In this document: piece by piece, positions 1-35,739 of the stretch | Layout of the letters: each line of letters begins with the position of its first letter | Position numbering within the stretch: position 1 is the first letter of the stretch | Assembly (NCBI GenBank): GCA_030537465.1 | Contig: JAUNMP010000027.1 | Location: forward strand, 1 to 35,739 | Direction of reading: 5' to 3' | Length of the DNA stretch: 35,739 nucleotides | Source: a bacterium | GTDB lineage: Bacteria; Verrucomicrobiota; Kiritimatiellia; RFP12; UBA1067 | Translations under genes and position numbers: made by a program | Notes under the pieces: model-generated | What the model was told of the DNA's origin: nothing | Databases searched by the model: none | Seen by the model: the letters and a program-made list of their open reading frames with translations, nothing else

Positions 1-25
1 CGCCGTCAGGCGGACGGACAAGCCG

Positions 26-376
26 TCAACGCCGAGGTTTTGCAATTACCTCTACGGTGATCTTCGCGGGACCTGTCATGTCGAACAGCATGCCGCTGAA
101 GACAGACTCGACATTCCGATTCCACCGCAGGGCGCCGGAATAGCGGAGTTCCGTCAGAGGAATCCGACCTGCGCCCTGGATGTCGATCCGCCCCGTCTGG
201 CCGGTGAAGTCGAACGTCGCGACGCCGTTCTCCGGCATCACGCCATCGACCCAATTGGCGGCCGTATTCCAGTCGCCACCAGTGGTCGTGCTCGACCATG
301 TGCCGTCCGTACCCGCCCAGGCCATGCCCGCGACCACGCAGACACCCGCGAATTCCATCAAGCCATTTGTCTTCAT
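26..376 (-). CDS. Secreted autotransporter-like beta-strand repeat protein, short or frame-broken
   Basis: The frame encodes 116 residues. It starts at the ATG at 376, which has AGAGGA about 8 nt upstream, and ends at TGA 26-28. Residues 1-21 look like a signal peptide (hydrophobic core, cut after AWA). The mature start has the TWSS-DWNTAANW-DG-P motif typical of long autotransporter-associated or PEP-CTERM-type beta-helix proteins that are abundant in PVC bacteria. Those proteins run to many hundreds of residues, so this one is far too short. After about position 45 a different minus-strand frame is open to the window edge and reads LQNLGVDGLSVRLTA, which is compatible with a +1 frameshift near 45-60. 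It may therefore be a pseudogene, a sequencing error or a genuinely short gene. Family assignment is moderate; full extent is uncertain. Confidence 0.55.
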   Translation of the reverse strand: MKTNGLMEFAGVCVVAGMAWAGTDGTWSSTTTGGDWNTAANWVDGVMPENGVATFDFTGQTGRIDIQGAGRIPLTELRYSGALRWNRNVESVFSGMLFDMTGPAKITVEVIAKPRR

Positions 377-390
377 AAAATCGTTCCTCT

Positions 391-422
391 TGAGACCAAT
401 TTTATCAAATCTAATGGTCTCA
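391..422. repeat. 8-bp inverted repeat in promoter of the autotransporter-like gene
   Basis: TGAGACCA at 391-398 and TGGTCTCA at 415-422 are perfect 8-bp inverted copies separated by 16 bp. They lie across the -10 and spacer of the predicted minus-strand promoter, so they could be an operator or a 5' hairpin. The repeat is directly visible; the function is inferred. Confidence 0.5.
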
Positions 423-427
423 GTCCA
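399..427 (-). promoter_or_regulatory. Predicted sigma70-type promoter for the autotransporter-like gene
   Basis: On the minus strand, TGGACT (422-427) is followed after 17 nt by TAAAAT (399-404), preceded by an extended -10 TGA. The predicted start near 392 gives a leader of about 16 nt containing the AGAGGA ribosome-binding site. Confidence 0.45.
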
Positions 428-617
428 CCTGTCTCGGGAGTGGAGCATCCCTCAATACGGAAGCGGCTGACCAATCTGGTCCTCCACCGGTCTGGGGCAG
501 TAAAAGGGGAAAGTCGGGAATGGAAGATCGCCCCGTACTTGTTGAAGATCGAACGGTGCGACTCGTCGTTGTTTGTTTTCACCGCCTGAAATTGAGAATC
601 TCCACCAAGAAACTTTC

Positions 618-647
618 TTCACGCCTTCAGAGTGAATGTGGTAGACT
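618..647 (+). promoter_or_regulatory. Candidate promoter for the PHP-domain gene
   Basis: TTCACG (618-623), an 18-nt spacer and TAGACT (642-647), with TGG immediately before the -10 (extended -10). It would give a 5' leader of roughly 60 nt before the ATG at 718. The rest of the 377-717 intergenic region shows no gene or RNA that I can support. Confidence 0.3.
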
Positions 648-717
648 AAGTGGCGTCTATTGTGTGCATAGACCAGAAGATGACCTTCCAGAAAAAGATT
701 TTGAATCGGAGACAGCA

Positions 718-2094
718 ATGGAACTGACACGACGCGCGTTTATGGCAGGAACGGCGGCAATTGCCGCATCGCGGATTTCGGCGGCCGAGCCGACGACCGG
801 CAAGCATCTCTACAAGGGCCAGTTCCACACCCATACCTACTGGAGCGACGGCCAGGCCTTCCCCGAGCAGGCGGTTGCCCTCTACCGCGACGCGGGCTAC
901 AACTTCCTCGGTCTCAGCGACCACAACGTCTACGCCACGGGCGAACGGACGAAGAAGGTCGGCACGGGACGCGGCGAGATCCGTCCCCAGATCCTGGACG
1001 CCTTCCGCCGCGAATTTCCGGACTGCGTCGAGACGGTGACGGACGAGAAAGGCGCCCTCTCCGTTCAGCTCGCGACGATCGAGCGGCTGCGCGCCCGTTT
1101 CGAGCAGCCCGGAAAGTTCCTGCTGCTTGACGCCGTGGAGGCGACGACCAAGACGCAGCCCGTCGAAGGGATCGAGAACCAGGTCCACATGAACTACCTC
1201 AACGTTCCCGGCGTCGCAGAGGGCCTCACGGGCTATCCGCTCAAGGGCGTTTCGGTGGCGCAGCGCATCGAGGCCATCCGGAAGTCGGTGGAAAAACTCG
1301 CGCGTGAACACGGGCGCGAGGAGCTGCTCGTGCTCAACCATCCGATCTGGCGCTGGTACGACGTGCTGGCGGAGGATCTGATCGCCACGCCGGACGTCCG
1401 TTTCTTCGAAGTCTGCAATGGCGGCAGTCCCTACCGTCCCGGGAAAGGCCTGCCGACCGACGGCTACGACACGGACCGATTCTGGGACGTGGTGAACGCG
1501 TTCCGGGCCCGTCGGGGACAGCCGCTGCTCTACGGCGTGGGGAACGACGATACGCACGAATACTTCGGCCTGCCGGGCACGTCACCGGGCATCCACTGCC
1601 TCCCCTTCAACGCGTGGAGCCTTGTCCGAGCCGAAGCCCTGACGCCCCAGGCCCTGCTGGCGGCGATGAAGGCGGGCGACTTCGCGGCCTGCGAGGGCGT
1701 CCAGCCGGAGGACTTCTCCTTCGACGCGGCGAAAGGCACGCTTTCCGTCGCCGTGGCAGGTGCGCCCCGGCAGTGCCGGACGATCCAATTCATCGTCACG
1801 AAGAAGGACTTCTCCGAGAAGCCCGTGAAAACCTTCGAGGTCAAACCGGAAGACGCCCGCGAGGCCGACCAGCCCAAGACCCTCCGGAAGGTGAACGTCT
1901 ACGATTCGAAGAAGATCGGCGTCGTGGCGAAAAGCGCCAGTGGCGGCGTGGGCGAAGCGGTCCGCGCCTCGTACACGCTCCGTCCGGACGACCTCTACGT
2001 CCGGGCGCGGATTCTCGCGCCGGCGCGTCCTGCCGCGACGGCGTTCCTGCATCCCCGCCTCCACGTGGCCTGGACGCAGCCCTACCGCGCCTAA
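718..2094 (+). CDS. Tat-exported PHP-domain metal-dependent hydrolase (CehA/McbA-like)
   Basis: 458 residues. The frame extends further upstream, but the ATG at 718 is preferred: GGAGA lies 5 nt before it and the protein then starts MELTRRAFMAG, a twin-arginine-like signal with an Ala-rich core and cleavage near ISAAE. PHP-fold metal ligands are visible: FHTHTYWSDG (H37, H39, D44), LSDHN (D68, H69), then LNHP and GNDDTHEY further on. PHP proteins of this kind are metal-dependent phosphoesterases or related hydrolases; the substrate here is unknown. It is the only rightward gene in the window, divergent from the autotransporter-like gene and convergent with the PL22-like gene. Family call is strong; exact activity is unknown. 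Confidence 0.8.
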   Translation: MELTRRAFMAGTAAIAASRISAAEPTTGKHLYKGQFHTHTYWSDGQAFPEQAVALYRDAGYNFLGLSDHNVYATGERTKKVGTGRGEIRPQILDAFRREFPDCVETVTDEKGALSVQLATIERLRARFEQPGKFLLLDAVEATTKTQPVEGIENQVHMNYLNVPGVAEGLTGYPLKGVSVAQRIEAIRKSVEKLAREHGREELLVLNHPIWRWYDVLAEDLIATPDVRFFEVCNGGSPYRPGKGLPTDGYDTDRFWDVVNAFRARRGQPLLYGVGNDDTHEYFGLPGTSPGIHCLPFNAWSLVRAEALTPQALLAAMKAGDFAACEGVQPEDFSFDAAKGTLSVAVAGAPRQCRTIQFIVTKKDFSEKPVKTFEVKPEDAREADQPKTLRKVNVYDSKKIGVVAKSASGGVGEAVRASYTLRPDDLYVRARILAPARPAATAFLHPRLHVAWTQPYRA

Positions 2095-2122
2095 TTGAGA
2101 CTCGTGAAAGTTTTTAGCGGAA

Positions 2123-2320
2123 CGCAGATGCAGCGCATACGCAGTATTTGGCTATGCATTGATTCCATACCGTGTGCTGACGCATCTTCGACCGAATCGA
2201 CCGTGGCGTAACCCGCGCGTCAAAATCAAGCCACAGAATTGCCAAATTCAAGTCTTTGGCGCGGGCGTCGTAGCCACGTCGATTCGGTCGAAAATTTCGC
2301 GAATGCCGAAGGCATCTGCG
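2123..2320. repeat. Nested imperfect palindrome filling a convergent intergenic region
   Basis: The 280-bp gap between two converging genes has no credible gene but strong symmetry. Positions 2187-2207 and 2273-2292 are inverted copies of about 20 bp with a single bulged base. The sequence between continues as a weaker inverted match around the CCGCGC / GCGCGG cores. Outside, CGCAGATGC (2123-2131) pairs exactly with GCATCTGCG (2312-2320). It could be a bidirectional terminator, a structured RNA or a dispersed palindromic (REP/MITE-like) element. Inverted pairing is directly visible; function is not. Confidence 0.6.
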
Positions 2321-2374
2321 CACATCATGCAGCCATGAAAGGCGAAAAGAGCCCCACGCGTGTGTTGAAGCCCC

Positions 2375-4480
2375 TTAATTGAAAGGGAAGACCGTCGCTT
2401 CTCGGAGATTGAGGCGGCAGACCAGTACTTTGGCCGGTTTGCCGTCCTTGGCGGAAAGTCCGATCACAAGACGGACCTTCCGCGCGGCCGGATCAATAGC
2501 CCCGGTGAAGCGATAGACGCCCCGGCGGTCACGGACAATCGAGGCCTTCTCGCCCTGTCCGGCCAGCGCGTCGCCGAGAACGGTTCCCTTCGCGTCCAAC
2601 TGCTCAAGCCTGAATCCGCCCGTCCAGACCGTCTCGCCCAAATTGCGGAGAGCGAGGTCGCAGTGACCGAGGGAGGAGGAGGGGGAGCGGGGGGAGGGGG
2701 TTGAGAGGGGTGAGAAGGTTGAGAGGGGTGCTTCGTAGGCGACGGCAGAGGGTGCCGAGGACGTGAAGACGAGACCACCGCGGTGGGGCGAGCAGGTTGC
2801 GCCCGTGCCGAGCGTCCAGCGATTGGCGTGATCATGCTCATACGCCTGGGCGAAGAGGTTCGCGCAGGATTCGGAATCATAATATTCAAACCGGCCAGGG
2901 GCATCCGCGATGTAGAAAAGTTTTTCGGTGCCGACGGGGATCTTGAAGCGCAGCACGACGTTCTTTCTGAAATCGTCGCCCTGGATGGCCTCGAACGGCA
3001 GCATCTCCTCGCGCCCGTTGACGACGCCCTTCAACGCAAAAGCCGTATAGCTGTCATACGAAGCCGGGCACGGCGGCGCGTCCACCAGGTTCTTCGCCCG
3101 CAGCGCGGCCACGTCGATCTGCAGTTCGTAGGTGGCGTCCGTCCGCGTCGCGGGATCGAACGCGAGCGGGAACGTCTTCGGCTTCGGTGCCGTGGCGGGA
3201 TCGGTCGTCCGGCGAAGCAGCTGGTCGACGGGCGTGACGGAGAGGTTCATCCGGCGGGCCTCGTCGTTCATCGTGCAGATGATGTAGCGGTCCTTGCAGA
3301 CGAACTGCGGATGCGGATCGGGATGGAGCTTCGACTCGTTCTTCTTCGAGGCGATGACCGGTCGCTTCGAGTGGATGAAGAGGCCGCGGTGCGTCTCGCG
3401 GTTCCAGAAGAGGACCGTCCAGCCGCAGCCGCGCCACCAGCCGCCCCAGGAGCTGTCCGAGACGATGTACCTGTTGTCCGCCGTCATCGCCGCGTGGGCG
3501 GACGTGAGCGGGTTGATGCGCCATTGGCGTCCCGTCGCGAGATCATGGTAGCAGACGCCGGCGGAGCACCAGTAGAACCCCTTGCCGTCCTCGGTGAAGT
3601 ATTCATGCGAGGCGTAGTTGGTGATCTTCGACGTGATTTCCCACTTCTTCCCCTCGCGGAAGAGCCAGAGACGCGGATAGACGTCGTCCGGCGAGCGGAC
3701 GAGGTTGCTCACCTGGCCGCTCACATCGAACGTCGCACGGGCGATTTCATCCGGATACATCTCGTCGCGCGTCTTGAATCGGGCCGACTCCCAGGCACAC
3801 ATCGCGAGCGTAGGATCGACGGGATTGAACTGTCCGTGGTTGCAGAAGAAGTCCGCCCGCGCCCACTCCGTCCAGTGGCCCGTGGTCGTATCGATGACGC
3901 CCTGGAGGCACTGGTGGTCGATGCTGGTGTCCATGAACACGAGGCGGCGATCGGGCGACAGCGTGATGTGCGTGCCATAGCGGGGCGGCTTCGCGTCCGG
4001 ATTTTTATTGAGCAGTTCCTTCGGCCAGCGGCAGAGCAGATTGTCCTTCAGCGGATCGACGAGAAGATCGCGCCGGTGGACGCCCGCCGCATCCGTATAC
4101 CACATCTGGTCCGTGGCGACGTCAAGCCAGGGAATGCAGCCCCCCACCCCGAGATCGACGATTTCCTCCTTCTCCAGATCGATGAGCGTCATCCGCTTCG
4201 AAACGGAAAGTCTCTTCCCCTTCCGCTCGGGCGGAAATTCGTCGTCGGAAACCCAGAGGACGATGAACCGTCCGTCGTCGGTCATCGACTTCGCGGTGAA
4301 GTAGAGCGACTGCTGGTTGAAGGCGACGAGCCCCGGCTTCAGCAGATAGGACACGACCTTCGTCTCGGGATCTTCGTGCCGGACGAACAATTTCGACGTC
4401 TCCGGCGTCTTCACCTCCGCGGCCACCAGGACTCCGGCAATCCCGCAGAACACCAGACTCAACATACGGGCAGATTTCAT
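2375..4480 (-). CDS. Secreted PL22-like (oligogalacturonate lyase-like) beta-propeller protein
   Basis: 701 residues from the ATG at 4480, chosen because GAGGGA precedes it and the protein then opens with a clear signal peptide cut near VAA. The body has repeated propeller-blade signatures (LSPDRRLVFMD, TEDGKGFYWC, TADNRYIVSD). Histidine-rich motifs resemble the oligogalacturonate lyase/TolB-like fold: CNHGQFNP (H215), SHEYF (H292) and HPDPHPQF (H386, H390). Residues about 583-606 form a Ser/Pro-rich linker encoded by a G/A-rich tandem repeat on the plus strand, followed by a C-terminal beta domain. It is the last gene of the leftmost minus-strand group, 54 nt after the permease. Pectin-fragment cleavage is a hypothesis; a non-enzymatic propeller is the alternative. 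Confidence 0.6.
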   Translation of the reverse strand: MKSARMLSLVFCGIAGVLVAAEVKTPETSKLFVRHEDPETKVVSYLLKPGLVAFNQQSLYFTAKSMTDDGRFIVLWVSDDEFPPERKGKRLSVSKRMTLIDLEKEEIVDLGVGGCIPWLDVATDQMWYTDAAGVHRRDLLVDPLKDNLLCRWPKELLNKNPDAKPPRYGTHITLSPDRRLVFMDTSIDHQCLQGVIDTTTGHWTEWARADFFCNHGQFNPVDPTLAMCAWESARFKTRDEMYPDEIARATFDVSGQVSNLVRSPDDVYPRLWLFREGKKWEITSKITNYASHEYFTEDGKGFYWCSAGVCYHDLATGRQWRINPLTSAHAAMTADNRYIVSDSSWGGWWRGCGWTVLFWNRETHRGLFIHSKRPVIASKKNESKLHPDPHPQFVCKDRYIICTMNDEARRMNLSVTPVDQLLRRTTDPATAPKPKTFPLAFDPATRTDATYELQIDVAALRAKNLVDAPPCPASYDSYTAFALKGVVNGREEMLPFEAIQGDDFRKNVVLRFKIPVGTEKLFYIADAPGRFEYYDSESCANLFAQAYEHDHANRWTLGTGATCSPHRGGLVFTSSAPSAVAYEAPLSTFSPLSTPSPRSPSSSLGHCDLALRNLGETVWTGGFRLEQLDAKGTVLGDALAGQGEKASIVRDRRGVYRFTGAIDPAARKVRLVIGLSAKDGKPAKVLVCRLNLREATVFPFN
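2669..2732. repeat. G/A-rich 9-bp tandem repeat inside the PL22-like gene
   Basis: From about 2697 the plus strand reads GGTTGAGAG, GGGTGAGAA, GGTTGAGAG, GGGTG: a 9-bp period next to a longer purine run (2669-2700). On the coding strand it specifies the Ser/Pro linker STFSPLSTPSPRSPSSS. The same nonamer occurs at 31883-31933 in another gene. Confidence 0.7.
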
Positions 4481-4534
4481 CGTAAATTCCCTCTGCAAAT
4501 CAACAATCGCGATCTGATTACGAAGACCTTTGTC

Positions 4535-5944
4535 TCAGCCACGCTTCAGAAGCTTCTGGAGCGCCACATAGACGACGGCGGCAACGAGCATGCCGTTGAC
4601 GGCCGGAATGCCGGCCTGCGCCCAGCTGCCAAGCGGAATGTAGTTGAAACCCGCGAGCGCGACCGTCGATCCCAGGGCCCAGGCGGCCACGGCCGGAAGG
4701 GAGACAGGCGCGAACACCGCCTCCGCAATCGGAGCATAGACGCGTTTCTTCACGAGGAAGAAGTCTGCCATGATGATCGCCCCGCACGGCGGAATGACCG
4801 TGTTGAGAATGTTGAGCCAGCCGCAGAAGTTGTCATAGAGCCAGATCGCCGCGGCCGTGCCGAGGAGTCCGTTGAAGAGGACGAGCCAGCGCTTGGGGAG
4901 ACCCGTGATGTTGGAGATGCCGAGGCCGGACGTATAGAGCGCGTTGTCGTTCGTCGTCCAGATGTTCAGGCCCAGCACGACGATCGCCGGCAGGAGAAGT
5001 CCCTGAAGCTTCAGAACCTCGGAAATGTCCTGCTTGCCGTAGACCATCGCCGCCGCCGCGCCGAAGAAGAACATCAGCGAGTTGCCGATGAAGAACGCCA
5101 GCGCGGTCGTCACCACCGCATGTCGCGTGTTCTTGGCGAAGCGGGCGAAGTCCGGCGTACAGCTGCCGCCGGAGATGAAGCTGCCAATGCCCATCGAGAC
5201 GGCGAGCACCATCCCGATCGCCGCCGAGGCGCCGGTCTTGGGGTCGACGGCGGGAACGTGGTTCACGAGCGCCTGCCAACCGCTGGAGATCGTCTGCCCG
5301 GCCAATGCCGCGTTGTTCTGGACGATGAACGCCGGATCGTCGACAAACAGCGCCTTGAGCGCGCTCCAGCCGCCAAAGACGGCGATCGACGGCACCGCGA
5401 TGATCGAAATGATCCGCAAGGCCCGAATGCCGAAGTAGGCCGAAGAGGTCATCAACAGGCCCGAGACGCCGGTGAGGATGTACAGGCAGCGCACGGGCAG
5501 CGCCGCCGCGCCGAACACGTCGACTGTCGCCCCCGACATCAGCCAGCTGCCCTGAAGACAGACCAGATCTTTGAGGAACACCGTCGTCGGGATGGAGAAC
5601 ATCGCCACGCCCACGCCGAACCAGCCGATCTGCGTGAAAGCGAGCACGGAAGACGGGATGTACGACCCGCGCAGTCCGAAGGAATAGCGCGAAAGAAGAT
5701 GCACCGAAAGGCCCGTCTTCGCCGCCTGCCACGCGAGAAGCGAGCAGTAGAAGCTCAGGATGACGTTGCCCGCCATCACCGCCCAGACGAACTGACCGAA
5801 CGTGAGGCCGTTCGCGAGTTTCACGCCCACCCACATCGAGGCGGAGAAGAACGTGAAACCCATCATGATCACAAACATGCTCCAGAAGCCCCGGCGTTCG
5901 GCCGCTGTCACGGAACCGTGTTCAAAATCTGCGTGTTCAGCCAT
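4535..5944 (-). CDS. codB: Cytosine/nucleobase permease, NCS1 (CodB-like) family
   Basis: 469 residues with about twelve hydrophobic segments and an N-terminal cytosolic stretch, the length and layout of NCS1 proton or sodium symporters. Family-like features are the first helices (GFTFFSASMWVGVKLANGLTFGQF), SYIPSSVLAFTQIGWFGVGVAM, the NIWTTNDNALYTSGLGISN segment of the CodB group, and PPCGAIIMADFFLV. It would import cytosine or a related base across the inner membrane. The ATG at 5944 lies inside the end of the upstream phosphoribosyltransferase gene (8-nt overlap), which implies translational coupling and supports a salvage role. The exact base transported cannot be read from sequence. Confidence 0.85.
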   Translation of the reverse strand: MAEHADFEHGSVTAAERRGFWSMFVIMMGFTFFSASMWVGVKLANGLTFGQFVWAVMAGNVILSFYCSLLAWQAAKTGLSVHLLSRYSFGLRGSYIPSSVLAFTQIGWFGVGVAMFSIPTTVFLKDLVCLQGSWLMSGATVDVFGAAALPVRCLYILTGVSGLLMTSSAYFGIRALRIISIIAVPSIAVFGGWSALKALFVDDPAFIVQNNAALAGQTISSGWQALVNHVPAVDPKTGASAAIGMVLAVSMGIGSFISGGSCTPDFARFAKNTRHAVVTTALAFFIGNSLMFFFGAAAAMVYGKQDISEVLKLQGLLLPAIVVLGLNIWTTNDNALYTSGLGISNITGLPKRWLVLFNGLLGTAAAIWLYDNFCGWLNILNTVIPPCGAIIMADFFLVKKRVYAPIAEAVFAPVSLPAVAAWALGSTVALAGFNYIPLGSWAQAGIPAVNGMLVAAVVYVALQKLLKRG

Positions 5945-6908
5945 GGATGATTTCCTTCATTGCGTTGATTTGACGGGTGCAGAGCGCGACAAGATCGACT
6001 GTGCCGAACCGGACGGGGTCGAGAGACGGGAAACGCTCGGCGAGCAGCCGTTCATACGAGACACCCGACTCCGCGAGCGCCTTCGTCATCTGCCAGTAGC
6101 CGAGGACGTCCGACGCGTACTCGTCCGGCGCGAACGCACGGCTGCCGGCGTCGTAGATGATGCAGCGTTCAATCGGACAGGCGGGATCCTCGTACTGCGA
6201 ATCGATGAATTCGGGCGCCATCGTCGCCCCATAGCGCAGCAGGTCCGTGCCCGGAAGCTTGATCGAGAGCGGCGTCGCACGGTCGGGAACCGTGAAGACC
6301 CCCTCCAGATAGAAGAGCGAGGTGCCCTGGTAGTCCGGGAAGAGTACACGACAGCGTTCGTCGACAGCCTTGAGAATCGTCAGCGCCTTGGAGCCGCCAT
6401 AGGTGAAGAAGACGATGCTCTTGAGATTCGTTCCGCTCTCGCGGGCCGTCTCGACCAGAATCTCGAGCGCATAGACCAGCGAAGTGCCCGTGGCGACCAC
6501 GTCGCCGATCACGAACGAGCAGCTCTTCGGGAAGCGCAACTTGCGGTAGGAGTTCTCGGTAATATGCCAGTCGTCCCCTTCTCCGTCCTTCGCGCGCTGC
6601 GCGGAAAGGAAACAGGTGGCGTGGACGTTCCAGCCATAGGCCGTCGCGAGGGCCTCGCGAAGGCCGTAGTTGAGTCCGCCACGGAGGATGTTGACAACGG
6701 CCGTTTCGCGTTCCACGAGCCCGAGCGGCATCACCTTCAAGACCTTCGCGCACGCCGCACTCAACGCGTTCGTGTAGTCAAGTCCAAGACAGCGCGGATC
6801 GTTGCAGATCCGCCGCGTCTCCGGCGTCGTCGCAATGTACGCCTTGACGCATCCCGTATTCTCAAGCTGGTGCACGGCGACACCGGCATCACAGAAAACT
6901 CTGTTCAT
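5937..6908 (-). CDS. PRPP-dependent phosphoribosyltransferase, uracil PRTase-like
   Basis: 323 residues from the ATG at 6908, chosen over an upstream GTG (6941) because AAAGGAAAAGG lies just before it. The PRPP-binding loop is VIGDVVATGTSL (residues 133-144), with the two acidic/Thr-Gly positions expected of type I PRTases. VNILRGGLNYGLREAL resembles the ILRAGLG segment of uracil phosphoribosyltransferases. The C-terminal third (about residues 220-323) goes beyond a standard 210-residue Upp and is not recognised. It should join a nucleobase to PRPP in the cytosol. Overlap with the CodB-like gene suggests uptake and ribosylation of one base. It is not classical upp; specificity is open. Confidence 0.7.
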   Translation of the reverse strand: MNRVFCDAGVAVHQLENTGCVKAYIATTPETRRICNDPRCLGLDYTNALSAACAKVLKVMPLGLVERETAVVNILRGGLNYGLREALATAYGWNVHATCFLSAQRAKDGEGDDWHITENSYRKLRFPKSCSFVIGDVVATGTSLVYALEILVETARESGTNLKSIVFFTYGGSKALTILKAVDERCRVLFPDYQGTSLFYLEGVFTVPDRATPLSIKLPGTDLLRYGATMAPEFIDSQYEDPACPIERCIIYDAGSRAFAPDEYASDVLGYWQMTKALAESGVSYERLLAERFPSLDPVRFGTVDLVALCTRQINAMKEIIHG

Positions 6909-6974
6909 TTCCTGCCTTTTCCTTTCACTCTTCCGCCCCACGGGCTGCGTCCGGCTTTCTTCCCAACACAGACT

Positions 6975-8255
6975 TCATGGTTTCAGACAGCCGATCGGGC
7001 AAACAAAGACGTTGTCGTCGGGACGCCGATAGGCACAATCGCCCACAGCCGTCAACACCATGAGGAACGAAGGCCTGGGCATTTTCCCCGTGTCAATCTT
7101 CCCCGCGAGCTTCACCAAAGTGGTAGCACCTTTGTCGATGAGCGGCTGCCCTCCAAGCTTGATTTCGACAAGGCCATAGGAGCCGTTGCGCAAATAGACC
7201 ACTGCGTCACATTCGAGCCCGCTTGCATCATGATAATGCCGTACGTCTCCCATCAAAGCATCCGCATAGACGCGCAAATCGCGGACGGCAAGGGCTTCAA
7301 AAAGAAAACCAAACGTTGGCAAATCTCCCATCAACCCACCAGGACCAATCCGCAACGCCGCCGTTGCGATGGAGGGATCCGTGTAGTAACGCGTATCCGA
7401 TGTCCGAATCGGTGTCTTGCAACGCAAATTCGGGCACCATGCCGGCATATCCTCAATCGCGAAAATCCGCTTCAACGCATTGATATACGAATACACGGTA
7501 TCCTCATTGAAGGCTCCGGCCTCGTGGGCGACAAGGTCCTCTTTGATGACGGCCGCCGTCGACTGGGTTCCTTGCAACCGCGCGTACGAACGCATGATCC
7601 GCCGTGCTCGATCTTCATCACGGGCGACTCCATCAACACGGGAGATATCCCGTTTGACCACGGCCTCCAGGTAGTCGAACGACGCATCGAGCGCCAACTC
7701 GCCAGACATCCCGCAGGTGACGGGCCAACCTCCACGGCAAATGACCTGCGCGACATCGGGCAACTCCGAAAGTACGGGATGTGCACCCGTCCGGTCCTCT
7801 CCCCTGAAGAGTCCGGAAAGCGAGACCTCTCCGGAGGATTCTCCAGATTCATACAGAGACATCGGACGCATTTTCAACCATGCGAAACGTCCCGTGCCAC
7901 TGTGCCTGATGTCGGAATCTTCCGACGGAACGGCCGATCCCGTCAATAGATACTGCCCCCGCACTTCCGCATGGTCTACCCGATAGCGAATGGCATCCCA
8001 CAAAACAGGTGCCTGCTGCCATTCATCGATGAGCCGTGGAGTCGCCCCATCCAGAATCTCCGACGGTCGAATCTTTGCCATCAGCAGATTGTGTTCACGT
8101 TTTTCCGGCTCATCAAGGTAAACGACACTCTTGGCAGCCTGTTCACATGTCGTTGTTTTCCCACACCACTTGATCCCCTCGACGAGAATGGCCCCCGCCG
8201 TCTGCGAACGGCGGGCCAACAAATCATCCAAAACTCGTTTTCTGTAAGATTTCAT
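6975..8255 (-). CDS. AAA+ ATPase with DUF4143 / PD-(D/E)XK-like C-terminus
   Basis: 426 residues. The N-terminal AAA_14-type ATPase has Walker A GIKWCGKTT (K33, T34) and Walker B PRLIDEWQ (D77, E78), followed by LLTGSA (sensor-1-like). The C-terminal part matches the DUF4143 layout and ends in a restriction-fold pattern: D350, then E364-I-K366 in VEIKLGG. Members are widespread, often in many copies per genome, with no settled function; roles in mobile or selfish elements and defence have been suggested. An extended -10 lies only 6 nt before the ATG (8255), so the message may be leaderless. A palindrome and a 4 x 23-bp array lie just upstream. The gene is 66 nt before the PRTase gene but functionally unrelated to it. 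Confidence 0.8.
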   Translation of the reverse strand: MKSYRKRVLDDLLARRSQTAGAILVEGIKWCGKTTTCEQAAKSVVYLDEPEKREHNLLMAKIRPSEILDGATPRLIDEWQQAPVLWDAIRYRVDHAEVRGQYLLTGSAVPSEDSDIRHSGTGRFAWLKMRPMSLYESGESSGEVSLSGLFRGEDRTGAHPVLSELPDVAQVICRGGWPVTCGMSGELALDASFDYLEAVVKRDISRVDGVARDEDRARRIMRSYARLQGTQSTAAVIKEDLVAHEAGAFNEDTVYSYINALKRIFAIEDMPAWCPNLRCKTPIRTSDTRYYTDPSIATAALRIGPGGLMGDLPTFGFLFEALAVRDLRVYADALMGDVRHYHDASGLECDAVVYLRNGSYGLVEIKLGGQPLIDKGATTLVKLAGKIDTGKMPRPSFLMVLTAVGDCAYRRPDDNVFVCPIGCLKP

Positions 8256-8261
8256 GCTGAT

Positions 8262-8270
8262 AGTATAGCA
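8262..8270 (-). promoter_or_regulatory. Extended -10 promoter of the AAA+ ATPase gene (leaderless type)
   Basis: TGCTATACT on the minus strand, with only 6 nt (8256-8261) to the ATG. A start site 6-7 nt past the box would fall at or next to the A of the ATG. No ribosome-binding site is possible in this space. The -35 is poor. Confidence 0.6.
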
Positions 8271-8288
8271 GAATCCAAATCAGGATTC
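8271..8288. promoter_or_regulatory. Candidate operator palindrome upstream of the ATPase -10
   Basis: GAATCC (8271-8276) and GGATTC (8283-8288) are perfect inverted hexamers separated by 6 bp. They occupy the -10/-35 spacer of the ATPase promoter, where a bound regulator would block transcription. Confidence 0.4.
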
Positions 8289-8294
8289 CAGCCA

Positions 8295-8386
8295 TTCGGC
8301 CAGTTGATGGACTTTTGTTCGGTCAGTTGGTGGATTTTAGTTCCGACAGTTGAGGAATCTTCATTCCGCCAATTGGTGATTTTGCA
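8295..8386. repeat. Four tandem 23-bp degenerate direct repeats
   Basis: Units start at 8295, 8318, 8341 and 8364 with no gaps. All begin TTCSGNCA and follow with (A/G)TTG and a GGATTTT-like tract; units 1 and 2 match best. The array fills most of the 160-bp gap between the ATPase promoter and the end of the FAD oxidoreductase gene. There are no spacers, so it is not CRISPR. It may be an iteron-like operator or a leftover transposon end with several transposase-binding repeats, as in IS21-family ends. No transposase gene is present in the window. Confidence 0.7.
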
Positions 8387-8415
8387 GCAGAAGACGTGAA
8401 ATTTCCAGGAGGACT

Positions 8416-9810
8416 CTACCCCAGGTAGGCACCTTGATCGCGGAGAACACGCTGGATCTCGGCAACAGGCGCCTGACGCGCCGTGCAGCCGTGCTTGGCG
8501 GCGACGGCGGCGGCCACGCCGGCGGCATGGCCGGAGACGAAGCAGGGACCAATCAGGCGTACGCGGTCGATGAGATCCGGTGTGCAGCCCAGGCAGCGTC
8601 CGCAGGCGACCACGTTCTCCACCCCCTTCGGAAGCAGCGAACGATAGGGAATCTGGAATTCCGGACGCTGGAAGGCGTCGTCGCCACCCACGGCCACCAC
8701 GTCGTCAAACGTACGCTGCGCCAGCGCGCCCTCGCGGTCGATGAGGAGCTCGGCATCCAAGAGGCGCGAGGCCCGCACGCCGAGCTGGGAACAGGTGTCC
8801 ATGAGGAACAGCTTCTCGAAGCCCGGCTTCGCATGGAGCCGCTCGAAGCTCTTCCAGGTCCGACGACGATGCTCCACTTCGCGCTGGGACATCGTGCGGA
8901 TGTCGAGTCCGTTGCCCTTCTGCTCCTTGGGCGAGAGCGGCGAACCGCCCCAGCAGGCGGACTCGACCGGTTGATCGCCGAGACGCAGACCCTGCGCGGC
9001 CTTGGGATCCTGCGTCCGGTCGATGCGGTCGATGTTGCCGAAGCGGCGGATGAACCCGATGCCGTGGGTGATCTGGCGGTAGTTGGCCCCCGCCTGGAAG
9101 AAGACGTCGCCGTCGCCCGTCGCATCGACGACCTGCTTGGCGAGAATCGCCTGGCGACCCTGCTTCGATTCAAAGACCACGCCCTGGACGGCGTTCCCCG
9201 CCTGGATGACGTCGACGCCCCAGGCGTGGAAGAACATGTCCACCTTCGCCTCGGCGATCATCTCGTCCATCAGGACCTTCGCCGCCTCGGGATCGGCATC
9301 GGGCTGCCAGAGATCCTGCTTGACGTAGTGCGGACGATTCGAAATGCCGTTGGGCATCTTCTTCAGACGATCCATGAATTCGCCGCACACGCCCTTGGTG
9401 ACGAGCTTGAACTTGCCATCCTCCTTGACGCCGACGGCGAGAATCAGGAGCACCATGCCGTTCGTGAAGAGTCCGCCCAGCGAACCATAGCGCTCCACGA
9501 GGGCGACCTTTGCGCCGGTCCGCGCCGCACCGACGGCCGCGGCGAAGCCGGCGGGGCCGCCGCCGACGACCACCACGTCCGCCTTCGAAAAGACGGGAAT
9601 CGTCCGACGGGGCTGGACGACCTGGCCGTTCTCGAGGAACGCGGAGGGACCGTCCTCCATTGTATGCGGCAGATCGGAGATCATCTGGCTGAAGCCCTTG
9701 TAGAACGGGTCGCCGATCACGGTCTCGTCGGCGCGGAGCGCCCCGGCCGTCATCCCCGCAAGTCCCGCAAGCCCCAGCTTGCCCAACATGTCACGACGCG
9801 TCAAATCCAT
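8416..9810 (-). CDS. Tat-exported FAD-dependent oxidoreductase (FAD_oxidored family)
   Basis: 464 residues. The start MDLTRRDMLGKLGLAGLAGM is a twin-arginine signal, in keeping with export of a folded, FAD-loaded protein. The dinucleotide-binding motif VVVGGGPAGFAAA lies at about residues 80-91, the second FAD contact is VVDATGDGDVFFQAG, and the C-terminal block CGRCLGCTPDLIDRVRLIGPCFVSGHAAGVAA closes the FAD site as in PF12831 proteins. The substrate is unknown; relatives in PVC and Bacteroidota genomes accompany glycan-degradation loci. SD-like AAGGAA precedes the ATG. It follows the alpha-2-macroglobulin gene by 38 nt and is likely the last gene of that operon. Confidence 0.8.
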   Translation of the reverse strand: MDLTRRDMLGKLGLAGLAGMTAGALRADETVIGDPFYKGFSQMISDLPHTMEDGPSAFLENGQVVQPRRTIPVFSKADVVVVGGGPAGFAAAVGAARTGAKVALVERYGSLGGLFTNGMVLLILAVGVKEDGKFKLVTKGVCGEFMDRLKKMPNGISNRPHYVKQDLWQPDADPEAAKVLMDEMIAEAKVDMFFHAWGVDVIQAGNAVQGVVFESKQGRQAILAKQVVDATGDGDVFFQAGANYRQITHGIGFIRRFGNIDRIDRTQDPKAAQGLRLGDQPVESACWGGSPLSPKEQKGNGLDIRTMSQREVEHRRRTWKSFERLHAKPGFEKLFLMDTCSQLGVRASRLLDAELLIDREGALAQRTFDDVVAVGGDDAFQRPEFQIPYRSLLPKGVENVVACGRCLGCTPDLIDRVRLIGPCFVSGHAAGVAAAVAAKHGCTARQAPVAEIQRVLRDQGAYLG

Positions 9811-9848
9811 TGTCTTATTCCTTTCTTGAATTGTGAACCGAAAACTCT

Positions 9849-12800
9849 TTACTTCACCTCGATCTTCTCCGCGGCGGAATGGGCCGTGAACTCCGGCGCG
9901 TACATGCACTGAAGCGTCGCGAGGCCGCCCGAGAAGACGCCGCGCTGCTGGACGCGGAAGGACGTCTCCAGCACGAACTCGCCCTTCCCGAGACGGTCGA
10001 TGTAGTAGTGCGTCGCCGTGTCGCGCGTCGCCTGATAGAAGCCCACGCCATCGTGCCAACGATAGGACGACAGCACGTCGACGGGTTCGCAGCAGCTCGG
10101 CCGCTCGTCCTTCAGATGCACGTACTCGTAGACGCGGTCGCTGATCAGGACGAGGCGCGCCACGAGTTCGTCCCCCTGCTCCACGACGCCGTTCACGGCC
10201 TCGAGACGGACGCCCTGCGGCGTGTGGATCTTCTTGTAGTACTTCTTCTCGACGCGAAGTTCCTTCGGCTCGTGGGCCCGAACCTTGAGGACGTCCTCGA
10301 AGTACGACCAGTGGACGCCACCCCAGGCCACGCCTCCCTTGCCGTCCGCCGTGAACGAGATGTTCCCCATCTCCGGCTTGACGTCCGCGGGCTTGACCCG
10401 ATACGAGTAGCGTCCCGTCCCCTCCTCGGCGTTCTCCTTCGGCACCTCGACCGAACCCAGCTTCACCGTGGCGAGCGCACCGCCCGCAAGCAGATCGGAT
10501 CCACCGTCCAGTAGCAGTGCGTAGATGGCGTCCGCCGTCGTGACGGTCGAGCTCCAGTTCTGCGTCTGCTTCTGCTTGAGCATCCAGGCGCGGCAGGCGT
10601 CGACGCTCTCGGCATCCTTCGCCACTTCGAGGAACGCCTCGACAATCGCAGCCTGGGTGGAGACGGGCGCCGCGAAGAGGCTCGAGGAGAAGAACGACGA
10701 CCGCTTCCAGTACATGCCCATCTCGTCCGAAACGATCGCACGCTCCTTCAACGAGGCCATGATGTCGCGCGCCGTCGCCAACCGTCCCGCACGCTGCAGG
10801 ACGATCGCCGCATCGGCCTGTGCCGCAAGACCGAGCCGCGTCCACGCCTTCTCCAGCTCGTCCAGCAGGAAGGACGACGTTTTCTTGTCCGGCGGCGGGA
10901 CGTTTGCGAAACTGTGCAGATAGAGCCAGTGGATGTCGAAGCCCGACAGCACGAACGGCAGATTCTTCTTCTTCCGACGATCCGCGATGTCCTCTTCGAC
11001 CTTTTCGTCGAGCGTCTCGCAGACCGAATCAAAATAGTCCGGCCATTCAACGCCCGCGATGCGGTTGAGGCGCGCAAAGCCTGTCAGAATGTAGAGCGTC
11101 ACGCCCTCGGAGGGATGTCCGCCTGGGAACCACGGCCACATCCCGCCCGCCAGGTTCAGACGCAGCTTCGCGAGACAGCGCGTCTGCTCGGCATCGAGAC
11201 GGCCCTTTTCGAAGAACGCGCCGATCCGCGCCCGTGCGGCAGTCTCGTGACGGGCCTCACGCACCCACGGCGTCGAATCGAGGGCAATGGTCTTGAGACG
11301 CTCGTTCGTCTCGAGCGGACTCTTCAGCGCCTCCGCCCCCGCGGCCGTCCACGCGTCGAACATCGCACGGATCCGCGAATCGCTGTTCGCGATGTAGGCT
11401 CCAAGAGCATTCGCATAGTAGCGGCTGAACGTCTGCTCGTTGCACTCGTGCGGGAACTCCATCAGATACGGGAGCGACAGTACCGCGTACCAGGCGGGAC
11501 GCGAAACGACGTCGACCGTGAGATCCTGATGGCGGAGCGTGTCGGAGGACGCGCTCGCCAGCAGATTCGAGAGCGCGAATGTCCGTGTCACCGCACCGCG
11601 CGCCTGCAGCTGGACGGCCTCCTGGACAAGGATGCGACGCGACAGGACGGGCAGCCAGCCCTCCTCGCCATCGGCGAACGTCCCGCCCTTCGCCTTCGCG
11701 ACGTATTTCAGGAAACCCTGTCCGTCGGGAATCGCCACGTCAAATTCGAACGTCCGCGTCTCGGTCGGCTTCAGGTCAAACGCCAGCGTACCGCCGCCCA
11801 CCGTTGCCGGCGCACCGGTTTCGACATCCTCGAACGCGAGCGAGACCTCGCCCTTCTGCGGCGTTTCGGAGGCATTCGTGACCTTCACGGCAATGCGGAA
11901 GACATCCCCCTCGCGGGCGAAGCGCGGCGCGTTGGGCTCGACCATCAGCGACTTCTGCGTGACGATCTCCGCATCCTCCAGATGGCCGCTCGCAAGGTCC
12001 TTGTCATGCGCCAGGACGAAGAGCTTCCACCCCGTCAGGGCGTCCGGCGCCGTGAACGTAAAGGACACCTTTCCGTCGGCGTCCGTCTCCAGATTCGGCA
12101 GGAAGAATCCGGTTTCCTGCAGATTGCGCCGGACCGGGACATCGGGTTCGGGACGCGCCTCGACCTCCGCATCGGCCACGGGGGCGGCCGCTGGAGCCGG
12201 CATGCTCTCCTCCATCACCATGTTGGCCTCCGGCATGGGCGCCGACCGCATCAACATGCGGGCGCCCCCCGCCGCGGCAGCGGCCAGCATCGCACCACCC
12301 CCAAACCGATTCCTGTAGGATTCGAGAGCCTTGAAGGAAGGCCATTTGAGAATCGGCATGTAATGGGTGCTGGGGAAATGTCCGCAGAGGTGATACATGT
12401 CGACGAACTTGTTCTGCAAAGACGGTGTTGCGATGTATCGTTCGCGGGAATCGAAATAAATCGAATTGACCAGACGGGCATTGTGCCACCGAAACGCGTC
12501 CAGCGACTTGTCGTACATGAACGCAAGAACCTCGGCCAAGGCCGCGTCGCCCGTCAGTTTGGATGTCACGCGGAACGTCCAGGTCTCCTTCGTGCCCGGT
12601 TCGAGGCGGCTTGTCAGATGCTCGGCCTTGACGGAGAGATATTTATTGTCCCAGGGCACATTCACGCACTCGCGCTGACGATAGAGACGGTTTTCCCGCA
12701 GGAATTCCGTCGTGACGATGATTGCGCCCCGATGGTCGTCCCGTACGGGGATCTCGACGAAACGGAACGGCTTGGACATGTCCGTCTGCTCGTCGAACAG

Positions 12801-15710
12801 GGCCTTGCCGTTGTGCGTCGCGCGAATCCGGCACGTTCCCGTCGCATAGCCGCTCGACCAGAAGAAGCGAATCGTCTCGCCGACCGGCACGTGCGTCTTC
12901 TCGATTTTGAAGAAGTCCGGCACGCAGAGCGGCGCCGTTCCCGCCGTGTCGAACACGCAGACGTTCTCGGGGGCGCGAAACGCCCGACCCTGCGGATCCT
13001 GGGACGTGAACTCGAGGCGGTAGGCCCCCGCCGGCAGCGACAGCGGCGTGGCGGCACGGCCCTTCGCATCCGTCTCGAGGGCGACCGCCTGGACACACGC
13101 GCCCTGCTTCCACGTCTTCCAGTCCCACGGCGTCTCCGCATCAGCACCCTTCCGAGCCGATGTAGACGAACCAGATTCGTTCCGCGGCAGAGATGCGCGC
13201 ACGACCTGCGGTGGCGCGATGAGCGCATAGACCTTCAATGTGCCTTTCGTCGCCACCGGCACGCCGTCATGCGTGGCGACCGCAACAGTCGCGGTGACGG
13301 GCGCGGACGCCGTCAACCATCGGTCGGACGTCCAGACTTCGGCCTTCCAGGCCACCACGCCCACGCGAAAGCGCCGCGCCGCGACCCGGGCCTCCCCCGT
13401 TCCATCGACGACTTCCGCCGTCAGGTCGAAGGAGAAGACGGGCTCGCCGTCGAGATTGGCCGTGGCGCTCGGCTGAGGCGTGAAAGTCCACTCGAACGCA
13501 CCCGACGCATCCGTCGTCGCCTCGCCCGAGGCGACCAGCTCGTTGTCGTCGTCGCCCCGCGTCGTCCCGAACCAGCTCCACCAGGACGGATAGGCCGTCG
13601 ACCGCTTCACACGCCACTTCACGCGCGCCTGCTGCACGGGAAGTCCCGAATAGGTCTTCGCCACGCCCGTCACCTTCGTCGGCGTGCCCAGACGGACATC
13701 GGACTCCCCGTTTTTCAGTTCCACCGTGAACTTCGGCCGCTTGTACTCCTCGACGTTCAGGTGGCAAGTCGTCTGCGCTGCCGGCAATTTGTAGTCTTCG
13801 GGCACAAGACGCGCCTTGAGTTCATAGGAGCCCACCATCCGGTCCGCCGGCGCCGTGACCGAGCCGTAGAACGATCCCCACGCCGTCGTCGTGTGCCGCT
13901 CGCCCTTGACGGGCTTGCCGTTTGGATCCAGGAAGTCGATGACGACGGTACGGCCTTTGCAGACATGGGATTCCTTGGCCTCGGGATTGATGCAGTAGGC
14001 GACGCCCTTGAACTTGATCTCCTGTCCCGGACGATAGATGGCCCGATCCGTCACCAGATCGACATGTTCGTAGTTCGTCGGGCGCGGCGATTCCGTAATG
14101 CCCGATCCCAGCGTCCCCAGCGAGAGAACCTCATGGTCGCCGTCAACGGCCCGCATGAATCCGTAGAGACGGTCCTTCGCGAACGCAAACGTGCCGTCTT
14201 CCCGCGTCTTCTCCTCCGCCGTCTTCTTCCAGCTGTTGCGGCTGCTGGACTCCCAGAACTCAATGGTCACCCCCGCCGCGGGAAGGCCGGACTCGGCACG
14301 GAAGACGCGTCCCGTCAGGGTACCGTGGTCCCCCGCCACCGTCAGAGCCAGATCGGTCACCGTGACGGAAAGCGCCCGCATGACCTTGTCGTTCTTGGCG
14401 AAATCCTTGTCCATCGACGCCAGAAGGACATAATGCCCCGGTTTCAGATCCGTGGGAATCGGGAACTTCGCCACATGTTCCTCGTAATCCTTCGGATTGT
14501 CGAGGGCGACCTGCCAGGACTTGACGCCGAAGAGCTTGGTCGAGATGTTCTTGCAGATCTTCTTGCTGTTGTCCCGATAGAAGCGGTTGTCGAGGAGGTC
14601 GTTCTCGCGGACATCATCGAAGGAGACGCGCGCAATCCTGAAGACAAGCTGCGAGAGATTGCGGGAGCGGACTTCGATTTCCGTCTTCGGCGTGGACCAG
14701 GTCCGTTCCGTAGCAACCGAAAACTCCGGCTTTTCCATCTCCGAGACCAGCGAACGGCAGGCGTGTCCGCCCACCGCCTCCGGCCAACGCGCCGCGTATT
14801 TCTCTGCGAGGTCATGGGCGGCGACGCGTTCGCCGGCCTTCTCCAGCGCGTTGGCGCGATGGTAGGCCGCCAACGCCACGACTTCGGTCTTCCCGTCATA
14901 GACCTTCAGAAAGGCGTCAAGCGCGGCGGCGTACTTTTCGTCCTTCTCCTTCGAAGGAACGTTCTCGAAGGCGTGGACGTAGCGGATCCGCGCGAGTTCG
15001 GCATCGGCCAGGGCATCAAGCGTCGCGTCGGCCCGATGAAGCGCCAAACGCCGATCGAGCAGACGGCACCCCTTCTCCAGCGTCTTGTCGGGGATCGTCC
15101 GGCCATAGAAGTCGAGCATGTCGTGAATCGCCACGTCGAACAGAGTCGGCCGGTAGCTCGTCGGCAGATGCCCCTTGTCGACGAGAATGGACCAGTCCTC
15201 GACGCGACAGGCCCGCAGATCCTCCGCACACGCGAGGACCTTCTGAAAGACGGACTCCAGGGTCGCGTCGATGCGCTCGGCGGACCACGGCGGCAGATTC
15301 GTTGCCGCGCCGTCCGTCAATTTCGTCGGTTTGCGTCCGCCCCAGCGCCAAGACTCCGACTGACGCTTGTAGACATGGGCCAGATGCAGCTGGAGAACGC
15401 CCTGAATCTCCGCCGGCGCCGCGTCGACGCGCGCCGCATAGTCCGGCAGCCACTCCTCGGCCCGCTCGTCGCGCAGCGATTCCTCCACGCCTTCGATGCG
15501 CATCAGCGCCTGCGCCGCGTCCGGCCACTTCTTCGCCGCAATCGCCGCGGTGGAGATCCGCGAGAGCAGATTCGTCACCGTCCGCGGCAGCGCCTTGCGT
15601 TCCGCCGCACGGACCTCTTTCCAAGCCTTGTCGAAATCAAATGCCGTATCCGCCATAACCCCTCCCACGCATGAAAACAGAATCACGAAAGCACACAGAA
15701 ACCTCTTCAT
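9849..15710 (-). CDS. Alpha-2-macroglobulin family protein with thioester
   Basis: 1,953 residues from the ATG at 15710, which follows GGAGGAGG directly after the stop of the upstream gene. A signal peptide ends near VMA-DTA; LFSC could be a weak lipobox. Order: a helical N-terminal region (1-430); macroglobulin domains including VDLVTDRAIYRPGQEIKFKG (about 547-567); a Met/Pro/Ala-rich bait-like stretch (about 1147-1200); the ANA/complement-type segment RRNLQETGFFLPNL and FTAPDALTGWKL; the CNEQ thioester (C1423) in FPHECNEQTFSRYY; and a C-terminal receptor-like domain. These proteins trap proteases that cut the bait, here in the periplasm or at the cell surface. No pbpC partner is adjacent, unlike enterobacterial versions; the layout is closer to Bacteroidota homologues. 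Confidence 0.9.
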   Translation of the reverse strand: MKRFLCAFVILFSCVGGVMADTAFDFDKAWKEVRAAERKALPRTVTNLLSRISTAAIAAKKWPDAAQALMRIEGVEESLRDERAEEWLPDYAARVDAAPAEIQGVLQLHLAHVYKRQSESWRWGGRKPTKLTDGAATNLPPWSAERIDATLESVFQKVLACAEDLRACRVEDWSILVDKGHLPTSYRPTLFDVAIHDMLDFYGRTIPDKTLEKGCRLLDRRLALHRADATLDALADAELARIRYVHAFENVPSKEKDEKYAAALDAFLKVYDGKTEVVALAAYHRANALEKAGERVAAHDLAEKYAARWPEAVGGHACRSLVSEMEKPEFSVATERTWSTPKTEIEVRSRNLSQLVFRIARVSFDDVRENDLLDNRFYRDNSKKICKNISTKLFGVKSWQVALDNPKDYEEHVAKFPIPTDLKPGHYVLLASMDKDFAKNDKVMRALSVTVTDLALTVAGDHGTLTGRVFRAESGLPAAGVTIEFWESSSRNSWKKTAEEKTREDGTFAFAKDRLYGFMRAVDGDHEVLSLGTLGSGITESPRPTNYEHVDLVTDRAIYRPGQEIKFKGVAYCINPEAKESHVCKGRTVVIDFLDPNGKPVKGERHTTTAWGSFYGSVTAPADRMVGSYELKARLVPEDYKLPAAQTTCHLNVEEYKRPKFTVELKNGESDVRLGTPTKVTGVAKTYSGLPVQQARVKWRVKRSTAYPSWWSWFGTTRGDDDNELVASGEATTDASGAFEWTFTPQPSATANLDGEPVFSFDLTAEVVDGTGEARVAARRFRVGVVAWKAEVWTSDRWLTASAPVTATVAVATHDGVPVATKGTLKVYALIAPPQVVRASLPRNESGSSTSARKGADAETPWDWKTWKQGACVQAVALETDAKGRAATPLSLPAGAYRLEFTSQDPQGRAFRAPENVCVFDTAGTAPLCVPDFFKIEKTHVPVGETIRFFWSSGYATGTCRIRATHNGKALFDEQTDMSKPFRFVEIPVRDDHRGAIIVTTEFLRENRLYRQRECVNVPWDNKYLSVKAEHLTSRLEPGTKETWTFRVTSKLTGDAALAEVLAFMYDKSLDAFRWHNARLVNSIYFDSRERYIATPSLQNKFVDMYHLCGHFPSTHYMPILKWPSFKALESYRNRFGGGAMLAAAAAGGARMLMRSAPMPEANMVMEESMPAPAAAPVADAEVEARPEPDVPVRRNLQETGFFLPNLETDADGKVSFTFTAPDALTGWKLFVLAHDKDLASGHLEDAEIVTQKSLMVEPNAPRFAREGDVFRIAVKVTNASETPQKGEVSLAFEDVETGAPATVGGGTLAFDLKPTETRTFEFDVAIPDGQGFLKYVAKAKGGTFADGEEGWLPVLSRRILVQEAVQLQARGAVTRTFALSNLLASASSDTLRHQDLTVDVVSRPAWYAVLSLPYLMEFPHECNEQTFSRYYANALGAYIANSDSRIRAMFDAWTAAGAEALKSPLETNERLKTIALDSTPWVREARHETAARARIGAFFEKGRLDAEQTRCLAKLRLNLAGGMWPWFPGGHPSEGVTLYILTGFARLNRIAGVEWPDYFDSVCETLDEKVEEDIADRRKKKNLPFVLSGFDIHWLYLHSFANVPPPDKKTSSFLLDELEKAWTRLGLAAQADAAIVLQRAGRLATARDIMASLKERAIVSDEMGMYWKRSSFFSSSLFAAPVSTQAAIVEAFLEVAKDAESVDACRAWMLKQKQTQNWSSTVTTADAIYALLLDGGSDLLAGGALATVKLGSVEVPKENAEEGTGRYSYRVKPADVKPEMGNISFTADGKGGVAWGGVHWSYFEDVLKVRAHEPKELRVEKKYYKKIHTPQGVRLEAVNGVVEQGDELVARLVLISDRVYEYVHLKDERPSCCEPVDVLSSYRWHDGVGFYQATRDTATHYYIDRLGKGEFVLETSFRVQQRGVFSGGLATLQCMYAPEFTAHSAAEKIEVK

Positions 15711-15720
15711 GTCCTCCTCC

Positions 15721-17526
15721 TCATTCCGCACGCAGTTTTTTCAGATACTCGGGGAACAGTTCACGCTTGACCGTTTCACGATACGCGAGCACCCCATACG
15801 CGGCGCAATCCGCCGCCCACTTCTCTATGGCCTCTTTTCGGCTTGCGAGGCGATCCCAGCGCAGGTCCCGCTTCTCCGCGGCGACACGATAGTCATCCCA
15901 GCAGAGGATGAACAAATGATCGACCGACAGTTCTTCCCGCCGCACCCGGCGCGCGAAGACCTCTCCGTCCTTTTCGGCGGCACGTACGGCTTTACGCATC
16001 AGCGCCGCGGCGTCCAGCGCCTCGTCCGGCGTCAGGAACTCCGCCGCCTTGTGGTAACAGCCAACAAACGCGCCCTTCGCCCGCGGCGCGGACTCGATCC
16101 GCTCAAGGTAGAGCTTCAGGTACGGAAACGCCCTCTTCCCATAATATCCTTTCAGGAATTCCTCTATGAGCAGATTCTCGTTCGCAGCGGGATTCCAAAG
16201 AAGATGCGACGTGAGGTAATGGCGCAGTGCCACGAAGTTCCCCGCCGAGCAGAGGGCGTCCCCCTGCTCGAAGATTCCCGTGGCGCCATTGTCGCGGAAG
16301 AGGCGGATGTTCGGTGCGATGGAGCCAATGTTCGGATGTGGCATCATGTAGCTCGTGAAATTCGCGAGATAATCCCAGATGAAGAGGCGTCCGGACGCCA
16401 CGCGGCTCCAGTCCTGCAGGTCCTTCACGAAGGCCGCGTTGCGGGCATGCCGGCCCTCTGCCAGGGGCGTGGAGAAGTCGCACTCGATGTCGCAGAGGCG
16501 CACGACCACGTTGTGCCGCGGACGCGTCTTCGTGGGCGCCTTGCGGGTAAACTGGTAGGCGAAGGTGTCCACGCGCACATTCGGGAACTCCCTCTCGACG
16601 GCCTCGGCCACCTCGTTCGCAAAACGGAGGTAGGGTCCGGACGGCACGCCGCCATCCTCCGCCTCAAGCGCCCTGCACGCCGCGCATTCGCATGCGCCGT
16701 TCCAGTCGTTCTGCGAAACCTGGATGAAGTCGACGGACGAATCCTCCCGCAGACGTCGCAGCGTCTCGGCAATGTACGCCTTCTTCATCTCGATGTTCGC
16801 AAGGCAGAGCTGCTTCGGAACACGTTTCCCCTTCACGAGCGAGAACCAGTCGGGATGCGCCTTGAAGTAGTTCGACGGTGCAAGAATCTCGAAGAAGGAA
16901 TGATAGGCACTGTGGCGCCCTTCAAAGAAGTAGAGACGATGATTCCCGCCCTTCTCCGGCGGAATGAACGCCATGTCCGTGAACATGAAGCGCGTCAGCG
17001 AGGAGAAGTTGCCCTTGGAACGGACCTTGAACGTCGGGTCGAACCCATCGAGATAATAGGTCTCGCGATAGGCGAACGGCGGCGCAAAGGAATAGTCGAC
17101 GTTCTCGACCGGGGCGTTCTCAAGACGCGGATAATCGGCTTCGGTGGAGGTCCACCACCGTACGCCACAGTAGTTCTCGAGATAGAGGTCGACCGCGTAG
17201 AGCGGCGCCCGCGCGGGATCGCCGGCAAGGACGACACCGTCCGGCACGGACTTGAGCAGAACCTCATCCGTCTTCCAGGTCTTGTCGCTCCGCACTGCAT
17301 CCAGGGCCGTCGTGGCACCGACGAAGAATTTCACGGCATCAGCGGGCGCATCCTTCTCTGCGACTGTGGGAACCTGTACCCCGAGAACCTTCCCGAGACC
17401 TTTAGCCAGCTCAATCGCGGCCGACTTCTCGACCGCTGTTGGATTGTCCGGAAGAACGGCGACGGCGCCCGCGGCAAACACAGTAGACGCGAGTGCGGAA
17501 ACAAAGCTACAAACCGCGAATCTCAT
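15721..17526 (-). CDS. Secreted DUF4838-domain protein (glycan-degradation associated)
   Basis: 601 residues from the ATG at 17526, which begins a good signal peptide cut near VFA-AGA. The N-terminal 25-180 region resembles the alpha-glucuronidase/GH20 N-terminal-like fold (FFVGATTALDAV, LYLENYCGVRWW). The middle carries the DUF4838 signature: VSQNDWNGACECAACRA near residue 268, then FAYQFTRKAPTKTRP and FIWDYLANF. DUF4838 proteins have a TIM-barrel-like body and are common in polysaccharide utilisation regions of PVC and Bacteroidota bacteria; catalytic activity is not established. The gene has its own extended -10 only 6 nt from the ATG and is followed after 10 nt by the alpha-2-macroglobulin gene. 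Confidence 0.85.
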   Translation of the reverse strand: MRFAVCSFVSALASTVFAAGAVAVLPDNPTAVEKSAAIELAKGLGKVLGVQVPTVAEKDAPADAVKFFVGATTALDAVRSDKTWKTDEVLLKSVPDGVVLAGDPARAPLYAVDLYLENYCGVRWWTSTEADYPRLENAPVENVDYSFAPPFAYRETYYLDGFDPTFKVRSKGNFSSLTRFMFTDMAFIPPEKGGNHRLYFFEGRHSAYHSFFEILAPSNYFKAHPDWFSLVKGKRVPKQLCLANIEMKKAYIAETLRRLREDSSVDFIQVSQNDWNGACECAACRALEAEDGGVPSGPYLRFANEVAEAVEREFPNVRVDTFAYQFTRKAPTKTRPRHNVVVRLCDIECDFSTPLAEGRHARNAAFVKDLQDWSRVASGRLFIWDYLANFTSYMMPHPNIGSIAPNIRLFRDNGATGIFEQGDALCSAGNFVALRHYLTSHLLWNPAANENLLIEEFLKGYYGKRAFPYLKLYLERIESAPRAKGAFVGCYHKAAEFLTPDEALDAAALMRKAVRAAEKDGEVFARRVRREELSVDHLFILCWDDYRVAAEKRDLRWDRLASRKEAIEKWAADCAAYGVLAYRETVKRELFPEYLKKLRAE

Positions 17527-17532
17527 GCCCGT

Positions 17533-17541
17533 ATTGTACCA
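17533..17541 (-). promoter_or_regulatory. Extended -10 promoter of the DUF4838 gene (leaderless type)
   Basis: TGGTACAAT on the minus strand, with 6 nt (17527-17532) to the ATG. No ribosome-binding site fits; no good -35 at 16-18 nt. Confidence 0.5.
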
Positions 17542-17590
17542 TAAATGCCGAGAACACGGGACGGCTGCATGGGACAACGAGCCGCTGTCT

Positions 17591-20113
17591 CTAGCGCATT
17601 CCAGTCGCCTGTACATCCACCGTGACGGGCGGGAGACCTTCAGACGTGAATGTCACGGAGATGGCACCCGTCTGCCCCGGCTTGGCGCGGACAAGGGCGG
17701 AAAGAAGACCATTGAACGTCTTGCGCGAGGGATCGCGCATCCAGGTGAAGTCCGTCTCGTCACCGTTTTCAATCGAATGGAACGAACCAACACCAGATAC
17801 CGTCACCGTGACGGGGATCTTCGCCGTCGGGCAGAAGTTCCCGTCCTTGTCGACGACCTTCAACGTCACGTACCCGACATCCTCGCCATCCGCGGCAATC
17901 GTCCTACGCTCGGGCGTCGCGACAAGGCGCGCCGGCGCGCCCGCCGTGCGGACCGTCTCCTCCGCCCAGACCTGGCCCTTCCGATAGGCGACAGCCTTGA
18001 CCGTGCCAGGTTGGTAGACAACCTCGTTGAAGCAGAAGCGCCACAGTCCCTTCTCACGCGCCTTGCGGCCCTGCGAGACGCCATTCACAAACAATTCAAC
18101 CTCGTCCCCCGAGGAATAGACGTAGACAGGCGTCACCTGGCCGACGCGGTCTGGCCAGTTCCAATGCGGCAGGATGTGAACGGAGGGCGTCTCTGGACAC
18201 CAACGCGCGAGGTACAGATAGCCTTCATCCTTCAAAAGCCCCGCGAGGTCGAAAACACCGGTCGGGCACGAATGGATGCCGCCGCGAACGCGCCCATAAC
18301 GCTCCCGCTCCGCCATCGCCTCGGCCTGGCGCTTCGGGTCCGAGTAGTTCGGCTTCTGGCTGCGCTGGATCATCACCGCCGGCGACCCGAAGTAATCGAA
18401 GGCCGTCCAGGCGAAACTCCCCGCGACGAACGGATTGGCGTCCTGCTGAGACCATTCGTAGTCCGCGGGGCGGATGGTGTGATGCCCATAGGACGACGAG
18501 TAGTAGTCGACATAGGTCTTGCCGGATGGCGGAAGCCCCCATTTGTCGACCTTCTTGCCCATGAAGTAGAACTGGTACTCGCCGCGGCTCGTCTGCGTGC
18601 ACATCGTCTCAGTTCCCACAACGGGACGACCCGGCCAGAGCTTTCGGTACTCGGCATAGTTCTCGGGACGGTAGTTGAAGCCCCAGACATCGGTGAACTG
18701 GGCATAGGGAGATCTCCAGACGTCGACGTTGTCGTTCGCCGTCGTCGTCGGACGCGTCAGGTCCTCCTGATGGGCGATGCGAACCATCTCCACGCCATTT
18801 TTCTGATAGAGGGGCCAATTGTGGCTTCCGCTGCGCGACTCCCAGATCTCGTTGCCGAGCGACCAGATGATGATCGAGGGATGGTTGCGGTGGCGGCGGA
18901 TCATCGTCCGGAGGTCGCGTTCATGCCAATTCGGAAAGAGCCGATGATAGTCGTTGTAGAGCTTGGGGAGCCCCCAGGCGTCCGTCAGTTCATCCATCAC
19001 GAGGATGCCCATCTCATCGCAGAGCTCGTACCAGTCCGTCGCATGCGGATAGTGGCTCATGCGGATGGCGTTCATGCCCAGTGCCTTCGCCTTTTCGAGA
19101 CGACGGCGAATGGCGGTGCGATTCGCCACCGAACCGAGGGAACAGAGATCCTGGTGGAAGCAGAAGCCCTTGAGCTGCACACGGCGTCCGTTCAAGTGAA
19201 AACCGTCGTCGACCGTCCACTTGATCGTGCGGATGCCATAGCGGTACGAGTTGCCTTCAATGTCGACCGTGTAGAGATAGGGGTCGTCGACATCCCAGAG
19301 GCGCGGTTTCTCGACCGTGAAGGACTTCTCCTTCTTCCCGCCCTTCGCCATTTCATAAGTCACCTTCACGGTGGCCCTTTCGCGCGTGGCCTCCGGCGTC
19401 GTGATCGACACGGAATCGGGAATCACGTAGTCGGCGGGGGCGGACTCCATCCAGCAGCGGCGCGTCAGTCCCACGCCCGTATGCCAACGGGCGTAGTTCT
19501 CAGGGCGGTACGTGCGAATGGAGAGGACATTCTCCCCCTCTTTGAGCGCCGGCGTCAGATCCACACGCCACGGCATATAGCCATTCGGCCAGCCGCCGAC
19601 GAACGTACCGTTGAGCCACACGAGCGGGAACGCCATCGCGCCGTCGCAGTTGAAGAAGACGCGTCCGTCCTTCTCCCGCGGCAGTTCGCCCTTCGCAAGC
19701 TTGATCCGACCATCGGCGACCTGGAACGTGTAGCGGTACCATGCCGTCCCCGTACCTGGCAGATAACCATCGAACGGATGGAGATCATAGGCGAAGGAAT
19801 AGGCAATCGCGGCGTCATGCGGCACACGGACGGAGGTCCAGTCCTTCGGCTTGAACGTCGCCTTCAGGTAGGGATGCGTCATTCCTGGCTTCGATCCGAC
19901 ACGTGTACACGACGCACTCGGCAGTTCCAGCAGATCGCGGCGCTGCCCATCCAGCATCTCAAGCATGGAGGGAATCGAGAACTCGCGCAACGGCCCCAGC
20001 GTCTCGTCCTGCGTAAACAGCCAGCCGTCGTTCAGTTCAACACGTTCCGTGCGTGCGACAACACACAGCGCCAGCAGCGACGCTCCAACCAGAAACGAAG
20101 CCCTCATACCCAT
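17591..20113 (-). CDS. GH2 family beta-galactosidase-type glycoside hydrolase
   Basis: 840 residues. The ATG at 20113 shares a base with the stop of the upstream gene (TGATG), so translation is coupled. Signal peptide residues 1-22. Domains: sugar-binding jelly roll (about 25-210: WYRYTF, FVGGWPNGYMPWRVDLT), Ig-like GH2 domain, TIM barrel, and Ig-like C-terminal domains (YSSGDEVELFVNGVSQG; then a bacterial Ig-like VKVVDKDGNFCPTA segment). Catalytic residues: acid/base E422 in WSLGNEIWE and nucleophile E502 in VVGTETMC. RMSHYPHATDWYELCDEMGILVMDE is the usual GH2 core. Substrate is probably a beta-linked galactoside or glucuronide in the periplasm. Pairing with the GH50-like protein suggests beta-galactosides released from a galactan. 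Confidence 0.9.
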   Translation of the reverse strand: MGMRASFLVGASLLALCVVARTERVELNDGWLFTQDETLGPLREFSIPSMLEMLDGQRRDLLELPSASCTRVGSKPGMTHPYLKATFKPKDWTSVRVPHDAAIAYSFAYDLHPFDGYLPGTGTAWYRYTFQVADGRIKLAKGELPREKDGRVFFNCDGAMAFPLVWLNGTFVGGWPNGYMPWRVDLTPALKEGENVLSIRTYRPENYARWHTGVGLTRRCWMESAPADYVIPDSVSITTPEATRERATVKVTYEMAKGGKKEKSFTVEKPRLWDVDDPYLYTVDIEGNSYRYGIRTIKWTVDDGFHLNGRRVQLKGFCFHQDLCSLGSVANRTAIRRRLEKAKALGMNAIRMSHYPHATDWYELCDEMGILVMDELTDAWGLPKLYNDYHRLFPNWHERDLRTMIRRHRNHPSIIIWSLGNEIWESRSGSHNWPLYQKNGVEMVRIAHQEDLTRPTTTANDNVDVWRSPYAQFTDVWGFNYRPENYAEYRKLWPGRPVVGTETMCTQTSRGEYQFYFMGKKVDKWGLPPSGKTYVDYYSSSYGHHTIRPADYEWSQQDANPFVAGSFAWTAFDYFGSPAVMIQRSQKPNYSDPKRQAEAMAERERYGRVRGGIHSCPTGVFDLAGLLKDEGYLYLARWCPETPSVHILPHWNWPDRVGQVTPVYVYSSGDEVELFVNGVSQGRKAREKGLWRFCFNEVVYQPGTVKAVAYRKGQVWAEETVRTAGAPARLVATPERRTIAADGEDVGYVTLKVVDKDGNFCPTAKIPVTVTVSGVGSFHSIENGDETDFTWMRDPSRKTFNGLLSALVRAKPGQTGAISVTFTSEGLPPVTVDVQATGMR

Positions 20114-23100
20114 CACTTCGCCTTGCTGCGGGTTTCGTAGAGCGGATAGCCGACTTCGCGAAGCGCCTTGACCGTCTCGGCGTAGGGTTTATCGCAGATG
20201 TCCGTCCAGCCGACCTGGAAGTACTCGCCGTCGAAACGGCCGGAGGTCGCCTGGTCGGAGAACTGGTGCCAGTGCACGCCGACCATCTGGGGATTCTTGA
20301 GCGCGGACTCGACATACGCCTTGAGCGCAGCGCCACGGGCTTCCTGCGATCCCACGTTGATGAGGCTGGCCCCGAAAAGGCCGCGGTCATGTGCGCCGAA
20401 GTGGAACTCGCCGATCATTACAGGGGCATCGAGATTCTCCGGCAGACGCCAATCGAGAATCGTCTCCGCATAGATGTTGTAGCTCACGACATCGCAGTAC
20501 TTCGCGCTCGCCTTGATAGCCCAGGGACGCGCCGAGCCGGCGAAACGGCAGCCCAGATAGAGGAGTCCCGGATCGAACTCCCTGAGGGCGGCGCGCGTCC
20601 GCTTGAAATACTCTTCCACAATCACGTCGGTGAACGCGCGGAGCTCCTCGGCGGGGATCTTGTCGATGTTGCCGTCCCAGACGATGCCCTTGGCGGCAAG
20701 GCGTTTCACGAATTCGATCTTCGCGGGCTGGTCGTCTGGACTCCACAGCGTCCAACGGGCGAGATCCTCGTGCTTGGCGCCCCACTGGATCTCGTTGTCG
20801 ATGAAGAAGCCGATGCACCAGGGATCGTGCGCCTCGCGGCCGTGTTCGGCGAGCGCAGAGAGGCACGCCGTGCGGAACGTCGGGTCGAACGGATCGCGGA
20901 ACTTGAACCAGGAGCCCCAGCTGCCCGCAATCGGACGCGAGGCCACCTCAACGCGCTCGGCGTAGGGCGTGCGGTCCTGCAGACAGATCTTGAGGTCGCT
21001 TGAGTTCGCAATCGTGTTGCAGCCCCAGCTGCGCAGACGGCGGTGGCAGGAATCGGAGTACTTCTCGAACCACTGTTCGCCATACTTGCGGTAGAGGTTG
21101 GCGGCGGAGAAGTCGAAGCGGCGCGTCTGGTCGCGCTTCAGGTAGAACGGCAGCAGCAGCGCATCGTAGGTGTCGTAGAACTGCGCGAGGGGATCACCCT
21201 TCTTCGGGAGATCCGTGAAAAGGCAGTCGCGGTCGGGCATCGCACCCCCACACTTCGGCGTACGGGGATTGCCGTTGAGCGGGGTGAGGGCCGAGCTCGG
21301 CGTGACGCGGACGGGGCCCCAGCTCCAGAAGAGGTTGCCCTCGGGGTCGACCAGCCACCACTTGCCGTCGATCTTCTTGGGATAGAAGCGCCCCGTGGCC
21401 TGTTGCTTCGGTCCCTTGGTCCACCCCCCGAACTGATCGCGGTCGGCGGGGCCGGGATTGGCGGCGAGGTCCGCCTCCTCGGCGGCCATCCCGGACTTCA
21501 GTTCCTCGTCGGAATGTGTCTTGCCCGGCCAGTCGCGCCATTTGAACTGGCCGAACTTGTCGAAGCACGGCAGGAAGTCCTTCGTCGCCATCTTCGTCCA
21601 GGGCTCGTTCGACGTGTCCATCTTTTTAGGGCGGCCGGTTCGACCAAAGCAGAGTCCCTGGTTGGGGCGATAGAGCGCGTCGACGATCTCCGCCGGCTTC
21701 ATGTTCGGCCAGTCCGTTTTGCGCGGCACCTGGTTGTTCGCGGTCAACATCACCGGGGAGTCCCAGAGCGGGAGTCCCTTCGCGATCGTGCGGTCCCCTT
21801 CGCGGACGACGTTCTCCTTCGGGAACCTGCAGATCTTGCCCGTGAGCAGATCCACCCACGCAAGGTCGCGCTGTGCGAACACGTCGAAGGCCACATCGCC
21901 CCGTTCGTAGGCCAGCGTGTCGTTGGGACGCTCGCCTGAGAACCACATCACGTGGACGGGGTTGGAGTAACGCTCGAACTTCGCCACGGTGAGTTCCTTG
22001 CCGTTCACCGTCTGCTTTGTCACGGAGACGGGATGGACATCCTCGTCGAAGTACGAGAAGACATGCTGCATCGCGTAGAAGCTCGGGCGACGATAGACGA
22101 CTTCCTTGAGGAGACTGCAGCGCAGCAGGCCGAAGCTCTGGAGCATGAACGTGTACTGCAGGTCCACGCAGGTGAAGACGCTCGAGGGAATGTCTCGCGC
22201 GGCGTCGCCGATCGTGCGGCGGAGGTTCCACTTCGCCTGGGAGTACTCGGTCCACTCGACGCCATTGATGGCATGGGCGTACTCAAGCTGGGAAGGACAG
22301 CCGACCTCGCCCTGGAAGATGTCGAAGTTCGGCGAGTAGCTCTTGACGAACGCGCGGAGAGGTTCCGCGAGCGTCGCATAGGAGGTGTCGGGGTTCGGCG
22401 TGTAGGGATGGTAGATGAAGAGGCTCGCGAGATCGAGCGCGTTCTCCTTCTTCAGACGCTCGAGCAGCACGCCGTAGTCGCTCTCGATCGGCGTCTTGCC
22501 CTTCTTCGTCCAGGAAATCGCCGTCACATAGCACTTCGCGTTCGGCTGCACGGCACGGATGGCCTTCGCTGTGCGGTAGAACATCTCGGCGTATTCCGGA
22601 GCCTGGTGGAACGGTTCGTTCCAGATCTCCCACTCGTCGACGACGTCCTTATAGCGCTCGACGCAGGCCGTGCAGTAGCGCAGCCACGCCTCGAAGGCCT
22701 CGGGATTGTCCGTGACCTGCTTCACGCGCATGCCGAGGCGGAAGTCGCTACCCCACACGGGATTGCCGTAGGAGAGGCAGATCCAGGGCTTCACGCCCAT
22801 CGCCGCCATCTCGCGCACCTGGGGATCAAGCCACGTGAAGTCGTATTTGCCCTTTTCCTGCTCCGTCTTCGCCCAGCCGCTGAAGAGACGACCACGCTTC
22901 GCGCCGAGGTGCGGAAGATAGTCCTTGAAGGCGTTCCAGTCCGCGTAGTCGCGGTCCATCGTCTCGCAGCCGATCGACCACTTTGAACCTTTAATGTCGC
23001 TCGCAAGACGCGTCTCAAGCACGCCAGCGGGCTCGAGCCCGCTCTCGAGCTGGCAGACCTTCTTCCAGGTGACGGAGGGCTTCTCCTTCTCAAAGATCGA

Positions 23101-23265
23101 CTTAGGAGTCTTCTTCTTGAGATGGTCACTCCAGGCGTCCCAGCTCTTGATCTTCGCGGCGTCCTTGAAGGAAACGACGCCGGGGGCCACGGGAGCCGCA
23201 CCGAAAACAGAGGATGAAGCCAGCACGCCGCCGGCGAACAGAAGAACGGTGTTAGACAGTTTCAT
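20113..23265 (-). CDS. Two-module glycoside hydrolase: GH39-like plus GH50 (beta-agarase)-like
   Basis: 1,050 residues with signal peptide 1-23 (cut near VFG-AAP). The N-terminal half is a clan-A TIM barrel resembling GH39/GH5: candidate acid/base E217 in EWEIWNEPFHQ and nucleophile E320 in DIFQGEVGCPS. The C-terminal half (about 640-1050) matches GH50 beta-agarases: GKWWLVDPEGNLFWSWG, GFFIDNEIQWG (E825) and VMIGEFHFGAHDRGLFG (E953), then the VGVHWHQFSDQATSGRFDGEYFQVGW block. GH50 enzymes are normally separate, so this is an uncommon fusion. Residues 420-640 form a linking beta domain. Likely periplasmic or secreted attack on a galactan-type polymer. The family of the N-terminal module is less certain. 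Confidence 0.8.
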   Translation of the reverse strand: MKLSNTVLLFAGGVLASSSVFGAAPVAPGVVSFKDAAKIKSWDAWSDHLKKKTPKSIFEKEKPSVTWKKVCQLESGLEPAGVLETRLASDIKGSKWSIGCETMDRDYADWNAFKDYLPHLGAKRGRLFSGWAKTEQEKGKYDFTWLDPQVREMAAMGVKPWICLSYGNPVWGSDFRLGMRVKQVTDNPEAFEAWLRYCTACVERYKDVVDEWEIWNEPFHQAPEYAEMFYRTAKAIRAVQPNAKCYVTAISWTKKGKTPIESDYGVLLERLKKENALDLASLFIYHPYTPNPDTSYATLAEPLRAFVKSYSPNFDIFQGEVGCPSQLEYAHAINGVEWTEYSQAKWNLRRTIGDAARDIPSSVFTCVDLQYTFMLQSFGLLRCSLLKEVVYRRPSFYAMQHVFSYFDEDVHPVSVTKQTVNGKELTVAKFERYSNPVHVMWFSGERPNDTLAYERGDVAFDVFAQRDLAWVDLLTGKICRFPKENVVREGDRTIAKGLPLWDSPVMLTANNQVPRKTDWPNMKPAEIVDALYRPNQGLCFGRTGRPKKMDTSNEPWTKMATKDFLPCFDKFGQFKWRDWPGKTHSDEELKSGMAAEEADLAANPGPADRDQFGGWTKGPKQQATGRFYPKKIDGKWWLVDPEGNLFWSWGPVRVTPSSALTPLNGNPRTPKCGGAMPDRDCLFTDLPKKGDPLAQFYDTYDALLLPFYLKRDQTRRFDFSAANLYRKYGEQWFEKYSDSCHRRLRSWGCNTIANSSDLKICLQDRTPYAERVEVASRPIAGSWGSWFKFRDPFDPTFRTACLSALAEHGREAHDPWCIGFFIDNEIQWGAKHEDLARWTLWSPDDQPAKIEFVKRLAAKGIVWDGNIDKIPAEELRAFTDVIVEEYFKRTRAALREFDPGLLYLGCRFAGSARPWAIKASAKYCDVVSYNIYAETILDWRLPENLDAPVMIGEFHFGAHDRGLFGASLINVGSQEARGAALKAYVESALKNPQMVGVHWHQFSDQATSGRFDGEYFQVGWTDICDKPYAETVKALREVGYPLYETRSKAK

Positions 23266-23293
23266 GACCGCAGTATACCAAATCGCCGCGGTC
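23266..23293. promoter_or_regulatory. Candidate operator flanking the -10 of the GH39/GH50 gene
   Basis: GACCGC (23266-23271) and GCGGTC (23288-23293) are perfect inverted hexamers 16 bp apart. They bracket the -10 box; one arm is exactly the 6 nt between the box and the ATG. Confidence 0.35.
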
Positions 23294-23300
23294 CAGTGAA
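23272..23300 (-). promoter_or_regulatory. Promoter of the GH39/GH50-GH2 operon (leaderless type)
   Basis: On the minus strand TTCACT (23295-23300), a 17-nt spacer and TATACT (23272-23277) preceded by TGG (extended -10). Only 6 nt separate the -10 from the ATG at 23265, so the message should start at or near the A of the start codon. It is the best-formed promoter in the window. Confidence 0.65.
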
Positions 23301-23304
23301 GCGA

Positions 23305-25335
23305 TTAGGCGAAAAGCATCTTCAGCTTCTCGAAGGTGAGCGGCTTGAGGAGAACATCCGTGAAGCCGGACTTCGCCGCCGTCTTCTGCGCCTCGACGTC
23401 CGCAGTGACAGCGTAGACGGGCAGCTCCTTCCAGGCTTCGTTCTTGCGAATCTCCTTCACCAGCGCCTCGCCGTCCATTTCAGGCATCCAGAGATCGGTC
23501 AGCACCAAATCAAAGGACTTCTCCTTCATCTGCGCCAAAGCCTCGACGCCATTGCCCGCGGTCGCAACATTCTCCACGCCGAAACGGGAGAGCATCGCCT
23601 TGAGCACGTTGAGGTTCATGGAGGAGTCATCCACAAGAAGCACGTTCGACACGGCGTTCGACAAGGCTGCCGGCACGCTCACGCGCATCTGCTGCGTGGC
23701 GGAAAGACGCTCGCGGCGGACCTTCTCGCCGTTCTTCACGTCATTGAGCACCACGAAGAACGTCGTGCCCTTGCCGGGCGCGGACGCGAGCTCGATCTCG
23801 CCGTTCATCGCCGTCACGAGCTGTCGGCAGATGGCGAGGCCGAGCCCCGTGCCGCCGTTGCGTCCACCCTTCTCGCCCACCTGGACGTATGGGTCGGCGA
23901 TCTTCTGCTGGTCCTCCGCGGAGATGCCGCATCCAGTGTCCTGCACCTCGAACGTCAGACTGGATGTCGTCGGATTGAAGTTGGCCCGCACCTCGACAAA
24001 ACCCTTCTTGGTGAACTTCATCGCGTTGCCGACGAGGTTGAAGAGCACCTGGCGGACGCGCTGGGCGTCGAGGAGAAGGATCGGCATCTCGCCCGCCACC
24101 CCACGGACCTCGAGATCCTTGTTGGTGTTCGAGGCCTTGAAGGAGTCGACGATCTCCTGCACGAGGCGACGGCAGTCGGTCGGGTCGGGCAGAATCTCCA
24201 TGCGTCCGGCTTCGAGTTTGGAGAGGTCGAGCACGTCATTGATCAGCTGGAGCAGCGTCTTTCCGCTCACGACGATCGAGTCGATCACATGCTCGCGCTC
24301 GGCATCGTCCTTGACACCGAGCTTCAACAGCTGGGAGAAGCCAATGATGGCGTTGAGCGGCGTGCGGATGTCGTGGCTCACCGTGGAGAAAAAGTAGCTC
24401 TTCGCGCGCTCGGCATCGACGGCGCGGTCGCGTTCCTCGACCAGTTCGCGGTTCTTGCGCTCGAGCTCCTCCGCCGCCCGGGCGCGCTGAATCGAAAGCG
24501 CAACAACATTTGCCGCATGCCGGAGGACCTGTACGTCCGTCTCATGGAAACTGCGGGGGCGGATCGTGTGGAAAATGGCCAATCGCCCATAGGACTGTCC
24601 ATTGAAGATGATCTGCCGTGCGAGGATCGACTTGTTTGGGCAGCCTTCCGGCTGCTTCAACCAGCCACAAGCAGAGACGTCGTCGATGCGAACCTCGTTG
24701 TGCTCGCCGAAAACCGCCGCATCCGCCGTTCGCATCGGGCATCCATCACAGATGTTGCAGATCGTGTCCTTGACGTCGTCACGGCAGAGATCGCGGCGCG
24801 AACCGTCGACATCGACCAGAAGGACGTGTTCACACTGGAAATAATGCATCAACCGCCGCATCGTGTATTCAATCACGCGGTCCTGGTCGTGATGCTCGAC
24901 CAGATAGGACGACACGCCGGCCTTGAACGACTCAGCCTCGGACTTCCGCCGCTCCTCCGTCACGTCCTTCAAAGAACAGAAGATGAGGCGATGCCCGCGC
25001 GCATCCGTCAGGACCGTCTTCTGGTGGATCAATCTGTACTCATGGGGATCGTCGCGGAACGACACAACCTCTTCATAGGAGATGGTCTCCCCGGCCTCCA
25101 GCGCCTTCAAGTCGTGCTCACGGCATTTCTGGACCTGATCCGCCCCCATCACGTCGTCGTCCACGCACCCTAGAATTTCCGTCTTCGTGCGTCCGACGAG
25201 TCGCGCGAAAGCCTCGTTGCAGCGGAGATAGCGGAATCCGTCGTCCGCGTCCTTGACGAGATAGGGCGTGGGAGACAGGGTGAACAGGTTCTTGAGAAAC
25301 GAGAGTTCCGCCTCGGCCTTGGGTTGTGCTTTCAT
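23305..25335 (-). CDS. Hybrid sensor histidine kinase (PAS, Cys-rich GAF-like, HisKA, HATPase, REC)
   Basis: 676 residues from the ATG at 25335, 2 nt after the stop of the upstream gene. PAS domain about 12-130 (LFTLSPTPYLVKDADDGFRYLRCNEAFARLVGRT). GAF-like domain about 145-290, with six cysteines at 184, 193, 196, 199, 223 and 232. A short coiled coil (about 285-312) leads to HisKA with H321 (FSTVSHDIRTPLNAI). HATPase: N box NLVGNAMKFT, DTGCGI and GGTGLGL. C-terminal receiver (about 563-676) with D569/D570, phosphoacceptor D614, T644 and K664. No transmembrane segment, so it senses in the cytosol. No separate output regulator is adjacent. The cysteines could bind a metal or Fe-S cluster (inference). 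Confidence 0.9.
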   Translation of the reverse strand: MKAQPKAEAELSFLKNLFTLSPTPYLVKDADDGFRYLRCNEAFARLVGRTKTEILGCVDDDVMGADQVQKCREHDLKALEAGETISYEEVVSFRDDPHEYRLIHQKTVLTDARGHRLIFCSLKDVTEERRKSEAESFKAGVSSYLVEHHDQDRVIEYTMRRLMHYFQCEHVLLVDVDGSRRDLCRDDVKDTICNICDGCPMRTADAAVFGEHNEVRIDDVSACGWLKQPEGCPNKSILARQIIFNGQSYGRLAIFHTIRPRSFHETDVQVLRHAANVVALSIQRARAAEELERKNRELVEERDRAVDAERAKSYFFSTVSHDIRTPLNAIIGFSQLLKLGVKDDAEREHVIDSIVVSGKTLLQLINDVLDLSKLEAGRMEILPDPTDCRRLVQEIVDSFKASNTNKDLEVRGVAGEMPILLLDAQRVRQVLFNLVGNAMKFTKKGFVEVRANFNPTTSSLTFEVQDTGCGISAEDQQKIADPYVQVGEKGGRNGGTGLGLAICRQLVTAMNGEIELASAPGKGTTFFVVLNDVKNGEKVRRERLSATQQMRVSVPAALSNAVSNVLLVDDSSMNLNVLKAMLSRFGVENVATAGNGVEALAQMKEKSFDLVLTDLWMPEMDGEALVKEIRKNEAWKELPVYAVTADVEAQKTAAKSGFTDVLLKPLTFEKLKMLFA

Positions 25336-25337
25336 AG

Positions 25338-26918
25338 TCAAAACTCGTAGGGATGCCCTGGTTCAACGATTTCGACAGATCCGCCAAACCGTTTGCGAAG
25401 ATCTTCTGCGCGAGCCTTCAGGCTTGCCGCGTCTCCATGGACGAGAAAGATCCGCGAATCCCGGTTGTTCGCAAGCCAGGCGTCGTTCTCAGGCGCATCA
25501 CCATGCCCGGAAAAGCAACTGAAAACATAAACGGACGCCTTGACGGGAACCTCCCGTGTCGAGTTCCCTTCCCGTAGTCTCAATGAGGTCTTCGTCGACT
25601 TCCCCTCGGCAATCTGCTTCAACTGGAATCCATATGTGCCAGGAGACTGGTAACCGACAAGGCACACGGTCGTCTTCTCCTGCGGCACGAGGTCCGGCAG
25701 AAAGCGGAGAGAGAAACCTGTATCCATCATGCCGGAGGTCGTGAGAAGAATCGCCCCGGATTTCCGTCTGGCCAGGGGATTGAAGCTTTTCTTCGTCTGC
25801 TTGAAGAGCGATGCAAGACCCATCATATCCGGCACGTCGAACCATTCCGGATGGTCGATGTAGAGCGCCGTGAAGTCGCGGGAGGACGGGGACAGATAGT
25901 GGATCGGCGTGTCCGCTGGGATAGTACCCTCGTCCATTCCCCTCTTGATCTCCAAGAACACCCGCTGCGAGCGGTCCAACGCAAAGGCCGGAACCCAGGC
26001 TACGCCTCCTTCCCGCACGGTCTTTCCCACTACGGAGCGGAAACGGGCATAGTCCTGTTCAATGTCCTTCGGCGTTCCCTGGGAGGCATCGCCATAGGTC
26101 GACTCCACGAAGACGGCGTCCGCCTTGCGCGCAGGTTGAATCGTGCGGACAAGATGCGATCTCTTTGTGCCAAGATCTCCCGAGAACAGGAGAGACGACG
26201 CCCCCTCCTCAATACGGATGCAAGCGGCCCCGGGAAGATGTTTCACGGGGCTGAAGGTCACCTTGAACGGGCCAACCGCAACAGGTCTGTCAAAGGGAAC
26301 CGTCCGAACATGGCCAAGCATTTCCTTCAACTCAAGCTCCTGACAGATCCGACAGGCGACCATGTAGGTCGAAGAGAGAGCTGTCGCCCCGAGATGCCTC
26401 TGCAGGTCCGCATAGACGCCATGGAACGTTCCAAGGTTCGCCAGTCCAATTTTCTGCGACCACTCGCAGTCGCGATGCCAATGTACCCGGGTTCCCGGCT
26501 TCTTCGTCTGCTTGGCCCAACGCCAATTCCGCTCCGTGCAGGTGTCGTAGATGACCTGCGACTTCCAGGCGACGGCGAGGAGTTCGCGTGTCGCCTCGGT
26601 CACCCATACAGTTCCAGTGAACCCGGCATTGAAGAGCTCGGGGACGCGTCCCGCGTGGTCCTGATGGGCATGGGTGAGCAGCAGATCACCATAGGCCTTC
26701 GGATTGAACGGGAAGCCGCACTCTGGCTTCTTTTCGCCCGATGTACGCCCCTCTCCGTCTCCATAGGCTGTCCCACAGTCCACCAGCATGCGGAAATCGC
26801 CGCTGCGAACGGTTGCGCAGCTTCCCCCAACCTCTCCGGCGCCACCATGAAAGACGACGGTGGCCCCGGAGAGCGAGCAGACGGCGAGGAGCGCTGACAG
26901 GACGAATGGAACGCGCAT
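25338..26918 (-). CDS. Exported metallo-beta-lactamase/beta-CASP nuclease-like protein
   Basis: 526 residues from the ATG at 26918 (GAGGAGG about 8 nt upstream). Residues 1-19 are a signal peptide (VPFVLSALLAVCSLSGA). Metal site: THAHQDHAG (H83, H85, D87, H88), H227 in SPVKHLPG and D248 in LLFSGDLG. Beta-CASP motifs: AVFVESTYG (E272), TTSGMM, then SCFSGHGD and FLVHGD near the C-terminus, as in CPSF73/RNase J-type proteins with an RMMBL tail. An insertion of about 70 residues (about 115-195, Trp/His-rich) lies between the first two metal motifs. Beta-CASP enzymes are normally cytosolic RNases or DNases; the signal peptide would place this one outside the cytosol. It starts 11 nt after the stop of the SDR gene. 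Confidence 0.85.
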   Translation of the reverse strand: MRVPFVLSALLAVCSLSGATVVFHGGAGEVGGSCATVRSGDFRMLVDCGTAYGDGEGRTSGEKKPECGFPFNPKAYGDLLLTHAHQDHAGRVPELFNAGFTGTVWVTEATRELLAVAWKSQVIYDTCTERNWRWAKQTKKPGTRVHWHRDCEWSQKIGLANLGTFHGVYADLQRHLGATALSSTYMVACRICQELELKEMLGHVRTVPFDRPVAVGPFKVTFSPVKHLPGAACIRIEEGASSLLFSGDLGTKRSHLVRTIQPARKADAVFVESTYGDASQGTPKDIEQDYARFRSVVGKTVREGGVAWVPAFALDRSQRVFLEIKRGMDEGTIPADTPIHYLSPSSRDFTALYIDHPEWFDVPDMMGLASLFKQTKKSFNPLARRKSGAILLTTSGMMDTGFSLRFLPDLVPQEKTTVCLVGYQSPGTYGFQLKQIAEGKSTKTSLRLREGNSTREVPVKASVYVFSCFSGHGDAPENDAWLANNRDSRIFLVHGDAASLKARAEDLRKRFGGSVEIVEPGHPYEF

Positions 26919-26929
26919 CGGGCCCCTCC

Positions 26930-27700
26930 TCACCCCGGAAGACGAAGACCGCCATCGATCATGATGGTCGTGCCGGTGATGTAGCGCCCGGCGTCGGAGG
27001 CGAGCAGCACGGCCGTGCCGGCCGCGTCCTCCGGGCGCGCATAGTCATGCATGGGAATCGCGTTCATCACCTTCTCGGCATAGACAGGGTTGCCGAGGGC
27101 CTCCTTGTTGCGATCCGTCGCGAAGACTCCGGGGCAGAGGTTGTTCACCGTGATGCCTTCCTTGGAGATCTGGCGCGCGAGATTGCGCACGAGGTTCTCC
27201 TGCGCACTCTTCGACGCGGCATAGACGGCCATCATCGGGTGCGGACGCTGCTCCTGCACGCTGCCGACGACGATCATGCGGCCCCAACCCTGCGCCTTCA
27301 TGTGCGGATAAGCCATCTGGAACATCTGGAACGTGGCATTGAAGTTCACCTGCATCTGCCACTGCATCTCCTCGAGCGGAATCTCGTTCCAGGGAACGTT
27401 CTTCTGCACGGAGGCGTTGCAGATGACGATGTCCGGCTCCACACCGCGCTCGCGCATCTGCGCGAAGATGTCGGCAATGGACCCCGGGCTCGAGAGGTCG
27501 CCCGTCACGGCGAAGGATTCGGGTGCGAATGCCTGCACGGCCGCGAGCGACTCGTCCAGCGGCTGCGAGGGTTTCGACCCATGGACCACGACTCGGGCGC
27601 CAAATTCGGCGAGTCCCGCCGCGATGGCGCGGCCAATGCCGCGCGCGCTTCCCGTCACAAGGGCGCAACGCCCCGTCAAATCAAACTTTTCCTTCAGCAT
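26930..27700 (-). CDS. Short-chain dehydrogenase/reductase (gluconate 5-dehydrogenase-like)
   Basis: 256 residues, the usual classical SDR length. Nucleotide-binding TGSARGIG (16-23), the CNAS variant of NNAG (about 94-97), N119, catalytic S147, and Y160-x3-K164 (YAASK). The C-terminal YITGTTIMIDGGLRLPG is typical of sugar-acid or 3-oxoacyl SDRs. A basic residue after the GxGxxG fold (HGSKPSQ) suggests NADPH use. It probably oxidises or reduces a sugar or sugar acid from the neighbouring glycan enzymes. The ATG is 2 nt after the stop of the amylase-family gene, so the two are co-transcribed. Substrate is not readable from sequence. Confidence 0.9.
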   Translation of the reverse strand: MLKEKFDLTGRCALVTGSARGIGRAIAAGLAEFGARVVVHGSKPSQPLDESLAAVQAFAPESFAVTGDLSSPGSIADIFAQMRERGVEPDIVICNASVQKNVPWNEIPLEEMQWQMQVNFNATFQMFQMAYPHMKAQGWGRMIVVGSVQEQRPHPMMAVYAASKSAQENLVRNLARQISKEGITVNNLCPGVFATDRNKEALGNPVYAEKVMNAIPMHDYARPEDAAGTAVLLASDAGRYITGTTIMIDGGLRLPG

Positions 27701-27702
27701 GT

Positions 27703-29121
27703 TCAGAACTCCACTGCAATGTAGCCATACGGACCCGCCTTGCACAAACCTTCGGCGGTGATTTCGAAATTTTCGGCAAGAAGTCTCTTCGCCCCTGTCG
27801 CAATCATCAAGTCGCCCGGCTTGAACGCGGCGGCCTTGCCCGTGACGTTGGCGGAGACGAACACCTTGCGGTCGCCCAGACGGCGCACGAACGAGATGAC
27901 GCCCTGCGACTCGCCGTCCTTCACCCAATCCATGGTGCCATCATAGAAGACAGGGTCGTCGTGATGCATCTTCGCGAGCGTACGGATGAGCGCAAGGCGC
28001 TTCTGTCCGGCGGGCTGAAGAGCACGCGCCCAGTCGACGGTCTTGTACGCGCGGGCGGGATGCTCGACGGGCGCGAAGAAGGAGTTGCGTGCGTTGTCGG
28101 CGATTTCGTTTCCGTTGAAGACGAGCGGCAATCCACGCCGGAGGAAGGTCAGCACGAAGGCGGCGTTGCCGGCTTCGACGGGGAGCACGCGGTCGAAGCG
28201 GTCATTCCAGTCGTCCGTCGCCGTGTCGTGGTTGTCCATGAAGCAGAACATGAGCGAACCGGCGGGAATCTTCTCCTCATAGGCACGAACGTGATCCATC
28301 CGCTCCGGGAAGGTCTTGCCCTTGACATGGGAAAAGGCTCGTGAAGCGGGCACCAGCTGCTGACGCAGCGTGAAGCTCCACGGCCAGGCGTAGCAGGCGT
28401 CGAAAGCCTTCTCCAGCCATTCGGCCTTAGTGCCCTCGTTGATCATCACCAGTTCGGGAGTGACCTTCTGGCAGGCCGTTGTGGCCTCGACCCAGAAGTC
28501 GATCGGTACCTGGTCGCCCACGTCGCAGCGGAAACCATCGCAGCCGAGGCGCATCCAGTGCAGCATCGAGTCGATCAGGTACTTCCGCACATCCTTCGAC
28601 TCGAAGTTGACGAAAGGGAAGTGCCAGTAGGTCGTGCGGACCGAACCATCGGGATTCTTCTGGAAGGCGTCCGGGTACATGTCCTTCAGGACGTTGTTCG
28701 GCCCACAGTGCAGATAGACGAGGTCCATGTAGACCTTCATTCCAAGGGCATGAGCCTTGTCGTTGAACGCCTTGAAATCAGCGTCCTTTCCATATTCAGG
28801 ATCGATCTTGTCGTAGTTGGAGATGCGGTAGGAATTCTTCGGCGACCCGTACCCGCTCTTGTGCTGGCGCGGCGACCAGCCGGTTTCGTCCATGTCGCAG
28901 TCCATCTCCACGAACGGCGCGAGATAGACGACGTCCACGCCTGCGGCGCGCACGTGTTCGAGCATCTCGGTGGCGGCCTTGAAGTTGCCGTCGCGCGTGA
29001 AGTTGCGCAGCACGACCTGGTAGACGGTCGCGCGCTTCAGATATTCGGGCGTGGGGCGCATCGCAGCCCACGACATCCCGACCATAGCCAGGACGGCGGC
29101 AGTGAACAGAATTTTTTTCAT
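27703..29121 (-). CDS. Secreted GH13 alpha-amylase-family glycoside hydrolase
   Basis: 472 residues with signal peptide 1-19 (MKKILFTAAVLAMVGMSWA). The (beta/alpha)8 barrel begins at YLKRATVYQVVLRNFTRDGNF. Conserved regions: MKVYMDLVYLHCGPNN (region I, with H replaced by L-Y-L-H), GFRCDVG with nucleophile D200, MINEGT with acid/base E229, and FMDNHDT with H298/D299. The C-terminal beta domain is short. GH13 enzymes act on alpha-glucans or related alpha-glycosides. It is the first gene of an operon with the SDR, beta-CASP and kinase genes, and its -10 box ends 8 nt before the ATG. No obvious starch-binding module is present; the specificity is uncertain. Confidence 0.88.
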   Translation of the reverse strand: MKKILFTAAVLAMVGMSWAAMRPTPEYLKRATVYQVVLRNFTRDGNFKAATEMLEHVRAAGVDVVYLAPFVEMDCDMDETGWSPRQHKSGYGSPKNSYRISNYDKIDPEYGKDADFKAFNDKAHALGMKVYMDLVYLHCGPNNVLKDMYPDAFQKNPDGSVRTTYWHFPFVNFESKDVRKYLIDSMLHWMRLGCDGFRCDVGDQVPIDFWVEATTACQKVTPELVMINEGTKAEWLEKAFDACYAWPWSFTLRQQLVPASRAFSHVKGKTFPERMDHVRAYEEKIPAGSLMFCFMDNHDTATDDWNDRFDRVLPVEAGNAAFVLTFLRRGLPLVFNGNEIADNARNSFFAPVEHPARAYKTVDWARALQPAGQKRLALIRTLAKMHHDDPVFYDGTMDWVKDGESQGVISFVRRLGDRKVFVSANVTGKAAAFKPGDLMIATGAKRLLAENFEITAEGLCKAGPYGYIAVEF

Positions 29122-29129
29122 ATGCCGCT

Positions 29130-29138
29130 AGTATAGCA
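29130..29138 (-). promoter_or_regulatory. Extended -10 promoter of the GH13 operon (leaderless or near-leaderless)
   Basis: TGCTATACT on the minus strand with 8 nt to the ATG (29121). A possible TTGCCG -35 lies 19 nt upstream. The predicted start is 0-2 nt before the ATG. Confidence 0.55.
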
Positions 29139-29160
29139 TAAATTCCGTCTGAAACGGCAA

Positions 29161-29186
29161 GCGCGCGGCAGTTGCCCGCCACGCGC
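29161..29186 (-). terminator. Candidate terminator downstream of the RraA-family gene
   Basis: GCGCGCGGC (29161-29169) and GCCACGCGC (29178-29186) form a GC-rich stem of nine positions with one mismatch and an 8-nt loop. On the minus strand it lies about 35 nt after the RraA stop and is followed by CTTGCCGTTT, an imperfect T tract. It would separate this unit from the GH13 operon. Confidence 0.4.
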
Positions 29187-29219
29187 CCTTCTTCATTATT
29201 CTCTCGGAGCTATTACCGA

Positions 29220-29975
29220 TCAGAAATAGCCGCCCTTGTCGATGATCTCGCTGATCGTGTCGCCCTGGCGGACCCAGCTGAAGATGTCCACTTCGTTGCG
29301 CTCGATGCCCTCGGCGCGGAGCAGCACATCATAGGCGATTTCGCGCGGAATGCACAGAACGCCGTCAATGTCGCCGAAGATGATGTCGCCAGGGCGCACC
29401 GTCACCTTGCCGATCTTCACCGGCACCTGGTAGTGCGTGATCATGCAGCGACCGAGCGAACCATTCGAGGTGCGGTAGCGATAGAAGATCGGGAAGTCCT
29501 GTTCGAGAATCTGCTTCGTGTCGCGGATGCCGCCGGCGATGACCGCGCCGCGGATACCCTTCGTCATGGCCGTTGCCGTCATGACGCCGCCCCAAAGCGA
29601 GGCCTCGACGTCGTTCGACGTATCCCAGACCACCACGCCATTCGGCTTGAAATCGTCCAGCATCTGCGCGCGGAACGTCATCTCGCCCTCGATCATCACG
29701 TTCGGGGAGCTCTTCACGGTGAAGGCCTCGCCACAGACAGTCATGTGATCGCGGAGCGGCATAATGTCGCTCGGCAGGTTCTGGTCCAGGAGCGTGAGCT
29801 CGCGCATCACGTCGTTGATCGCGCCCGTGTAGAGCTTCTCATAACGCTCGCAGAGCTCCTTGATCGGAATCGGAATCTCGCAGTTGGGGATGCGCTGACG
29901 CGTGGCGATCAGCTTGTCCAGTTTCATGAGGCCGGCTTCCTTCGCCTTGCCCCGCATGTCCTTGAGTGACGGCAT
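29220..29975 (-). CDS. RraA-family protein (HMG/CHA aldolase-like)
   Basis: 251 residues; the ATG at 29975 has AAAGGAG 8 nt upstream. The core segment GGVMTATAMTKGIRGAVIAGGIRD (R151, D152) is the signature of the RraA/4-hydroxy-4-methyl-2-oxoglutarate aldolase fold, followed by PIFYRYRT and PGDIIFGDIDGVLCIPREIA. Family members cleave oxaloacetate or hydroxy-oxoacids with a divalent metal, or bind RNase E as RraA. A longer N-terminus (about 50 residues) than E. coli RraA points to the aldolase/decarboxylase branch, often found with sugar-acid catabolism. It lies 75 nt after the aminopeptidase gene, past a heptamer repeat tract. Activity is an inference. Confidence 0.85.
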   Translation of the reverse strand: MPSLKDMRGKAKEAGLMKLDKLIATRQRIPNCEIPIPIKELCERYEKLYTGAINDVMRELTLLDQNLPSDIMPLRDHMTVCGEAFTVKSSPNVMIEGEMTFRAQMLDDFKPNGVVVWDTSNDVEASLWGGVMTATAMTKGIRGAVIAGGIRDTKQILEQDFPIFYRYRTSNGSLGRCMITHYQVPVKIGKVTVRPGDIIFGDIDGVLCIPREIAYDVLLRAEGIERNEVDIFSWVRQGDTISEIIDKGGYF

Positions 29976-29992
29976 GGTGTGTCTCCTTTGAT

Positions 29993-30034
29993 GTTTAAAG
30001 TTTCAGGTTCACTGTTCAAAGTTCAAGGTTGAAT
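29993..30034. repeat. Six tandem heptamers (GTTYAAR-like)
   Basis: GTTTAAA, GTTTCAG, GTTCACT, GTTCAAA, GTTCAAG and GTTGAAT follow one another without gaps, between the M18 stop (30051) and the ribosome-binding site of the RraA gene. It is a degenerate 7-bp short tandem repeat of the type dispersed in some genomes. Confidence 0.6.
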
Positions 30035-30050
30035 GCGCTGAACCGGCCCC

Positions 30051-31376
30051 TTACCCGGCGAAGAACGCGGCGTAGGCCTTCTTCGTGTGGTAGCAGTCGT
30101 GCTTGGAGGCGAGCTCCCATGGCGCGTGCATGTTGAGGAGTGGCGTACCGAAGTCGAGCACATCCATGCCGAAGCGGGCCATGAACTTGGCGATTGTGCC
30201 GCCGCCGCCCTTCTCCTGCCTGCCGAGCTCGGCCATCTGCCAGTCGACGCCGCCCTTCGCCATCATGCGACGAATTTCGGCGATGAACTCCGCACGGCAG
30301 TCGCTGGCGCCGCCCTTGGTGGGCCCGCCCGTGTACTTGCTTGCCGCAGGCCCTTTTCCAAGACGCGCCTCGTTCCCCGTCGAATTGACGTCGCCAAAGT
30401 GGGGATCGGCTGCGGCCGTCACGTCGGCCGAGAGCATCGTGGAGGCCTCCAGTGCACGGCGAACGTCGATATCGCGGGCGCCCCCCTTCCCCTCTCGTTC
30501 GATCAGCTCGGCGACCGTGTTCTCGAAGAACGAACTCGCCATGCCACTCGCACCCTCGCTGCCGATCTCCTCCTTGTCGCAGAGGATGCAGGCACAGGTA
30601 CGGTCCGGTGCGGACTTCGCCTTCGCCACGTCCACCAGGGCGCTCAGGCCCGCATAGGCGCAGACGCGGTCGTCGTGGCCATAGGCGGCGATGAGGGAAC
30701 GATCGAGACCGACCTCGCGCGGTCCACCCGCCGGAACGATTTCAAGCTCGGCGGAGAGGAGGTCCTCCTCCGAGACCCCGTACTTGTCGCCCAACAACTT
30801 CACCAGCGCACTCCGCTCGCCCAGGCTCGCGATCACGTCAAGATCCTCGGCCGGATAGAAGTCCTTCTGGGACTTCTCCGCCTGGTCCTTGCCCAGATGC
30901 GGCAGAATATCGGAGATCATGAACACGGGATCACCCGGCTCGTCACCGATCGCGATCTCGACCTTCGTGCCGTCTGTCTTGACGATCACGCCGTAGAGCG
31001 CGAGCGGAAGGACCAGCCACTGGAACTTCTTGATGCCGCCATACATATGGGTGTCGAAGTAGACGACGCCTTCCTTCTCGTAGACGGGACGCGGCTTGAG
31101 GTCGAGACGCGGCGCGTCCGTATGGCCGCCGACCACGCGGATGCCCTTCGCGCTCGGCGCCTTTCCAATCACGCACGCCATCAACGTCTTGCCGTGATAG
31201 CCGCGGAACACACGGTCGCCCGCCTTGAGGGACTTCGCGGACGCCAGATCTTTGAATCCGGCCTTCTCCAACAGATCTACGGCCGCCGCATAGCAACGAC
31301 GCTCGGTCTTCCCCTTTGCAAGGAAATCCATGTACTCGGCACAGTAGGGCGCCTCCAGATTCTTGTCTTTCTTCAT
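30051..31376 (-). CDS. M18-family aspartyl/leucyl aminopeptidase
   Basis: 441 residues from the ATG at 31376, with AGGAG 8 nt upstream. The frame extends further, but that stretch is Cys/Arg-rich and overlaps the permease gene. Dinuclear metal site of clan MH: GGHTDAPRLD (H85, D87), GHDDR (D235, bridging), CDKEEIGS (E269 general base, E270), SADVT (D318) and the C-terminal NMHAPWE histidine. Length and layout fit M18 peptidases, which remove N-terminal (often acidic) residues from peptides in the cytosol. It has no signal peptide. It follows the ABC permease gene by 10 nt, which suggests the transporter and peptidase are co-expressed. Confidence 0.92.
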   Translation of the reverse strand: MKKDKNLEAPYCAEYMDFLAKGKTERRCYAAAVDLLEKAGFKDLASAKSLKAGDRVFRGYHGKTLMACVIGKAPSAKGIRVVGGHTDAPRLDLKPRPVYEKEGVVYFDTHMYGGIKKFQWLVLPLALYGVIVKTDGTKVEIAIGDEPGDPVFMISDILPHLGKDQAEKSQKDFYPAEDLDVIASLGERSALVKLLGDKYGVSEEDLLSAELEIVPAGGPREVGLDRSLIAAYGHDDRVCAYAGLSALVDVAKAKSAPDRTCACILCDKEEIGSEGASGMASSFFENTVAELIEREGKGGARDIDVRRALEASTMLSADVTAAADPHFGDVNSTGNEARLGKGPAASKYTGGPTKGGASDCRAEFIAEIRRMMAKGGVDWQMAELGRQEKGGGGTIAKFMARFGMDVLDFGTPLLNMHAPWELASKHDCYHTKKAYAAFFAG

Positions 31377-31386
31377 CTCGAATCTC

Positions 31387-32664
31387 CTAGGAATGATCCG
31401 CCAAGGGCTTACGGCGGACAATGAACGCAGTCGCACCCAGCAACAGCAGCGGCAGCAGCACCCCACTGACAAGAGTGCACTTCAGAAGCTCGCCCCATTC
31501 AATGCAGGAATCCGTCGCAAGCGCGGAAACCGGTTCCATCTCCCCCGCGGTCGACGTGAGCGCGTAGACGGTCCTCGTGATGAGCAGACCGATCTTGTTC
31601 GAAAGCGTCGTCTCGACCTCGTCGGGGAACTGAATCACCACACTAGGAGCCATGAGCGCAACGGCCACCGTGACGAGAGACGTGAAGACCGCGACGGGAC
31701 GCGACAATGCAGAAGAGAGGAATAGACCAAAGGCAGAGAGAAGCGCCGTCACCACGAGCATCTGCACAACCGCGCGGGCAAGGTTCATGCCGAAGGAATC
31801 CGCCGGAACCAGAACCTCCAGATCCCGCCGCGGACGCAGCATCACCAGCTCCTTCCCCGTGTTCGTGAACTTCAGCTCCAGTCCCTCAACCTTCTCCACC
31901 CTCTCAACCCTCTCTACCTTCTCACCCCTCTTGAGCGGCACATTGACCACCGACTGGGTCTTGTTGGAAACGACAGCCGAGAATCCTCCCAGAGTGAACA
32001 CGCCCTCGAGCGGAGAGCGGAGGTCGAACTGCGTCGCGAAGCGAACGCGTACCAGCATATTCGTCGCGTTCTCCAAAGATGCGTCAAACGGCCAGGAGAT
32101 GCTCTCGCCGGAACGGACCACATCGTAGCGGTCAAGTTCCTTGTTGGTGAGCAGCCGCAGCACCGCGGAGCGAGGCGCCTTCTTGACGAACTCAGGCGTC
32201 TTTGGATTCGCCAGATACTCGTCCATCATCTCCCGAGCCTTTTCAACCGGAGAAGGCAGCGTGGGCGCGAAATGATGCATGCAGGGCGGCGGATCCGGCA
32301 CGTGAACCAGAGTCAGGACAGCCGTGAACGAATAGACCAGCACGCCCACCAGGCAAAGCGCAAGCCACTTTCCGAAGGCGACACCGACAGCCGAAGCCGG
32401 CCTCACCACGGTGAGTGAAAGACGGAACCGTTCCCGCTCCTGTGCAAAGAACCCACAGGCGCAGGCTAGAATCGCGATGACCGTAAACGCATAGGTCGTG
32501 CCCGGCACGGCCCGAACGAACATCTCGCGCCAACCCTCCGCCGTGCCATCACTCCGCACAAGCGCAGGAAGCAGAAGATGCGCCAACGCCGTCGCCACCA
32601 GCAACAGCGTCAGCACATGGCCGCGCACCAGGGCACGCCACGCCAGTAGAAAGGACTGTTTCAC
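31387..32664 (-). CDS. ABC transporter permease with large extracytoplasmic loop
   Basis: 425 residues. It starts at GTG 32664, overlapping the ATPase stop (GTGA). Three hydrophobic segments lie in residues 10-120, followed by a soluble region of about 125-290 and three or more further segments (about 295-345 and 395-415), an ABC-2/NosY-type layout with an expanded second-half loop. Within the loop, KRGEKVERVERVEKVEG is a charged insertion encoded by the 9-bp tandem repeat. With the adjacent ATPase and second permease it should form an exporter or a membrane-remodelling complex; the substrate is unknown. Confidence 0.75.
   Translation of the reverse strand: MKQSFLLAWRALVRGHVLTLLLVATALAHLLLPALVRSDGTAEGWREMFVRAVPGTTYAFTVIAILACACGFFAQERERFRLSLTVVRPASAVGVAFGKWLALCLVGVLVYSFTAVLTLVHVPDPPPCMHHFAPTLPSPVEKAREMMDEYLANPKTPEFVKKAPRSAVLRLLTNKELDRYDVVRSGESISWPFDASLENATNMLVRVRFATQFDLRSPLEGVFTLGGFSAVVSNKTQSVVNVPLKRGEKVERVERVEKVEGLELKFTNTGKELVMLRPRRDLEVLVPADSFGMNLARAVVQMLVVTALLSAFGLFLSSALSRPVAVFTSLVTVAVALMAPSVVIQFPDEVETTLSNKIGLLITRTVYALTSTAGEMEPVSALATDSCIEWGELLKCTLVSGVLLPLLLLGATAFIVRRKPLADHS
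31883..31933. repeat. 9-bp tandem repeat inside the ABC permease gene
   Basis: On the minus (coding) strand the units are GGGTGAGAA, GGTAGAGAG, GGTTGAGAG, GGTGGAGAA, GGTTGAGGG. They specify the (V/R)E(K/R)VE-type charged segment. The consensus nonamer GGKTGAGAR is shared with 2697-2732, where it lies in the opposite orientation relative to the gene. Confidence 0.75.
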
Positions 32665-33440
32665 GTCTCGGAACCCACCCTTTGAACCGCCCCACTCGAC
32701 TGGAGCCGTGAAACGAAATAGTCCTCAAGCGCATGGCGCTTGTCGGCGGCGGCCTCCACGATGTTTGCGACCCTCCCTCCGCCGACGACTTTTCCATGGG
32801 ACAGAATCGCGACGCGCGAACAGACGTCCTGCATGTCGAAGAGCTGGTGCGAAGTCACGAGGATCGTCATCCCATCCGCGGAAAGCCTGCCGATCAGCTC
32901 CTTCACCTCGCGCGTACCGATGGGGTCTAGTCCCGACGTCGGCTCATCGAGGATCAGCAGCTCCGGACGGGAAACGAGCGCACTCGCGAAGGCAACGCGT
33001 CGGGCCATCCCCTTCGAGAAGCCGCCGACCGCGCGATTGGCCTGCTCCTTCAACCCAACCTGTTCCAACAGCTCGTCGGCGCGTGCCTTCGCCGTACGCC
33101 CATCCAGCTCGGAAAGCCCCGCATAGTAGAGCACCGTCTCTTTTGCGGTGAGAAAAGGGTGCAGATAGGAAAGCTCGGGCAGATACCCAAGACGGGCCCT
33201 GGCCGCATGCGAACGCGGGGAAAGCCCGAAGAGCCTAACCGTGCCACTCGTCGGCGTCAGCAGGCCGAGAATCATCTTGATGGTCGTCGACTTCCCCGAA
33301 CCATTGGGGCCCAGGAGGCCAAACACGTCCCCTCGTTCAACGGTGAGGTCGATGCCGTTGACCGCCTCGGCGACAGGACGGAACCAGAAGTCGCGGAACG
33401 TCTTCCGCAGTCCGCTAATCTCAATCACGGAATCGCTCAT
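32661..33440 (-). CDS. ABC transporter ATP-binding protein
   Basis: 259 residues. Walker A GPNGSGKST (44-52), Q-loop region YLPELSYLHPFLTAKETV, signature FSKGMARR (141-148), Walker B LLILDEPTSGLDP (161-173), H-loop H198. The FSKGM signature and the CcmA/NatA-like layout place it with ABC-2 exporter ATPases. It overlaps the genes on both sides by 4 nt (ATGA upstream, GTGA downstream), which indicates a tightly coupled permease-ATPase-permease unit on the cytosolic face of the inner membrane. Confidence 0.93.
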   Translation of the reverse strand: MSDSVIEISGLRKTFRDFWFRPVAEAVNGIDLTVERGDVFGLLGPNGSGKSTTIKMILGLLTPTSGTVRLFGLSPRSHAARARLGYLPELSYLHPFLTAKETVLYYAGLSELDGRTAKARADELLEQVGLKEQANRAVGGFSKGMARRVAFASALVSRPELLILDEPTSGLDPIGTREVKELIGRLSADGMTILVTSHQLFDMQDVCSRVAILSHGKVVGGGRVANIVEAAADKRHALEDYFVSRLQSSGAVQRVGSET

Positions 33441-34378
33441 GGCAGCTCCCTTCCCTGCAACAACACCGACCCGGCCAGCAACCAGAAGACCGTTAACAGG
33501 ACCGCACCCAGAAAGGACAGACCGACCTCGTCCATCGCGAGCGTCGCCCCGAATGCGAGATCATCCACCAGCCAATAGCGCTGGATTGCCGGCAGGATGG
33601 CCCGTACAGGCCAGACGAAAGAGGAAATCACGGCCGCCGAGACCAGCGCCACCGTCGGCGCCGGCTTCAACCGCACCGCCAACGCCCCGGCCAACACAAT
33701 GAAGACGACACAAGCACTTACAAGCAGCCCAAGGGCGGGGACCATCCGCCACTGAAGCGCCCCGACAGTGGCAATGAACCCGTCGTGACCAAAGGGCGTG
33801 GCGACAACCAGAGCCAAGGGCTGCGCCAGAGCCAACAACACGCAGGCTGTCACACAGAACCGTGCACGGACAAAGCGATTCGCCGCCGCCGCGAGGGCGA
33901 ATCCTCCCAGAGTCAGACATGTACCCGCCGCAAGTCCCGGCTGCCAAATGCGTGACGACTCACCTTCCTCGCAGCAAGTCGCCTGGTGAGCCCCCTCCGC
34001 CGAGGCATAGGTGGCCAGCAGCGTGGCCGCGGCAACTGCGACGGAGAAGATTCCAAACGCGAAAACAACCCCCGCGATCTTCGAGCAGAAAAACAGGGGA
34101 CGCGGAACCGGACGCGCCAAGGCCGCAGCGGCCGTTCCCGACGCGATCTCGCCACCAATCACGCGCACGGCGGCGGCCGTTGCGAAGACAAGCCCGAAGA
34201 CCAGCAAGGCGGAGAATCCGCACTCGCGCGCCAGACGCCCCGGCTCCCCGAACTGGTGGTAGTGGAACACGGGCGCCAGATGAATCGTCAACAGCGCAAC
34301 AAGGAACAGAACCGCAGAAAGAGGTTCGGCCAACGCTTCAAGCGTGGCCGAACGTGCTAGTGCCAGAAACCGACGCAT
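33437..34378 (-). CDS. ABC-2-type transporter permease
   Basis: 313 residues from the ATG at 34378, with GAGGAG about 10 nt upstream. The frame reaches further but that part is Arg/Ser-rich noise over the neighbouring gene. It has about six to seven hydrophobic segments and the GGEIASGTAAAALARPVPRPLFFCSK motif, typical of ABC-2/NosY-like permeases (the GE-SG-L--P-SR--F---K pattern). A short loop with a Cys-Cys pair (ATCCEEGE) lies near residue 140. It pairs with the ATPase it overlaps. Substrate is unknown. Confidence 0.8.
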   Translation of the reverse strand: MRRFLALARSATLEALAEPLSAVLFLVALLTIHLAPVFHYHQFGEPGRLARECGFSALLVFGLVFATAAAVRVIGGEIASGTAAAALARPVPRPLFFCSKIAGVVFAFGIFSVAVAAATLLATYASAEGAHQATCCEEGESSRIWQPGLAAGTCLTLGGFALAAAANRFVRARFCVTACVLLALAQPLALVVATPFGHDGFIATVGALQWRMVPALGLLVSACVVFIVLAGALAVRLKPAPTVALVSAAVISSFVWPVRAILPAIQRYWLVDDLAFGATLAMDEVGLSFLGAVLLTVFWLLAGSVLLQGRELP

Positions 34379-34391
34379 TCCGCGCCGCTCC

Positions 34392-35342
34392 TCAGAAGAT
34401 CTCGTTTGCGCCCGCGTCCGCAATGTGGCAGTAGAGCTCGTAGACGAGATAGCCAACGGAGAGCAGAGTCGCAAGGGAGGCCGCGACGGAAATCGCGACC
34501 AGCCAGCTGGGCGCACCCGAATCCTCGGACTTCGCAACTGAGCCAAGATCCATCGGCGAAAGCGGGCTGAGCTCGGGAACATCGCCACCCATGTCAGGGA
34601 TGTCCTGAACACTGTCGGTAGCAGGCTTCTGAATGCCGATCGACGGAGGCTTGATGCCAACTCCGCCAGGACGATGCAGCTTCAACGTCTTCTTCTGCGT
34701 GACACTGTCCTCAATGGGCGCCATAGGCGTAGCCTCAGGAGCAGGGGCAGGAGCCGCAGCTGGAGCGGGAACCGGCGCAGGAGCCTCAGCCTGCGGCGCT
34801 GGCTTGATCACCGTCTCGGCCGGTTTGGCCTGAATAGGCGAGGGAGCAGCGGCCGGCTTCAGATCCGTGGGACGACGCAGCCGAATCGTCTTGAGTGGCG
34901 CAGGCCCCTCCTTCGCGGGGGCGACACCAATCGCGGACTCAAGCGAGATACGCGAAGTCTTGGACTTCGCAGCCTGCTGCTGCTGCGGGGTGATGATGCC
35001 CTCGGCGATGATGCCCGTCTTCTTGAGCGTCGCCTGAACGGGAATCGGCCCCGTCACGGACTTGAGATTCTGCGTGGCCTTCTTCGCGGGCGCCGGCGGC
35101 GGCGTGGGCGGAACCGGCGGCTTCGCGCCAATCGTCGGCTTGTGGATCATCGGCTTGCGGATGACCGGCTTCAACTTGATCGTCGAAACACCGGCCGAAG
35201 GCGAGGGCGAGGCAACGGGAGCCGCCGCCGGAGCGGCTGCCGGGGCCGCCGCCGCGGGTGCAGCGCCAAACGGGGAAACCTTCGGAGGAACGCCACCGCC
35301 CTCCGCGGGCGAAATCGGGGTCATTTCAACATCATCCGCCAT
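34392..35342 (-). CDS. Pro/Ala-rich protein with C-terminal transmembrane anchor
   Basis: 316 residues from the ATG at 35342 (GGAG 7 nt upstream). Residues 1-270 are low-complexity and rich in Pro, Ala and Lys, with no folded domain I recognise. A basic motif recurs along it: TIKLKPVIRKP, TIRLRRPTDLKP and TLKLHRPGGVGIKPP, plus weaker TLKKTG and ISLESAIG copies. Near the end, WLVAISVAASLATLLSVGYLVYELY is a single transmembrane helix followed by a short tail, so the disordered part is presumably cytosolic. It lies between frr and the ABC genes, 13 nt before the first permease gene. It may tether a partner at the membrane or act as an ABC accessory; no function is assigned. Confidence 0.7.
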   Translation of the reverse strand: MADDVEMTPISPAEGGGVPPKVSPFGAAPAAAAPAAAPAAAPVASPSPSAGVSTIKLKPVIRKPMIHKPTIGAKPPVPPTPPPAPAKKATQNLKSVTGPIPVQATLKKTGIIAEGIITPQQQQAAKSKTSRISLESAIGVAPAKEGPAPLKTIRLRRPTDLKPAAAPSPIQAKPAETVIKPAPQAEAPAPVPAPAAAPAPAPEATPMAPIEDSVTQKKTLKLHRPGGVGIKPPSIGIQKPATDSVQDIPDMGGDVPELSPLSPMDLGSVAKSEDSGAPSWLVAISVAASLATLLSVGYLVYELYCHIADAGANEIF

Positions 35343-35384
35343 GTCAATCTCCAATCAGAAAATCCACAAACACTCGTGCCCCAA

Positions 35385-35397
35385 CCGTCTTAGACGG
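35385..35397. other. Small hairpin centred on the frr stop codon
   Basis: CCGTC (35385-35389) and GACGG (35393-35397) are perfect inverted pentamers. The TAA stop of frr (35390-35392 on the minus strand) is the 3-nt loop. No T tract follows, so it is not a standard terminator. Confidence 0.35.
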
Positions 35398-35739
35398 CCA
35401 TCACTTCGGCTTCCTTGGCCTTGAGTTCGACATCGATCTTCGCAATGCCGTCATCCGTCGCCTTCTGGACCTTGTCCAGACCGACCTTGAGGTCATCCTC
35501 GGAGATCTTCTTGTCCTTCTCGAGCTTCTTGAGCGAATCGTTCGCATCGCGGCGGACATTGCGCATCGCGATCTTCTGGTCTTCGGCCTGCTTCTTGGCA
35601 AGCTTGACGATCTCCTTGCGGCGCTCCTCGTTGAGCTCCGGAATCGTGATGCGCAGGACCTTGCCATCCGTCTGGGGCGTGACGCCGAGGTTGGCGGCGA
35701 GAATCGCCTTGTTCATCTCGGCGAGGACCGTGGGGTCGA
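35390..35739 (-). CDS. frr: Ribosome recycling factor, C-terminal part (cut by window edge)
   Basis: About 115 residues are visible, beginning [25 protein letters not shown]; the N-terminal 70 or so of a 185-residue RRF lie beyond the right edge. [44 protein letters not shown] is the highly conserved RRF core that joins the two domains, and [39 protein letters not shown] is the standard C-terminal helix. RRF splits post-termination ribosomes with EF-G. The internal ATG at 35716 is not the start; the frame continues upstream to the edge. It is followed by the Pro/Ala-rich gene after 47 nt. Confidence 0.95.

Follow-up and report, generated by a model that had tools for sequence, protein, structure and literature searches.

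Does a gene that joins a GH39-like module to a GH50 module encode a single bifunctional enzyme and, if so, is its substrate agar or some other glycan? The question is raised by the window, that is, the whole stretch of 35,739 nucleotides analysed here (contig JAUNMP010000027.1), which comes from an uncultured gut bacterium of the Kiritimatiellia. In its initial annotation, the frame was read from sequence as a secreted fusion of two catalytic modules; the frame proved to be real and open, with no internal stop across its 1050 residues, whereas the strand needed correcting to minus (Table 1). As had been proposed, two clan GH-A catalytic modules lie in one secreted protein, as seen from the signal peptide, both barrels and conserved glutamate pairs. 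The structure predicted for the full-length protein has a pLDDT of 86 and a pTM of 0.80. No family was matched by the fusion protein in an NCBIfam search, and a search of one literature collection for a GH39-GH50 fusion or a Kiritimatiellae GH50 found no published report. The modules are of known kinds; what is new is their combination and the loss of the agarase tunnel.

Table 1 Features of the fusion locus (window coordinates)
Feature	Position	Strand	Remarks
GH39-like-GH50 fusion CDS	20113..23265	-	1050 aa; ATG at 23265, TGA at 20115-20113
Sec-type signal peptide	23200..23265	-	about residues 1-22, read by eye from the sequence
GH39-like module	21727..23109	-	residues 53-513; (beta/alpha)8 barrel and C-terminal beta-sandwich
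E217, candidate acid/base	22615..22617	-	WEIWNEP, end of strand 4
E320, candidate nucleophile	22306..22308	-	IFQGEVGCP, strand 7
Linker	21604..21726	-	about residues 514-554; model confidence low at 537-546
C-terminal GH50 barrel	20116..21603	-	single-sequence, profile and fold matches to GH50
E825, acid/base	20791..20793	-	equivalent to Aga50D E534 (PMC11079163)
E953, nucleophile	20407..20409	-	equivalent to Aga50D E695 (PMC11079163)
GH2 beta-galactosidase-like gene	17591..20113	-	own signal peptide; ATG overlaps the fusion TGA (TGATG)
Secreted DUF4838 protein	15721..17526	-	likely start ATG at 17526; signal peptide MRFAVCSF...
Promoter-like site	23272..23300	-	TTCACT, 17 nt, TG-extended TATACT; end of -10 box 6 nt from the ATG

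The fusion was found in 23 further independent loci when about 85,000 species genomes were scanned with six short peptide patterns, a count that is a lower bound because only these patterns were used, and its full length is kept in all 23. The labelled metagenome-assembled genomes (MAGs) among them belong to Kiritimatiellae, Verrucomicrobia or Lentisphaerae, and the sources stated are ruminant gut or horse faeces, in agreement with the non-marine, host-associated origin suspected initially. Within the window's order, 32 copies are present in 30 of 162 genomes, all from the window's own family. The pairs tested gave dN/dS values of about 0.1-0.35 for each of the two halves, and purifying selection extends to the linker. 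The architecture is thus confirmed and biologically real, and a single family of bacteria from herbivore guts has conserved it. The initial annotation had itself allowed for a missing stop between two separate genes, and both halves do also occur as separate genes. Nevertheless, a missing stop is ruled out by the 30 fusion-bearing genomes together with the dN/dS values, and with a conserved linker and fused halves that group in parallel in both trees, an artefact of this kind or of an assembly join has next to no probability.

In a quick tree, one clade of 26 rows (SH-aLRT 100) holds the GH50 halves of the fusions; its only stand-alone members are L026 and L034, the latter truncated at the end of its contig. 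The other 39 stand-alone GH50 proteins carry an N-terminal domain of about 180-200 residues or more, which the fusions lack. The GH39-like halves fall in a clade of 43 rows that mixes fused with stand-alone forms, with eight changes, at least five of them forced. Both trees are compatible with a single fusion after which the GH50 half was lost repeatedly, and repeated exchange is a possible alternative. Longer relatives were observed as well, namely a GH50-GH39-GH50 protein of 1638 residues (L115:845-5761, plus strand) and a GH50-GH39-GH50-GH95-like protein of 2314 residues (L116:788-7732, minus strand), which lacks the codon for the GH39 nucleophile (QGAGCPSQ). In six further loci (L054, L056, L062, L066, L070 and L081), stand-alone GH50 frames contain extra in-frame neighbour domains, including M14 peptidase-like, GxDLY-SGNH esterase, BPL_N and 3-keto-disaccharide hydrolase domains; some of these may reflect neighbouring frames read through in GC-rich DNA and not true fusions.

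The N-terminal half scores 21.3 bits against Pfam PF01229, below the gathering cut-off of 26, and is for this reason called GH39-like here and not filed as a member of GH39. A profile built from 34 relatives matched PslG first (E 1e-14) and then GH39 beta-xylosidases. PslG is a GH39 endoglycosidase acting on the Psl exopolysaccharide. The predicted structure of this half (pLDDT 87) has the clan GH-A barrel followed by a C-terminal beta-sandwich as in GH39, and its best fold matches are GH39 5jvk (Z 30.8) and PslG (Z 28.4), with GH164 as the next family (Z 24). GH39 is thus the nearest family by both profile and fold despite the low Pfam score, in keeping with the assignment originally given.

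The four glutamates first put forward as catalytic residues are invariant in the alignment of 24 fusions. With stand-alone relatives included, E217 and E320 are invariant in 49 of 49 GH39-like sequences (24 fusions and 25 stand-alone) and E825 and E953 in 65 of 65 GH50 sequences (24 and 41, respectively). In each barrel of the full-length model, the first glutamate (E217 or E825) sits at the end of strand 4 and the second (E320 or E953) on strand 7, so that the proposed pairs are borne out by both conservation and position. Because the GH39-like half sits where other GH50 enzymes have a CBM-like domain, and L116 has lost the GH39 nucleophile, it could be argued that only the GH50 half is enzymatic and that the N-terminal half is a binding or folding module replacing that domain. 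The invariance of E217 and E320 across all 49 sequences, fused and stand-alone, the low dN/dS of this half and the existence of close relatives as stand-alone enzymes make such a role very unlikely.

Single-sequence, profile and fold comparisons all agree on the GH50 identity of the C-terminal half: it matches Aga50D with an E-value of 9.8e-72 as a single sequence and about 1e-123 as a profile, its fold matches GH50 with Z 39-41 over about 490 residues, and its similarity to characterised enzymes spans the full length of the barrel. The closed tunnel of Aga50D is roofed by the CBM-like domain, which also provides plus subsites, and loop 350-375 closes off the tunnel end (PMC8551122). In AgaB50, deletion of this end-block loop is accompanied by exo-endo action; BpGH50 has no CBM-like domain, and its action on agarose is deficient (PMC8551122). 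In the fusion, the CBM-like domain of GH50_1 exo-agarases is absent and the GH39-like module stands in its place. The end-block loop is reduced to 2-15 residues in all 65 aligned sequences, and the active-site F742 of Aga50D corresponds to H1000, a histidine in 24 of 24 fusions. With the roof and end-block loop missing and F742 replaced, the processive, agarase-like action initially suggested is left unsupported.

The GH50 half might still be a true beta-agarase, that is, a galactanase of the agar or porphyran type acquired by a gut bacterium. The closest solved GH50 structures are marine beta-agarases, and N824, R1010 and E1014 are conserved besides the catalytic pair; against this stand the absent roof and loop, the histidine shared by all fusions, and sources that are guts of land herbivores. 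Nor is the family restricted to marine agarases: GH50 also contains two beta-1,3-glucanase subfamilies, GH50_2 and GH50_3, and VadG925 is set apart there for its distinct activity and cited as a beta-galactosidase (PMC11079163). A second alternative is therefore a beta-1,3-glucanase like those of GH50_2 and GH50_3, acting on callose or on fungal or cereal beta-glucan, because the GH50 enzymes that lack the CBM-like domain, Fsa16295Glu being an example, have beta-1,3-glucanase activity (PMC11079163). However, Fsa16295Glu retains the phenylalanine where the fusion has histidine, and the GH2 beta-galactosidase-like and galactonate-dehydratase-like neighbours described below point to galactose, so that a glucanase is unlikely.

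The TGATG junction between the fusion and the GH2 gene is real and supports the translational coupling suggested by the initial annotation. The GH2 protein is closest to beta-galactosidases and has a solved close relative in 5t98, which we take to be Bacteroides uniformis GH2A, a resemblance that would favour the agarase alternative. No relative of the DUF4838 protein was found among solved structures; its listed frame begins at 17616, as against the likely start given in Table 1. A conserved operon of GH2, DUF4838 and histidine kinase genes was considered and rejected, as this linkage is not general across relatives. The exceptions are L019, where the fusion is followed by an SDR gene, a dehydratase gene and a single GH2 and DUF4838 protein, and L060, where DUF4838 directly follows a Bacteroidales GH50. 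In L019, GH2 and DUF4838 share one frame of 1512 residues (L019:12220-16755, plus strand), whereas they are separate neighbouring genes in the window.

As judged from the promoter-like site directly 5' of its ATG, the fusion gene is probably where the transcription unit starts, and the short distance from the -10 box makes a leaderless or near-leaderless start likely. The motif TATANT occurs only three times on both strands of the window (62% GC), at 23277, 29135 and 8267 (minus strand), each time 5-8 bases ahead of the ATG of a predicted gene. Among 90 GC-rich related loci, some of them duplicates, ATG peaks 6-7 bases after TATANT, with 19 and 29 occurrences at 6 and 7 bases compared with about 4 expected per offset, which suggests that leaderless promoters are widespread in these Kiritimatiellae.

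An SDR gene and a galactonate-dehydratase-like gene are both present in the loci of 7 of the 24 fusions, six of which also have an MFS gene; many of the loci lie on short contigs. The SDR and dehydratase genes are also found with some GH39-like and GH50 genes that stand alone, and the oxidation cassette is absent beside the window's own fusion gene. Elsewhere in the same genome, a GH39-like paralogue lies in the row MFS-SDR-GH39-KDPG/KHG aldolase-dehydratase, suggesting that a released aldose is oxidised and its keto-deoxy acid cleaved; our best guess for this aldose, from gene content, is galactose. The dehydratase falls below both curated galactonate dehydratase cut-offs (301.5 against 311 bits and 308 against 750 bits). 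GH95-like genes are found beside or fused to relatives; GH95 is a family of alpha-L-fucosidases and galactosidases. Taken together with the GH2 beta-galactosidase-like and DUF4838 neighbours, the dehydrogenase, MFS and galactonate-dehydratase-like genes of relatives make the galactan-like glycan proposed earlier plausible, whereas specificity for agar is unsupported.

The genome that contains the window (5.19 Mb, 91% complete) was also searched for enzymes of galactan degradation. No sulfatase (PF00884) was matched in this 91% complete genome, while ten control genomes were positive, which argues against porphyran, carrageenan, sulfated algal galactans and sulfated mucin as substrates and leaves the agarase alternative quite unlikely. 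Cultured Kiritimatiellae are sulfatase-rich, and a complete lack of sulfatases would be unusual. GH53 and GH30_2 galactanases were likewise not found, with positive controls, and the porphyranase family gave no match either in this genome or in the controls. Two GH115 genes are present, one of them within 2 kb of a GH39-like paralogue; on one contig of this genome (G000:C327, about 8174-22403), GH115, a GH39-like paralogue and a DUF4838 gene occur together.

The fusion probably attacks a galactose-rich plant polymer rather than seaweed agar, and there is about an even chance that its target is an unsulfated plant galactan, perhaps of the arabinogalactan type. In the mechanism that we propose, the CBM-like domain ahead of the GH50 barrel would have been replaced by a GH39-like enzyme belonging to the PslG/BcGH39 branch, and the two barrels would cleave adjoining linkages in one branched plant galactan of the herbivore gut, unsulfated and, as the leading guess, of the arabinogalactan type. 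The open GH50 cleft would act at internal or branched sites and not as a processive tunnel, and the GH2 and DUF4838 proteins, translated together with the fusion, would complete the breakdown of the oligosaccharides. In many relatives, the released sugar, probably galactose, would be oxidised by the SDR and dehydrated by the galactonate-dehydratase-like enzyme. We consider this explanation as a whole, in which the gene product is one secreted, bifunctional retaining glycoside hydrolase whose substrate we infer only, to be evenly balanced between right and wrong. The sub-cut-off score of the dehydratase, the lack of a cassette at the window gene, its presence in only 7 of 24 loci and the lack of GH53 and GH30_2 count against it. 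More tentatively, and with somewhat less than an even chance, the fusions may represent a gut-specific bifunctional class, in which the GH39-like module replaced the GH50 roof, opened the tunnel and gave a non-agar, plant-galactan specificity, with the two sites acting on linkages next to each other in one branched glycan, and with the architecture expanded in some relatives to GH50-GH39-GH50 and four modules.

GH50 proteins are usually annotated as beta-agarases, and a conserved non-marine GH50 clade, with an open cleft and a second enzyme where the CBM-like domain would be, warns against inferring agar from them in metagenomes of herbivore guts. The fusion also offers a defined protein for studying a new GH50 specificity and the cooperation of two clan-A active sites.

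Compared with known systems, the N-terminal half finds its top fold and profile matches in PslG (5bx9, 9g17) and BcGH39 (5jvk), which have the same catalytic layout but share only about 18-20% identity with it and are each a single module. The C-terminal half has the same GH50 barrel as the exo-beta-agarases Aga50D (4bq2) and AgWH50C (5z6p), with E534/E695 equivalent to E825/E953 and N533, R752 and E757 of Aga50D retained; these agarases, however, have the roof, the end-block loop and Phe742, and only the fusion adds a second catalytic module. BpGH50 (5t3b) from gut Bacteroidetes shares with the fusion the gut source and the absence of the CBM-like domain, but is far more distant (profile E 1e-30 compared with 1e-123 for the agarases) and unfused. 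Fsa16295Glu, a GH50_3 beta-1,3-endoglucanase, is likewise non-marine and without the CBM-like domain, but is a single module from a hyperthermophile in which the active-site phenylalanine is kept. VadG925 of Victivallis vadensis, compared here by its description only, is a GH50 from gut Verrucomicrobiota that is reported to be a beta-galactosidase and to be untypical as an agarase.
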